Positions 1 to 53,811 of a DNA stretch of 53,811 nucleotides are shown here, in pieces. Both the position numbers and the translations under genes were made by a program. A model generated the notes under the pieces. That model worked only from the letters and a program-made list of their open reading frames with translations. It had not been told where the DNA came from and ran no database searches. Numbering within the stretch: the first letter of the stretch is position 1; every line of letters starts with the position of its first letter. This DNA is from Acidimicrobiia bacterium (GTDB lineage: Bacteria; Actinomycetota; Acidimicrobiia; Acidimicrobiales; Poriferisodalaceae), in contig JAJDZE010000044.1 in NCBI GenBank assembly GCA_022824805.1, forward strand, positions 1 through 53,811, read 5' to 3'.

Positions 1-840
1 CTCGGCCGAGTGGCGCATCTTGGCGACCATGGCGCCGGCCGTGGCGGCTTCGAGGTCGGCGTCGGCGAATACGACGAACGGTGCGTTGCCGCCGAGCTCC
101 ATCACCACCTTGAGCACCCGGTCGGCGCAGCGCTTCAGCAGCACCCGGCCGACCTCGGTGGAGCCGGTGAACGACAGCATCCGCACGGCTCGGTGATCCA
201 CGACCGCGTCGAGCCACGCGCCCGAGTTGGCGGTGGGCACGAAGTTGACGACGCCTGGGGGCACGCCGGCTTCGCCCAGCAGCTCGGCGACCCGCAGCGA
301 GGTCAGCGGGGCTTCGCGGGGCGGCTTGATGACCACCGTGTTGCCGGCGGCCAGCGCCGGGGCGAGCTTGCGGGTGATCATGGCGGCCGGGAAGTTCCAG
401 GGCGTGATCATGGCCACGACGCCGACGGGCGGGTGGCGGGTGATGATGCGGTTGGCGCCCGAGGGGGCGACGCTGATCGAGCCGTGGATGCGCACGGCTT
501 CCTCGGCGTTCCAGCGGAAGAACTCCGCGGCGTAGGCCACCTCGCCGACGGCATCGGCGCGGGGCTTGCCGTTCTCCAGCGTGATGAGGTCGGCCAGTTC
601 GTCAGAGTGCTCGATCAGGATCCGGTGGGAGTCGCGCAGGATCTCCGAACGGACACGCGGCGCGGTGGCAGCCCAGCCAGGCTGCGCTGCGGCAGCCGCG
701 TCGCACGCCGCCACCGCATCGGCTGGGGTTCCGGCCGCGACACCGGCAGCAACGTCGCCAGTCGCTGGGTCGACCACGTCGATCAGCCCGCCGCCTGCGG
801 CGCCTCGCCAATCGCCTCCAATGAGCATCTGCGTTTGCAT
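1..840 (-). CDS. NAD(P)-dependent aldehyde dehydrogenase, 3' end cut by window edge
   Basis: The minus-strand frame is open from an ATG at 840 to the left edge (280 codons). It reads as the N-terminal part of an aldehyde dehydrogenase of the succinate-semialdehyde/betaine-aldehyde type, which oxidises an aldehyde to the acid with NAD(P)+. Visible family motifs are ITPWNFP in the cofactor domain, KPPREAPLTSLR, the nucleotide-binding FTGSTEVGR, and MELGGN with the general-base Glu near residue 250. The catalytic Cys lies beyond the window. A second in-frame ATG at 828 would remove four residues. The substrate cannot be told from this part. Confidence 0.93.
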   Translation of the reverse strand, partial: MQTQMLIGGDWRGAAGGGLIDVVDPATGDVAAGVAAGTPADAVAACDAAAAAQPGWAATAPRVRSEILRDSHRILIEHSDELADLITLENGKPRADAVGEVAYAAEFFRWNAEEAVRIHGSISVAPSGANRIITRHPPVGVVAMITPWNFPAAMITRKLAPALAAGNTVVIKPPREAPLTSLRVAELLGEAGVPPGVVNFVPTANSGAWLDAVVDHRAVRMLSFTGSTEVGRVLLKRCADRVLKVVMELGGNAPFVVFADADLEAATAGAMVAKMRHSAE

Positions 841-1024
841 CGCGCCAGCATCGCAAATCAACCGGCCGCAGCGCGCCACCGCAACCGGGCCAAGACCCTG
901 CAACCATCGCAACCGAGCCTCGGCGATGCGACCGTCCACCCTCCGGCGATACCGCAGGGTTGCCGCTACGCCGATGGGTCGCTCACAGGTCCGCAACAGC
1001 CCGCTCCGCTGCGAGGCCGGCCGC

Positions 1025-2014
1025 TCAGTCGCCGTAGTGCAGCTGGCCCTTCTCGCCGGCGCGCATCTCGGCGATGGCGCGCTGCGCATCGTCGATCGCG
1101 CTTTCGAGCTGGACGACGACGGCGTCGCGGTCGGAGGTGAACTCCAGCTCGTCGATCAGTCGGGTCAGGCGATCCTTGCTGCGCCATGCCGCGAATTTGG
1201 CCCATTCGGTCCACAGCGTCTCGGGGTCGTCGATGCCGATCAGGTCGGACGTGCGGCTCTGCTCGTCGACCGCGGCGCCGGTCGCCACGTACCCGTTCAC
1301 CATCGAGATGCGCTCGCACATCTCGTCGAGCGGGCCGGCGCGATGCACCACCATGTCGCCGTGCAGGGCGACGGCATAGCCGGGACCGGGAAACTCGGGA
1401 GCGACCGCCCGCTCAGCCGGGACTTGCTCGCCGGCTTCGGCCAGCGCGGCGGCTTCGTGCTTGGTGCCCCCGAACCACTCGAAACGCCCGCCGGCTACCT
1501 GGGCCGGGTCGGTCACGGCCAGCACGTAGTCGAGCGGCAGCGTGTCGTGATGCCACTTGTCGATGCTGACGTCGATCTGGGACGGCTCGTAGTTGATGTG
1601 GCCCAAGTGCACCGGCATCGGGTGCGGGGCGATCTCGATGCCGTAGATGGCTTCGAGGTGCGCTGTTACCTCAGGGCTGAGGCAGAGGTCACGCAGCCAG
1701 CGTGAGCGGTAGCAGCCGCCGCGCACGGTCCGCTCGATGCGCTCCCCCGCCGGGCGGGTGTAACAGCGCAGCCGCCTGGCGATCTCCAGCATGATCGCCG
1801 AGCCTTCGTCGCTCAGCATCCGGAACGGAGACGACAGCGCTACCGGCGTGGCCTTCGTGGCAATCTCGGCAGCGTCGTAGCCGAGGTCGGCCAGCATCAG
1901 CACCTCGGCCGGTTCCTCAAGCTGCAGGTGCCGCCCGGCATCGAACGCCGGCTCGCCCTCCAGCCACGTATACCCCCGTGGCTGGGTAGCCGGAAACGGA
2001 ACTGCTTCGCCCAT
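1025..2014 (-). CDS. Putative 2-oxoglutarate/Fe(II)-dependent oxygenase-like protein
   Basis: A protein of 329 residues without signal peptide or membrane segment. The middle holds a plausible facial triad of the double-stranded beta-helix oxygenases: KWHHDTLPLDYV gives an HxD around residues 153-156, and GDMVVHRAGPL gives the distal His around residue 222. Shortly after, ERISMVNGYV could supply the Arg that binds 2-oxoglutarate, as in phytanoyl-CoA dioxygenase-like proteins. The substrate is unknown. It stands alone between the dehydrogenase and the insertion sequence, and the ISAzo13 element begins about 50 bp upstream of its start, so its promoter may have been altered. The family call is inference from motif spacing. 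Confidence 0.6.
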   Translation of the reverse strand: MGEAVPFPATQPRGYTWLEGEPAFDAGRHLQLEEPAEVLMLADLGYDAAEIATKATPVALSSPFRMLSDEGSAIMLEIARRLRCYTRPAGERIERTVRGGCYRSRWLRDLCLSPEVTAHLEAIYGIEIAPHPMPVHLGHINYEPSQIDVSIDKWHHDTLPLDYVLAVTDPAQVAGGRFEWFGGTKHEAAALAEAGEQVPAERAVAPEFPGPGYAVALHGDMVVHRAGPLDEMCERISMVNGYVATGAAVDEQSRTSDLIGIDDPETLWTEWAKFAAWRSKDRLTRLIDELEFTSDRDAVVVQLESAIDDAQRAIAEMRAGEKGQLHYGD

Positions 2015-2067
2015 CGCCGATGACTCTAGAAGCGAGATTCTTCACGAGCGCGCCCAGTCATCCGAGT

Positions 2068-2096
2068 GCTAAGGGCCCGCCGCGGGTTAGGTCGCG
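2068..2096. repeat. Left terminal inverted repeat of ISAzo13-type element
   Basis: It pairs with 3326-3354 in inverted orientation, with about 19 of 29 positions identical. It overlaps the last codons of the transposase gene, which ends at 2087. Confidence 0.7.
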
Positions 2097-3325
2097 TGGT
2101 TTGGCGGTGTGATGGTGTAGTTCCATTCGCCGTGCCAGTGGTGGGGTTGCAGCGGTAGTTGTCGCATTTGGGTGTCGGTGATCTTGATGCCGCGTTGGTA
2201 CCAGTTGGGGTCGTAGGCGGCTTGGACGGTGAGGCCGGCTTGGGTGGTGGTGGAGGCGATGAGCTCGACGATGGTGGCGATGTCGGTGAGGGGGCGGCCG
2301 CGCCAGTTCATGGAGATGTAGCTGAACAGGCGGTGCTCGATCTTGTTCCATTTGCTGGTGCCGGGCGGGTAGTGCACGACGGTGATCTCGAGGCCGGTCT
2401 CGGCGGCGAGCTGTGCGAGGAACCATTTCCAGGCGCGTGGCCGGTACCCGTTGGAGCCGCCGGCGTCGGCGGTGATCAGCAGCCGGGTCGCTTGGGGGAA
2501 CCGTTCGCGTCCGAGGGTGTTCCACCAGCGGCGGATCGACTCCACGGCGAACTCTGCTGTGTCGGCGCAGTCGCCGACGCTGACCCATCCGGCGTTGTTG
2601 GCGACGTCGTAGACGCCGTAGGGGATGGCCTTGGCGAACTCGCCCAGCGCCCGGTCCGCGAAGTCGTGCACCCCGACGCGCTCTGGCTCCCCGGCGGGCT
2701 GCCATTCCGCGCCGCCGTTGGCGTAGCGCCCGATCAGCTCCTTTTTCTTGGTGTCCACGCTGATCACCGGCTCCCCCGCAGCGAGCCGTCCGGCGACAGC
2801 AGCGTTGAGATAGGAGAACTGGCCGTCACGGTCGGGATGAGAGGCGCCCTCGTTCTGCTTCGCCGTCGCCTGCAGCGAGTAGCCCATCTGGCCAAGCAGC
2901 CGCCGCACCAGCTCAGCCGACGCCTTGAACCCCTGCGCGGCCAGCTCGCGGGACAGCTGATAGGTCGACTTCAGCGTCCACCGCAAAGGCGACATCGGGC
3001 TGCCCCGCGTGCTGGGATGCACCAGCTCGTCGAGCGCCTCCACCAGCCCGGGCTGCTTGACCGCAGCCGGGCGGTCCCCGCCGCCCACAGCACGCTGACG
3101 CTCACACGGCTCCACCCCAGCGCGCACCTCGCGCACAGCCCGCGACATCGTCGAAGTGGAGATCCCCGACGCCTCCACCACGAACGCCTGCCCGCCCCGG
3201 CCCAGCGCCTCGGCCATCGCGCCGGTCGCCACGCGCCGCTGCCGCTCGCCCAAATGCGGCATCACCACATCGAAGAACGCCCTCGCCGCCTCAGCCGACA
3301 ACTCCACGCAGCACACACTACACAA
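2087..3325 (-). CDS. ISAzo13 family transposase (DDE)
   Basis: A 412-residue transposase of full length for the family. The N-terminal third carries a helix-turn-helix-like region with SGISTSTMSRAVREV. The DDE core is visible: VISVDTKKKELIG gives the first Asp, LLITADAGGSNGYR the second, and GTSKWNKIEHRLFSYIS the Glu. The C-terminus GEWNYTI is also typical of the group. It cuts and pastes its own element using the terminal repeats. No frameshift or stop is seen. Confidence 0.93.
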   Translation of the reverse strand: MCSVCCVELSAEAARAFFDVVMPHLGERQRRVATGAMAEALGRGGQAFVVEASGISTSTMSRAVREVRAGVEPCERQRAVGGGDRPAAVKQPGLVEALDELVHPSTRGSPMSPLRWTLKSTYQLSRELAAQGFKASAELVRRLLGQMGYSLQATAKQNEGASHPDRDGQFSYLNAAVAGRLAAGEPVISVDTKKKELIGRYANGGAEWQPAGEPERVGVHDFADRALGEFAKAIPYGVYDVANNAGWVSVGDCADTAEFAVESIRRWWNTLGRERFPQATRLLITADAGGSNGYRPRAWKWFLAQLAAETGLEITVVHYPPGTSKWNKIEHRLFSYISMNWRGRPLTDIATIVELIASTTTQAGLTVQAAYDPNWYQRGIKITDTQMRQLPLQPHHWHGEWNYTITPPNHAT

Positions 3326-3354
3326 CGCGAGTTATCTTATGGTGGACCCCTAGC
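3326..3354. repeat. Right terminal inverted repeat of ISAzo13-type element
   Basis: Inverted partner of 2068-2096. It lies just upstream of the transposase start at 3325, so it probably overlaps the transposase promoter. Confidence 0.7.
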
Positions 3355-3385
3355 TCGTCATCTGGGAGAAAGGCAGGTGCTCATC

Positions 3386-3769
3386 ATGGCTAATGGGCCA
3401 GTCGGCGTCTATGGCGACGTTGACACTCACAAAGATGTTCATGTCGCTGCGGCGGTGGATCAGGCGGGGCGGCTGTTGGGGACGGCGTCGTTCGGGGCGG
3501 ACCCGGCGAGCTATCGGGAGCTGCAGGAGTGGCTGAGCGGCTTGGGGCCGCTGGTGCGAGTCGGGGTGGAGGGCACTGGTTCCTCTGGGGCGGGCCTGTG
3601 CCGGCATCTGCGCAGGGTCGGGGTCGAGGTGGCCGAGGTGGTGCGGCCGAACCGTCAGATGCGCCGCCGCCGCGGCAAGTCGGACTGGGCTTCACCAACA
3701 GCGGCGGGCCGACCAACCGACACGACCGCCGCTGCCACTCGATCCACTGGGCTCACGGGGTGCGGTTGA
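3386..3769 (+). pseudogene. Truncated IS110-type transposase (N-terminal RuvC-like part only)
   Basis: It starts at an ATG after a GGGAGAAAGG ribosome site. The first 100 codons match the IS110 DEDD transposase N-terminus: DVDTHKDVHVAAAVD with the first catalytic Asp, VGVEGTGSSGAGL with the Glu, and VRPNRQMRRRRGKSD. In intact members GKSD is followed by the next catalytic Asp and later a transposase_20 domain with a Ser. Here homology stops at about 3685 and the frame runs on about 27 junk codons to a stop. It is therefore a 3'-deleted remnant. It lies 31 bp from the right end of the ISAzo13 element. Confidence 0.85.
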
Positions 3770-4505
3770 TCGACACTATGTGGGTGTCGCCGTCGTCGGC
3801 GGTGACCGTGATGGTGTAGCCGCGCATCGTCACCGATTCGCCGGGGACCAGAACCGGAAAGCCGTCGACTTGGCCGTTGCCGCTGTCGCCGGCCAACCTC
3901 ATCGGCAGGTCTCCCGAACCAATCAAAGCATCGACAACGTAGACGAGCACACCCTCGCTGATGAGGGCAGGTCGCTCGTGACGGCCTAGCCCGCTCCCGA
4001 TGGCCAGCTGAGTGACGTACTCGCTGTGGGCCATCTCTGCGCGAAGCCACGTGTGATGCGGAACGAACTCAATGTCGAGCTGGCCGTAGCTGGAAGCTTC
4101 CAAGTACTTCTCCGCATGCTGCAGACCCAATGCAGCCTCCTCATGGGTGGTGTGGAGGGCTTGTGCGTCGAGGAAGTCCATGAACAGCACGGCGACCTTG
4201 AGGGTCCCTGTGGCCGATGGCGCCCAGTCGGCAAGCGGAAAGCCTGCGGTGGTGCCCTGAGCGCCGCGAGGGCGGCATTGGGCGGCTGGAATCGCGACGG
4301 GTTCGCCAGCGTCAGCAGCCACCGCCTCGGCAACCTACAACGACGTCTCATACCGGTCCGCGCCCCCATAGCGCGTCACCGACACATCCGAGCCGACGGA
4401 ACCGTCGCCGTCGCCATCAGCAGCAGCCCCCGCAGCCGACGGAAACACCAGCACACCGCCGAAAGCGATGAGCGCTGCCAGCGCGACGACACCGAGGCGG
4501 CGCAT
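3753..4505 (-). pseudogene. Decayed secreted protein: CWB2 start plus M6-metalloprotease-like segments
   Basis: The ATG at 4505 opens a signal peptide (MRRLGVVALAALIAFGG, ending near SAAGAA). An acidic GDGDG stretch follows, then RYGGADRYETSL, the beginning of a cell-wall-binding repeat 2. An in-frame TAG at 4335-4337 interrupts it, after which the same frame continues VAEAVAADAGEP. The next part (VAVLFMDFLDAQ, YLEASSYGQLDIEFVP, HTWLRAEMAHSEYV) resembles the N-terminal region of M6-like secreted proteases. The sequence then jumps to a C-terminal piece (GYTITVTADDGDTHIVSI), and no HExxH motif remains. Both the nonsense codon and the missing catalytic core argue for a dead gene. The protease relationship is inference. 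Confidence 0.7.
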
Positions 4506-4526
4506 CCCCCGCAAGCTGCTGCGGCG

Positions 4527-4600
4527 TCAGTCGTTGCAGGTGATCGAAACCGTGTGGGTGTCGCCGCGCACCGACCGCCTCAGCCGGATCGGCAATTTGC
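4527..4600 (-). pseudogene. 3' remnant of a second M6-like protein gene
   Basis: A short frame reading RGDTHTVSITCND then stop at 4527-4529. It resembles the last residues of the neighbouring pseudogene (DDGDTHIVSINRTP, stop). It lies directly upstream of that gene on the same strand and is closed by a stop only about 24 codons upstream. It looks like the leftover tail of a tandem paralogue removed by deletion. Confidence 0.4.
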
Positions 4601-4666
4601 TTCAGCACTCGGCAGGCGGCGCAGATGCCTCCAATATGCGGATCCTCGTGATCCGCGCGGGTGCGT

Positions 4667-4927
4667 TCAAGCGTCCTGCTGCCGCCTGTAGATGTCTGCA
4701 ACCGAGTCGATCAGCGCAGCAGTCTCGATCTTGACGCTTCCGAGAGTGCTCTTGATCTGGCGAAGCTCGCGGTCCTGGTGATCAAGGCGCCTCTCGAGAT
4801 GATCAAGGCGCCCGTCCAGACGATCAAGACGCCCGTCTTGATGATCAAAACGCCCGTCCAGATGATCAAGACGCCTGTCTAGATGCTCTCGCAGTTCCGT
4901 GATCTCGCTCTTGGCCTCGTCTGCCAT
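4667..4927 (-). CDS. Small coiled-coil protein with DHLDGRL-type heptads
   Basis: An 86-residue acidic/basic protein. Residues about 10-60 repeat a seven-residue pattern (LDRRLDH, LDGRFDH, QDGRLDR, LDGRLDH, LERRLDH), a charged parallel coiled coil. It is followed by ELRQIKSTLGSVKIE and a tail DIYRRQQDA. There is no signal peptide or membrane segment. An AGGA element lies about 8 nt before the ATG. The repeats are visible at DNA level as GATCAAGACGCCCGTC-like units on the plus strand. Function is unknown. It is reminiscent of the cassette coiled coils at 21.8-29.6 kb but is not obviously homologous. Confidence 0.6.
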   Translation of the reverse strand: MADEAKSEITELREHLDRRLDHLDGRFDHQDGRLDRLDGRLDHLERRLDHQDRELRQIKSTLGSVKIETAALIDSVADIYRRQQDA

Positions 4928-5048
4928 ACCTCCATCCTAGACAAAGCGGCACCCGTGGCGACCGCGACTCACGAGAGCACCCGACCGACGGTTGCGCTGC
5001 CAGAGGAACCGGACAGCGCCGCAACCACGATGAGCGACAACGGCTCGC

Positions 5049-5080
5049 GCAGCGTCGGGGCTGTCTACAGCTGCTGCACA
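5049..5080. repeat. 32-bp direct repeat, copy A
   Basis: Identical to 5122-5153, 73 bp away. Copy B covers the stop codon of the coiled-coil gene remnant at 5138, so this is probably a duplicated gene tail. The rest of the gap 4928-5306 holds only these repeats, the remnant and part of the 92-bp duplication. Confidence 0.75.
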
Positions 5081-5121
5081 CTGGTTGTCCGTGCGGTGCG
5101 CCGCTGCTGGACGACCCGCAC

Positions 5122-5153
5122 GCAGCGTCGGGGCTGTCTACAGCTGCTGCACA
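5122..5153. repeat. 32-bp direct repeat, copy B
   Basis: Second copy of 5049-5080, overlapping the 3' end of the coiled-coil remnant. Confidence 0.75.
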
Positions 5154-5200
5154 GGCGGCGACTCGACACCCAAGGTCGGCTCGATGCGCGCCAGACGCTC
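5138..5200 (-). pseudogene. 3' tail of a cassette coiled-coil gene (family of 22318-22815)
   Basis: Read on the minus strand this gives ERLARIEPTLGVESPPVQQL then stop. That nearly matches the C-terminus of the proteins at 22318, 23206, 24275 and 27361 (RLARIETTLGVESPPAQQP, stop), and the DNA after the stop (CTAGACAGCC-like) is also shared. Only the last 20 or so codons survive. It shows that the cassette family once extended, or was copied, to this side of the surface-protein island. Confidence 0.7.
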
Positions 5201-5369
5201 GGGCGGTCGGGCGCTCACTGAGCGTCGATCGGGGTGTTGATACAGGCGTCGGCTCGCCAGGAGAGCACGTCGTCGCTGCGCGCCAGACGCTCGGGCGGTC
5301 AGGCGCTCACTGAGCGTCGATCGGGGTGTTGATGTAGGCGTCGGCTCGCCAGGAGAGCACGTCGTCGCT
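5186..5369. repeat. 92-bp tandem duplication over the 3' end of a CWB2 gene
   Basis: Two head-to-tail copies, 5186-5277 and 5278-5369, differing at three positions. The right copy contains the last 21 codons and stop of the CWB2 gene ending at 5307. The left copy repeats those codons downstream of the stop. The unit also includes part of the coiled-coil remnant tail, so the duplication occurred after that junction formed. Confidence 0.85.
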
Positions 5370-8084
5370 GCTGTCCGACGACTTCACCGACAGGGTGGCC
5401 GAGAAGCCGCCGGCGCCGTAGGCGTCGGCGATGCCGACCCGCAGCGGCTCGACCGGGCCCGTGGCCGGCTGCGACGGCCGAGGGCTGTCATCGCTGATCG
5501 GCGGCGGCCCGTACTCGCGCGAGGCCAGCGTTCCCGACCGAAGCAGCGACGAGCCGCGCAGGTGCCACGAGCCGTCATGAAGCACGGCCTCGCCGTTGGC
5601 GGTGCCGACAAGCGTGCCGCTCTCGGTGGAAATCTCCCAGCTCGCGGAGAAGGTGTCGGGAACCCGGCCGGTGCCGCCCGACTGCTGGGCGGCCTCGCCC
5701 CGGAAGATCCGCACCAGGATGCGACTGTCGGCCACGGCATCAACGTAGTCGCCGAGCTGCACGCGCCCATTTCCCGAACCGCTGCGGAACAGCAGACGTG
5801 TCTGCCCGCCGCGTACCGGGTCGATGTGGCTGGGAATGCCGGTGACCGACGGCTGACCGGCCACGATCGGCGCTGTCAGCGCGAAGCGGCGTGCGGCGTC
5901 GCTGACCACCATGATCGAGTCGGAGGTGGCCCCGCCGGGCCCCACCGCACGCGCCAGCACCGGCGCGGTGATCTCGTCGGCGGGCCCGATCGACACGCAG
6001 GTCGGCGCACCGGTGCCCGCCGTCCTCGCGGTGCCGTCGGCGTCGACGAGGTATCGGCGGCCGGCAGGCAGCTCGCTGACCGCCGCAGGGCCGTCTCGCT
6101 CCACCAGCAGCCAGCGTGCATCGCGGTATGCGCCGCGAGGCGCGCACATCTTGAGGTGCTCTCCGGGACCGTCGAAGTACACCGGCGACATCGACAGCGT
6201 CGTGGCAAAGGCGCCGATGCCGAAGTCGAGGTTGCGGACCGACTGGATGCCGAACGGCGAGTACGGGTCGGGCGTATTCGCGCCCACCAGCACCGCGGGG
6301 TCGTTGTGGTCGTCGACGGCACCGCCGCTGAGCAGCGACGAGACCGTTCCCAGTGCCTGGTCGGTGAGCGTGGCGTCCGATCCGAACGCCACGGCGAAGC
6401 CCGGCGCCGGGCAGTCTCCGGCGGTCAGCGCCTCGGCATAGCGCCCCCGTTCCACGCGGGTGCTGCACTTCGACGACAACGAGAACGACTCGGTCAGGAA
6501 CGCCTCGACGCTGGCAGGCAGCCGGTCGGCACCGGCGCGCACCAAGATGATCGGAACCGCACTGCGCGTGGGCCGCCCCCGCTGCTGCGACCCTGCCCCG
6601 GCGCCGCCACCGGAACCGCCACCGTCGGAACCACCACCGGAACCGCCGCCAGCACCGGAACCGCCGCGAGCCACCACCGCAGGGTTCGCCACCGTGATCG
6701 GCGGCAGCATGCGAGCCGGCGCACCCAGTCCGGAAGCAGCGCTCGCCACGCCGCACCACGGACCGGCGCTCAGGATCTCAGCGCTGCCGCGGGCCGAACG
6801 GCCGCTGCCGGACGAGGCTGCGACGCACAGCATGGAACCGGCGAACCCGTCGCGCCCGGCCGAAGGCCACCAGCCGCCGAACTGCTTCGCCATCTCGATG
6901 CTGGTGGCGTAGCGATCCGGCCCGGCTACGCGAATGGCCTCGGCACGCGACAGCCGCTGTGCCTCGGCGAGGATCTCGGGAGATATCCGCGCGGTGCCGC
7001 CCAGCACGATGATGTTCTCGATGGGCAGCAGGCTGAGCGCTGCTGCTGTGGCAACCGGCAGCGCGTCGCTGCCGTCGTGCAGCAGCACCGGCACCTGCCA
7101 GTAGCTCGTCCACCAGCCCGACGCCAGCGCGTCGATGCCGTCGACACCGTCTGTCAGCACCACCGAGTCGGGCAGCACGCGGCAGGTGTCGGGCGCCGGG
7201 CGCCATTCCACCGCAGCGTTGGCCAAGAACCCCGAGGTCACCACTCCGTCCGATGTGGAGGAGTCGGCGCATTCGGCGGTGTCGGGCGGTGCCGGGCCGC
7301 CCACCAGCGCCAGCGCCACGGCCACAGCGGTTGCGTACCGGTCGCCGCCCCACGCACGGAACACCTCGGTGTACCCGATCGACACCAGCTCCGATTCGAC
7401 CTCCACAGGCACCGCCTGGGGGCCGCCCACGATGATCGCCTGGCGGGCGGTGGTGCATCCGCCCGAGCGCAGGTCGTGCGCTGCAAGCCGAGCCGAGAAC
7501 GACAGCGACGTCGCGCCGCTTCGCGTCGAGCGTGTGAGCAGCATCGGGGCTGCGAAGGTGTCGACGCGGGCGAAGCCGCCGGGCGGATCGAACAGCGGGT
7601 CGGCGGCTGCCACCCGCTCCACGTACGGCTCGCTCGAGCGCCCGGTGGGATCCGACAGCGCGGCGGCGGCGAGCGCATCGGCCACCGAGTCGCCGGCCAC
7701 CACGATGACCGATTTCGGGCACACGCCCGGCCCCCACCAGCCGGCTGCATCGCCCAGGCTGCGCACGCCGCCCGAGGTGGCGTCGGGGGAGTCATAGGGG
7801 AACCCGCCTTCGCCGCGCAACAAAAGCGACGCCGCCAGCGCCGTCTGATACGGATCGGCGCCCGAGACGCGCAGCGCGTTCGGCCACCCCTCGATCTGCG
7901 GCGACGCCAAGAACGATTGCGGCCATTGTGCGGGTGCAACCGGGCCGGCTGGCCGCGCGGCGGGCGCGAGCGCACCGGCCGACGCTCCCGCCACCACGCC
8001 TGCGATGAGCAGCAGCGCTGCAGACGCGCCGCGAAGCCTCCGGTGGGCGCGGCGCGTCGAGGTACCCCGACGCTGGAGAATCAC
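5307..8084 (-). CDS. CWB2-repeat surface protein coupled to ECF sigma factor
   Basis: A 925-residue exported protein. Residues 1-45 are a signal peptide (basic start, then ASAALLLIAGVVAGASAGA). Residues about 60-460 hold three CWB2-type units marked by RVSGADPYQTALAASLL, FRAWGGDRYATAVAVAL and IRVAGPDRYATSIEMAK. CWB2 domains anchor surface proteins to cell-wall polymers. Residues about 467-500 are a Gly/Ser linker (GGGSGGGSDGGGSGGG), followed by a C-terminal region of unknown fold. The GTG start at 8084 overlaps the stop of the sigma-factor gene (GTGA), so translation is probably coupled. Its architecture differs from the four upstream CWB2 paralogues: it has a linker and no FTVTFSDDV-type domain. 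Its exact role is unknown. Confidence 0.88.
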   Translation of the reverse strand: MILQRRGTSTRRAHRRLRGASAALLLIAGVVAGASAGALAPAARPAGPVAPAQWPQSFLASPQIEGWPNALRVSGADPYQTALAASLLLRGEGGFPYDSPDATSGGVRSLGDAAGWWGPGVCPKSVIVVAGDSVADALAAAALSDPTGRSSEPYVERVAAADPLFDPPGGFARVDTFAAPMLLTRSTRSGATSLSFSARLAAHDLRSGGCTTARQAIIVGGPQAVPVEVESELVSIGYTEVFRAWGGDRYATAVAVALALVGGPAPPDTAECADSSTSDGVVTSGFLANAAVEWRPAPDTCRVLPDSVVLTDGVDGIDALASGWWTSYWQVPVLLHDGSDALPVATAAALSLLPIENIIVLGGTARISPEILAEAQRLSRAEAIRVAGPDRYATSIEMAKQFGGWWPSAGRDGFAGSMLCVAASSGSGRSARGSAEILSAGPWCGVASAASGLGAPARMLPPITVANPAVVARGGSGAGGGSGGGSDGGGSGGGAGAGSQQRGRPTRSAVPIILVRAGADRLPASVEAFLTESFSLSSKCSTRVERGRYAEALTAGDCPAPGFAVAFGSDATLTDQALGTVSSLLSGGAVDDHNDPAVLVGANTPDPYSPFGIQSVRNLDFGIGAFATTLSMSPVYFDGPGEHLKMCAPRGAYRDARWLLVERDGPAAVSELPAGRRYLVDADGTARTAGTGAPTCVSIGPADEITAPVLARAVGPGGATSDSIMVVSDAARRFALTAPIVAGQPSVTGIPSHIDPVRGGQTRLLFRSGSGNGRVQLGDYVDAVADSRILVRIFRGEAAQQSGGTGRVPDTFSASWEISTESGTLVGTANGEAVLHDGSWHLRGSSLLRSGTLASREYGPPPISDDSPRPSQPATGPVEPLRVGIADAYGAGGFSATLSVKSSDSSDDVLSWRADAYINTPIDAQ

Positions 8085-9841
8085 GGACCGAGCGTCAGGC
8101 TGAGCGACCGCAGTTCGCCATCGCCGGACAGCACCAGCGTGCCCGACATGGATCCCCGTTGCGCCAACGGCAACGCGTCGCTCTGCGTTGCGGTGAACAG
8201 GCCCTCAAGCGGCAGCGAGCTGTCTGCCGCCGTGCCGCGTGCCGCGAGGCGCATCTCGACGGTCTCGCCGTTGCCGGCGTCGATCACCAGCAGTGCGCTG
8301 AACCGCTGCTGCGCCGTGGGGTCGGCGGGGTCTGCTGCCGTCAGCGATGCGCTGCTCGGCGTGAGCAGGTTGAGCGGCTCGTCGGTGGTGCTCACGCTGA
8401 CCGTCGTGTCGCCCGGCTGGCCGTCGGCCTCGCCGGCCTCGCTGGTGGTGGTGACGGTGAGCACCAGCGCGCCGCTCACGTCATAGCGGCCGGCGCCGGC
8501 CGGGGTGAAGGCGAGCTCGCCGCCGTCGATCGATCCCGATGACACGCTCGTCACCGCAGGCGCCGCGCCGGCTGGGGCGGCCGAGCCGCCGGCCACGGCC
8601 GTGGGCGACTGCTCTGTGGATCTGGCAATGATGACGGCCTCGGCGTCGGCTGGGTCGGCCGCGGCCGGCGAGGGCCCGACTGACGGCGTGGCCGCTGCAC
8701 TCACGTCGGCCGAGCTGGCGACAGCCGAGGCGGCCGAGCTTCCGGCAACCGCGGCGCCGTCGCCGGTGATGTCGGCACTGGCCTGACGGCTCGCTGCCAC
8801 CACTGCCAGCAGCTCCGCCCTGGGGTCGGGTGCGGCGGCCGGCGGCACCACGACCGGTGCGTCGGGCGCAGGTGCTTCGACGGCAAGCGGCGTGAACACC
8901 TCCACCACCGAATCGGGCAGCACCCGCTCGGCGGCTCGGTGCACGGGCGAGTCGACCGTGGGCGCCACGACCGCAGTCGCCAGGCCCAGGCCCACAGCGG
9001 CCTTGGCGATCATCGGCACGCCGACTACCGCTGTGCCCGTTGCAGCAGCGCCCGCGACTGCGGTGCCCGCAGCAGCCGAACCCGCCACGGCGCCGCCGGT
9101 GAGCGCAGCACCCGCCGTCGCAGCACCCGCCGTCGCAGAGCCCGACAGCGCAGCACCTGCCACAGCAGTGCCGGCCGCCGTGGAGCCCGCTGCAGCGGAT
9201 CCGGCAGCGGCGCCCGGCGCGCTCGACGACAGCGCTGAGGCTGCCCGCTCGCCGCGGCGCAGCAGGCCCACCAGCGCAACCGGCGCGGCAGCCGCCAGAC
9301 GCAGCGCCGAACGCACGGCGTTGCGGGCACGCGACACCCGGGCACGGGCATTGTCCTCGGAGATGCCGGCTGTCTCGGCAATCTCCTCATAGGACAGCTC
9401 GTCGACGAAGCGAAGCATGAGCGCTTCGCGGTACTGCTCCGACAGGCCCTCGACGGCGCCTGCCAGCTCGGAGTTGTCGAGATCGAGCCCAAGCTGGCCC
9501 TCGACGGTGGGCGGGGTGTTCAGCGCCTCGCCGTTCGACCTGTAGCGCTCGGTCTTCTCGTCGTCGCGGCGGCGGCGATTGCCCTCGTCGGCGCAGACAT
9601 TCGACAGGATGCGGTGCAGCCACGGACCCACGCGGTAGTTGCCGTTGAACCGGGGCATGGCCCGCAGCGCCCGCGCCAGTGCTTCCTGCACGGCGTCTTC
9701 GGCGGCATCGGGGCATCGCAGGCGACGGCGCGCGTGACCGATCAGCTGGGGACGGTACTCGCGTACCAGCTCGGCGAACGCTTCGTCGTCGCCGGCCTGG
9801 TACGCAATGACCAGATCTCGATCTGCAAGTCGAAAAGCCAT
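8081..9841 (-). CDS. ECF-type sigma factor with long repeat-rich, membrane-spanning-like C-terminal extension
   Basis: A 586-residue protein; typical ECF sigma factors have about 200. Residues 1-90 are sigma region 2 (DAAEDAVQEALARALRAM, YRVGPWLHRILSNVCAD). Residues about 125-185 are region 4 (LSEQYREALMLRFVDELSY, ISEDNARARVSRARNAVR). Residues about 209-275 form about 13 five-residue repeats of the type AAGTA/VAGAA with Gly fixed at position three. A hydrophobic stretch at about 275-308 (MIAKAAVGLGLATAVV) could cross the membrane. The remaining Ala/Pro/Ser-rich and beta-like region (to 586) would then lie outside. No separate anti-sigma gene is adjacent, so the extension may replace it (inference). 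Confidence 0.85.
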   Translation of the reverse strand: MAFRLADRDLVIAYQAGDDEAFAELVREYRPQLIGHARRRLRCPDAAEDAVQEALARALRAMPRFNGNYRVGPWLHRILSNVCADEGNRRRRDDEKTERYRSNGEALNTPPTVEGQLGLDLDNSELAGAVEGLSEQYREALMLRFVDELSYEEIAETAGISEDNARARVSRARNAVRSALRLAAAAPVALVGLLRRGERAASALSSSAPGAAAGSAAAGSTAAGTAVAGAALSGSATAGAATAGAALTGGAVAGSAAAGTAVAGAAATGTAVVGVPMIAKAAVGLGLATAVVAPTVDSPVHRAAERVLPDSVVEVFTPLAVEAPAPDAPVVVPPAAAPDPRAELLAVVAASRQASADITGDGAAVAGSSAASAVASSADVSAAATPSVGPSPAAADPADAEAVIIARSTEQSPTAVAGGSAAPAGAAPAVTSVSSGSIDGGELAFTPAGAGRYDVSGALVLTVTTTSEAGEADGQPGDTTVSVSTTDEPLNLLTPSSASLTAADPADPTAQQRFSALLVIDAGNGETVEMRLAARGTAADSSLPLEGLFTATQSDALPLAQRGSMSGTLVLSGDGELRSLSLTLGP

Positions 9842-9957
9842 GGCTCGAACAGGGGTACGGGAAGGCGCCTAGGCCTTCGATACAGCCGATGCTACCGCAC
9901 CCCTGTCACAGCCTCATATTCGCTTTGCTGTCACATTTGGCCCCCCAGAGCCGTTAC

Positions 9958-9998
9958 GCGCGTCAGCGGCGGACGACTCGCGCCCGCCGCTGACGCGC
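9958..9998. terminator. Strong hairpin after the CWB2 gene ending at 10015
   Basis: A perfect 15-bp stem (GCGCGTCAGCGGCGG and its complement) with an 11-nt loop. It lies 17 bp beyond the stop of the minus-strand gene at 10015. There is no clear T-run, as is common in high-GC actinobacteria. It separates that gene from the sigma-factor gene, which starts at 9841, so the sigma/CWB2 pair probably has its own promoter in 9842-9957. Confidence 0.7.
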
Positions 9999-10014
9999 CT
10001 GCGACAAGCTGCTG

Positions 10015-12729
10015 TCAGCCGGTGGCGCGCGCCACGCGGATGCCCGCCTGGGCCGCATTCGTGTTGCCCGACAGGTCGTACACAGTCCCTGCCCGCACGG
10101 CGGCAATCGACTGCGTGCCGGGCAGGGTGGCCGAGCTGCCTGCCAGCACCCGGGCCGTCAGCGTGCCGTCGCCGTCGGCGGCGTCGGTGCTGCACCCGGC
10201 TTCGAGGGAGTCACCGCTGGCGTCGGTGGCGTCGGCGGCGATGATCTTCACCGGCGGGGTGTTGCCGAAGTCGACGCCGTTGAGAGCGAAGTCGTCGCTG
10301 CCGTCGCCGTCGGCGTCGATGCGGATGAGCCGGGGCTCGGGCTGCTGGGCTTGCTTCGCGGCATCGCTGCCGTCATCGCCATAGACGCAGTCGCGGACGG
10401 TCTTGGTCCATTCCACCTTCAGCACAGCGGTGCTCTGGCCGCCCGTGAACGGCACGCGGGTGGGGGTGTCGACCAAGCGCTTGCTGTCGCTGGTGTCATT
10501 GACGTCGAACAATGCACCAAAGCCGCTATGCCGCTTCAGCGCTGCTTGCACCTCAGCCACCGTGGTCGCCTCGCCGGTGTTCCGCAGTGTCACGATCACC
10601 AGCCGGCGGGCCGAGGCGGACAGCTCCACCGAGACCTTCTGCGCCGGGCGCCAGTTGCCCGGCCGACTGGTGCGCTGGTCGACCTCCACGGTCCAGTTGT
10701 TGCCGGCCACGCCGGAGGCACCGCCCGGATTCTTCGCGGTGATGACCAATGCATCGAGCACCGCGTCGACGCCGTCGAGACCGTCAGCGGTGGCCTTCAG
10801 GCTGGCCTTCGCCGCCGTGAAGTGCGCCGGGTCGGTGACCGTGATGCGCTCGACGCCCGGCTGGGTGGTGTCGCGGACCACCACCACCCTGGCGGCCGTG
10901 TTCTTGTTGCCGACGAGATCGGCCAGCAGGTCCGCAGGGATCGACACATTGTCGCCGTCTTTGAGCTGGCCGAATGCCTCGGGAACATCGACCTCGAATC
11001 GCAGCTTGCCCACCGGGTCATCGAAGCTCACGTTCGCACTCCGCGCATCAGCGCCGCTGCGGGTGAGCACAAGCCGGAGATCGGCGCCGGCGACCGCACG
11101 GAGCGGTTCGACGGACGCCACCGTGATCTGCCGGCTGCCGGCAACGGCGCGGATGGTCAGCGCCGGGGGCGTCGTGTCGTCGGCAATCACGTGCTCGGTC
11201 CTGCCCACCCGTGCGCTGTTGGCGAAGGCACGGATCACGCCGCCCTCCACACCGACACGATCACGCTCCTGCAGCTTGTTCGCCTCCGCGCAGTCGGCCG
11301 GCGTGCCCGTCGCCGTGAGGGCGGTACCGATGGCCACGGTCACCCTGGTGGCGCGCCCGCCGGTTCCGGCGTCCCTTCTCACATGGCTGCCGACGGGCAG
11401 CGGGCGATTCCGGAAGAGATAGCTCGTGAAGTTCTCGGCGTCGCCGGTCGTCACGCTGCTCGCGATGTCGTCGTTGTGGCCCCAGCGCACGGGCTCGCTG
11501 AAGCTGACGGTGAAGTGGCAGCCGCCTTCGAACGCCATCACCCTCGCGCCCACTGCATCGAGGCCGGCCGCGTCGACGGCCGCATCCACCGCACGCTGCG
11601 ATACAGCCGCCGTGCCGCCGAACACGGTGAGCCGCAGCTTGCCGTCGCGGTCGCCCTGCACAAAATCGCCCGATCGCAGGAACTCGCTCACCGCGGCGGG
11701 CACGGAGTCGAGATCGGTCAGCAGCAACGGTGCGCACAGTTCGCCGAGCAGCGGCCCGCTGACGATGGCGTCGGGCGAACGCCACGCGAAGGCCAAGCCG
11801 AGCTCGCCGTTGTCGCGGAAACAGCTCTGCGGGGTGTCGATGCCCAGCAGCGCCTTGGCGACGTCGATAGCGGTGCCGAAGCGGTCGGCGCCCTGCCAGC
11901 GATCCACGGTGATGCCCAAGCCGGTCACGTCGTTCTCGACGGCCGTGCTCACCGCAGACCGGCCGCCCAGGATGATCACATGCTCCACCGCGTGGTCGCG
12001 CAGGTACAGGTAGGCCCCGCCGGGCAGCTCGGCGGACGGGGTGAGCAGGATGGGGTGCTGGCCCTTGTACGCCAGCGGCCCCGCCGCGAGCGCATCGGCA
12101 AATGCCTGGCCCGTCGCCAGCAACGCGGTGCGGCCCTTGATCCCGAACTCGCCGGCACGGCCCGCGAGGCCCGGCCCGACCAGCTTGGCGATCTCGGCTG
12201 CAGCGCCATAGGACGTGCCGAGGTCCCCAACGCGATACACGGCCACGCCCGCAAGGGCGCCGATATCGCGCTCCACCCGCGCCGACACCACGTTGTCGTC
12301 ACCCACGACGTACACGGTGGATATGCGATTCCCGGTGATGAACGCCTTGACGGCGTCGGGCAGGGCATCGGGCTCTGTCAGCAGCAGCGGAGCGTCGTGA
12401 CGGCGCGACAATGCCGGCACCGGCAGTGCGTAGCCGAAGTGCTCGTCGCGGCCGGAAGTGACAATGACCGTGTCGACCGCCACCGCCCGAAGCTCGCGGG
12501 CTTCGTCGACGTAGGCCTCAGCGATCGCCACCGCCGTCGCATAGCGATCAGCGCCGGCGAGGCGCGTCGGCGTCTCCACGGTGGAGGCCGCGCCGTGCGC
12601 CGGGCTCGACCCGATGGCAAGCACGCTCGCAGCCAGCGCCAAGGCCATCAGCACCCCGACGATGCGGGTTCGGGCTCGGGAGTCGGCGCGGGCTCGGGTT
12701 CGGGAGTCGGCAGGCGGAAGGCGATTCAT
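10015..12729 (-). CDS. CWB2-repeat surface protein with Ig-like C-terminal region
   Basis: 904 residues. The N-terminus is Arg-rich (encoded by a short DNA repeat), then a signal peptide (VGVLMALALAASVLAIGSS, AHGAA). Three CWB2 units follow in residues about 50-370: TRLAGADRYATAVAIAEAYV, YRVGDLGTSYGAAAEIAKL and RWQGADRFGTAIDVAKALLG. PLLLTEP and PILLTPS loops match the ILL-type motif known from clostridial CWB2 domains. Residues about 380-900 are beta-rich, with GGCHFTVSFSEPVRW, VAGNNWTVEVD and TAVLKVEWTKTV. It is most similar to its neighbour at 12889. It is probably attached to the envelope; the ligand is unknown. No LPxTG motif or C-terminal anchor is seen. Confidence 0.88.
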   Translation of the reverse strand: MNRLPPADSRTRARADSRARTRIVGVLMALALAASVLAIGSSPAHGAASTVETPTRLAGADRYATAVAIAEAYVDEARELRAVAVDTVIVTSGRDEHFGYALPVPALSRRHDAPLLLTEPDALPDAVKAFITGNRISTVYVVGDDNVVSARVERDIGALAGVAVYRVGDLGTSYGAAAEIAKLVGPGLAGRAGEFGIKGRTALLATGQAFADALAAGPLAYKGQHPILLTPSAELPGGAYLYLRDHAVEHVIILGGRSAVSTAVENDVTGLGITVDRWQGADRFGTAIDVAKALLGIDTPQSCFRDNGELGLAFAWRSPDAIVSGPLLGELCAPLLLTDLDSVPAAVSEFLRSGDFVQGDRDGKLRLTVFGGTAAVSQRAVDAAVDAAGLDAVGARVMAFEGGCHFTVSFSEPVRWGHNDDIASSVTTGDAENFTSYLFRNRPLPVGSHVRRDAGTGGRATRVTVAIGTALTATGTPADCAEANKLQERDRVGVEGGVIRAFANSARVGRTEHVIADDTTPPALTIRAVAGSRQITVASVEPLRAVAGADLRLVLTRSGADARSANVSFDDPVGKLRFEVDVPEAFGQLKDGDNVSIPADLLADLVGNKNTAARVVVVRDTTQPGVERITVTDPAHFTAAKASLKATADGLDGVDAVLDALVITAKNPGGASGVAGNNWTVEVDQRTSRPGNWRPAQKVSVELSASARRLVIVTLRNTGEATTVAEVQAALKRHSGFGALFDVNDTSDSKRLVDTPTRVPFTGGQSTAVLKVEWTKTVRDCVYGDDGSDAAKQAQQPEPRLIRIDADGDGSDDFALNGVDFGNTPPVKIIAADATDASGDSLEAGCSTDAADGDGTLTARVLAGSSATLPGTQSIAAVRAGTVYDLSGNTNAAQAGIRVARATG

Positions 12730-12888
12730 CGGTGGCTCCTGTCACAAGGCGGGCAGAGCGAATCTATCTGCCCACCCGACCTCTTTCAACTTATTTTGTG
12801 CGTTTCCAACTACTTCACGAAATTTCATACATCGTGACGGCACAACAGCTCAGCACAACAGCCCAACACAACAGCCCAGCACCACCCC

Positions 12889-15546
12889 TCAGCGCACCCG
12901 CACAGGCACACGCAGCTGCGGCTGGTTGAAGTTCCCGCCGAAGTCGTACACCGTCGAGGCCCCGATGGCCGCACGCGACGCGGCCGAGGGAAGGTCGCGC
13001 AGGTCGGTCGCGTGCAAGCGGGCCACGATCGTGCCCGTGGCGACGCTGGGCGCGGTGTAGTCGCATGCCCCAGTGCCCTGCTGCACCGATGCCGAATCGG
13101 TCGTGCCGCCGACGAACGTCACGCTGCTGTTCGGGTCGAACACCCTGCCGTTCATCGCGAAATCGGCGCTGCGGTCGCCGTCGGTGTCGATCACGATGCC
13201 CGACAGCCTGATCGGATCAGTGCCCAGAATGCAGCCCTGCACTGCCTCGGTCCACTTCACCGCAATGTCCACCGTGCTGGCGCCGCCGCCGAAGCGCACC
13301 CTGCCGGTGTCGGCCCGCACCGTCCAGTCGGCAGTGTCGGCACGCACCTGCACATCGAACAGCTCGCTGAAGCGGCTGTCCGACCTCAGGTCTGCGGCCA
13401 GCGCCGCCAGCGTCCAGCCGTCGAGCGCGTCGATGCCGATCGAGCGCCGGGTGGTCGAGAACGTCAGCTCCGAGCCTTGGCCCTCCCTCCAGCTCTCCGG
13501 CGCACGCTTCAGCACCTCGACCTCCACCGACCAGCGGTTGCCCGCCGCGCCGTCAGCGGCGGTGCCCGCCCTGGCGGTCAGCTGCATCGGCCCGTTGCCG
13601 GGCGAGCCGCCTGCGGTGCCGAACAGTTGCGCCGTGGCAACCGCCACCGCCGCAGGCTCGCTCACCTCGACGCTGTCGGCTCGCGGCGGCAAGGCGTCGG
13701 TGACCACGCGGGCCCTCGCCTGCGTGTTGCCATTGCCCGCCAAATCCTCGAACTGATCGGCCGGGATCACCACGCTGTCGTTGGCCTCGAGGCCCTTGCC
13801 GTTGTCGAACCCGGCGGGAATGTAGGCAAGGAAGGCCGTGGCGCCTTGCGCGATGGTGGCTGTCTCCACGAACGGCGTGCCGCCCGCCCGCTGGAACTCC
13901 ACGTTGAGGCCGGCCCGGCCCACGGGCGCCTGCACGGACTCGTTGCTGGTGATCAGCACGAACTGCGCGCCGAGCACCGCGCGTATCGACAGCCGGGGGC
14001 GCGACCGGTCGGCGCGCGCTGTCGCAGTCACCCGCCGCACCACACGACTGTCGAACGCAGCGCGAATGGCACCGCCGGCCACGCCGACGCTTTCGCCGGC
14101 CTCCAGCGGCTCGGCACAGTCGGTGACCGCGCTCGCATCGGCGAATCGCGAACCTCCGCCCAGCACCAGTGTGACCTGCCGGGTGCTCTGGGCGCTGCCC
14201 GCGCTCACCACCGCAGCCGTGCCGCTGAGCGATTCGCTGTCGCGGGTGTAACTCGAGGCCTGCGACGCATCGGCTGTGCGGACGGCCTCATCGAAGGTGA
14301 CGGTGATCTCGCACCCTCCCTCGGTGGCGAAGAGCCGTGCGGCGACCGTGCTGAGCGAGGCGGCCCGGGTGGCAGCAGTGAGCGCGATCCGCGACACGGC
14401 TGCGGTGCCGCCGAACACGGTCATGGTGAGGCGCCCGTCGGCGTCGCCCCCGAACAGCTCCGTCGATGACAGTGCCGCTCTGGTGGCCGACGGCAGCGTG
14501 CGGTGGTCGGTCAGCAGCAGCGGTGCGCACATCTCGCCCAGCAGCGGCATGCTCACGATGGCGTCGGGCAAGCGAAGCCCCGACGCCAAGCCCACGTCTG
14601 CGCCGTCGAAGCAGCGCTGAGGCGAGCCGACGTCGAGCAGTGCGCGGGCAACCTCGGCGGCGGTGGCGTACCGGTCGGGGCCGAACCAGCGGGTGGTGCT
14701 CATGCCCAGCGCATCGAGCCTGCGCTCGACCGACGTGCTCACCGCGGCACTGCCGCCCAGGATCACCACATGGGCGGTGCCGCTGCGGTCGAGGAAGCCG
14801 ACCACCTCGTCAGGAAGCCGGTCGCGCTGCGTCAGCAGAATGGGGTGCTGGCCGCGGTAGGCCAGCGGCCCAGCAGCCAGCGCGTCGGGGATCTTCTCGC
14901 CCGTGGCCAGCAGCACGGTGCGGCCCCGGCGCCCGAAGTCGCCCGGCTGTCCGGCGCTCACGCCGGTGCGGGCGGCCACCGCGACGGCGGTGGCGTACAC
15001 GTCGTTGCTGCCGACGCGCTCGATGCTCACCCCGTCGAGATCGTCGATGGCCGCAGCGACATCGGCCGACACCGCATCGGTGCCGCCCACGATGATCACG
15101 CGCTCGATCTCGTGGCGCTCGATGAACCGGCGCACAGAGCCGAGCAGCCGGCTGGGCTCGGTGAGCAGCACCGGGGCCTGGTGCCGGCGCGAGAGCGCCG
15201 GGGCCGGCAGCACGTAGCCGAGGTGCTCGTCGAGACCGGAGGTGACGATGACTGTGTCGACCTCGGCCCGGCCGCTCTCGGCGCCTTCGATGAGGTCGAC
15301 GTACGCGTCGGCGATCTCGATGGCTGTGCCGTACCGCGTGGCGCCGCTGAGACGGTTCGACTCCACCTCCGCAGCCGACGCCTGGGCCGGATCGCTGCCC
15401 ACGGCCAGCACGCCGGCGGCGATGATCAGCGCGCTCAGCACCCGCGCCGCGCGCCGCCCGTGCGGCAGGCCACGGCGTGACCGCAGCAGCGCTCGGCTGC
15501 CGTTCGAATCGGGCCTGTCACCGGCCTGCGCAGCTGGCACTCGCAT
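12889..15546 (-). CDS. CWB2-repeat surface protein, paralogue of 10015-12729
   Basis: 885 residues from an ATG preceded by GGGGAG at 7 nt. Signal peptide at about 32-55 (VLSALIIAAGVLAVGSD). CWB2 units: NRLSGATRYGTAIEIADAYV, IERVGSNDVYATAVAVAART and TRWFGPDRYATAAEVARALL. They share the VIVTSGLDEHLGYVLPAPAL block with the downstream paralogue. The C-terminal half repeats the same order of motifs (GGCEITVTFDEAVRT, AAGNRWSVEVEV, STVDIAVKWTEAVQ), so the two genes arose by whole-gene duplication. The 159-bp gap before the next gene contains short ACAACAGCCC direct repeats and an AT-richer stretch that could be its promoter. Confidence 0.88.
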   Translation of the reverse strand: MRVPAAQAGDRPDSNGSRALLRSRRGLPHGRRAARVLSALIIAAGVLAVGSDPAQASAAEVESNRLSGATRYGTAIEIADAYVDLIEGAESGRAEVDTVIVTSGLDEHLGYVLPAPALSRRHQAPVLLTEPSRLLGSVRRFIERHEIERVIIVGGTDAVSADVAAAIDDLDGVSIERVGSNDVYATAVAVAARTGVSAGQPGDFGRRGRTVLLATGEKIPDALAAGPLAYRGQHPILLTQRDRLPDEVVGFLDRSGTAHVVILGGSAAVSTSVERRLDALGMSTTRWFGPDRYATAAEVARALLDVGSPQRCFDGADVGLASGLRLPDAIVSMPLLGEMCAPLLLTDHRTLPSATRAALSSTELFGGDADGRLTMTVFGGTAAVSRIALTAATRAASLSTVAARLFATEGGCEITVTFDEAVRTADASQASSYTRDSESLSGTAAVVSAGSAQSTRQVTLVLGGGSRFADASAVTDCAEPLEAGESVGVAGGAIRAAFDSRVVRRVTATARADRSRPRLSIRAVLGAQFVLITSNESVQAPVGRAGLNVEFQRAGGTPFVETATIAQGATAFLAYIPAGFDNGKGLEANDSVVIPADQFEDLAGNGNTQARARVVTDALPPRADSVEVSEPAAVAVATAQLFGTAGGSPGNGPMQLTARAGTAADGAAGNRWSVEVEVLKRAPESWREGQGSELTFSTTRRSIGIDALDGWTLAALAADLRSDSRFSELFDVQVRADTADWTVRADTGRVRFGGGASTVDIAVKWTEAVQGCILGTDPIRLSGIVIDTDGDRSADFAMNGRVFDPNSSVTFVGGTTDSASVQQGTGACDYTAPSVATGTIVARLHATDLRDLPSAASRAAIGASTVYDFGGNFNQPQLRVPVRVR

Positions 15547-15686
15547 CGAAACGCTCCCCGTCGGCGCACAACGAATGACACACGAAGGCCGCTGTACGCC
15601 AGACGCGACGAGCGTCTCGCGGCCTCAGCCCGACAGTAGCAACGGCCGGCCGCAACTCTGCGCCACCGCAGCCGCATGCGGCACGG

Positions 15687-18455
15687 CTAACCGAAGAGCT
15701 GGTCGATCTGGGCCGCGGTGCGTGGCTCGGGCTCGAGGCCGGCGTCGCCGCGCAGGCCGTTGAACGACGCGCGTGCACTGCCGACGCCTTCGAGGGTGCT
15801 CAGGTCGGTGCCGGTGACATTGAAGTAGTTCCTGGCACGACCGTGCTGAATGATCGCTCTCGTGCCGGTGCTCGGCAGCACCTCGGCATCGGGGCCCCAG
15901 TACGAGATGAACACCTCGTCGCTCAGCATGTCGAACCCGACAGAGCTGACGTAGCCGCTGCTGCCGAGCGGCACGAGGTCGGCCACCAAGCCCTCGGCCG
16001 GCGTGAGGCTCTGAACGGCGTCGTTGAACTCCACCCGCACCGCCACCGCCGAGATGCCCCCGCTGAGGTCCACGCGGCCCGACGCAATCGCCCCCAGCGC
16101 CGTCTGCTTCGAGTCTGACTCGTCGGCCTTGGCGCCGTCGGCGGCCAGCACGTAGTCGACCTCGAAGTTCTGGCGGAACAGGCCGTCTCGATGCAAGGCA
16201 GATGCCAAGTCGAACAGGTTGGCCACTCGTCCGGCGTCGCTCAGCGGCGTGCGCTCGGAGATCACATAGTGAACGGTCTTGCGAGCCGCATCGGTCACCA
16301 CCTCGATCTCGACGGCGTTGGTGCGCGACGCCTTCGCCGCGTCATCGGCGCCGGGCCGCAGGTCGTAGCCGAATATCGACCACTCGTTGCCGCGCGCTCC
16401 CGCAGCGGCGCCGGTTCGGCGCGCCGTCACCCGCATCTTCGCGACCGGGTTCGCACCGGCCGTGGTGATCGTGGCCGACGCCTGACGTATGTCGTCGCGC
16501 CGATTGCCCACGAACACTCCCCCGATGCCGAAGCTGCCCGCACCCAGCGGCGCTCGAACGCTCACATGGCTCACCGCGTTGGCGTTGCCGCGCCGGTCCA
16601 GCACGGCATTGCGTGCCACCACGATCGCATCGCCCACCTCGAGCGGTGCAGTTGTGGTGACGCGGTATTCCAAGATGGACGCGCTGCGGCCGGGGGGGCC
16701 GCTGCGCAGCGACGGCGGCGCAGCAACGGCGATGTCGCGCCCGCTGTGGCCTGTCACTCGAATGAACCTGCTCCAGTTCGGCCCGGTCAGCTCGTTGTGC
16801 GCCACGTTCAGCTCGGTGAGCAGCACCCGGAACTCGCTCGGACCGGCCACCGCGGAGATGTCGACGAACGGGTGGTACACGTCGGCGGCGTCGGTGAGCT
16901 TGGCGAGGGTGAGCGAGGCGCGTGCCAGCCGGCGCAGATCGCCCTCGGCGCCCACCCTGCCCCCGCCGAGCACCGTGATGGTGTCGCCGGGCTCGAGCGG
17001 GTGCGACAGGCGGATCGAGACTGTGCGGTCGCGCAGCGCAATGCGGTCGACCAGGGTGATCGGCTCGTCGCTGACGCCCGACGGGCTGACTCCGGCGATG
17101 GGGCGCCCGTTGATGCGGTAGATCGTGGGGTCGAGCACGCTGTCGGCCAGCGATTCGATCGGCAGCGGGTGCTTCACGTCGTCGCTGAAGGTGACGGTGA
17201 ACACCCCGCCGGTGATGCCGCCGGTGGTGTGGGTCTCGTACTTGCCGGTCAGCGGGTCGACCCTCACCGAGATCACGGCGGTGAGCCCCGAGGCGGTCTG
17301 TGCCGCTGCGGTGGCCTGGTCGATCACGGCGTCAGGCACCACCGCGGTGCCGCCCACCGCCAGGATGCCCATGTGCGTGCTGCCGCGGCCCGACCGGTAG
17401 TCGGGCGTGGAGGCCAAGAAGTTGCGCACCGGCGAGGGCAGGCTGCGGCCCACCAGCAGCACCGGCACCGGCCCCCCAGCGCCGAGGCCGCGGCCGAGCA
17501 CCGGCGCGGCCGCCACGCCGTCGGCAGATGCACCCCGGTTCACCAGTGCCACCATGTCGAGGTTGGTGCCGAGTTCGTCGGCGCAGGCGTTGCGCATCTC
17601 CCGGGCGACGGCCACCGACGTGGCCGAGGCCGTGCCGCCGGCGATGCGCCGCGTGGTGAGCACGCCGAAGTCGTCGGTGAGCGACGTTCTGATGCGCTCC
17701 GACACCGCTGCGTCGCTGCCCACGATCACCACGCTGCCGATGTCGTGTGCGCGCAGGAAGGCGCCCGCAGCACGAGACAGCGTGCGAGCCTCGGTGAGCA
17801 GCATCGGCATGCCCAGGGCGTAGGCCAGCGGGCCGATCGCGATCGCGTCGCCACGGCCCACGTCGGTGCCGTTGACCAGAATGGCCGCGGGGAGCTTGGC
17901 GCCGCACCAGGTGGGCTGACGGCCGCCGATGCGGGCGCTGATGGCCGCAGCGGTTGCGTAGCGGTCGTCGCCGGCCACGCGTTCCACTGTGGGACCCGAG
18001 CCGATGGCCTCGATGGCGGTGGCGATGCTGTCGGGCACCACGGCGGTGCCCCCCACGATGACCACCCTCGAGATGCTGTGGTTGTCGATGAAGCGGCGCA
18101 CGTTGTGCGGCAGCCGATCAGGGCGGGTGAGCAGGATGGGAGCGCGCAGGTGGCCCGCGAGCCCTGCAGCGGCTGCTGCGTCTACCTGGGTCTCACCCGA
18201 CGCCACGATGACGGTGGAGATGGCGGCCTCGTCGTCTGCGAAGCGCTCGGCCAGGGCAACGGCGGTGTTGTAGCGGTGAGAGCCGGCGAACTCGCGGCGG
18301 TCGCCGATGCCGTCGCCGTCGGTGTCGATCAGCTCTTCCGATGACGTGGTGGCCGCAGAGGCCGGAGTGCCGCCCGGCACCGAAGCGAGCACGGTCGCAG
18401 CCAGCAGCGCAGCGGCAACAGCGCCGAGGCGGCGGCGGAAACGGGGAGCAGCCAT
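15687..18455 (-). CDS. CWB2-repeat surface protein with acidic DTDGDG motif
   Basis: 922 residues from an ATG with signal peptide MAAPRFRRRLGAVAAALLA. Just after cleavage, LIDTDGDGIGDRREF looks like a calcium-binding thrombospondin-3-type loop. Three CWB2 units follow: REFAGSHRYNTAVALAERF, VERVAGDDRYATAAAISARI and TRRIAGGTASATSVAVAREM, with APILLTRPDRLP loops. The C-terminal half has GGVFTVTFSDDVKHP, ARGNEWSIFGYD and SAVAVRVEFNDAVQ. It forms a second paralogous pair with the gene at 18582-21482. It is presumably exported and wall-bound through CWB2; the function of the tail is unknown. Confidence 0.88.
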   Translation of the reverse strand: MAAPRFRRRLGAVAAALLAATVLASVPGGTPASAATTSSEELIDTDGDGIGDRREFAGSHRYNTAVALAERFADDEAAISTVIVASGETQVDAAAAAGLAGHLRAPILLTRPDRLPHNVRRFIDNHSISRVVIVGGTAVVPDSIATAIEAIGSGPTVERVAGDDRYATAAAISARIGGRQPTWCGAKLPAAILVNGTDVGRGDAIAIGPLAYALGMPMLLTEARTLSRAAGAFLRAHDIGSVVIVGSDAAVSERIRTSLTDDFGVLTTRRIAGGTASATSVAVAREMRNACADELGTNLDMVALVNRGASADGVAAAPVLGRGLGAGGPVPVLLVGRSLPSPVRNFLASTPDYRSGRGSTHMGILAVGGTAVVPDAVIDQATAAAQTASGLTAVISVRVDPLTGKYETHTTGGITGGVFTVTFSDDVKHPLPIESLADSVLDPTIYRINGRPIAGVSPSGVSDEPITLVDRIALRDRTVSIRLSHPLEPGDTITVLGGGRVGAEGDLRRLARASLTLAKLTDAADVYHPFVDISAVAGPSEFRVLLTELNVAHNELTGPNWSRFIRVTGHSGRDIAVAAPPSLRSGPPGRSASILEYRVTTTAPLEVGDAIVVARNAVLDRRGNANAVSHVSVRAPLGAGSFGIGGVFVGNRRDDIRQASATITTAGANPVAKMRVTARRTGAAAGARGNEWSIFGYDLRPGADDAAKASRTNAVEIEVVTDAARKTVHYVISERTPLSDAGRVANLFDLASALHRDGLFRQNFEVDYVLAADGAKADESDSKQTALGAIASGRVDLSGGISAVAVRVEFNDAVQSLTPAEGLVADLVPLGSSGYVSSVGFDMLSDEVFISYWGPDAEVLPSTGTRAIIQHGRARNYFNVTGTDLSTLEGVGSARASFNGLRGDAGLEPEPRTAAQIDQLFG

Positions 18456-18506
18456 GCCCGAATGTTCTCACACGCCGCGCTGCCCGGGAGGTTGCGGGCA
18501 CACGCG

Positions 18507-18538
18507 AAGAGCCCCGGGGCGAATGCCCCGGGGCTCTT
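18507..18538 (-). terminator. Rho-independent-type hairpin after the CWB2 gene ending at 18582
   Basis: AAGAGCCCCGGGGC, loop GAAT, and the perfect complement: a 14-bp stem. It lies 44 bp past the stop at 18582 in the minus direction and before the start of the next gene at 18455, so the two CWB2 genes are probably separate transcripts. Confidence 0.85.
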
Positions 18539-18581
18539 GCGCTGGCTTACCGACGCTCAGGCCGGTGGTGCCATGTGTCTG

Positions 18582-21482
18582 CTAGAGACCGCTGCGGAGT
18601 TGACGCAGGATCAACGCTGCGCTGTCGTCCGATGCATCGGTGTTCGTCACTCCGGCCGCAGTCTGAGCCGCGGTGCAGGTGATACCGGTCGGTCCGCAAC
18701 CCGAGGTGGCGTGGTAGTTGTCCGCCGCGGCTGCCGGGATCACGCGCACTCCGCCCACCTGAGGCAGCTGAGCTTCGCTGCCGTTGGTAGCAGCAGTCGT
18801 GTACGTGAAATACACCATCCGGTCGGGCCTTACGGACATCGTCGTAGCTTCGCTTCCGGCAACGCCGTTGTTGATGGCATCCCTGAGCACGTTGCTGTTC
18901 AGGTTCTCGATGACGTCGTTGAAGTTGACTCGCACCGTCACCATGCTCCGGCCCCCGGCGAACGGGATGCCGCTCGTGTTCGTGGCCGCCAGCCGATGGT
19001 ACTTGTCGGACTCGTTGTTCGCGTAGTCGACCGTGAAGTTGGCCTCGAAGTCGTCATTGGTCCGCAGAGTGCTCGCCAAATCGAACAGCGTCACGTTCTC
19101 CGCAAAGGCGGTGCCTGCACGCAGCGTGTACACGATCCGCTTGTAGCGGGTATCCACGTACACGTCGATGTCAACCCGCGTGGCATTGGCGAACGAGGAG
19201 TGCTCGTAGCCGTACAGCCGCCAGCTGTTGCCCTTTGCACCGCGTGCCACGGCGTCGCCCGCTTGCTTGGCCTTAATCACCATGTCGCCACCGCCGGAGG
19301 TGAGCGTCGCCGTTGCCATCGTGCCGGTCACGGGCGTCGGGCTGCCGATCGACACCGAGGTGATCTTCAAGTCGGACACAGCGTCCTTGACCTGCTCGAC
19401 CTCAAGGCGATTGCCGTTGTCGCGGACATCCTTGAAGCTGTTCACATCCACCCGGATCTCATCGCCCTTCTTCAGGGTGGTACGGGTAGTAGATCCGCCC
19501 GCTTCGGTGAGCTCAGGCACGGTGACCCTAAGACGCATCGCGGGGCGACCCGGAGCTGTATTAGGCCGCCCAGGGTCGGTCTGAGTGCTGACTGTGGTCG
19601 CAGGGACCCGCGTGTTCGTGCCGTCCGCCCTGACGGTGATCGACTTGAACAGGTTCGCGTGGTTGTGAGGCCCGTTCGTGTTCTCCAGCAGAACCGATGC
19701 GTCGGTGACGATCACGTCGAACATGTTCCGGCCGGAGACGGCGAGGATCTCCACCACAGGCCCGGCCCGATCGACCGCGGGTGCGGCGACGGTGACCGTG
19801 CTGGTCGCATCGGCCAGCAGACGCATGTCCATGTGGGCGCCGATCTTGGTGCCGCCGACCACATCAATCTTGGTGTCGCCGACCGCGAACGCCGCCGAAA
19901 GCGTGATCGTCACGGTGCGGTCGCGCACCGAGATCTCGTTCGCCACGTAGCCGTCGTCGTTGTTGGCGTTGCTCTGGGTGCCCGTGGCGAGGGTGACCGG
20001 GGTGCCGTTGACCCTGTACAGGGTCGGCTCGAGCACCGTGCCGTTGAGGGCTGCCAAGTTGTCGTCGTAGTCGATCGAACTCGCGTTGGTCAGCGTCGGG
20101 TTGATCACACCGGCGGTGTCCTTTTGGGGCAGCTTGACATCGTCGCTGAAGGTGACCATGAACCGTCCCCGAGCAACATCACGCGTGGCGTCATTGTCGT
20201 CGTGATCGATCATGACGTTCTTGGCGCTGTGGATCTCTGCCGTGATGGTCTTGGGTGCGGTGTTCGCTGCGTCGACTGCGTCGGCCATCACCTGTGCCGA
20301 GACCACTGCGCTGCCGCCGACGGCGACAAGCTCCAGATGGGTGCGGGTAGCACCGAAGCCGCGGCCGGTGGGGGTCGCAGCCAGGTACTCGCTCACCGTG
20401 GTGGGCAGCGAGCTGCCCACCAGCAGGATCGGCACAGGGCCAGCGTCGCCGAAGCCTTGACCCATGACCGGACCGGCGGTGATGCCGTCGGCGACCGCGT
20501 CGCGGTTCACCAGCGCGGCCAGCGTGGTGTCTGTGCCGAGCACAGTGCCGCAGCGGTTCGAGTCGAGCATCTCCTGAGCGACCTTCACCGAGGTGTCGGC
20601 CGCGTTTTCACCGGAGATGCGCCGGGTGGTGACCACTCCGACGTCCTCGATCAACTCCTCGATGATGGCGTGGGGCACCGCGGTGGTGCCGCCCACGATC
20701 ACGACGTGCTCGACATTGGTGTCGGCCAGGTACTTCGCAGTGGCGGCATGGAGGCCGTCGCTGGTGGTCAGCAGCACCGGCACGCCCAGCGAGTAGGCGA
20801 GCGGGCCGATCACCACCGCGTCAGAACGGCCGCTGTCGCCGCCGTGCACCAGGATCGCAGCGCGCTGGTCGGAGTTGCACCATGTCGGCGCAGGGCCGCC
20901 CAGCTCGCCGGCCATCGCAGTGGCGGTCTCATAGCGGTTGTCGCCCTCGACGCGGCGCACGTCCGGCCCGGAACCCAGGCCCTCGAGTGCGTCGACCACG
21001 TCTTCGCTCACCGCCATGGCGCCGCCCGCCACGATCACGTTCGTGACGTTGTGGCGATCGATGAACCGTGCTGTGTTGTGCGGCAGCCGGTCAGAACGCG
21101 TCAACAGGATCGGCGCGTTCAGATAGCCCGCCAGGCCCGACGCCGCAACGGCGTCGATCTCGGACTCGCCAGACGCGACGATCACCGTCGCGACCGACCC
21201 CGCCTCGCGGGCGAACCGCTCGGCCAGGGCCACCGACGTGTTGTAGCGGTGCGTGCCCGCAAACTCCCGAGTCTTGTCGGGCTGGTACTGGCGCCCTTCG
21301 AGGACGCCGTCGTCGTACACGCGCAAGTAGAACTCGTCGTCAGTACTCACCAGCATCTCGCTGGCAGTGTTCGCAGCGCCCGCAGGCTGCCCTGCCACCA
21401 CGGCCAGCACCGACGCCACAAGCATCGCCGCCAGAACCGCAGCTACAGAGCGGCTGCCGCGCCGCCTGGTTCGAATAGTCAA
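18582..21482 (-). CDS. CWB2-repeat surface protein, paralogue of 15687-18455
   Basis: The frame is open to 21641, but a TTG at 21482 is chosen. It follows AGGAGG by 8 nt and gives a normal signal peptide (LTIRTRRRGSRSVAAVLAAM, AAMLVASVLAVV), leaving 966 residues. After a short acidic segment come three CWB2 units: REFAGTHRYNTSVALAERF, VRRVEGDNRYETATAMAGEL and TRRISGENAADTSVKVAQEM. The tail contains RGRFMVTFSDDVKLP, RGAKGNSWRLYGYE and SMVTVRVNFNDVIENL, in the order of its partner gene. It is the least GC-rich of the group and ends at a strong terminator. An envelope-attached location is inferred from the signal peptide and CWB2. Confidence 0.88.
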   Translation of the reverse strand: MTIRTRRRGSRSVAAVLAAMLVASVLAVVAGQPAGAANTASEMLVSTDDEFYLRVYDDGVLEGRQYQPDKTREFAGTHRYNTSVALAERFAREAGSVATVIVASGESEIDAVAASGLAGYLNAPILLTRSDRLPHNTARFIDRHNVTNVIVAGGAMAVSEDVVDALEGLGSGPDVRRVEGDNRYETATAMAGELGGPAPTWCNSDQRAAILVHGGDSGRSDAVVIGPLAYSLGVPVLLTTSDGLHAATAKYLADTNVEHVVIVGGTTAVPHAIIEELIEDVGVVTTRRISGENAADTSVKVAQEMLDSNRCGTVLGTDTTLAALVNRDAVADGITAGPVMGQGFGDAGPVPILLVGSSLPTTVSEYLAATPTGRGFGATRTHLELVAVGGSAVVSAQVMADAVDAANTAPKTITAEIHSAKNVMIDHDDNDATRDVARGRFMVTFSDDVKLPQKDTAGVINPTLTNASSIDYDDNLAALNGTVLEPTLYRVNGTPVTLATGTQSNANNDDGYVANEISVRDRTVTITLSAAFAVGDTKIDVVGGTKIGAHMDMRLLADATSTVTVAAPAVDRAGPVVEILAVSGRNMFDVIVTDASVLLENTNGPHNHANLFKSITVRADGTNTRVPATTVSTQTDPGRPNTAPGRPAMRLRVTVPELTEAGGSTTRTTLKKGDEIRVDVNSFKDVRDNGNRLEVEQVKDAVSDLKITSVSIGSPTPVTGTMATATLTSGGGDMVIKAKQAGDAVARGAKGNSWRLYGYEHSSFANATRVDIDVYVDTRYKRIVYTLRAGTAFAENVTLFDLASTLRTNDDFEANFTVDYANNESDKYHRLAATNTSGIPFAGGRSMVTVRVNFNDVIENLNSNVLRDAINNGVAGSEATTMSVRPDRMVYFTYTTAATNGSEAQLPQVGGVRVIPAAAADNYHATSGCGPTGITCTAAQTAAGVTNTDASDDSAALILRQLRSGL

Positions 21483-21639
21483 CTTCCTAGCCTCCTGTGC
21501 TGGGAATTCATGGGATGTAGTGCCGGGCTCCGGCGCCTCATGGCACCGATCTCCCGCCTGACATGTAGAACCGCGCAAGGGCGCTCCCTGTGACACGGCC
21601 TTTGGGGAAGGGTACGGGTTGCCTCCCACCAGCGCAAGC

Positions 21640-21776
21640 AACCCCCCACCGCCATCCCCACCAGCCCCGTGTGACGCCCGCGGTCCTCCTGACGGCCCGC
21701 CTCGCGCCGGGCGGCCGCTTCCTTGCGGTCGGCCTCACGGGCATCGACGAGCCAGATCGACACCACGGCATTCCCC
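21640..21776 (-). repeat. Module M copy 1: 3'-type fragment of a coiled-coil/membrane gene
   Basis: Minus-strand frame VVSIWLVDAREADRKEAAAR with EDRGRHTGLVGMAV. It is closely similar in DNA and protein to 22885-23017. It has no convincing start and its frame runs on into unrelated sequence, so it is treated as a repeated fragment. It joins cassette 1 within the shared seam GTGGTGTCGATCTGGCTCG. Confidence 0.5.
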
Positions 21777-21814
21777 ACAGACCCGTTCCGGCAAGTTCGC
21801 AAGCGCCCGAGCGC

Positions 21815-22192
21815 TCAGCCGATCACCCCAGCAGCGTCGAGCCAGATCGACACCACGGCGGTCAGACCGATGCCGGCAAGCCAATAGTGACGAACGCGGC
21901 TCTCGGCGCGGTCCTCGGCGCGCTGGGCCACCAAGGCATCGACCTTCCTGTCGAGACCGGTAACCCTCGTATCGAGGACGGAGACCTTCTCGTTGACCGC
22001 GGAGACCTTCTCGTCGACGGCGGCGAGGTCGTCCTTTGTGGCGAACCGTGCCAGCTCGCCGGTCAGGAACCCCTTGGTCACCAAGTCAGACAGCGGCGCA
22101 GGCGCGAGACACGACATCAAGTACTCCGCGCGGCGCTCGTCGAGCTGCTCACGGAACCAAGCGTAGAGCCGAGAACGGTCTTCTTCAGACAC
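21815..22192 (-). CDS. Cassette minus-strand protein: coiled coil with C-terminal membrane segment
   Basis: 125 residues from a GTG preceded by AGGAGT. The N-terminal part (SRLYAWFREQLDERRAEYLM) is helical. The middle is a heptad coiled coil (LAAVDEKVSAVNEKVSVLDT, VTGLDRKVDALVAQ). The C-terminus WLAGIGLTAVVSIWLDAAG is a single membrane segment, so it is a tail-anchored-like protein. The layout resembles DUF1640/CCDC90-like small coiled-coil membrane proteins, but that is only likeness. It is divergently transcribed from the plus-strand partner at 22318 across a conserved 125-bp region, so shared control is likely. Near-identical copy: 23729-24139. Confidence 0.7.
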   Translation of the reverse strand: MSEEDRSRLYAWFREQLDERRAEYLMSCLAPAPLSDLVTKGFLTGELARFATKDDLAAVDEKVSAVNEKVSVLDTRVTGLDRKVDALVAQRAEDRAESRVRHYWLAGIGLTAVVSIWLDAAGVIG

Positions 22193-22317
22193 AGCGGACT
22201 CCTCTCGGCAGCGGGGCGGCCGGCGCTGGGAGAAAATCGCTTGGCCGGGGTGTCGTGCCGGTCCTAGGTTGCCTCGCGAGCGCGCCGGCCAGGCACGCGT
22301 GAGAGCCGGGAGGCACT
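22193..22317. promoter_or_regulatory. Conserved divergent intergenic of cassette 1
   Basis: The block GGGAGAAAATCGCTTGGCCG to the plus-gene ribosome site is nearly unchanged at 23110-23205, 24186-24274 and 27264-27360, and partly at 28010-28050. This conservation exceeds that of the coding rods and suggests a functional promoter/operator or a recombination arm. It includes TCCTAGGTTGCCT and the GGGAGG ribosome site. Confidence 0.55.
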
Positions 22318-22815
22318 GTGGGTACTATCGCTGAGGTGACCGAAGACCGCCCATCGGCTGTTGCAAGCGACGCGGTCGCACAGCAGCCGGCCGCGTTGTC
22401 GACGGCGCGCGCTGCCGAACGGCGATCGCTGCTGGTGCCGGTGCTGAGCACGGCGTGCGCAGCACTGATCGCCGGCGTGCTCACAATGGCCGTGGTGGGC
22501 TTCAACACTCTGCGCGACGACATGCGCACCGAGATCGGGAGTGTGCGCGGCGAGATCGGCAGTGTGCGCGGCGAGATCGGGAGTGTGCGCGCCGAGATCG
22601 GGAGTGTGCGCGCCGAGATCGGAATGCTCCGCAACGACATGCACACCGAGATCGGGATGCTTGACGCCAAGATCGACACGCAGATCGGGATGTTCCGCGA
22701 CGACATGAACGCGAGGTTCGGCGAGGTCAACGCGATCTTGCTCGATCACGCCGAGCGCCTGGCGCGCATCGAGACGACCCTGGGCGTCGAGTCGCCGCCT
22801 GCACAGCAGCCCTAG
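22318..22815 (+). CDS. Cassette plus-strand protein: membrane anchor plus modular coiled-coil rod (4 heptads, 3 hendecads)
   Basis: 165 residues from a GTG after GGGAGG. Residues about 40-62 (VPVLSTACAALIAGVLTMAV) form one membrane segment. The rod that follows is made of four seven-residue units of the type EIGSVRG (22531-22614). Three eleven-residue units follow, of the types EIGMLRNDMHT, EIGMLDAKIDT and QIGMFRDDMNA (22615-22713). A shared tail closes it (RFGEVNAILLDHAERLARIE, ESPPAQQP). Heptads and hendecads are both coiled-coil periods. Function is unknown. Paralogues at 23206, 24275, 27361 and, more distant, 29135. Confidence 0.72.
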   Translation: MGTIAEVTEDRPSAVASDAVAQQPAALSTARAAERRSLLVPVLSTACAALIAGVLTMAVVGFNTLRDDMRTEIGSVRGEIGSVRGEIGSVRAEIGSVRAEIGMLRNDMHTEIGMLDAKIDTQIGMFRDDMNARFGEVNAILLDHAERLARIETTLGVESPPAQQP

Positions 22816-22819
22816 ACAG

Positions 22820-23017
22820 CCGCGGCGAGCAGGTCGGCGAGCGACTGCGACCAACCCGCCAGCCGCCACGATCTCCAACGCCAAAGCAACCGCCATCCCC
22901 ACCAGCCACGTGTGACGCCCGCGGTCTTCCTGACGGTCAGCCTCGCGCTGGGCGGCCGCTTCTTTGCGGTCGGCCTCACGGGCATCGACGAGCCAGATCG
23001 ACACCACGGCATTCCCG
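22820..23017 (-). pseudogene. Module M copy 2: fragment encoding charged helix and membrane segment
   Basis: Minus-strand frame VVSIWLVDAREADRKEAAAQ, READRQEDRGRHTWLVGMAV and ALALEIVAAGGLVAVA: a charged helix followed by a good membrane segment. No proper start or stop bounds it, and the frame reads on antisense into the cassette 1 gene. It shares the seam VVSIWL with the tail of the cassette minus-strand proteins, so it looks like a mosaic remnant of a related gene. Confidence 0.4.
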
Positions 23018-23691
23018 ACAGACCCGTTTCGGCAAGTTCGCGAGCGTCTGAGCGCTCAGCCGATCACCCCAGCAGCGTCGAGCCAGATCGACACCACAGC
23101 GGGGCGGCCGGCGCTGGGAGAAAATCGCTTGGCCGGGGTGTCGTGCCGGTTTTAGGTTGCCTCACAAGCGCGCCGGCCAGGTGCGCGTGAGAGCCGGGAG
23201 GCACTGTGGGTACTATCGCTGAAGTGACCGAGGATCGCCCATCGGCTGTCGCAAGCGACGCGGTCGGCCAGCAGCGAGCCGCGCGGTGCGCGCAGCGGGT
23301 TGGAGTTCGGCGGTCGCGGGTGGTGCCGGTGCTGAGCACGGGATGCGCGGCACTGATCGCCGGAGTGCTCACGATGGCCGTGGTGGGCTTCAACACACTG
23401 CGCGACGAGATCAGCAGCGTGCGCGGCGAGATCGGGAGTGTGCGCGCCGAGATCGGGATGCTCCGCGACGACATGCACACCGAGATCGGGAGTGTGCGCG
23501 GCGAGATCGGGATGCTCCGCGACGACATGCACACCGAGATCGGGATGCTGCGCAATGACATGAATGCGAGGTTCGCTCAAGTTGACGAGCGGTTCGGGGA
23601 GGTCAACGCGATCCTGCTCGATCACACCGAGCGTCTGACGCGCATCGAGACGACACAGAACGTCAAGTCGCCGCCCGCGCAGCAGCCCTGA
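23018..23691. repeat. Cassette 2 (minus-strand gene reduced to its last codons)
   Basis: Starts with the same block as cassette 1 (GACAGACCCGTTTCGGCAAG onward). After the VVSIWLDAAGVIG-coding tail it jumps straight to the conserved intergenic block at about 23100, so the body of the minus-strand gene is deleted. The plus gene is intact. Confidence 0.75.
23206..23691 (+). CDS. Cassette plus-strand protein, rod variant 2
   Basis: 161 residues from a GTG after GGGAGG. It shares the N-terminus (MGTIAEVTEDRPSAVASDAV) and membrane segment (VLSTGCAALIAGVLTMAVVG) with 22318. The rod order is two heptads, a hendecad (EIGMLRDDMHT), a heptad (EIGSVRG), two hendecads, then RFAQVDE and RFGEVNA. Heptads and hendecads are interleaved, unlike copy 1. 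The stretch after VGQQ reads RAARCAQRVGVRRSRV and differs from the other copies, as if locally scrambled by compensating indels. The common tail ends KSPPAQQP. Function is unknown. Confidence 0.7.
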   Translation: MGTIAEVTEDRPSAVASDAVGQQRAARCAQRVGVRRSRVVPVLSTGCAALIAGVLTMAVVGFNTLRDEISSVRGEIGSVRAEIGMLRDDMHTEIGSVRGEIGMLRDDMHTEIGMLRNDMNARFAQVDERFGEVNAILLDHTERLTRIETTQNVKSPPAQQP

Positions 23692-23728
23692 CAGACCCGT
23701 TTCGGCAAGTTCGCGAGCGCCTGAGCGC

Positions 23729-24139
23729 TCAGCCGATCACCCCAGCAGTGTCGAGCCAGATCGACACCACAGCGGTCAGACCGATGCCGGCAAGCCAATA
23801 GTGACGAACGCGGCTCGTCGCACGGTCCTCGGCGCGGTCCTCGGCGCGCTGGGCCACCAAGGCATCGACCTTCCTGTCGAGACCGGTAACCCTCGTATCG
23901 AGGACGGAGACCTTCTCGTTGACCGCGGAGACCTTCTCGTCGACGGCGGAGACCTTCTCGTCGACGGCGGCGAGGTCGTCCTTTGTGGCGAACCGTGCCA
24001 GCTCGCCGGTCAGGAACCCCTTGGTCACCAAGTCCGACAGCGGCGCAGGCGCGAGGCACGACATCAAGTACTCCGCGCGGCGCTCGTCGAGCTGCTCACG
24101 AAACCAAGCGTAGAGGCGAGAACGGTCTTCTTCAGACAC
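23729..24139 (-). CDS. Cassette minus-strand protein, longer copy
   Basis: 136 residues, almost identical to 21815-22192. It has one extra heptad (AAVDEKVSAVDEKVSAVNEK instead of one fewer repeat) and an extra EDRA before the membrane segment (RAEDRAEDRATSRVRHYWLA). The start is again GTG after AGGAGT. Length differences of 21 and 12 bp inside otherwise matching sequence show that repeat-unit slippage also affects this family member. One C-terminal membrane segment; function unknown. Confidence 0.7.
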   Translation of the reverse strand: MSEEDRSRLYAWFREQLDERRAEYLMSCLAPAPLSDLVTKGFLTGELARFATKDDLAAVDEKVSAVDEKVSAVNEKVSVLDTRVTGLDRKVDALVAQRAEDRAEDRATSRVRHYWLAGIGLTAVVSIWLDTAGVIG

Positions 24140-24274
24140 AGCGGACTCCTTTCAGCAGCGATCCGCTGCGCACAAGCCGGCGCTGGGAGAAAATCGCTTG
24201 GCCGGGGTGTCGCGCCGGTCCTAGGTTGCCTCGCGAGCGCGCCGGCCAGGCACGCGTGAGAGCCGGGAGGCACG

Positions 24275-24685
24275 GTGAGTACTATCGCTGAGGTGACCCA
24301 AGACCGCCCGTCGGCTGCCGCGCCCGACGCGGTCGCACAGCAGCCGGCCGCGTTGTCGACGGCGCGGGCCGCCGAGCGGCGATCGCTGCTGGTGCCGGTG
24401 CTGAGCACGGCGTGCGCAGCACTGATCGCCGGCGTGCTCACGATGGCCGTGGTGGGCTTCAACACTCTGCGCGACGACATCAGATCGCTCGACGCCAAGA
24501 TCGACACACAGATCGGCAGTGTGCGCGGCGAGATCGGGATGCTGCGCGACGACATGAACGCGAGGTTCGCGCAGGTGGACGAGCGGTTCGGGGAGGTCAA
24601 CGCGATCTTGCTCGATCACACCGAGCGTCTGGCGCGCATCGAGACGACCCAGAGCGTCGAGTCGCCGCCTGCACAGCAGCCCTAG
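24275..24685 (+). CDS. Cassette plus-strand protein, shortest rod
   Basis: 136 residues from GTG after GGGAGG. Same N-terminus (MSTIAEVTQDRPSAAAPDAV) and membrane segment as the other copies. The rod is reduced to DIRSLDAKIDT, QIGSVRG, EIGMLRDDMNA, RFAQVDE and RFGEVNA, then the common tail (ERLARIETTQSVESPPAQQP). It is 44 residues shorter than the copy at 27361 with an otherwise equal frame. Function is unknown. Confidence 0.7.
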   Translation: MSTIAEVTQDRPSAAAPDAVAQQPAALSTARAAERRSLLVPVLSTACAALIAGVLTMAVVGFNTLRDDIRSLDAKIDTQIGSVRGEIGMLRDDMNARFAQVDERFGEVNAILLDHTERLARIETTQSVESPPAQQP

Positions 24686-24807
24686 ACAGCTCGGTGAGCG
24701 ACTGCAACCAACCATGACAGCCTCCGAGTGCCAGTCGGCTGAACCCAAGCCTCAGTCTTCCGCCATCGTCGGGCGTAACGCCGAACCCCGGCGTTAGCGT
24801 CCCTTCG

Positions 24808-24930
24808 ATGCGCAGGGCCGTGTTGTCAGCGGCGGCGGCGGCATTGGTCGCTGCGCCCGTTCTCGGCCTGCCTGCGTCCGTCTCGGCTTCGACGTCGGCG
24901 AGTTCCGCTGACCTGGACTGGCGACCTTGA
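24808..24930 (+). pseudogene. Orphan signal-peptide fragment
   Basis: ATG at 24808 opens MRRAVLSAAAAALVAAPVLG followed by LPASVSASTSASSADLDW and a stop after 40 codons. The first 28 residues form a textbook Sec signal peptide with AxA-like cleavage, but no mature protein follows. It is probably the 5' stump of a secreted protein gene lost when this region was rearranged. A short real peptide cannot be excluded. The rest of 24686-24970 shows nothing else clear. Confidence 0.35.
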
Positions 24931-24973
24931 TCTGGGTTACATAGATCTCGCCACGCAGCCGCTGCTTGCGCGC

Positions 24974-25089
24974 AAGAGAATATTATGCAATCTTCTCTTC
25001 GCAAAGCCAGAAATCCGCCATCTAAAGAGAATATATTTCAATCTTCCTCAACAAACTGCCTAGACGTGAGTTGTGAGCGGAAGATTGAA
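24974..25089 (+). promoter_or_regulatory. Repeat-rich AT promoter/operator of the AlbA-type regulator
   Basis: Two 22-bp direct repeats (24974-24995 and 25025-25046, 18 of 22 identical) of the form AAGAGAATAT-N4-CAATCTTC, 51 bp apart. A perfect 11-bp inverted partner follows: TTCAATCTTCC at 25037-25047 against GGAAGATTGAA at 25079-25089. It sits just upstream of the start at 25122 in an unusually AT-rich island. It is likely an operator for the gene's own product (inference). Confidence 0.6.
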
Positions 25090-25121
25090 GAATCTTGCGT
25101 TCGTTGGCTAGAGTGACAGAC

Positions 25122-26804
25122 ATGGCGCGGCGGCAGCTTCAGCTCGCAGACATCGCCGACGATCTCGCGGCCGGCCAGTTCTGGGGCCTGTTCGGCGAGG
25201 TCGAGCACGAGACCCTCGACTTCAAGGGCGGACCCGGGGACAGCTTCAAGGAGCTGCTGCCCGCCATGGCCATGACCGACGGCGGGCTGGTGATCCTCGG
25301 CGTCAGCGATACCGACGGCGTGCGCGAGGTCATCGGCTGCCCGCTGAGCCAGCGTGTCCAGGACAGCATCACCCGATACGCCAACCAATGCGATGTCCCC
25401 GTCGAGCTCAAACCGTTCCGTGTCGACGGCGCGGAGCTCATCGCGGTGCAAGTCCCCCAGATCGGCGGCCGCATCGTCACCACACCCGACGGGCGGCTGC
25501 TTCGCCGCGTCGGCGGCGATTCCCAGCCGCTGGTGGGCGACGCGCTCGCTTCGTTCGTCCGAGACCGGTCCCGCCGCTCGGCAGAAGAAGAGCCGTTGAA
25601 CCGCCGATTCGACCCTGCCGAGTTCGACATCGACCTCGTCAACGCGGCGCTCGCGCGCAGCCGGCGTCCTTCTGCGGCCGAGGCAGACCTCCACAGCGCA
25701 CTCGTCGACCTGCATCTCGCCGAGCGGGCATCCAGCGGCGACATCGAGGCGACGACCGCAGCAGCGATTCTCTTCGCACGCGACCCGCGCCAATTCGTCG
25801 CCGGCGCCGCTGTGCAGCTCGTACGCCGAACAGGCACCGGCCCCAAAACCGGCCCCACCTCAGACCGACACGAGTGCTGGGGACCGCTGGAGGCCGTCTT
25901 CGGCTGCTGCGTCGAGTTCATCGACAAGCACACTCGCACCTACGAAGCGGTGTCGGGCCTGTTTCGCGAGCCCATCCCCGAATACCCCCATGCTGTGGTG
26001 CGCGAGGCACTGCTGAACGCGCTCGCGCACCGCGACTACGGCCGGGTAGGAACCACGATCGACGTCACCGTCTGGGACGACCGCATCGAGATCCGCAGCC
26101 CCGGCCCCCTCGCCGGCCACATCACCATCGACAACATGCGGCTCGAGCACTTCAGCCGCAACCGCCGTCTGATGAGGACGCTGCGCAGCTTGGGCCTCGT
26201 AGAGGAGTACGGAGAGGGAGTCGACCGCATGTTCCAAGAGATGGAATCACGCCTCATGCACCCTCCCGAATTCACCGCCACACCCGATTCGCTCACCGTG
26301 ACACTGCGCAGCCAGTTCCTGATCGATCTCGACGAGCAGGCATGGCTGCTCGCACTGGACCCATGGGCAGGCTCGGCCGCGCAGCGTCGCGTGCTCGTCG
26401 AGCTCCGACGGCGCGGCGAAGCCGCCAAGCGGCACCTCGCCGACGTGCTTCCGAACACCGACCTGGACGCCCTGCTCGACGACATGCGCCTGAGCGGACT
26501 CGTCGAACGCGTGGGCCGCGCCGGCGGCACGCAGTACCGACTGTCCAACGACCTCATCAGACGCGCCGGGACGCCGACCGGAGACAAGACGCTCGATCGC
26601 GCCACCAGGCTGCTGCAAGCAATCGAACACCACGGCAGCATCACCACGACAGAGGCGGCGAACCTGCTCGGCGTCGACCGGGCAGCAGCCCGCAAAATCC
26701 TCAACGACCTCACCGCCGCAGGCCAGACCCAAGCAGTCGGCAACACACGCGCACGCCGCTACTGCCCAGCCGCGAGCCCGCCCAGACGAACCACCCCCGC
26801 CTAG
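25122..26804 (+). CDS. AlbA_2 (Schlafen-like) and HATPase_c_4 domain putative regulator
   Basis: 560 residues from the ATG at 25122; an upstream in-frame start at 25095 is less likely. The N-terminal about 130 residues form an AlbA_2 domain (ETLDFKGGPGDSFKELLPAM and MTDGGLVILGVSD). The middle has an ATP-binding-type C-terminal part (AVVREALLNALAHRDYG, IEIRSPGPLAGHI, RNRRLMRTLRSLGLVEEYG) known from RecG-like putative regulators. The C-terminus has winged-helix segments (TTTEAANLLGVDRAAARKIL). Such proteins are annotated as transcriptional regulators and some occur in defence or mobile contexts. No partner gene is present. The AT-rich repeat region upstream and the terminator downstream make it a single-gene unit, possibly acquired. 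Confidence 0.85.
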   Translation: MARRQLQLADIADDLAAGQFWGLFGEVEHETLDFKGGPGDSFKELLPAMAMTDGGLVILGVSDTDGVREVIGCPLSQRVQDSITRYANQCDVPVELKPFRVDGAELIAVQVPQIGGRIVTTPDGRLLRRVGGDSQPLVGDALASFVRDRSRRSAEEEPLNRRFDPAEFDIDLVNAALARSRRPSAAEADLHSALVDLHLAERASSGDIEATTAAAILFARDPRQFVAGAAVQLVRRTGTGPKTGPTSDRHECWGPLEAVFGCCVEFIDKHTRTYEAVSGLFREPIPEYPHAVVREALLNALAHRDYGRVGTTIDVTVWDDRIEIRSPGPLAGHITIDNMRLEHFSRNRRLMRTLRSLGLVEEYGEGVDRMFQEMESRLMHPPEFTATPDSLTVTLRSQFLIDLDEQAWLLALDPWAGSAAQRRVLVELRRRGEAAKRHLADVLPNTDLDALLDDMRLSGLVERVGRAGGTQYRLSNDLIRRAGTPTGDKTLDRATRLLQAIEHHGSITTTEAANLLGVDRAAARKILNDLTAAGQTQAVGNTRARRYCPAASPPRRTTPA

Positions 26805-26828
26805 AGCCGACTCAAGACGGCAGACGCG

Positions 26829-26860
26829 AAGAACCCCGGGGCAGAAGCCCCGGAGTTCTC
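26829..26860 (+). terminator. Hairpin terminator after the AlbA-type gene
   Basis: GAACCCCGGGGC, loop AGAA, GCCCCGGAGTTC, then TCCTT: a 12-bp stem with one mismatch, 26 bp after the stop at 26804. Confidence 0.8.
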
Positions 26861-26946
26861 CTTGGTCTCGCCAGCCGGTCGGCTGGGTCAGCCGTCGATC
26901 AGGCGAAATCGCCTAGTCGTGTCCCTAGATGATTGGTTCCAAGGGG

Positions 26947-27153
26947 TTAGTGGTCGTAGTGGGTGAGTGATCGGGCGGGCTCGTTGCGGGCGGCGGGGCG
27001 CACGAACCCGCGCTCGGACTCATGGCCCAAAAGCGCCGAGATCACCGCCAAGGTGGCCAGCTCCGCGTCCGACAGCTTCGGGGCGAACCCCACCGGGGGC
27101 CGCCACGAGCTCTCGGCGCTGCTCGTGCAGGTCGCCCCCGAAGCAGGCCGCAT
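26947..27153 (-). pseudogene. N-terminal fragment of a DDE transposase
   Basis: Minus-strand frame with RPPVGFAPKLSDAELATLAV and ISALLGHESERGFVR, typical of the N-terminal region of IS4/IS982-like actinobacterial transposases (xLSDAELxTLAVxxALLG). The frame ends after 68 codons and no catalytic residues follow. The remainder of 26861-27171 shows no gene. Confidence 0.55.
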
Positions 27154-27171
27154 CGCGGTGCCTTCATTCCC

Positions 27172-27903
27172 GACAGACCCGTTTCGGCAAGTTCGCGAGC
27201 CGCCGAGCGCTCAGCCGATCACCCCAGCAGCGTCGAGCCAGATCGACACCACGCCGGGGCGGCCGGCGCCGGGCGAAAATCGCTTGGCCGGGGTGTCGCG
27301 CTGGTCCTAGGTTGCCTCGCGAGCGCGCCGGCCAGGCACGCGTGAGAGCCGGGAGGCACGGTGAGTACCATCGCTGAGGTGACCCAAGACCGCCCGCCGG
27401 CTGCCGCGCCCGACGCGGTCGCACCGCAGCCGGCCGCGTTGTCAACGGCGCGCGCTGCCGAACGGCGATCGCTGCTGGTGCCGGTGCTGAGCACGGCGTG
27501 CGCAGCACTGATCGCCGGCGTGCTCACGATGGCCGTGGTGGGCTTCAACACTCTGCGCGACGACATCCGCACCGAGATCGGGAGTGTGCGCGGCGAGATC
27601 GGGAGTGTGCGCGGCGAGATCGGGAGTGTGCGCGGCGAGATCGGAATGCTCCGCAACGACATGCACACCGAGATCGGGATGCTCCGCGACGACATGCACA
27701 CCGAGATCGGGATGCTTGACGCCAAGATCGACACGCAGATCGGGATGCTCCGCGACGACATGCGCACCGAGATCGGGATGCTGCGCTACGACATGAATGC
27801 GAGGTTCGGCGAGGTCAACGCGATCTTGCTCGATCACACCGAGCGTCTGGCGCGCATCGAGACGACCCAGAGCGTCAAGTCGCCGCCTGCACAGCAGCCC
27901 TAG
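27172..27903. repeat. Cassette 4 (minus-strand gene reduced to its tail)
   Basis: Same left block as cassette 2, then a direct jump to the conserved intergenic block near 27256, then an intact plus gene. It is separated from cassette 3 by the AlbA-type gene and the transposase fragment, which therefore lie inside the array. Confidence 0.75.
27361..27903 (+). CDS. Cassette plus-strand protein, longest rod (3 heptads, 5 hendecads)
   Basis: 180 residues from GTG after GGGAGG. Common N-terminus and membrane segment, then three EIGSVRG heptads (27574-27636) and five eleven-residue units (27637-27801). These vary as EIGMLRNDMHT, EIGMLRDDMHT, EIGMLDAKIDT, QIGMLRDDMRT and EIGMLRYDMNA. The common tail ends KSPPAQQP. 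Codons of adjacent units are nearly identical, which points to recent unit duplication. Function is unknown. Confidence 0.72.
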   Translation: MSTIAEVTQDRPPAAAPDAVAPQPAALSTARAAERRSLLVPVLSTACAALIAGVLTMAVVGFNTLRDDIRTEIGSVRGEIGSVRGEIGSVRGEIGMLRNDMHTEIGMLRDDMHTEIGMLDAKIDTQIGMLRDDMRTEIGMLRYDMNARFGEVNAILLDHTERLARIETTQSVKSPPAQQP

Positions 27904-27930
27904 ACAGCTCGGACGCAAGACGGCGGTATC

Positions 27931-28050
27931 GCGAGCGTCTGAGCGCTCAGCCGATCACCCCAGCAGCGTCGAGCCAGATCGACACCACGCCGGGGCGGCC
28001 GGCGCCGGGCGAAAATCGCTTGGCCGGGGTGTCGCGCTGGTCCTAGGTTG
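27931..28050. repeat. Cassette 5 stub
   Basis: Only the left block (CGCGAGCGTCTGAGCGCTCA onward, including the VVSIWLDAAGVIG-coding tail on the minus strand) and the first part of the conserved intergenic to GGTTGCCT. It then breaks into unrelated sequence. It lacks both genes. Confidence 0.75.
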
Positions 28051-28282
28051 CCTGTCGCCAGTCCGCGGTCGGCGGCGTCTTGGCCGAGAGCGCGACATGC
28101 CGGGTGCGTCGGGTCGTTCATCTCGTTGCGCCGACGGATGCGCTTGCGGTCGGTAGGACCCATCTGGCCGGCCATGGCCAACGGGTCGTCCACGACACGC
28201 AGCCGCACGTTGGGCCGGGATCGACCGTGGCTGCTACAGGGTGCCAGTCGGCTGACCGCCAAGAGTGAGAACCGAATCACGT
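28051..28282. other. Intergenic with an unassigned minus-strand frame
   Basis: A minus-strand frame (VRLRVVDDPLAMAGQMGPTD, RKRIRRRNEMNDPTHPA) has plausible protein composition but runs into the cassette 5 stub without its own end. It may be the 5' part of a gene cut by the cassette insertion. No family is recognised. Confidence 0.25.
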
Positions 28283-28870
28283 TTAGTCGCCGGCGGTGGG
28301 GGTGGCTGTTTCGGTGCCGATGGCTGGGATGCCCATGTCGTGGTAGGTGGCCATCGGGAAGTACGGCACGCCGAGCTCGTCGAATGAGCGCTGGGCGTCG
28401 TGGCCCCGGTCGGCCAGCGTGACCGCCGCCACCACCTGCGCGCCGGTGTCACGCACGTTCTCATACGCCCGCAGGATCGACCCGCCAGTAGTGACCACGT
28501 CGTCGATGAGCAGCACCCGGTTGGCGTCGCCGATCCGTGTGCCCTCCACCAGACGGTTGGTGCCGCGCCCCTTCGCTTCCTTGCGCACGATGAACCAGCT
28601 CGAGCCGCTCACCATCGCAATGGCGGCAGCGAGCGCGTCGGCGCCGAGCGTGAGACCGCCGACCGTGTCGAAGCGGACGCCGGCTGCGGTCACCCGCTCG
28701 GTGATGGCCTCGGCGGCGAGGCGGAGATCGTCGCCGGCCCCGAGCGCCACCTTGCCGTCGATGAAGTAGCGCGAGTAACTGCCCGAGGCAAGCTGCACCG
28801 GTTCGGGCAGCTCGGTGAGACCCTTGCTGCGCAAGATCTCCAACAGTTGCTGCGACGCTGGGGTGCTCAT
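28283..28870 (-). CDS. pyrE: Orotate phosphoribosyltransferase
   Basis: 195 residues from the ATG at 28870 (MSTPASQQLLEILRSKG). The enzyme joins orotate to PRPP to give OMP in pyrimidine synthesis. The PRPP-binding motif VLLIDDVVTTGGSIL is intact, as are VGGLTLGADALA, FIVRKEAKGRGT and SGSYSRYFIDGK, all typical of PyrE. It is cytoplasmic, probably a dimer. It is a single gene between the cassette array and another coiled-coil gene, with no other pyr genes nearby. Confidence 0.95.
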   Translation of the reverse strand: MSTPASQQLLEILRSKGLTELPEPVQLASGSYSRYFIDGKVALGAGDDLRLAAEAITERVTAAGVRFDTVGGLTLGADALAAAIAMVSGSSWFIVRKEAKGRGTNRLVEGTRIGDANRVLLIDDVVTTGGSILRAYENVRDTGAQVVAAVTLADRGHDAQRSFDELGVPYFPMATYHDMGIPAIGTETATPTAGD

Positions 28871-29134
28871 GGGCGCCAAGCGTAAAGCCGGGAACGCAGG
28901 GCGCAGGCATGCCGTCAGCCGGGCTCGGCTGATGTTCGTGCTCTGGCAGACCGTCTGCACCGAGCTGAGTGAGCGTGCCCGATCCCATGCGGCAAATCGG
29001 TGGGGTGGCATTAATTCGTTGCAGATTTCCGGCTCGCCGGATTACGGTGTGACTGCCTCGCTGCCCAGCTTATGCGGCGGTCGAACAAGAACCAGATGTG
29101 CGCTATCCAGCGCCGCGAGACCCAGCGAGGCCCG

Positions 29135-29644
29135 ATGTCCACACCGACCGAGACGACCGCCGCCATGATCGCACCGGGCGACACCACCCACGCCGTGACA
29201 GCCGAATCGGCAGCACCCGAACCGCAAGCCTCGGTGCCGCCGGCTGGCGCAGCTCAGTTCGAACCGCTCGCCGCAGAGCGCACCGAGCGCAGGACGGTGT
29301 CGCCCAACGCGGTGATCGGCGTGATGGGAGGGCTGATCGCCGCGTTGCTGGGGGGCATCTTCGCGCTGCTGGTGTGGCAGTTCGGCGCGCTGAACGACAG
29401 CATCGACCACCTCAGTGCCCGCATCGACAGCCAGGGCGCTGAACTCAGGGCCGAGATGGACACGCTGCGCACCGACCTGCGTTCCGAGATGGACACGCTG
29501 CGCACCGATCTGCGTTCCGAGATCGGCCAGTTGCGCACTGAGATGCAGGCCGGGTTCCGCAGCGTCAACGAGACGCTGCTGGACCACACCGACCGTCTCG
29601 CCCGACTCGAAGCCGCTCCCGCGAACCCAGTCCCAGAGCCCTAG
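29135..29644 (+). CDS. Membrane-anchored hendecad coiled-coil protein, distant relative of the cassette family
   Basis: 169 residues from the ATG at 29135 (MSTPTETTAAM); the frame is open further up. It is Pro/Ala-rich at the start, with a membrane segment at about 70-92 (VIGVMGGLIAALLGGIFALL). A rod follows with two near-identical eleven-residue units EMDTLRTDLRS and a third EIGQLRTEMQA. The tail FRSVNETLLDHTDRLARLE matches the cassette tail (FGEVNAILLDHTERLARIE). Same architecture but diverged sequence and no conserved upstream block, so it may be the parental gene. The 264 bp before it hold nothing clear. Confidence 0.7.
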   Translation: MSTPTETTAAMIAPGDTTHAVTAESAAPEPQASVPPAGAAQFEPLAAERTERRTVSPNAVIGVMGGLIAALLGGIFALLVWQFGALNDSIDHLSARIDSQGAELRAEMDTLRTDLRSEMDTLRTDLRSEIGQLRTEMQAGFRSVNETLLDHTDRLARLEAAPANPVPEP

Positions 29645-29717
29645 TTCCTGCGGCCGGCTTCTCCGCCCGAGAACGACGTGCTCGCGGCGTTCGAGGACCG
29701 CATTCTGCCGGCGGATG

Positions 29718-30373
29718 TCAGTCGCCGAGTTCTCGGATCATGCGCAGCTCGGCAGGCACGCCATGAGTGTGCGGATCCGGGGCGATGGTGCGGGCGACCG
29801 TCTCGAAGCCGAGCGTTTCGTAGAACCGCACAGCCGGATTGTTCTCGAACACATCGAGATGGACGCTGCGGAGGCCCGCGCGGCGGCATGGTCGAGCAGT
29901 CGGCGGCCAATGCCACCCCCACGCCGTGAGGGTGCCACTGCAAGCATGTCCACGTAGTAGGCGTCTTCGGGAATCTTCGGAATCAGCCAGCGTGCGAGAC
30001 GGCGCCGTCCGCGAACGCCGTGCAACTCGCTCGCGGCGAGTGCGCCTTCGGCGGCCATAGCCGCCCATGCCGATTCGAGTGCAACAGTCCGGGCTTCCAT
30101 GTCAGCGGCAGTGCCTCCGAACTCGACTCCGACGGGCTCGACCTCCGCGGCAGCGGCAGCGGCAGCGGCCAAGTCGAATGCTGCATGCGCTGCGTCGAAC
30201 CCGGCCAGGGTGCCGGCAGTCGCCCACGAGACTCCGAGCATCTTGTCGAACAATGCTCGCCCGCCGAACTGGTAGCTGAACGTCTCTGGGCCGGTGGAGA
30301 ACAGCAGATCGAGTATCGGCGCAGCGAAAAGCGCTCGCTCATGACGCTGCACACGCCGGATTGTGACCTTCAC
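29718..30373 (-). pseudogene. GNAT-family N-acetyltransferase, frameshifted
   Basis: The first frame (start 30373) gives an N-terminal part and the acetyl-CoA-binding motif YYVDMLAVAPSRRGGGIGRR, LLDHAAARA. The conserved continuation GLRSVHLDVFENNPAVRFYE, TLGFETVARTIAP lies in another frame ending at 29718. The switch is near 29875-29885, in the GC-rich run around GAGGCCCGCGCGGCGG. Joined, the protein is about 218 residues, normal for the family, and would acetylate an unknown small molecule or protein. Either the gene is broken or the assembly has an indel. Confidence 0.75.
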
Positions 30374-30426
30374 CGCCCCACGCTGTCACACCTGCCGGGC
30401 GGGCGCAGCGAGCAGCCGGCGGCGCG

Positions 30427-31956
30427 TCAGGAGCGGTGGGCGGCTATGGCGGCGAGGGCATCTTCGAGGGTTTCGACGCCTACGACGGCGACCGAGGGTT
30501 CGGCGACGGCGGCCGCCTCTTCCACTTGCGATGCGGGCACGAGGAAGAGGTCGGTGCCGGCTCGCACGACGGCGTGAGACTTCTGCGGCACGCCGCCGAT
30601 AGGACCCACCGAGCCGTCGTGGTGGATAGTGCCGGTGGCGGCGACGTCGAGGTCGCCCGTGAGCGGTTCGGGCGTGAGGGCGTCGATGACCGACAGAGTG
30701 AAGGCCAGGCCGGCCGACGGGCCGCCGATGTTCTCGATGTGCAGCCGCACGTCGATGGGCGGCTCGGCGAATTCGACGTGGGTGGTGACGATGACGCCGA
30801 GCAGGGCGACGCCGTCTCGGTCGGCCAGGGTGACAGTGACGGTGCGGGTCTGGCCGTCGGGGGCGAGCGCGGTGAACGTGGCGGTGGCGCCCGGCTCGTG
30901 GGCCTTGACCGTGTCGGACAGCTGCCGGGCCGTGGTGATGGCCGAGTCGCCGACCCTTTGCACGATGTCGCCTTCCAGGAGGGCGCCGTCGGCCGGGGCG
31001 TCGGGCATGACCCGTGCGATGCGGGCGCCGATGGGGGTCATGATCTCGTGGCCCAGGTGCTCGAGGGCGACGGCCACGGCCACCTGGGTGGACTGGTCCA
31101 TCTGAAGCCGGCCGGCGTCACGGTTCTCGGCGACAGTGCGCTCGCCGAGGATGTCTTCGATGTCGACCACTTCGAGGGCGCCGTCGAGCCAGCCGCCGAG
31201 CACCTCGAACAGCGACGGGGCGAAGCTGGTTCGGACGCTGACGAGGGAGATGGTGGCGTCGGAGGCGTAGGCGGGGTGGTCGCGGACGTCGACGAACTCT
31301 TCGATGTCGGCCGTGGTGCCGGGGGCGATGACGGCCTTGTCGATGAGCGTGGTGGTGAAGCCGGTGACAATGAGGAGTGCCAACACGAGCATGCCCCCGA
31401 TGAGTGCGTTGGAGCCTCGGGAATACTGGCGGGCGCGCGGGTGGCCCGAAGCCGTGTGGGTGGCGTCGGTGTCGATAGCAGCAACACCGAAGTCGGCAGC
31501 ATCGGCGTCGGCGACAGCGAATCCAGCCGCGGCTTCGACCGCAGGGTCGGAAGCGGTGGACTCGGCTGCGAGCGCGGCTCGAGTCTCGCGTGCGGGGTAT
31601 GCCCCGTCGGGTCGCTCGGTTTCGGCGGCGGGCGGTGGAGCAAACCCCAGATCGTCGAGCGATCCCGCAAGCGCGCGCCAGCCGAGATCTGCGTCATCGT
31701 CGGGCACCTCGTCGAGCCGGTCGTCCTGTACGTCATCGAGCCGGTCGCCCGGCCGGTCGTCGGGCACGTCGCGCACATCGTCCAGCCGATCGCCGGGCAC
31801 GTCGCGCATGTCGTCGAGCCAGTCGCCCGGCCGGTCGTCAGGCACGTCGTCGGGCACGTCTGCTGGCGCGCTGCGGGGATCGGCGTCGAGACGTGCGTCG
31901 GGATCGTCGTCTGGCGGGCCGGCGGTCGCGTCGGTCACAGGCGCACAGCGTGCCAT
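30427..31956 (-). CDS. PDZ domain Lon-like serine protease (S16, YlbL type)
   Basis: About 509 residues from the ATG at 31956, which follows ACAGGGCG; a GTG at 31974 is an alternative. The N-terminal about 60 residues are Asp/Pro-rich repeats such as RPGDRLDDV and VPDDRPGD. One membrane segment (LIGGMLVLALLIVTGFTTTL) precedes a PDZ domain (IARVMPDAPADGALLEGDIV). The C-terminal Lon-type domain has the catalytic Ser in IENIGGPSAGLAFTL and Lys in GGVPQKSHAV. Family members are membrane-anchored proteases facing outward. It stands next to a divergent small membrane protein. The repeat-rich N-terminal tail is unusual. Confidence 0.9.
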   Translation of the reverse strand: MARCAPVTDATAGPPDDDPDARLDADPRSAPADVPDDVPDDRPGDWLDDMRDVPGDRLDDVRDVPDDRPGDRLDDVQDDRLDEVPDDDADLGWRALAGSLDDLGFAPPPAAETERPDGAYPARETRAALAAESTASDPAVEAAAGFAVADADAADFGVAAIDTDATHTASGHPRARQYSRGSNALIGGMLVLALLIVTGFTTTLIDKAVIAPGTTADIEEFVDVRDHPAYASDATISLVSVRTSFAPSLFEVLGGWLDGALEVVDIEDILGERTVAENRDAGRLQMDQSTQVAVAVALEHLGHEIMTPIGARIARVMPDAPADGALLEGDIVQRVGDSAITTARQLSDTVKAHEPGATATFTALAPDGQTRTVTVTLADRDGVALLGVIVTTHVEFAEPPIDVRLHIENIGGPSAGLAFTLSVIDALTPEPLTGDLDVAATGTIHHDGSVGPIGGVPQKSHAVVRAGTDLFLVPASQVEEAAAVAEPSVAVVGVETLEDALAAIAAHRS

Positions 31957-31991
31957 GCGCCCTGTCCAGGGCACGCGCGGTGGGGTCGCAG

Positions 31992-32249
31992 ATGGGGCAT
32001 ATTGGGCACATGGAACCGAGGCGCGCCGAGCCAGGGCACATGGGAGCGCAGCGCATCGAGCCGAGGCACCCGGAATCTGGGCGCATCGAACCGGGGCGGT
32101 GGCCGTACAAGCCCACGGCGATCTGGCGCAAGCTGGTTGCAGTGCTCGGGTTGGGAGCGTTCACGGCCATCTGCTTCATTGCCCTGGTGGCGCTGGTGCT
32201 GGTTGGCGCGGTGGTAGGCGCGTTGGTGCTCGAAGCGCTGATCGGGTGA
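31992..32249 (+). CDS. Small single-pass membrane protein
   Basis: 85 residues from the ATG at 31992 (a second at 32010). The N-terminal half repeats RxEPxH-type motifs (MEPRRAEPGHMG, RIEPRHPESG). The C-terminal half is one or two hydrophobic segments (LVAVLGLGAFTAICFIALVA, LVLVGAVVGALVLEAL). It is divergent from the PDZ-Lon gene with only about 35 bp between starts. Function is unknown. Confidence 0.55.
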   Translation: MGHIGHMEPRRAEPGHMGAQRIEPRHPESGRIEPGRWPYKPTAIWRKLVAVLGLGAFTAICFIALVALVLVGAVVGALVLEALIG

Positions 32250-32304
32250 ACAGCAATGAGGCCACGGGCTTCTAGCGAGGGCACTGGCGCTGGTCTGATG
32301 ACTT

Positions 32305-33207
32305 GTGGGTGAGTCCGAGGACGGTCTCGGTGATCTGCTGATGGCAGGCGATGCCAGCAGGGCGAAGGGCGAGGCGTACGCACGCCGGCTGGAAGCGATT
32401 GTGGCGGGTCATCGGGGCGAAGCGGCCGTGGCGGAGCGGTTGCTGGATGACGGCGATCCGGGCGTGCGGGCGGCGGCGCTCGGAGCGCTGGCTCGGTGCG
32501 GGACGCTGCAGGCGGAACAGGTGGGGCAGGCATTGAGGGACGAGGCAGCGACGGTGCGATGCCGGGCCGCGGAGCTGGCGCCGCCCGAAGTCGAGCTCGT
32601 GGGGCTGCTGAGCGATCCGGATGCGTCGGTTGTTGAGATGGCAGCAGCGGCTCTTGGCGAGCGCGACCGGGACTCTGGGCCAGTCAGGGAGCTGTGCCGG
32701 GTGGCCCGCAGCCATGACGATCCGCTGTGCCGGGAGAGCGCTGTGGCGGCGTTAGGCGCAATCGCCGCCGGCTTGGACGCCGAGGAGGATGCCCCGCACG
32801 AGGCTGCCGCCGACCCGGACGCCGAGGAGGATGCCCCGCACAAGGCTGCCGCCGACCCGGACGCCGAGGAGGATGCCCCGCACAAGGCTGCCGCCGGCTC
32901 GGACGCCGAGGAGGATGTCCCGCACGAGGCTGCCGCCGACCCGGAGGCCGGGCCGGTAACGACCCCCACCGCTACGCCAAGCGCGCAGGCCGGAGCGGGC
33001 GCGGCGCATGTCGCTGCCCGTGCGATGGCGCTCGAGGTGTTGCTGGCCGCCATGGACGACCGGCCGCAGATCCGACGCCGTGCGCTGCTCGGGCTGTACC
33101 AGTTCGACGACGACCGAGCTGCCGACGCCGTGCGGGCAGCAATCGAGGATCGAGACCGCCAGGTACGGGCCGTCGCCGGCGAACTGCTCGGCGTGCCCGT
33201 GCGCTGA
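32305..33207 (+). CDS. HEAT-repeat protein with internal 14-residue tandem repeats
   Basis: About 300 residues from a GTG at 32305; an ATG at 32341 is possible. Both ends are HEAT-like helical repeats (GDPGVRAAALGALARCG, DASVVEMAAAALGERD, RPQIRRRALLGLYQFDD, DRQVRAVAGELLG). Such repeats serve as protein-binding scaffolds. The middle (residues about 157-213) is replaced by four 14-residue acidic units DAEEDAPHEAAADP. This looks like a microsatellite-like expansion splitting the scaffold. It converges with the mreB-like gene, whose stop is 1 bp away. Confidence 0.75.
   Translation: MGESEDGLGDLLMAGDASRAKGEAYARRLEAIVAGHRGEAAVAERLLDDGDPGVRAAALGALARCGTLQAEQVGQALRDEAATVRCRAAELAPPEVELVGLLSDPDASVVEMAAAALGERDRDSGPVRELCRVARSHDDPLCRESAVAALGAIAAGLDAEEDAPHEAAADPDAEEDAPHKAAADPDAEEDAPHKAAAGSDAEEDVPHEAAADPEAGPVTTPTATPSAQAGAGAAHVAARAMALEVLLAAMDDRPQIRRRALLGLYQFDDDRAADAVRAAIEDRDRQVRAVAGELLGVPVR
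32776..32943. repeat. 42-bp tandem repeat, four units, inside HEAT gene
   Basis: Units at 32776, 32818, 32860 and 32902, in frame, differing by a few bases each (GAG/AAG and GCC/GTC changes). Confidence 0.95.
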
Positions 33208-33208
33208 G

Positions 33209-34213
33209 CTAGCGGCCGGGGATCGTGTGCGAGGCGTGGAGCGACTCGAAGTTCTCGAGCGCCCGGCCGGCGCCCAGCACGACCGTCTCGAGCGGCGACT
33301 CCGAGCGCAGCACGGGCACACGTGCCTCAGATGCGATGCGCTGGTCGAGGCCCCGCAGCAGCGAGCCGCCGCCGACCATGAGGGCACCGGTGTGGATGAG
33401 ATCTTGTGCCAGCTCGGGCGGCGCCTCGCCCAAGCACTCCAGGACAGCCTCCACGATGAGCTCGACCGTGTCGGCCAGTGCGGAGCGCACCTCGGTGGGG
33501 GTGATGACGAAGGTGCGAGGCAGACCCGTCGACAGGTCACGGCCCTTCACCTCGGCATCGAACTTCTCGTCGACCGGCCATGCCGAGCCGATGCTGATCT
33601 TCAGCTCCTCTGCCGTGCGCTCGCCGATGGCGATGCCGTAGACGCGACGGGCGTAGTTCATCAGCGCAGTGTCGAAGTCGAACGACCCCACGCGAACCGC
33701 ACGCAGCGACACCAGGCCGCCGAGCGACACCATGGCGATCTCGGCGGTGCCGCCGCCGACGTCGATCACCAGCGAGCCGGTGGGCTCGTGGATCGGCAGC
33801 CCCGAGCCGATGGCCGCAGCGATCGGCTGCTCGATGAGCCTGACGTCTGATGACCCGGCCCGCCGCGCCGCCTCGATCACCGCCCGCCGTTCCACCGGAG
33901 TGATCAGCGACGGCACGCAGACGGCCACGCGGGTGCGGCCGAAACGGCCGACGCCCACGCCCTGCAGGATGAGCCGGATCATGCGCTGGGTGATGTCGAA
34001 GTCGGTGATGGCGCCATTGCGCAGCGGCCGCGCAGCGATGATGTAACTCGGCGTGCGCCCGATCATCTGCCAGGCTTCACGCCCCACCGACAGCACCTCG
34101 CCAGAGCGCTCATTGAGCGCGATGACCGACGGCTCGTTGAAAACGATGCCGCGCCCCCGCTCGTACACCAGCGTGTTCGCGGTGCCGAGATCGATCGCCA
34201 GGTCACGAGCCAG
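33209..34213 (-). CDS. mreB: MreB-like actin homologue, rod-shape determining
   Basis: The sequence DLAIDLGTANTLVYERGRG, the phosphate-1 loop of MreB, requires a start upstream of the first GTG at 34168. The best candidate is CTG at 34213 (ARDLAIDLGTANT), 7 nt after CAGAGG, giving 334 residues. Other actin-fold motifs are LVIDVGGGTAEIAMVS, GERTAEELKISIGSA and GALMVGGGSLLRGLD. MreB filaments guide lateral wall synthesis at the membrane. mreC and mreD are not next to it; instead it ends an operon with an epimerase, moaE and a membrane protein. Its 5' end overlaps that membrane-protein gene by 11 bp. Confidence 0.88.
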   Translation of the reverse strand: MARDLAIDLGTANTLVYERGRGIVFNEPSVIALNERSGEVLSVGREAWQMIGRTPSYIIAARPLRNGAITDFDITQRMIRLILQGVGVGRFGRTRVAVCVPSLITPVERRAVIEAARRAGSSDVRLIEQPIAAAIGSGLPIHEPTGSLVIDVGGGTAEIAMVSLGGLVSLRAVRVGSFDFDTALMNYARRVYGIAIGERTAEELKISIGSAWPVDEKFDAEVKGRDLSTGLPRTFVITPTEVRSALADTVELIVEAVLECLGEAPPELAQDLIHTGALMVGGGSLLRGLDQRIASEARVPVLRSESPLETVVLGAGRALENFESLHASHTIPGR

Positions 34214-34799
34214 AACGACGCCTCTGGTCGGGATTCTGGTCGGCGGAGTTCACGCGGTCGTGCCGCCGTTCGGCGCCAGGCGGGCGGGGCACCGCCCGGC
34301 GGCTCCGCTGCTCGCCGGCCGGCTGCGGGAGCTCTTCGAGGTCGGCGCTTATCGGCGGCAGCAGCGGCAACGAGTAGTCGCGCTCGACCAGCCGGATGCT
34401 CGTCGGCGCCCGTGGCTTGCGGGCCGGAACGAGTGCAGCAGGCTGTCGTGCCGCTCGCCGATTTCGATGTCGGCCGCGCCGCTCGGCGATTTCGGCGCCG
34501 GCCATCGCGGCAGTGGCACGCCCGGCGGGCTCGGCCTCGTCGGACGCAACCGCAGCGTTGCCGGGTGCTTCCCTGCGGGGGTTGCCGCCTCTGCGTCGGC
34601 GCATCGCCCGTACGAGTCCCGGCGTGCTCGACGGCATGTCATCGGTCTCAGGGGGGGCGATCGACTCGAGCCTGCGCCGGAACGGCTCCGTCTCGTCGTC
34701 GGTCACCTGCTGGTGCTTGATGCGAGCGCCGATACCCAAGACGATCATCCCCAGCAACGGCACCACGATCGCGATCGCCAGGAACAGCAGCGGGCTCAT
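34203..34799 (-). CDS. N-terminally anchored basic protein of unknown function
   Basis: 198 residues. One membrane segment at the start (SPLLFLAIAIVVPLLGMIVL) is followed by a long, Arg/Pro-rich, probably disordered cytoplasmic tail (RAMRRRRGGNPRREAPGNAA). No family is recognised. It overlaps moaE by 4 bp upstream (ATGA) and the mreB start by 11 bp downstream. Its place directly before mreB would fit an accessory envelope or morphogenesis role, but that is inference. Confidence 0.65.
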   Translation of the reverse strand: MSPLLFLAIAIVVPLLGMIVLGIGARIKHQQVTDDETEPFRRRLESIAPPETDDMPSSTPGLVRAMRRRRGGNPRREAPGNAAVASDEAEPAGRATAAMAGAEIAERRGRHRNRRAARQPAALVPARKPRAPTSIRLVERDYSLPLLPPISADLEELPQPAGEQRSRRAVPRPPGAERRHDRVNSADQNPDQRRRSGS

Positions 34800-35272
34800 G
34801 ACCTGGGCACCTGCGCGATCGGCTGCGACTGCAGGCCCCAGTCGGTGCCGGCGTCGTGATGCTCCTGCTTCCAGATCGGCACCGTGGCCTTCAGCGTGTC
34901 GATGCCGAATCGGGCAGCTTCGAAGGCTTCACCCCGGTGCGGCGCCGAAGCGGCCACCACCACCGAGCTTTCCTTCAGGTTGAGCGAGCCCAGCCGGTGC
35001 AGCAGCGCCACCTTGCGCACGCTCGGCCACCGCCGGCGCAACTCGGCGGCAATGTCGGCCAAGCGAGGCGCCACCTCCGACTCGTATGCCTCGTACACCA
35101 ACCGGGTCACGCCCGTGCGGTGCTCGGCGTGGTCGCGGACCGTGCCGGAGAACAGCACCACCGCTCCCGCCGCCGGGTCGAGCGCCCATTGGTAGACGGC
35201 GGCGATCGGCAGCTCGTCGTGAGTCAGCTCCACCCATGTGTCGGCCGAGTCGGCATCGGGCTGCATCATCAT
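34796..35272 (-). CDS. moaE: Molybdopterin synthase catalytic subunit
   Basis: 158 residues. MoaE with thiocarboxylated MoaD converts precursor Z (cPMP) to molybdopterin. Family motifs: AAGAVVLFSGTVRDHAEHRT, LVYEAYESEVAPRL, LLHRLGSLNLKESSVVVAAS, PHRGEAFEAARFGIDTLKAT and the active-site VPIWKQEH. No moaD or other cofactor genes are adjacent. It overlaps the epimerase gene upstream and the membrane-protein gene downstream by 4 bp each, so it is translationally coupled to both. Confidence 0.94.
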   Translation of the reverse strand: MMMQPDADSADTWVELTHDELPIAAVYQWALDPAAGAVVLFSGTVRDHAEHRTGVTRLVYEAYESEVAPRLADIAAELRRRWPSVRKVALLHRLGSLNLKESSVVVAASAPHRGEAFEAARFGIDTLKATVPIWKQEHHDAGTDWGLQSQPIAQVPRS

Positions 35273-36240
35273 CGCAAAGCGTAGGAGCGCCGGAGCCAGG
35301 CCGCGGCAGCCCAGCCGCCTGCGGCCACCGCGGCCCCCGCGCCGAGCAGCGTGGCGTACTGGCGCTGGCGCGCATTGAGGTCGTCCCAGGGCATTCCGGC
35401 GTCGGCGATCACGAACGCCTGGGCGCTGCTGTAGCGGGGCGCCCAGCCCTCGGCCCGCAACCGGTCGTTAGCCACCACCCAGCTGTAGCGGGTGTAGGGG
35501 AGCAGCCCTTCGGGCGCAGCGTGGCCCACTCGGCGGGCCACGTAGCGGTCGAGCCGCTTGGGCAGCGGCATCGGCAGCCGGATCTTGGGGCGGGCCCCCA
35601 GCAGCGCCCGCAGCTCACCGGGCGACAGCCAGCCGTCGGGCGCCACGTTGAACACGCCCGACAGCCGGCGCTGCGTGGCCAGCACCACCGCCGAGGCCAA
35701 GTCGTCGAGGTGCAGGAACTGCACCGGCGGGTCGTCGCTGCCCGTGCGGATGGGCGCTGCGGCCAGCATCGCCTCGCCGATCGGGCCGCCCAGGCCGCTC
35801 GACACCACCGGGGCGGGGCGCAGGATCGCCACCGAGCGATCGCCCTGATCGCACCACTCCAGCACCATCCGCTCGGCGTCGGCATGATGCACAGCCCACG
35901 ACGCCTCCAAGTTGGGGCGCACGGGCAGATCCTCGGAGATCGGCGTGGGATGGTTCGGCCAAGCTCCGTACACGCTGGCGCTCGACACCATCGTGAGGTG
36001 CCGCACGCCGCCGGCCGCAGCCAGCACTCGTCGCACCCGGTCGGAGGTCACCTCCCGGGTCAGCCGCAGATGCACCAGCGTCTCGGCGCCGCCCAAGTCG
36101 TACTGGCCGTCGGCATCAGCACCGGCACCGGCACCGGCACCGGCGTCGTCGACGTCGAGCACGTCGAACGACTGGGACAGCCACCGCAGCACCCGAGCAC
36201 CGATCACGCCGCCCGCACCCGACACAGCGATCCGGCTCAT
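35269..36240 (-). CDS. NAD-dependent epimerase/dehydratase family protein (extended SDR)
   Basis: 323 residues from the ATG at 36240 (MSRIAVSGAGGVIGARVLRW). The Rossmann glycine motif GAGGVIG is near the start, and there is an acidic residue after strand two (FDVLDVDDAG). SASVYGAW replaces the usual YxxxK region. It resembles nucleotide-sugar epimerases, but the catalytic Lys is not evident (YGAWPNHPT), so activity is uncertain. The stretch after DVDDAG is a GAGAGAD repeat encoded by six GCCGGT-type units. The C-terminus is hydrophobic (LLGAGAAVAAGGWAAAAW) and may touch the membrane. First gene of the operon with moaE and mreB. Confidence 0.82.
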   Translation of the reverse strand: MSRIAVSGAGGVIGARVLRWLSQSFDVLDVDDAGAGAGAGADADGQYDLGGAETLVHLRLTREVTSDRVRRVLAAAGGVRHLTMVSSASVYGAWPNHPTPISEDLPVRPNLEASWAVHHADAERMVLEWCDQGDRSVAILRPAPVVSSGLGGPIGEAMLAAAPIRTGSDDPPVQFLHLDDLASAVVLATQRRLSGVFNVAPDGWLSPGELRALLGARPKIRLPMPLPKRLDRYVARRVGHAAPEGLLPYTRYSWVVANDRLRAEGWAPRYSSAQAFVIADAGMPWDDLNARQRQYATLLGAGAAVAAGGWAAAAWLRRSYALR

Positions 36241-36364
36241 GTCCCTACCATGCCTCACCCATGACCCCGCCCCCGGTCACGGCGCCCCGCAGCGGTGGTT
36301 GATCGCAGCCCGCTGCCGCCAGGGCGCTGCTCCGGTGCACCGTGGCCCGTCGTACGATGCCGTT

Positions 36365-37510
36365 GTGGACGACGATGACGACAACCCGTTCTCGGGCATC
36401 CCGTTCCTCGGCGACATGGCATCCATCTTCGGGGGCAACGACGAGCAGCTCTGGGAAGGCGCCCGCCAGGCCGCCAACCAGCTCGCGACCGGCGGCAAGC
36501 TCGAACACAACGTCGACCCCGTCGAGCGGCACCGCCTCAGCGAGATCAGCCGTGTGGCAGAGCTGCACGTGGCACATGTCACCGGCCTGCAGGTCGCGCC
36601 GCAGCTCGAGCCGGTCACGCGTTCGGGCTGGGCCACCAGCGCGCTGGAGACCATCCGCCCGCTCATGGACCGGCTCTCGGAGCGCCTGAAGCAGCCCGAT
36701 CCAGCGAGCAGCACGGCGCACGACCCCTTCGCCGGCCTGCTGGCCATGATGAGCCCCATGACCGTGGCGATGACCGCCGGCATGATGGCCGGCCACCTCG
36801 CCGCCAGCGCATTCGGCAACTCCGACCTCATGATCCCGATGCCCCGGGTGCTCATCGTGACCGCCAACATCGCCGAGTTCGCCGACGAATGGAGCCTCGA
36901 CGTCGACGACGTGATGCTGTGGGTGGCCATCCGGGAGCACACCATGCACGCCGTACTGGCCGAGCCCGACATCGGGGAACAGCTCGACCGGCTGCTGGCC
37001 GACCATGTCGACGGCTTCCGCCGCGGTGACCCCATGGACTTCGGCGACCTGGAGCTGCCCGCTTCGCTCGGCGATGCCAGCGACCCGCAGCAGCTCCAGG
37101 CGCAGTTCGGCGAACAGCTCCAGCGCATCTTCGGCAATCCCGAACTGCTGCTCGGCGTGACCCGCGACGAGCACCAGAGCATCAGCCGGCTCGAGACGCT
37201 GATCTGCGTGCTGACGGCATATGTCGACGACGTGGTGGCCCAGGCCGGCCCCCGCCTCATCGGCGGGTTCGGTGCGCTCAGCGAGGCCGTCCGCCGCCGC
37301 GCTCTCACGGGCGCCGACTACGCCGACCGGCTGCTCGGCGTGCGGCTGACCGCCGAGGCACGCGAACGGGGCGACAGCTTCATCGCCGGCGTGATCGAGC
37401 GAGCCGGCCGCGAAGGACTGGCCCGCCTCTTCGAGCCCGGCGGGCTGCCCACGCCCAACGAGCTCGTCGCACCCGGCCTCTGGCTCGCCCGCCTCGACCT
37501 GCCCCTCTAG
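36365..37510 (+). CDS. DUF2342/zincin-like family protein with degenerate metal site
   Basis: 381 residues from a GTG at 36365 (VDDDDDNPFSGIPFLGDMAS). Actinobacterial family annotated as zinc-dependent metalloprotease-like or F420-associated. Seen here: HRLSEISRVAELHVAHVTGL, MMSPMTVAMTAGMMAGHLAA, and VMLWVAIREHTMHAVLAEPD around residues 185-205. In relatives the last block carries HExxH (WVALHEVTHA). Here it reads REHTMHA, so the classic zinc motif is shifted or lost. It may be non-catalytic. It is divergent from the epimerase and convergent with the MFS gene, with a 4-bp 3' overlap. Confidence 0.82.
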   Translation: MDDDDDNPFSGIPFLGDMASIFGGNDEQLWEGARQAANQLATGGKLEHNVDPVERHRLSEISRVAELHVAHVTGLQVAPQLEPVTRSGWATSALETIRPLMDRLSERLKQPDPASSTAHDPFAGLLAMMSPMTVAMTAGMMAGHLAASAFGNSDLMIPMPRVLIVTANIAEFADEWSLDVDDVMLWVAIREHTMHAVLAEPDIGEQLDRLLADHVDGFRRGDPMDFGDLELPASLGDASDPQQLQAQFGEQLQRIFGNPELLLGVTRDEHQSISRLETLICVLTAYVDDVVAQAGPRLIGGFGALSEAVRRRALTGADYADRLLGVRLTAEARERGDSFIAGVIERAGREGLARLFEPGGLPTPNELVAPGLWLARLDLPL

Positions 37511-38745
37511 CTCTGCTTGGAGCGGCGGATTCGGGTGCGGACACGGGTGGCGATGATCTCCGACGGCGGACGCCGGCCCCGCGCCAGCGCCCACAGCCCG
37601 CCCGCATACAGCACCACCGCAACCAGGCCGGCGATCCCCAGCAGCATCACCCCGGCCCGCAGCGGCAGGATGCCGCTGGGCGCCGCCACCGGCACCAGCC
37701 CGCCGATCACCCACATGAGCTGGAAGCGGGTCTCGAAGCGGGCGAAGGTGCGCCCCCGGTCGGCGGGCACCTCGTCGCGCTGCACGATCGCGTCGAAGCA
37801 CAGCTTCCCCAGCGCCGACATGAGGCCGATCACCATGGCCAGCACCAGCACCGAGAAACGGTCGGGCGCGGTCACCACATAGAACGACACCGCAGCCGCC
37901 AGCACCAGCGTGCTGGCCAGCAGCACCTCTTCACGGACACGGCGCCTCAGCCACGGCGCACCCACAGCGCCGATGAGCTGGCCCACCGCGCTGGCGGTGA
38001 ACATGAAGCCGAACCACCACGGCGCTGCGTCGTCGGTGCGCAGCCAGAACGCGATGAGGAACAGCGTGAAGCCGGTCATGGCCCGCACGACGCCCATGGC
38101 CGAGCCCGCCAGCAGCATCCCGCCCCGCCGCCGTGTGGCCTGTGCGGGCTGGCCGGCAGGGGCAGGCTGAGCAGGCTGGGCAGGTCGCACGGCGAAGCGA
38201 GGCAGCCGCCGAGCCGGGAACGTCATCAGCACGAACACCACCGCCGCCAGCACCAGCACCCAGCGCGACGACGCCAAGCTCAGCAGCACGCCCGGCCCCG
38301 CAGCCAGCGCACCGCCCAGCCCGCTCAGCAGCATCAGCTTCGAATTGGCCTCGACCAGGTCGCGCTCCTCGCGCACCAGCCCCGGCACCACCGCGCTCTT
38401 GGCCACGTGATAGGTCTTGGCCGCCACCAGCGCGCCGAACGCCTCGGGGAACAGCAGCAGCGAGTCGAGATGGCGCACCATCAGCAGCGCCAGCACCGCC
38501 CGGGCGATGCCGGCGCCGATGATCATCCCCCGCCGCCCGCCGCGGCTGCGGTCGACCAGCGGCCCGATCAGCGGCCCCACCACCGCGAACGGCGCCATCG
38601 TCACCAGCAGGTACAGCGCCACCCTGGGCCGCGCAGCCGCAGGATCGAGGTTGAAGAACAGCGACCCGGCGAGCGCGATCGCGATCAGCGCATCACCGGC
38701 AGCAGACAGCAGATGCGTGCGGGCAAGCCACGTGAACGGCTGCAT
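37507..38745 (-). CDS. Major facilitator superfamily transporter
   Basis: 412 residues from the ATG at 38745 (MQPFTWLARTHLLSAAGDAL). About 12 hydrophobic segments in two halves are separated by a Pro/Ala/Gln linker (RPAQPAQPAPAGQPAQA). The loop RSRGGRRGM after segment 2 fits the MFS A-like motif (GPLVDRSRGGRR). The substrate is unknown. The start overlaps the regX3-like stop (ATGA), so it is the last gene of the phosphate operon transcript. A phosphate-linked role is possible but not shown. Confidence 0.85.
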   Translation of the reverse strand: MQPFTWLARTHLLSAAGDALIAIALAGSLFFNLDPAAARPRVALYLLVTMAPFAVVGPLIGPLVDRSRGGRRGMIIGAGIARAVLALLMVRHLDSLLLFPEAFGALVAAKTYHVAKSAVVPGLVREERDLVEANSKLMLLSGLGGALAAGPGVLLSLASSRWVLVLAAVVFVLMTFPARRLPRFAVRPAQPAQPAPAGQPAQATRRRGGMLLAGSAMGVVRAMTGFTLFLIAFWLRTDDAAPWWFGFMFTASAVGQLIGAVGAPWLRRRVREEVLLASTLVLAAAVSFYVVTAPDRFSVLVLAMVIGLMSALGKLCFDAIVQRDEVPADRGRTFARFETRFQLMWVIGGLVPVAAPSGILPLRAGVMLLGIAGLVAVVLYAGGLWALARGRRPPSEIIATRVRTRIRRSKQS

Positions 38746-39452
38746 CAAGCAGCAGGGGGCGCGGCGCGCTCGTAGCGGTAGCCCAGACCACGAATGGTGG
38801 TGATGCGCTGCGGGTTCGACGGATCGGCCTCGATCTTGGCCCGCAGCCGCTTGACGTGAACGTCGATCGTCTTGGTGTCGCCCACGTAGTTGTATTCCCA
38901 CACGTTCTGCATGAGGCTGTCACGGGTCACCACCCGCCCGGCATGGGCCAGCAGGTACGCCAGCAGCTCGAACTCCTTCAGCGCCAGGGTGACCAGCTCG
39001 CCCCGCACCCGCAGCTCGTGCCGGTCGATGTCGAGCTCCAAATCGCCCTCGACCAAGCGCTCAGCGTCGCCCTGCGCCGGCGGCGGCTGGCCCGACGAAC
39101 GCCGCAGCACCGCCCGCATGCGAGCCACCAGCTCACGCATCCGGTACGGCTTGGCCACGTAGTCGTCGGCCCCCACCTCCAGGCCCACCACGGCGTCGAT
39201 CTCCTCGCCCCGGGCAGTCACCATGATGAGCGGCACCCGTGACTGCTTGCGAATCTCCCGGCACACGTCGAGACCCGACATGCCGGGCAGCATCACGTCG
39301 AGCAGCACCAGATCGGGCTCGGCCTCGTTGATCTCCGCCAGTGCCGCTCTTCCGTCTGCCGCGGTGCGCACCTCGAAGCCCTCGCGCCGCAGGCCCACCG
39401 TGAGGGCCTCGGTGAACGACGGCTCGTCGTCTACCACCAGAACCGATGTCAT
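38745..39452 (-). CDS. regX3: Two-component response regulator, RegX3/PhoB type
   Basis: 235 residues. The receiver domain has DDE at the start (VLVVDDEPSF), phospho-acceptor Asp in DLVLLDVMLPG and Lys in DYVAKPYRMREL. The C-terminal winged helix of the OmpR/PhoB class has LTLALKEFELLAYLLAHAG-like and TIDVHVKRLRAKIE, TTIRGLGYRYE. It is encoded directly after the sensor kinase (4-bp overlap) in the phosphate operon. By family it binds 11-bp GTTCAC-type direct repeats, which occur upstream of pstS here. Confidence 0.95.
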   Translation of the reverse strand: MTSVLVVDDEPSFTEALTVGLRREGFEVRTAADGRAALAEINEAEPDLVLLDVMLPGMSGLDVCREIRKQSRVPLIMVTARGEEIDAVVGLEVGADDYVAKPYRMRELVARMRAVLRRSSGQPPPAQGDAERLVEGDLELDIDRHELRVRGELVTLALKEFELLAYLLAHAGRVVTRDSLMQNVWEYNYVGDTKTIDVHVKRLRAKIEADPSNPQRITTIRGLGYRYERAAPPAA

Positions 39453-40753
39453 GCGCTCGCCTTGTCGTGTTCTGCGGGCAGCCTGAGCGTGAACGTGGTG
39501 CCCACGCCTTCACGGGTCTGCAGCATCACCTCGCCGCCGTGGTTCATCACCACGTGACGCACGATGCTCAGGCCCAGCCCGGTGCCGCCCGTGGCCCGGG
39601 CACGGGCCTTGTCGACCCGGTAGAAGCGCTCGAAGACCCGCTCGGTCTCGTCGGCGGGAATGCCGATGCCCTTGTCGGCAACCACCACATCCACCCACGC
39701 CTGCTCATCTGCATCGGCCGGCGCCTCCGAGGGGGGCCGATCGTCCTGAGAGCCCAGCGCAGCAGACAAGTGAACCTCCGAGCCCGGGTCGCTGTACTTG
39801 ATGGCGTTGTCGACCAGGTTCCCCACCGCTCGCAGCAGCTGACCCCGATCGGCATAGAGCACGGGCTGCTGTTCGGCAGCATCGGGGCTCACCAGCGACA
39901 CATCGTGCTGGCGAGCGTGCTCGGAATACTGGTGCGCCACCTCGCACAGCAGCGGCACCACCGGCACCGACTCCTGGCGCATGGAGCCCTCCAGCTCCAC
40001 CCGGCTCAGCTCCAGCAGATCCTCGATGATGTGCCGCACCCGGTCGGCCTCGGCACCGATCCGGTCGACCAGCCGGGTGCGCACCGCAGCGTCATCCTCT
40101 CCCGCCAGCGTCTCCGACAGCAGCGCGATGGCGCCCACGGGAGTGCGCAGCTCGTGGCTGAGGTTGGCCACAAAATCCCGGCGCACCTCGTCCACCCGCA
40201 CGCCGTCGGTGCGGTCGGCCATCACCGCCACCGCCCCCAGCGCATGGCTGTCGCCCGAAACCGGATGCGCGCTGATCTCGATCACCCGCGGCGGCGGCCC
40301 CGTCAGCCTCACCGTGCGGGAACGAGCCTGCCCCTCCCGAGCCGACTCCAAGAGCTGCGTCACCCCCGCGCCCACCAGCGCCATGGCATCTCGCGCCGAC
40401 GTCATCTCGTCGGCCAGCGCATTGCTGGCGCACACATTGCCGTCTTCGTCCACCAGCACCACGCCCACCGCCAGCTCGTTCATGGCCAACTGCCAGCGGG
40501 CCCGGTCGCGCTCGGCCAGGTTGGCCGTCATGGCCGCCGTGGTGGCGATCGACTCCAGGTAGGTGATCCAGCCGTCGAGGCTGTTGTGGTCGAGCGGTGC
40601 CTCGCCGGGGCGGGGCGCCTCGCCTTCCCCGGCAAACCGGTGCACCACACGCTCCAGCCGCTCCGCGGCCGAACTGCGGCCTCGCACCAGCAGGAACACC
40701 GCAACCAGCGCAACTGCCAGTGCGGCTGCCACCGCCACCAGCGCCGCAATCAC
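39449..40753 (-). CDS. senX3: Phosphate-regulon sensor histidine kinase, SenX3/PhoR type
   Basis: 434 residues from a GTG at 40753 that overlaps the phoU stop (GTGA). One N-terminal membrane segment (AALVAVAAALAVALVAVFLL), a PAS-like domain (LAVGVVLVDEDGNVCASNAL), then the dimerisation box NLSHELRTPVGAIALL with the His near residue 200. The ATP-binding domain shows LVDNAIKYSD, DKGIGIPADE and GGTGLGLSIVRHVV. It phosphorylates the adjacent regulator; by analogy it senses phosphate through PstSCAB and PhoU. It lacks a large outer domain, as SenX3/PhoR kinases usually do. Confidence 0.95.
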   Translation of the reverse strand: MIAALVAVAAALAVALVAVFLLVRGRSSAAERLERVVHRFAGEGEAPRPGEAPLDHNSLDGWITYLESIATTAAMTANLAERDRARWQLAMNELAVGVVLVDEDGNVCASNALADEMTSARDAMALVGAGVTQLLESAREGQARSRTVRLTGPPPRVIEISAHPVSGDSHALGAVAVMADRTDGVRVDEVRRDFVANLSHELRTPVGAIALLSETLAGEDDAAVRTRLVDRIGAEADRVRHIIEDLLELSRVELEGSMRQESVPVVPLLCEVAHQYSEHARQHDVSLVSPDAAEQQPVLYADRGQLLRAVGNLVDNAIKYSDPGSEVHLSAALGSQDDRPPSEAPADADEQAWVDVVVADKGIGIPADETERVFERFYRVDKARARATGGTGLGLSIVRHVVMNHGGEVMLQTREGVGTTFTLRLPAEHDKASA

Positions 40754-41457
40754 TTCTCGTCCTGCTCCCGGCGGGCACGGGCCCGGTTGGCGCCCAGATG
40801 CTCGGGCAGCTCCCCGGTCACCAGGAACTCGACGCGCTCGGCCACGTTCACCGCGTGATCGCCGATGCGCTCGTAGAAGCGGCCCACCACCGCGAGCTGC
40901 ACCGCGTGCTGAATGCTGATCTTGCCGAGCTCGTGGGATGCGAACACCGACACGATGTACTCGTTGTGCAGGTCGTCGAGCACGTCGTCCATGTCGTTGA
41001 GCACCGACGCCAAGCCGGCGTCGCGCTCGGCGTAGGCATCCATGGCCCTGGCCGTCAGCTTCACCGCCTGCTCGCGCATGCGGTCGATCAGCCCCCGCAC
41101 CCGCGGCTCCAGCTCGGCCCCGTGCAGCCGGGCCACTGCCTTGGCGATATTGGTGACCAGGTCGCCGCTGCGCTCGATCTCGGAGATCATCCGCAGGTCG
41201 GTCAGGATCGTGCGCAGGTCGACCGCGACGGGCTGCTGCAGGGCCAGCAGCTGCACGCACTTCTCCTCGGCTTCGAGGCTGAGCAGGTCGAGCTCGTCGT
41301 CGGCGGTGATGATCTGGTCGGCGCCGCCGATGTCGCCGGCGAGCAGGGCAGCGCTCACCGCCGAGATCCCCTCGGCCACCATGCCGCCCATCTGCACGAG
41401 ATCGGCACGAACCTCGTCCATCAGCTGATGGAACTCGGTCCGTACTTCTTCGGTCAT
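40750..41457 (-). CDS. phoU: Phosphate signalling protein PhoU
   Basis: 235 residues, all helical, two PhoU repeats. Repeat 1 includes FHQLMDEVRADLVQMGGMVA and LRMISEIERSGDLVTNIAKA. Repeat 2 includes QLAVVGRFYERIGDHAVNVA, the metal-contacting E(R)xGDH motif. It damps the sensor kinase when phosphate is plentiful, acting with the Pst transporter. It lies between pstB and senX3 and overlaps senX3 by 4 bp. Confidence 0.96.
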   Translation of the reverse strand: MTEEVRTEFHQLMDEVRADLVQMGGMVAEGISAVSAALLAGDIGGADQIITADDELDLLSLEAEEKCVQLLALQQPVAVDLRTILTDLRMISEIERSGDLVTNIAKAVARLHGAELEPRVRGLIDRMREQAVKLTARAMDAYAERDAGLASVLNDMDDVLDDLHNEYIVSVFASHELGKISIQHAVQLAVVGRFYERIGDHAVNVAERVEFLVTGELPEHLGANRARARREQDEK

Positions 41458-41502
41458 GTCAGCAGTGTGGCGTATCTGGGCAGCCCAGTCGCTGTTTAGG
41501 GG

Positions 41503-42411
41503 TCAGCCGACCCGCCCGGTGATGTAGGCCTCCGTGCGGGGATCGTCGGGATTGGTGAAGATCAACGAGGTCGGGGCGTACTCGACCAGCTCGCCGGTGC
41601 GGTGACCCCTCTCGTTGGCCTGCACCGAGAAGAAGGCCGTCATGTCGCTGATGCGGGCGGCCTGCTGCATGTTGTGGGTGACGATGATGATCGTGTATTC
41701 GGTCTTCAGCTCGGCGATGAGCTCCTCGATGCGGCCGGTGGCGATCGGGTCGAGCGCAGAGCACGGCTCGTCCATCAGCACCACGTCGGGCTGCACCGCA
41801 ATGGCCCGGGCAATGCAGAGCCGCTGCTGCTGGCCGCCCGACAGGCCGTAGGCCGACGTCTTGAGGCGGTCTTTGACCTCGTCCCACAGCGCCGCCCGGG
41901 TGAGCGAGCCCTCCACCACGTCGTCGAGCGCGGATCGCTTCACGCCCGCCAGCCGCGGCCCGTACGCGATGTTGTCGTAGATCGACTTGGGGAACGGGTT
42001 CGGCTTCTGGAACACCATGCCCACCCGCCGCCGCACCTCCACCGGGTCGACCTCGTCTTGGTACAGGTTGACGCCGTGGTAATGGATGGCGCCGTCGACC
42101 CTGGCGCCCTCGATGAGGTCGTTCATGCGGTTGAAGCAGCGCAGGAAGGTGGTCTTGCCGCAGCCCGACGGGCCGATGAACGCCGTCACCTCGTGCGCTG
42201 CGATGTCGAGCGTGACGTCGCGCAGGGCCAGGAAGTCGCCGTAGTACACGTTGATGTCGCCGCATTCGAACACCGTCTCGGTGGCGGCGCGCTGGCCGGC
42301 CATGGCCGCAACCGCGCTCACGTCGATGCGAGTCTGCGGGTGGGGTTCCGATGGCACCAGCATCTCCGGTGCGTCGGACTCGTCGGTCATCAGGGCCTTC
42401 TCGGGATTCAC
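41503..42411 (-). CDS. pstB: Phosphate ABC transporter ATP-binding protein
   Basis: Up to 302 residues; an ATG at 42390 would remove 7. After a non-conserved 48-residue leader come [18 protein letters not shown], Walker [30 protein letters not shown] (Q-loop), the signature [14 protein letters not shown], Walker B VVLMDEP and the switch His in [12 protein letters not shown]. It powers phosphate import on the cytoplasmic side of PstCA. It follows pstA with a 48-bp gap. Confidence 0.96.
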
Positions 42412-42459
42412 GTTTCACCTGTTCGGGGCTGCGGGTCGAGGTCGGTCATGGCGGCGCGG

Positions 42460-43398
42460 TCACCACTGCTTCTCGAAGCGATTGCGCAGGTAGATGGCCA
42501 GACCGTTCACGGCCAGCACCAGCACCAGGATGATGACGCTGGCCGCGGCGGCGTTCGCACCCCAGTCGGCGCCGGGCTGGCGGGCGAAGTTGAAGATGAG
42601 CACCGGCAGTGCCGTGTAGGGGCCGGTGAAGGTCTCGAAGACGTTGGCATCGCCGAAGGCCATGAAGCCGGTGGCCGCGCCCACCAGGATCAGCGGGGCC
42701 GCCTCGCCGAGGGCGCGCGCCAGCGCCAGCACCGTGCCGGTGAGGATCGTCGACAAGGCCGCAGGCAGAACCTGGCGTGAGAGCACCTCCCACTTGGTGG
42801 CCCCTACACCGTAGGCAGCTTCGCGCAGCGAGTCGGGCACGGCCTTGAGCGCCTCCACCGAGGTGATCACCACGATCGGCAGCACCATGGCGGCCAGCGT
42901 CATGCCGCCTGCGATGGCGGTGGTGCCCCCGGTGAAGCCGTTGAGCGTCTGCGCGAATACCGCCAGGCCGAGCAGCCCGTACACGATCGAGGGCACGCCG
43001 GCCAGGTTGCGGATGTTCAGCTCGACGATGCGGGCGAAGCGGCTGCCTTGGGCGTACTCGACGAGGTAGATCGCCGTGGCCACGCCCGTCGGCACGGCGA
43101 ACAGGCCCGTCACCAGCGCCACCTGCAGGCTGCCGAGGATGCCCTGCCAGACGCCGGCCTCACCGGCAGAGCGCTGGGAGAATCCGTGGGTCAGGAAGTA
43201 CCAGAGGTTGCCCGAGAGCACGTCCCAGCCGTCCACGATCATCACGGCGAGCAGCACGGCCAAAAAGCCCGTGGCGAACACGGTGGCGCCGATCAGCAGC
43301 CACTTGAAGGCCGAGCCGGCCACGTCGGCGCCGGGGCGGCGGCGCAGGGCATCGGCGGCGCCGGTGGCGATGCCTGCGGGAGTGGTGAGGACCGACAT
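42460..43398 (-). CDS. pstA: Phosphate ABC transporter permease PstA
   Basis: 312 residues from the ATG at 43398, which shares a base with the pstC stop (TGATG). Six membrane segments are visible. The permease coupling motif is SLREAAYGVGATKWEVLSRQ, VLPAALSTILTGTVL, and the family block NLAGVPSIVYGLLGL is present. It forms the inner-membrane channel with PstC. Confidence 0.95.
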   Translation of the reverse strand: MSVLTTPAGIATGAADALRRRPGADVAGSAFKWLLIGATVFATGFLAVLLAVMIVDGWDVLSGNLWYFLTHGFSQRSAGEAGVWQGILGSLQVALVTGLFAVPTGVATAIYLVEYAQGSRFARIVELNIRNLAGVPSIVYGLLGLAVFAQTLNGFTGGTTAIAGGMTLAAMVLPIVVITSVEALKAVPDSLREAAYGVGATKWEVLSRQVLPAALSTILTGTVLALARALGEAAPLILVGAATGFMAFGDANVFETFTGPYTALPVLIFNFARQPGADWGANAAAASVIILVLVLAVNGLAIYLRNRFEKQW

Positions 43399-44330
43399 CA
43401 GTACCTGTTCTGCAGTCGCCGGACGATGACGTCGCCGGCCATATTGAGCACGAGGGTGATGGCGAAGAGCAGGGCGCCCAAGAAGTAGAGGCTCTGGAAG
43501 GCCAAGGTGCTGCCGGCCACCTGGTCGGTGCCGAGGCCGAGCGCCGCCATGGCCGAGGTGAGGGTGCCGCCCGACTCGAACAGCGACAGGTTGAACAGCG
43601 ACGTGTCGCCGCCGCCCGACGCGATCGTGACCACCATGGTCTCGCCGATGGCGCGGCTGAACCCGACGATGACGGCCGCCATCAGGCCCGACATGGCCGC
43701 AGGCAGCACCACCCGGACCGACGTGGTGACCTTCCGGGCGCCGAGGCCGGAGGAGGCTTCGCGCAGTGCCACCGGCACGGCTCGCAGGGCGTCTTCGGCG
43801 ATCGAGGCGATGAGGGGGATCACCAGCAGGCCGACCGCAATGCCGGCCGCCAGCTTGTTGAAGAAGTTGATCTCGCTGAAGAAGTTGCTGAGGATCGACG
43901 GGGTGATGAAGCTGATGGCAAACACGCCGAGCACCACGCTGGGCACGCTGGCCAGCAGCTCGAGGGTGGGCTTCATCACCTTGCGCACCCCCGGATGCGC
44001 ATATTCGGAGAGGTAGATCGCAGCGCCGAAGCCCGACGGCACCGCCACCAGCATCGCGATGACGGCGATCTGCACCGAGTTGACTAGCAGCGTGCTGAGG
44101 TCGAACAGGCCCCGTCGTGGGAACCAGCCGATCTCGGTGAGGCTGCCCCAGGCGACCTGGCTGATGAAGGTCCACGCCCCCGAGGCCACCGTCCAGATGA
44201 TGAGCGCACTCACCAGCACCGTGGCGAGCGCCGCCAGCGCGAAGGCCCAGCGTGCCCCGGCTGACCAAGCTCGCCGCCTCGCCGACGTCCGCAAGTCGGC
44301 GACGCTCAGGTCGGAGGTGTCCTGTGGCAT
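43398..44330 (-). CDS. pstC: Phosphate ABC transporter permease PstC
   Basis: 310 residues from the ATG at 44330; the frame is open to 44357. Six segments. Family motifs: LLASVPSVVLGVFAISFITP, the coupling loop LREASSGLGARKVTTSVRVV, LPAAMSGLMAAVIVGFSRAI and GETMVVTIASGG. It pairs with PstA. The gap of about 150 bp to pstS contains no clear terminator, so readthrough from pstS is expected. Confidence 0.95.
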   Translation of the reverse strand: MPQDTSDLSVADLRTSARRRAWSAGARWAFALAALATVLVSALIIWTVASGAWTFISQVAWGSLTEIGWFPRRGLFDLSTLLVNSVQIAVIAMLVAVPSGFGAAIYLSEYAHPGVRKVMKPTLELLASVPSVVLGVFAISFITPSILSNFFSEINFFNKLAAGIAVGLLVIPLIASIAEDALRAVPVALREASSGLGARKVTTSVRVVLPAAMSGLMAAVIVGFSRAIGETMVVTIASGGGDTSLFNLSLFESGGTLTSAMAALGLGTDQVAGSTLAFQSLYFLGALLFAITLVLNMAGDVIVRRLQNRY

Positions 44331-44481
44331 GGGCGCTGCAATCCTACGTAGACCCACCTGCCGCCGATGTCCCCCTCAGGTACCCCGGCCGCTGCGCCTT
44401 GGCGCAAGCGAGAGGGCCTCTGAGAGGGACCATCAGCGGGAGGGAGGGATTCCCGGATCAGTGGGCTTGATCTGCCGACGG

Positions 44482-45618
44482 CTAGAAGGTCGTGCCGGTG
44501 GTCAAGTTGGCCCAGTTGCTGCGCGACTGCTCGAGGTCGGCAGGGTCGAGGTTCACATAGCCGGCGTCGACCACGTAGGTCTGCCCCTCGTCGCTCAGCA
44601 TGAAGTCGACGAATGCCTTGACGGCGGGGTCGGAGGCCCGCGCAGCGTCGATGTAGGTGTAGAGGAACCGGGCGATCGGGAACTCGGCCGAGGCGATGGT
44701 CTCGGGCGTGGGCGACACGCAGCCGTCGCCGCCGTCGACCTCCACCAGCTTCACCTTGTCGCGGTTCTCATCGGCGAAGGCGAAGCCCACCCAGCCGAGG
44801 CTGTGCTGGTTGCCCGAGACGCCGTCGATGATGACGTTGTCGTTGGCCGAAGCGTTGTAGTCGGGGCGCACGGCGAAGTTCTCATCGGCGTGGCCCTCTT
44901 CGACCCGGTGCTCCCAGACATCCTCGAGTGCGATCTCGATGAAGCTGTCGAAGGTGCCCGACTCCTCGCCCGGGGCGAAGATCTCGAGCGCGCCGTCGGC
45001 GAATGGACCGCTGCCGCCGAGCTCGGCGTTCAGGCTGTTGGCATCTGCCCATGAGTCGAATCCGGTCGACTCGATGCCGACCAGGCTGTAGAGGTCTTCG
45101 AAGCTGAGGCAGTCAACTGAATCGTTGCCGGCGGCGGTGATCACCGAGATGCCGTCGATGCCGACGCGCAGCTCGATGAACTCGATGCCGGCGGCGTTGA
45201 TGTCTTCGGCCTCGGAGTCCTTGATCTGGCGAGAGCTGTTCCAGATGGGCACTTCGCCGGCCGCTGCGGCCTTGTGACCGTCGCCCGAGCCGGGTCCTGC
45301 GACAGAGAACGCCACGTCGGGGTGCTTCTCGGAGAAGGCCTCGGCCAGCAGGTTGGTGACGGGCTCGACGGTCGAGGAGCCGGTGACGTCGATGGCGCCG
45401 CTGATCGACTCCATCATCTCGTCGTCGTGACCGTCGTCTTCGTCGTCGGCCATGTCGTCGGCCGGCGCCGCTGTCGTCGCAGCAGCGCCGGAGGCGTCGC
45501 CGTCGCCGTCAGACGAGTCGTCGTCGCTGCCGCACGCAGCGGCGATCAGAGCGAACGAAGTGAGCAATGCCACGAGCAGCTTCGTGCCGCGGCGGGATGA
45601 CAAGGGGGTCTTTCGCAT
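44482..45618 (-). CDS. pstS: Phosphate-binding lipoprotein PstS
   Basis: 378 residues. It begins MRKTPLSSRRGTKLLVALL with a lipobox ALIAAAC (Cys29), then an Asp/Glu-rich linker of about 45 residues. The periplasmic-type binding fold has IDVTGSSTVEPVTNLLAEAF, SVAGPGSGDGHKAAAAGEVP and APGEESGTFDSFIEIALED, the phosphate-contacting loops. It captures phosphate outside the membrane and passes it to PstCA. First gene of the operon. The ATG has no convincing ribosome site, while a -10-like TAACGT lies 8 nt upstream, so the mRNA may be leaderless. Confidence 0.96.
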   Translation of the reverse strand: MRKTPLSSRRGTKLLVALLTSFALIAAACGSDDDSSDGDGDASGAAATTAAPADDMADDEDDGHDDEMMESISGAIDVTGSSTVEPVTNLLAEAFSEKHPDVAFSVAGPGSGDGHKAAAAGEVPIWNSSRQIKDSEAEDINAAGIEFIELRVGIDGISVITAAGNDSVDCLSFEDLYSLVGIESTGFDSWADANSLNAELGGSGPFADGALEIFAPGEESGTFDSFIEIALEDVWEHRVEEGHADENFAVRPDYNASANDNVIIDGVSGNQHSLGWVGFAFADENRDKVKLVEVDGGDGCVSPTPETIASAEFPIARFLYTYIDAARASDPAVKAFVDFMLSDEGQTYVVDAGYVNLDPADLEQSRSNWANLTTGTTF

Positions 45619-45626
45619 GGACGCGC

Positions 45627-45632
45627 ACGTTA
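45627..45632 (-). promoter_or_regulatory. Predicted -10 element of pstS
   Basis: TAACGT on the minus strand, 8 nt before the ATG. The start of transcription would fall at or next to the start codon. The -35 region would be near 45650-45655, adjacent to the Pho boxes. Confidence 0.4.
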
Positions 45633-45659
45633 CGAACGGCCGGTGACATCACTGGTTGC

Positions 45660-45703
45660 GAAGGGTGAACGGCGAGAACGGATGCCGTGAACAACGAGTG
45701 AAC
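45660..45703 (-). promoter_or_regulatory. Pho box: four consecutive 11-bp units upstream of pstS
   Basis: Minus-strand units in order: GTTCACTCGTT, GTTCACGGCAT, CCGTTCTCGCC, GTTCACCCTTC. Three of four keep GTTCAC in exact 11-bp phase. This is the known layout of actinobacterial PhoP/RegX3 sites. It lies directly upstream of the predicted -35 and about 42 bp before the pstS start, as expected for an activator. Confidence 0.85.
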
Positions 45704-45717
45704 GCGTCTCTTCGCGT

Positions 45718-45996
45718 CTATTCGTCTTCTTCCTCGGGCATGCCGAGGTCCCAGTGCAGCTCGTAGTTCTCGCGCTCGGCGTCACGCACCACCCGCTCGC
45801 GGTTGCGGCGGAACTGCGGGTCGTGGGGCGGCAGGAGCTGCAGGCGCGCGTTGGTCCGGCGGCGAAACTCGTCGACGGCTGCTTCTTCGCCGTAGATGCC
45901 CTCGATCTCCCAGTGCGGTGCGACGGGGCCCAGGTAGATGATGCGAATGCCGACCTCCGGCGGGAGCTGCTCGGCTTCGGTGGCGATGTCGGTCAC
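45718..45996 (-). CDS. Small acidic protein of unknown function
   Basis: 92 residues from a GTG at 45996 with AGGA 6 nt upstream (VTDIATEAEQLPPEVGIRII). Notable stretches are YLGPVAPHWEIEGIYGE, RLQLLPPHDPQFRRNRERVV and an acidic end MPEEEDE. No signal peptide or membrane segment. Its gene ends about 15 bp from the Pho boxes of pstS. No family is recognised. Confidence 0.65.
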   Translation of the reverse strand: MTDIATEAEQLPPEVGIRIIYLGPVAPHWEIEGIYGEEAAVDEFRRRTNARLQLLPPHDPQFRRNRERVVRDAERENYELHWDLGMPEEEDE

Positions 45997-46128
45997 GGCT
46001 GTCCTTGTTCGTGGTCGAGCAAGGGTACCGACGCGCGCCCGCTGGGCAGGCGGGCGTGCTTCATGAGAGTTCGATGAGAGTGGGCGAATCAGGGAACCGG
46101 TTGGCTGGTTGGGGCGTTGGTTCTTGTG

Positions 46129-46431
46129 ATGTTGCAGATCAATCCGGTGTACGAGCCGCAGATGTCTCAGGGCTCCGAGAGCCTGGCCGCGGAGTGGGTG
46201 GCGTTCCGCAGGTGTGCGGACATCGATCCCAATGTGTTCTTTCCCAACGACGGCGCCGGCGTGATCGTGGCTCAGAAGGTGTGCGCCCTGTGCCCGGTGG
46301 CCGACGCCTGCCGCGACTACGCGCTGGCCAACAACATCACCCACGGCGTGTGGGGCGGCACCTCCGAGCGGCAGCGCCGGCGCATCCTGCGGGACCGCCG
46401 CCGGGCCGGCAAGGCCGCCCGCGCCGCCTGA
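46129..46431 (+). CDS. WhiB-family iron-sulfur regulator
   Basis: 100 residues from the ATG at 46129. The four Fe-S Cys are present: one in FRRCADIDPNVFF, then KVCALCPVADACRDY (CxxC and C). The GVWGG turn (HGVWGGTSERQRRRI) and a basic tail (RDRRRAGKAARAA) complete the WhiB fold. These proteins bind a 4Fe-4S cluster and often sigma factor region 4. It is divergent from the small acidic-protein gene. Confidence 0.93.
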   Translation: MLQINPVYEPQMSQGSESLAAEWVAFRRCADIDPNVFFPNDGAGVIVAQKVCALCPVADACRDYALANNITHGVWGGTSERQRRRILRDRRRAGKAARAA

Positions 46432-46486
46432 GCCTTGGGCCAGCCGAACCCGGGATTGAGGGTCTGGTCGAGGATCTCGGGATGGC

Positions 46487-46681
46487 TCAGGAGTCGCTTG
46501 ACGAGCTGTCGCCAGACGCCTTGTCGCCGGCCGCCTTGTCCTCGTCGTTCACGCCCTCACGGAACTCGCGCTGAGCCTGGCCCAGCGAGCGCGCCAGCTT
46601 GGGCAGCTTGGCGCCTCCGAACAGCACGAGCACGATGATGAGCAGGATGAGCAGTTCGTACGGCCCGAGCGCGATTGCCAT
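46487..46681 (-). CDS. tatA: Twin-arginine translocase subunit TatA/E
   Basis: 64 residues: one membrane helix (LGPYELLILLIIVLVLFGGA), the hinge FGGAKLPKLARSLGQ, an amphipathic helix (AQREFREGV) and an acidic/serine tail. It assembles the pore for folded proteins with Tat signals. No tatB or tatC is adjacent. It lies between two whiB genes. Confidence 0.93.
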   Translation of the reverse strand: MAIALGPYELLILLIIVLVLFGGAKLPKLARSLGQAQREFREGVNDEDKAAGDKASGDSSSSDS

Positions 46682-46762
46682 CACGCTCGCGAGCGTACCA
46701 GTGCCCGATCAGACCGGTAGCCGAGGCAGGTCCGCCAGCCGACGACGCGGCGGCCCGCGGCG

Positions 46763-47041
46763 TCAGACCGCAGCAGCGCGCCTCGTGAGGGCTCGCTGGC
46801 GGCGCACCCGGCGGCGTTCCCGCTCGCTCATGCCGCCCCAGATGCCGAATTTCTCACTGTTCCGGAGTGCGTATTCGAGGCATTCGTCGCTGACGACGCA
46901 GCCGCGGCAGACCGCCTTTGCCTCGCGGGTGCTCGCCCCGCGCTCGGGAAAGAACAGGTCGGGATCGACCCCGAGGCAATTGGCCTCGTCCCACCAATTT
47001 CCTGCTGGTAGTTCGACTGCTACGTCAGTTGCGAATGCCAT
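46763..47041 (-). CDS. WhiB-family regulator, WhiB2-like
   Basis: 92 residues from the ATG at 47041, preceded by GGGGAGGG. Cys positions: ANCLGVDPDLFFPERGASTR, AVCRGCVVSDECLEYAL, then FGIWGGMSERERRRVRRQ. The STREAK and CLEYAL blocks resemble the WhiB2/WhmD group tied to septation, but the subgroup is inference. A perfect 18-bp palindrome lies about 65 bp upstream. Confidence 0.93.
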   Translation of the reverse strand: MAFATDVAVELPAGNWWDEANCLGVDPDLFFPERGASTREAKAVCRGCVVSDECLEYALRNSEKFGIWGGMSERERRRVRRQRALTRRAAAV

Positions 47042-47104
47042 GGGCCCTCCCCGAATCCGACTCGGCGGCCGTGTCTGCTGCGCTCCTCGGCAGCCGAGAT
47101 TGCT

Positions 47105-47122
47105 CACCTGTAATTACAGGTG
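47105..47122. promoter_or_regulatory. Perfect 18-bp palindrome upstream of WhiB2-like gene
   Basis: CACCTGTAATTACAGGTG, symmetrical about 47113/47114, 64 bp before the whiB start at 47041. It is the size of a dimeric repressor site and lies where a promoter is expected. The rest of 47042-47296 holds a dispersed repeat and no gene. Confidence 0.65.
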
Positions 47123-47234
47123 TGTGACTTGCCATTGAACCCTATGGGTGTGACATGCGCAAGCGGCAATTTCTGCCGCCAGCTTCCCGACAATGCGCGG
47201 ACAGGTGAGCCTTCTCGTTTCGCACCAAGTGCTT

Positions 47235-47284
47235 TCCGCTCTTGTTCGCTGCGCTCACGGGCCGCTCGGGCCACGGCTTCGCCT
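47235..47284. repeat. Single copy of the dispersed 57-bp repeat
   Basis: Contains CCGCTCTTGTTCGCTGCGCT and CACGGGCCGCTCGGGCCACG, identical to the core of the three-unit array at 51890-52050. Both copies lie just past the 3' end of a minus-strand gene. Confidence 0.8.
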
Positions 47285-47296
47285 AACGGCTCAGCC

Positions 47297-47638
47297 TCAG
47301 GGCTGCGGGCGCTCGTCGGGCATCGCCGCGGACTCGGTCAGATGGATGTCGCCGACCAGTGCACCGGCCAGCGGAACCTCGGTTGCAGAGCGGTAACGCA
47401 CGGTGACGCGCACCAGTTCTGCCTCCACAACTCGCTCCACTTCCAGCCGGTCCGGATCGAGCGGCGCAGCCTGCACCACGGCCTTGCGGACGGTGTCCAT
47501 CGACGGCTCCACCGCAGCAATGCGCGCGCCCACCCGGGCCGCATGCGAGACAAGCACCGCGTCGCGCGCGACCAACGCCGTCTGCACGATGCACATGAGC
47601 AGCAGCACCAAGAAGGGCAGCAGCAGGGCCAGCTCCAC
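47297..47638 (-). CDS. tadE: TadE-like minor pilin/pilus assembly protein
   Basis: At least 113 residues. It begins in the hydrophobic helix (VELALLLPFLVLLLMCIVQT). The preceding in-frame codons read QQRGQATVELALLLP, the classical TadE N-terminal motif with its Glu, so the true start is probably upstream (a CTG near 47720 is in frame; no ATG or GTG there). The rest (RVTVRYRSATEVPLAGALVG) is extracytoplasmic. It is encoded after the Flp-like pilin. Confidence 0.75.
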   Translation of the reverse strand: MELALLLPFLVLLLMCIVQTALVARDAVLVSHAARVGARIAAVEPSMDTVRKAVVQAAPLDPDRLEVERVVEAELVRVTVRYRSATEVPLAGALVGDIHLTESAAMPDERPQP

Positions 47639-47718
47639 GGTGGCCTGCCCGCGTTGCTGCGCCGCGCGTGTGCCCGGAGGCTGAGCCGGCGAGATGGTTC
47701 GCCTCGCTGCGCTTCGCT

Positions 47719-47988
47719 TCAGGAGATGGCCTTGGTCAGGTAGTTGAATACCGCGTCGAGCAGGCGGCCGATCTTGCCGGTGCTGGTGGCCCAGGCCGTG
47801 ACTGCCGCGACCAGCAATGCGATGGCGCCGGTGAGCAACGCGTACTCGGCCGTGGTCTGCCCGGCCTCGTCTGTCGCCTTGGCCCCCTCAGACGCAACGG
47901 CCGTGTGGGCCTGATCGGCGTCGAGCCGGCGCGTGCGGCGCACCTGAGCGTGAGGGCCTGCGGCATGGGTAGTCGAGCGTTCGTGCAT
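47719..47988 (-). CDS. Flp-like pilin (DUF4244 type)
   Basis: 89 residues from an ATG after AGGAG. A long basic leader (HAQVRRTRRLDADQAH) precedes DEAGQTTAEYALLTGAIALL, a prepilin-type site: Gly, then Glu five residues later, then the hydrophobic helix (VAAVTAWATSTGKIGRLL). It would be cut by a prepilin peptidase, not seen in this window, and polymerise as the Tad pilus. The leader is longer than in standard Flp. Confidence 0.8.
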   Translation of the reverse strand: MHERSTTHAAGPHAQVRRTRRLDADQAHTAVASEGAKATDEAGQTTAEYALLTGAIALLVAAVTAWATSTGKIGRLLDAVFNYLTKAIS

Positions 47989-48095
47989 AGGGGAACTCCT
48001 TGGGGTTGCAGTGGTGATGTGAACGTGGAATGTGCGGTGACCAGATCGAGCTGGTGATCTGCGGTGCTGCGCGGCGCCGTGGCAAGCGAGGCATG

Positions 48096-48926
48096 TCAGC
48101 CGCCGAGAGCCGCGACGAGGACCGGCACGATGGCGACCAGCCCGAGCGCCGGCAGCACGCACAGCACGAGCGGGAACAGCAGCAGCACCGGCAGGCGGCG
48201 CACCTTGCCCTCGAGCCGGCGGCGGCGTTCCTCGCGCAGCTCCCGGCCAAGGCGTTCCATCTCAGGCGCCAGCGGGATGCCGGTGCGCATGGAACCCGTG
48301 ACCGCAGCTGCGAAGGCGCGGGCGCGCGGGCCGCAGGTGCGGCCGAACTCTTCCAAGATCTCGTCGAGATGTTCGAAGGCGGCCTGTGTTGCCAGGCGGC
48401 GTCTGAGCGCGCTCGCTCCGTCGAGATGACTGAGTGCGAGCTGCAGCGAGGCGATGATCGACAGGCCTGATGTCAGGGCCACATTCATCACGTCGACGAC
48501 AGCGCTGAGCTCGGCGGCGACGCGATCCGGATGCGGGACATCGCCGCGCCCCAGCCACCGCGTCATCAGGCTGGGGGCGCTCTGGGCACCGCGCGCGGTA
48601 CCTCCGGCAGGATGGCGAGTCGTGAGGCCGGCGGCACTCCGGCCGCTGCGGGACGCGGCACCGCCAGACCAGTCAGGCGCCGCGAGCCGAAGCACACGAC
48701 GACGGCCGGGATCGGGACGGGTGACGTAACCGCCCCAGCACACCGCCGCGGCTGCCAGGCCCCCGATGACGACCGGGTTCGACAGCACAACGCTGTCGGC
48801 GACCAGCGCGCCGGCCGGCGAGTCCAGCAGCCCGGCGGGGGCCGGCGCAGCAGCTGCGAGCCCAGCAGCGAAGCCGGCAGGTGCCGGCCCAGCGGGCGGC
48901 AGCCCCGCAGCGAGACCGGCGATCAT
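48096..48926 (-). CDS. tadC: Tad pilus inner-membrane protein TadC (T2SSF family)
   Basis: 276 residues from an ATG overlapping the tadB stop (ATGA). The N-terminal half is Ala/Pro/Gly-rich with a membrane segment (VVIGGLAAAAVCWGGYVTRP). The C-terminal half is the T2SSF domain (AELSAVVDVMNVALTSGLSI, GSMRTGIPLAPEMERLGREL, ERRRRLEGKVRRLPVLLLFP). It forms the platform with TadB. Confidence 0.85.
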   Translation of the reverse strand: MIAGLAAGLPPAGPAPAGFAAGLAAAAPAPAGLLDSPAGALVADSVVLSNPVVIGGLAAAAVCWGGYVTRPDPGRRRVLRLAAPDWSGGAASRSGRSAAGLTTRHPAGGTARGAQSAPSLMTRWLGRGDVPHPDRVAAELSAVVDVMNVALTSGLSIIASLQLALSHLDGASALRRRLATQAAFEHLDEILEEFGRTCGPRARAFAAAVTGSMRTGIPLAPEMERLGRELREERRRRLEGKVRRLPVLLLFPLVLCVLPALGLVAIVPVLVAALGG

Positions 48927-49636
48927 CGCAGCGCCCGTGCGACCGTGGCGCGCATCCACGACACGCCTGCCAGCTCGAGCAGGAGCGCGCCGCCGGCGCA
49001 GAACCAGCCCAGCGGCGTGGAGGTGAGCACCCGGGCAGCGGCGCCGCCCTCGGCGAGCAGCGCCAGCGCAACCGCCCACGGCAGCGCCGCCACCACCCAC
49101 ACCGACGCACGAGCCTGCGCCGCGTGCACCTGAGCCTCGGCGGCCATGTCGGCGCGAGCCCGGACGGTGGCAGCGACATGATCGAAGAGCTGCGGCTGCG
49201 CGCCCACCCGTTCGGAGGCAAGCGTGACCGCCGTGGAGAGCAGAGCGGCTTCCGATGTCTGCTCGCGCGCCGCCCAACGCTGCACGGCACGGCTCAAGGT
49301 GACCCCGCGCTCATGCTCGGCGGCAATCTGCTCCACCGGCGCCCGCATAGGTCCATCGGCGGCGGCTCGCAGCGCTTGCAGCATCGTGTCGCCGCCCCCC
49401 AGCCCGCGTGACACCGCAGCGCAGAAGTCGGCGATGCCTGCCGAGCGAGCGGCGACCGCCATCGCGCCGCGACGCCGTTCGCGCCGGCGGCGAAGCCAAT
49501 CGCGCGCCGCCGGCGACGTGACGCCGCCCACGCAGGCCAGCAGCACAATCAGCCTCACCACGACACCCCAGGACCGAGTTCGGGACCCGGCCGCGCGAGG
49601 TGCCGCGCATCGGGCAACGGCAGGGCGCCTGTGCAT
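48923..49636 (-). CDS. tadB: Tad pilus inner-membrane protein TadB (T2SSF family)
   Basis: Up to 237 residues; a start at the GTG around 49562 (VVVRLIVLLACVGG) would also fit. T2SSF core: GIADFCAAVSRGLGGGDTML, GPMRAPVEQIAAEHERGVTL, SRAVQRWAAREQTSEAALLS, then two membrane segments (VWVVAALPWAVALALLAEGG and PLGWFCAGGALLLELAGVSW). It overlaps tadC by 4 bp. Confidence 0.85.
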   Translation of the reverse strand: MHRRPAVARCAAPRAAGSRTRSWGVVVRLIVLLACVGGVTSPAARDWLRRRRERRRGAMAVAARSAGIADFCAAVSRGLGGGDTMLQALRAAADGPMRAPVEQIAAEHERGVTLSRAVQRWAAREQTSEAALLSTAVTLASERVGAQPQLFDHVAATVRARADMAAEAQVHAAQARASVWVVAALPWAVALALLAEGGAAARVLTSTPLGWFCAGGALLLELAGVSWMRATVARALR

Positions 49637-49655
49637 CGAGCCGGCAGCGTGTGCA

Positions 49656-50771
49656 TCAGACGGCCGCCGTCAGGGGCGCTGGCGTTGCAGCTCGTTCCAG
49701 CGAGCCGTCGTGGCGCACTTCGTAAATGGCGGTGACAGCCCGGCGGCCGGCCGTGCCACGGCTCATGTGAACCAGGCCGTCGAGCACTGACGCGATGTGT
49801 GCGGCCACATCGCCGACCGCGCCGCCGCCGCGGGCGAGCTGTTCGAGCCGCCACAGCGCGTGCGCGGGATCATCGGCATGCAGCGTCGACAGCGAGCCGC
49901 GATGGCCCGTGGTGAGCGCTTGCAGCAGTGCCGCCGCTTCGGGGCCGCGCACCTCGCCGATCACCAGGCGATCGGGCCGCATCCGCAGCGCCGCTGCCAC
50001 CAGCTCGGCCATCGTCACCGCGCCGACTCCATCGACGTTGGGCGGCTGGCCTTCGAGGCGCACGGTGCTGGCACCGAGCCGGGGCAGCTCCGCGGCTTCC
50101 TCCACCACCACAAGCCGCTCCCGCTCGGCCACCGTGGCGAGCAGGCTGGCCAGCAGCGACGTCTTGCCGGTGCTGGTGGGGCCGAAGACGATCAGGTTGG
50201 CCCGCTCGGCAATCAGACGGTCGAGGCAGGCAGCGAAGCCGGGACCGGCCAGCTCGTCGAGGCGGCGGATGCCCGCGGGAAAGCGTCGCAGCGTGATGTA
50301 CGGGCCGTCGACCGCTACTGGCGGCACGGCGATGTGGCAGCGGGTGCGGTCGTCGAGCCGCACGTCCACCATGGGCAGTCGACGGTCGACGCGCCGCCCC
50401 GTCGGCCCCAGCAAGTACTCGACCAGACGGTGCACCTCGGCGGTGCTGATCCGGCCTGCTGTGGTCAATACGCCGCGCCGCTCGATGACGATCGGGCCGG
50501 GGCCGTTGATCATCACCTCGGTCACCTGGTCATCGGCCCAGATCTCCGCCAGCGGCCCGATGCCCGCGAGGCGGGCCAGCACTTCGGACACGAGATCGGC
50601 CGCGTGATGGCGATCGAGCAGCGGCGCCGCGCCCTCGACGGCGGCAGCGACATCGCGGGCAGCCGGAGCGGTCGCCGGAAGGAACCGTTCGTGGATCTCC
50701 TCCACGAACGCCGGGTCGGCCGGCGCCCGGCTCGCCGGGTGGCGGGCAACGGCACGCGCGATGCGGCTCAC
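49656..50771 (-). CDS. tadA: Tad pilus secretion ATPase TadA/CpaF
   Basis: 371 residues. N-terminal helical domain, then the VirB11/CpaF ATPase core: TEVMINGPGPIVIERRGVL, Walker A VFGPTSTGKTSLLAS, the Asp box VVVEEAAELPR, Walker B-like RLVIGEVRGPEAAALLQALT and the His box GHRGSLSTLHADDPAHAL. It drives pilin extrusion as a hexamer. It overlaps the TadZ-like gene by 4 bp. Confidence 0.95.
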   Translation of the reverse strand: MSRIARAVARHPASRAPADPAFVEEIHERFLPATAPAARDVAAAVEGAAPLLDRHHAADLVSEVLARLAGIGPLAEIWADDQVTEVMINGPGPIVIERRGVLTTAGRISTAEVHRLVEYLLGPTGRRVDRRLPMVDVRLDDRTRCHIAVPPVAVDGPYITLRRFPAGIRRLDELAGPGFAACLDRLIAERANLIVFGPTSTGKTSLLASLLATVAERERLVVVEEAAELPRLGASTVRLEGQPPNVDGVGAVTMAELVAAALRMRPDRLVIGEVRGPEAAALLQALTTGHRGSLSTLHADDPAHALWRLEQLARGGGAVGDVAAHIASVLDGLVHMSRGTAGRRAVTAIYEVRHDGSLERAATPAPLTAAV

Positions 50772-51400
50772 AGGAACGCATCCAGCGACCGCGCCGACTT
50801 GGCACAGCGGTCCAGCAGCAGGCCCGCGTCGGCCCAGCGCGAGATCGAGCGGTCGACGGCCAGGACCGCATCGGCATGGCGACCCAGCGCGGCCTCGATG
50901 TCGGCGAGCCCCAGCGCCCGCTGCGTGTCGGTCAGCACGATCACGTCGTCGACGCCGGCCACGAGCTCACGGGCGCGGTGCAGCGCCTGGTAGCAGCAGG
51001 TCATCGTGAGCAAGCGCCTCACCCGCGCACCAGCCACTCGCTCGAGGCCGCCTGGGCCGCGCCCCGCATCGATGATGTTGACGCGCGGCTTGCCGGCGAG
51101 CAGCGACCACAGCGTGCCCAGCCGAGCATCGTCGATGTCGCCGATGCCACGCGGCAGCAGGCTGACGCCCGGCGCGACATCGACCGCGAGCGCAGAGGCC
51201 GCACCCAGCGACAGTTCCGCCGCAGCCGTCCACTCGGCGATTCCCGGCAGATCGGGCGCAGTGCCCAGCACCACGCCGAAATCGCCGGTCAGGTCGACAA
51301 GAACCACATCACGGCCGGCGCGCTTGGCACTGCTGGCAGCGAGCAGGGCGGTCACGGTGTTGCCGACGCCCCCTTTGGCACCCACATAGGCATAGATCAT
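50768..51400 (-). CDS. TadZ/CpaE-like P-loop protein with altered Walker A
   Basis: 210 residues from an ATG after AGGAG. The ParA/MinD-like loop reads AYVGAKGGVGNTVTALLAAS: the signature Lys is kept, but the Walker Lys of KGGVGK[TS] is Asn. Next come VVLVDLTGDFGVVLG and VNIIDAGRGPGGLERV. It is shorter than usual TadZ, with no receiver-like N-terminal domain. TadZ proteins place the Tad machine at the pole; this one may bind ATP weakly or not hydrolyse it. Confidence 0.8.
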   Translation of the reverse strand: MIYAYVGAKGGVGNTVTALLAASSAKRAGRDVVLVDLTGDFGVVLGTAPDLPGIAEWTAAAELSLGAASALAVDVAPGVSLLPRGIGDIDDARLGTLWSLLAGKPRVNIIDAGRGPGGLERVAGARVRRLLTMTCCYQALHRARELVAGVDDVIVLTDTQRALGLADIEAALGRHADAVLAVDRSISRWADAGLLLDRCAKSARSLDAFL

Positions 51401-51569
51401 TGGTACTCCTGAATACATGACAACAAATGAAATTAATCGTGAGTGCTCACTTTGGCCGATGGACGGGCGCGCGATCAACTGGTTTTCCGGCGGGCAGGCG
51501 TGGCCCGGCTGCTGGGGCGCTGTGCTCCTCGGCTGGCGCGGCCTGCGCCCGTGGGCAATGATGAGGAAC

Positions 51570-51665
51570 GGAGGTGTCTGAGCGCCTGGTGGGCTCCCCC
51601 GCCTTCAAAGCGGGCGGGACGGGCGATCCCCGTCCGGCGGGTTCGATTCCCGTCCACCTCCGCCA
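51570..51665 (+). tRNA. selC: tRNA-Sec (anticodon TCA)
   Basis: 96 nt including an encoded CCA. Acceptor GGAGGTG pairs with CACCTCC. The anticodon stem CCCGC/GCGGG encloses loop CTTCAAA with TCA at 51605-51607. There is a long extra arm with GGACGG/CCGTCC, and a T-arm with GGTTCGATTCC. Length, long variable arm and UCA anticodon identify the selenocysteine tRNA. The selA, selB and selD genes are not in the window. Confidence 0.93.
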
Positions 51666-51722
51666 TTTCGTGCGCGCGTCATTCGGGAGATGTGCGCCTA
51701 GCATTCGCTGTGCCGGTGACCC

Positions 51723-51761
51723 CAGTCATCCCGCACAGTCATCCCCCACAGTCATCCTGCA
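51723..51761. repeat. 13-bp tandem repeat, three units
   Basis: Three units of the form CAGTCATCCNNCA upstream of the small peptide frame at 51778. Confidence 0.8.
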
Positions 51762-51777
51762 CAGAGGACGCTGCACC

Positions 51778-51852
51778 ATGAAAAAGCTGTTGCTCGCCGT
51801 GATCGTCGGCGCTCTGATCGTCATTGTGGTTCGACGCCTGACCGACGCCTAG
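51778..51852 (+). CDS. 24-residue single-helix membrane peptide (possible)
   Basis: MKKLLLAVIVGALIVIVVRR then LTDA and a stop. There is an AGAGGA element 8 nt before the ATG. The composition is a perfect small membrane helix with basic ends. It is too short to be certain, and no family is recognised. Confidence 0.4.
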   Translation: MKKLLLAVIVGALIVIVVRRLTDA

Positions 51853-51889
51853 CCGCAATTGCTACGGCGCTCCCGCCGTGCCCGTTGCC

Positions 51890-52050
51890 AGCCGCTCGTG
51901 TTCGCTGCGCTCACGGGCCGCTCGGGCCACGGCTTCGCCTTGCGCTAGCCGCTCTTGTTCGCTGCGCTCACGGGCCGCTCGGGCCACGGCTTCGCCTTGC
52001 ACTAACCGCTCTTGTTCGCTGCGCTCACGGGCCGCTCGGGCCCGGGGCTC
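51890..52050. repeat. 57-bp tandem repeat, two full units and a partial third
   Basis: Units start at 51890, 51947 and 52004, with core CCGCTCTTGTTCGCTGCGCT, CACGGGCCGCTCGGGCCACG, GCTTCGCCTTG. It lies directly after the stop of the sigma-factor gene at 52061. Self-complementary parts (GCGGCCCG with CGGGCCGC) suggest hairpins in RNA. One more copy is at 47235-47284. Confidence 0.85.
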
Positions 52051-52060
52051 AGCCTCTTCG

Positions 52061-52996
52061 CTACACAGAGAGCAGGTCGCGGGCGCCGGTGTCGGTGCTG
52101 GGGTGGCGCAGCTTGGACATCGCCCGGGCCTCGATCTGGCGGATCCGCTCGCGGGTGAGCTGGAAGTGCTCGCCCACTTCCTCGAGCGTGCGGGGCTCGC
52201 CCCGGTCGAGGCCGTAACGCAGCTTGAGGATCTCGCGCTCGCGCTCGTCGAGCGGTGACAGCAGCCTGGTGATCTCGCTGGGCAGCAGCGTGGTGGCCGC
52301 CACCTCGAACGGCGACTCCGCAGCCCGGTCCTCGACCACGTCGCCCAGCTCGGCATCGCTGTCTTCGCGCAGCGGCTCCGACAGCGACAGCGGCTCGGCG
52401 GCGAAGCGCAGCGCCTCGGTCACCTTCTGCTCGGGCATGTCGACTTCGACTGCCAGCTCGCCCAGCGTGGCCGGGCGGCCGTACTTCAGCTCGAGCCGGG
52501 AGCGGGCCTTCTGCAGGCGCGCCAGCGTGTCGCCCGCATGCACGGGCAGCCGGATCGTGCGGCCGGTGTTGGCGATGCCGCGCGTGATCGCCTGGCGAAT
52601 CCACCACGTCGCGTATGTGGAGAACTTGAAGCCCTTGCGCCAGTCGAACTTCTCGACCGCGTGCATCAGGCCTAGGTTGCCCTCCTGGATGAGATCCAGC
52701 AGCGGCAGTCCCGAGGCTTGGTACTTCTTCGCGATCGACACCACCAGCCGCAGGTTCGACTGCACGAACGTGCGCTCGGCGCGGGCGCCCTCGCGCTGGG
52801 TGCGCATGAGCCGGCGGCGCTGCGCGCCCGAGATCTCGCGCGGAGACTCGAGCGATTCCTTGGCGGCGATGCCCTTTTCGATCTGCTGGGCGAGGCGGAC
52901 TTCGTCGTCCTTGTTCAGCAGCGGGTACTGGCCGATGTCGGTCAGGTACAGGCGGACGAGATCTTCCTCGTCACGTTCGACCCTCTCTTTGGCCAC
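52061..52996 (-). CDS. Sigma-70 family RNA polymerase sigma factor (group 1/2, short N-terminus)
   Basis: 311 residues from a GTG at 52996; the frame is open to 53224 but that part is not sigma-like. Region 1.2 DLVRLYLTDIGQYPLLNKDD, region 2 RTFVQSNLRLVVSIAKKYQA and GFKFSTYATWWIRQAITRGI, region 3 AGDTLARLQKARSRLELKYG, region 4 LDEREREILKLRYGLDRGEP and LTRERIRQIEARAMSKLRHP. Without the long region 1.1 it resembles HrdA/SigB-like group 2 factors, though a primary role cannot be excluded. It is single, preceded by about 300 bp with no other gene. Confidence 0.93.
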   Translation of the reverse strand: MAKERVERDEEDLVRLYLTDIGQYPLLNKDDEVRLAQQIEKGIAAKESLESPREISGAQRRRLMRTQREGARAERTFVQSNLRLVVSIAKKYQASGLPLLDLIQEGNLGLMHAVEKFDWRKGFKFSTYATWWIRQAITRGIANTGRTIRLPVHAGDTLARLQKARSRLELKYGRPATLGELAVEVDMPEQKVTEALRFAAEPLSLSEPLREDSDAELGDVVEDRAAESPFEVAATTLLPSEITRLLSPLDEREREILKLRYGLDRGEPRTLEEVGEHFQLTRERIRQIEARAMSKLRHPSTDTGARDLLSV

Positions 52997-53301
52997 CGCG
53001 CCACCTCGACTGGTCGTCCCCCGCTTGCAGATGCGACCGGCTTCTGCAGTTGCTTCCCCCGGTGAGGGGTGAGCGTACCTATCACTTGCTCCGATGCCTC
53101 CGCGCGCCGCCGCGGGGGCGCAACGAAGCGCTCCGGCCCGGCTGCAGAGCTTCAGCAGAGTTTCACAAACCCTTGAAAGCAGGGTCGACAAAACTTGCCT
53201 GAAACTCCGACAGAGAGGCGGCACCCCCGCCGCGACGCCGGCCGCTGTCGAGTCTTGCTCCCCGTTCCGGTGCTATCGCACCACCCACCGCACCCACTCG
53301 G

Positions 53302-53811
53302 TCAGCGGTTCGGGAACTCTGGACCGGGCTCGTACACCACACTAGGGCCACGCTGCTGGTCAGAGGCCTTCACAATCAGCCCGCGCTCTCTCAGGCCCCG
53401 CAGCATGACGCTCGCACGGTGGACATCGATGTCCAGCAGATCCCGCAGAGTCCGGTTGTTGATGCGGCCGTAGTCACGCAGATGAGCAATGACCTTTCGA
53501 TCCGCGCCTTCGGTCGGCTGGCGGTGATAGCGGACCGCGCCGCCCAGCGCGCCCAAAGCGGCTGCGGTGAGCCGGTACGTCGGGCGGCGGCGCGTCCGCG
53601 AATCGAGCGTCGGCTCGACGATGTCCAGCTCGTCAGACGACAGCCGGGCAAGCACGGACCCCGCTTCGGCAGGCTGCTTCTGGATGATCGGTGCTAGGTC
53701 GCCCTCGGTCAGGGTGCGGGTCGACAGCAGCGTGAATACCACCAGCAAGGCGTCGACGTCGTCTCGCACCGATGCGTCGAGTTGGGCCACATAGCGCGCG
53801 ACCCGCGTCCG
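53302..53811 (-). CDS. C-terminal part of an AlbA-type ATP-binding putative regulator, 5' end outside window
   Basis: The frame is open through the right edge (RTRVARYVAQLDAS). It contains VDALLVVFTLLSTRTLTEGD and a run of winged-helix segments (VIAHLRDYGRINNRTLRDLL, VMLRGLRERGLIVKASDQQR, ending YEPGPEFPNR). This is the usual C-terminus of actinobacterial DNA-binding proteins that start with an AlbA_2/Schlafen domain, related in type to 25122-26804. The call rests on this tail only. Confidence 0.6.
   Translation of the reverse strand, partial: RTRVARYVAQLDASVRDDVDALLVVFTLLSTRTLTEGDLAPIIQKQPAEAGSVLARLSSDELDIVEPTLDSRTRRRPTYRLTAAALGALGGAVRYHRQPTEGADRKVIAHLRDYGRINNRTLRDLLDIDVHRASVMLRGLRERGLIVKASDQQRGPSVVYEPGPEFPNR

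Follow-up and report, generated by a model that had tools for sequence, protein, structure and literature searches.

Organization of the locus

The window, that is, the whole stretch of 53,811 nucleotides analyzed here, is a single contig (C163) out of the 211 contigs of its genome. The first plus-strand gene of the array, c1 (22318 to 22815), encodes a 165-residue protein with an N-terminus, a membrane helix, a rod of four heptads and three hendecads, and a conserved tail. The rod of c2 (23206 to 23691, plus strand, 161 residues) interleaves heptads and hendecads, and the stretch immediately preceding its membrane helix has diverged. The plus-strand genes c3 (24275 to 24685, 136 residues) and c4 (27361 to 27903, 180 residues) carry a minimal rod and a rod of three heptads and five hendecads, respectively, and an AlbA/HATPase gene (25122 to 26804) unrelated to the rod family lies between them. 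A fifth, divergent member with 33-bp units, c5, follows on the same strand at 29135 to 29644.

The initial annotation had described four plus-strand genes with a common N-terminus, membrane helix, and tail, and this was confirmed for c1 to c4. All four start with GTG, and a 300-nt block spanning the upstream region, the N-terminus, and the membrane helix is 88-94% identical among the four copies. Conserved upstream blocks were found on the plus strand at 22212 to 22317 (c1), 23100 to 23205 (c2), 24169 to 24274 (c3), and 27255 to 27360 (c4), those of c2 and c4 being joined to the leftover 3' end of a deleted minus-strand partner gene. The same block precedes copies elsewhere in this genome, on contigs C87, C90, and C106. 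A further partner 3' remnant with its upstream block (27929 to 28053, plus strand) stands without a rod gene and is 98% identical to positions 27193 to 27317. The sequence TTGGCC-18-TAGGTT, picked by eye within the upstream block, is a possible promoter; a consensus promoter scan of the block gave no consensus sigma-70 match.

On the minus strand, we identified two members of a partner family, in which a conserved head is followed by a variable stalk and the membrane anchor is C-terminal. The first, m1 (21815 to 22192), encodes 125 residues, and m3 (23729 to 24139) encodes 136. Two cassettes thus do retain a divergent tail-anchored partner, as had been noted earlier, but the length difference given there as a heptad is one heptad plus 4 residues. 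A remnant of a second-type partner gene (22861 to 22989, minus strand) keeps the stalk end and anchor only (profile positions 73-115, E 8.8e-8).

Unit composition and coil geometry of the rods

The rods of c1 to c4 and of the copies on C90, C106, and C87 parse into 7- and 11-residue units, completely so in c1 to c4. Heptad units in these genes are EIGSVRG or RFAQVDE, and hendecad units are EIGMLRDDMHT or EIGM+LDAKIDT. The unit order in c2 is H H K H K K, then RFAQVDE. This parsing agrees with the earlier description of the four window rods as 4+3, interleaved, minimal, and 3+5 units, and the 21-bp and 33-bp arrays were recovered independently by Tandem Repeats Finder.

We then examined how the two unit types fit one coil. 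In five rods, core residues are spaced by 3 or 4 only, with a hydrophobic residue at 92 of the 93 core positions. The rods differ by whole units with both frame and core kept, as had been proposed, and this extends to the other copies and species. The arithmetic behind this (7+4=11, 15, and 18) is established for coiled coils: adding the four residues of a stutter turns a heptad into a hendecad, further standard sums being 15 and 18; hexad and nonad lengths (6 and 9 residues) are treated as well (PMC4786415). AlphaFold2, run with the family alignment, returned one unbroken helix that begins ahead of the membrane segment and continues through the whole tail, with a rod pLDDT of 95-98 in c4. This continuous model is consistent with a coiled-coil oligomer, short of proof.

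Length changes between copies and species

We compared rods along spanning-tree pairs that were 75% or more identical, with one genome per species. A wider pairwise gap tally was left out, as the many small gaps of distant pairs are alignment noise. The rod gaps among these close relatives measured 3, 4 (four times), 7 (five times), 11 (six times), 14, 15 (twice), 18, 19, 21, 22, 26, and 47 residues. Coil-compatible lengths (4, 7, 11, 14, 15, 18, 21, or 22) account for 21/25, compared to a null of 9/25 (binomial P ~1e-6, with gaps taken as independent and the null as uniform). The stalks of the partner family behaved similarly, with 8/10 gaps coil compatible and exceptions of 6 and 9 residues.

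Individual pairs illustrate the rule. The C87 and C90 copies are 99% identical over membrane helix and rod and differ in length by exactly one hendecad. Rods of the type found on contig C176, taken from genomes G000, G001, G002, and G009, are 97-99% identical with 11- or 15-residue length differences, and c5 differs from its homologue in G006 by a single 11-residue gap. These alignments support the view that unit number can change while the amino acid sequence remains 97-99% identical.

Repeats in the DNA and constraint on the protein

Exact repeats of at least 9 nt within 11 rods were spaced at multiples of 3 in 733/733 pairs, and the 12-mers of window-type rods recur at distances made up of 21s and 33s. 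Since all of these repeats are in frame, recombination or mispairing between them would add or remove whole units. The c4 rod contains 70 pairs of identical 18-mers, compared to a mean of 2.2 and a maximum of 24 in 200 synonymous-codon recodings. Long exact repeats were far above this null in most of the 11 rods, with little excess in C176c, and exact repeats of 9 nt or longer are absent from the c3 rod. The excess over synonymous recoding points to recent duplication or conversion.

Substitution rates were measured alongside. For C176-type rods compared across genomes (five pairs), dN was 0-0.012 and dS was 0.04-0.24, while the N-terminal segment of the C176-type pairs was far less constrained (dN 0.05-0.25). 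Rod dN/dS among the window copies was ~0.2-0.4, and some other cross-genome pairs had a higher rod dN of 0.04-0.07. The low rod dN implies that the rods are constrained protein.

Family extent and gene turnover

No fewer than eight additional copies lie outside the window in this genome (on contigs C87, C90, C106, C171, and C23, and three on C176), plus fragments. The last 141 bases of C87 are identical to the first 141 of C90, so these contigs probably adjoin in a second array. The plus family occurs in 11/11 genomes of the genus, with 1 to 17 matches detected per genome; as the counts come from fragmented MAGs, these copy numbers are minima. It was absent from all 26 other genomes of the taxonomic family that we sampled, and G291, from another family of the same order, has clear relatives (E 2.7e-32). 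Close relatives of the window genes come from records with the jk18 prefix used by an Ircinia sponge microbiome project (PMC9531527), and by extension the genome itself likely belongs to a sponge-associated lineage.

Gene number varies as well as unit number, as seen from the decayed partners and the orphan upstream block in the window and from two comparisons of loci. In G007, a sister species, the syntenic locus (pyrE 93% identical) has two partner genes but no plus gene, and c5 is truncated. A degenerate copy is also present in our genome as a fragment on C159. Contig C176 carries three divergent members, and the G007 locus with the same Cas-gene flank carries two. This C176 subfamily adjoins Cas_GSU0053, Cas_GSU0054, and Cas3-like genes; no Cas gene neighbors the window copies in the portion that we inspected.

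The minus-strand partner family

The partner family was found in 10/11 genomes of the genus. The alignment and an AlphaFold2 model give three short head helices followed by a long helix running into the anchor, with an ATKDDL-like neck. Basic residues beside the anchor lie on its stalk side, suggesting a cytoplasmic stalk, on the opposite side of the membrane from the plus rod. The best PDB match of the partner profile was 5APZ (Tcar0761), below significance at E 0.036, and the model had no significant PDB fold match in Foldseek.

Co-occurrence of the plus and minus proteins had been suggested as a check on their association. Both are present in most genomes of the genus, but they are not conserved neighbors: the window, contig C90, and one locus of G005 are the only places where a partner and a plus gene are separated by no more than 5 kb. 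We rejected an obligatory pair on the grounds of adjacency and synteny. The partner is a separate family that also obeys coil spacing, and the pairing was not supported.

Topology, envelope context, and interpretation

Lysine and arginine are in excess on the N-side of the plus membrane helix in 26/36 members (7 tied, 3 reversed). From these charge counts, the plus proteins would be type II, with a short disordered N-terminus inside and the rod outside. Two CWB2 (PF04122) proteins are encoded directly upstream of the array. Among the 150 CWB2 matches listed, 6/46 plus loci lie within 10 kb of a CWB2 gene, compared to 1.07 expected, and 8/25 partner loci do so, compared to 0.64 expected; observed and expected counts are both low estimates. 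This proximity favors a role in the cell envelope, an inference that stays moderate because most plus members (40/46, among the same listed matches) have no CWB2 gene nearby.

Taken together, we favor, with moderate confidence, a genus-wide multigene family of coiled-coil proteins with type II membrane topology that have modular rods, undergo birth and death, and act as envelope spacers. In this model, each plus protein would have its short disordered N-terminus inside the cell and cross the membrane once, and the rod, ending in the conserved LLDHTERLARIE tail, would point outward; the genes are duplicated and lost. Each unit opens with a short identical word, and these words could mispair by slippage or recombine unequally, so that rods would grow or shrink in steps of a whole 7- or 11-residue unit or of the 4-residue difference between the two, and purifying selection would purge coil-breaking changes. 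The sequences themselves establish the family, the unit grammar, the indel rule, selection on the rods, and gene turnover, and the recombination step, the topology, oligomerization, and the envelope function are inferred from them. The products would probably serve as spacers or tethers reaching varied distances into a CWB2-rich wall. Heptad and hendecad periods correspond to 3.50 and 3.67 residues per turn, respectively. A more ambitious version, in which exchange of 7- and 11-residue DNA modules with a common recombination word would adjust the supercoil twist of the rod as well as its length and give a population a graded set of rods, strikes us as quite unlikely.

The spacer model has to be weighed against other accounts of the same data. 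Neutral birth and death of a dispensable, repeat-rich family, in which length drifts without meaning and only misfolding variants are purged, would fit the degenerate copies (the C159 fragment and the truncated c5 of G007), the decay of partner genes inside the array, and the range of 1 to 17 matches per genome. A rod dN/dS of ~0-0.4 in the pairs compared and retention of the family throughout the genus speak against it, and we judge it somewhat unlikely, if a serious contender. The initial annotation had gone the other way and proposed a system for generating length variants. Such a contingency system, in which variation in surface rod length is itself selected (e.g., for adhesion or for escape from host or phage recognition) and repeats are kept homogeneous, could draw on repeats whose DNA identity clearly exceeds the synonymous null for most rods, on an upstream block that stays strongly conserved although unit counts differ, on several copies per genome, and on two relatives carrying the Ircinia sponge microbiome project prefix. 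However, every repeat spacing keeps frame, leaving no on/off switch, and no recombinase was seen beside the array. The rod sequence is conserved rather than diversified, recent duplication alone explains the repeat identity, and c3 lacks the exact repeats altogether. We therefore consider a contingency system unlikely; the array looks like ordinary repeat recombination under selection and not a dedicated variation machine.

It is very unlikely that the plus and minus genes encode a two-component complex with length-matched rods. The divergent adjacency in two cassettes, the coil-compatible indels in both families, and the presence of both in most genomes of the genus would suit such a complex. 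The rarity of close neighbors elsewhere, loss of the partner from 2/4 cassettes, the G007 locus with partners and no plus genes, and the predicted placement on opposite sides of the membrane all count against it.

Because units with two different coil periods are interchangeable in frame, the array offers a clean natural series for studying which lengths and twists a membrane-anchored coiled coil tolerates and how they are tuned. It would also show that coding repeats can restrict recombination to coil-compatible lengths, and it may mark an uncharacterized envelope family in a lineage with sponge microbiome relatives.

Comparison with known systems

This is a known kind of system, set apart by rods that each combine 7-residue with 11-residue units. 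The nearest precedent is RepMP1/DUF16 of Mycoplasma pneumoniae (MPN501, MPN524, MPN137, and MPN127), a set of ~20 functionally uncharacterized paralogues with distal coiled coils, in which 21-nt heptad-coding units vary in number among strains and slipped-strand mispairing and unequal crossover have been proposed (PMC3472980). The likeness lies in paralogous coiled coils with 21-nt coding units, and in the plus family too, 21-bp units differ in number between paralogues and species. RepMP1/DUF16 differs in that heptad units only are reported and in its conserved N-terminal element. The plus proteins had no match to DUF16 (PF01519), and m1 and m3 scored 14.2 and 17.5 bits, compared to a cutoff of 40.

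An analogous family of membrane repeat proteins, Bdr of Borrelia, has an 11-residue periodicity, a C-terminal anchor, and paralogues that vary in length. Bdr proteins are paralogous inner-membrane proteins with repeat tracts (PMC4370689). Bdr genes are plasmid borne, with a KID/KIE repeat motif and unrelated sequence, whereas in the plus proteins the anchor precedes the rod and the units are of the EIG type. FtsL, FtsB, and DivIC are type II bitopic proteins with a short inside N-terminus, one membrane helix, and an extracytoplasmic coiled coil. The plus proteins resemble them in topology, but these are single-copy division proteins without modular repeats, and no family match to them was found.

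MCUR1/CCDC90-type proteins have a head-neck-stalk-anchor architecture. The partner resembles both these and Tcar0761 (DUF3782) in having a head, neck, stalk, and C-terminal anchor. Against the CCDC90-like profile (PF07798, cutoff 33.5 bits), the partner had no match, and c2, c4, and c5 scored 13.9, 12.2, and 18.8 bits, respectively.

No Pfam, NCBIfam, PADLOC, or PDB family accounts for the plus proteins, and their model had no significant match in Foldseek. A phage origin was rejected, with no homologue in the phages or viral_contigs sets; matches in PHROGs were to families of unknown function and were taken as coiled-coil similarity. A defense function was likewise set aside, as PADLOC gave only weak coiled-coil-like matches (E ~0.002-0.005). 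We judged a match to the RiPP precursor TigB (E 2.3e-7, 30.8 bits compared to a cutoff of 70) to be repeat similarity and the PDB matches to apolipoproteins and viral spikes to be generic helix similarity.

The longest rod in the close group, the copies whose rods were parsed into 7- and 11-residue units, was that of the C106 copy, which lies on another contig of the same genome (L060 1192-1767). It contains five hendecads and four RFAQ-type heptads and has Asn at one core position. For the partner, the separate minus-strand family, we identified a homologue with a 9-residue insertion near RFVTKDFLTAELS (L093 1501-1944). This nonad length has been associated with beta-layers in alpha/beta coiled coils (PMC4786415).

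The C176 subfamily comprises three plus-type genes on a further contig of this genome (L064 3950-8999, G000:C176), with Cas_GSU0053, Cas_GSU0054, and Cas3-like genes as neighbours. A Cas3-like gene also adjoins the subfamily member of G009, another genome. The c5 homologue of G007, with both ends cut, lies beside pyrE (L124 4167-4372).

Within the window, c3 and c4 are separated by a plus-strand gene for an AlbA/Schlafen-like, HATPase_c_4, and winged-helix protein (25122-26804). Other tandem repeats were found at 5181-5371 (92-bp unit, 2.1 copies, 95%), 32764-32950 (42-bp, 4.5 copies, 92%), and 51890-52042 (57-bp, 2.7 copies, 96%).
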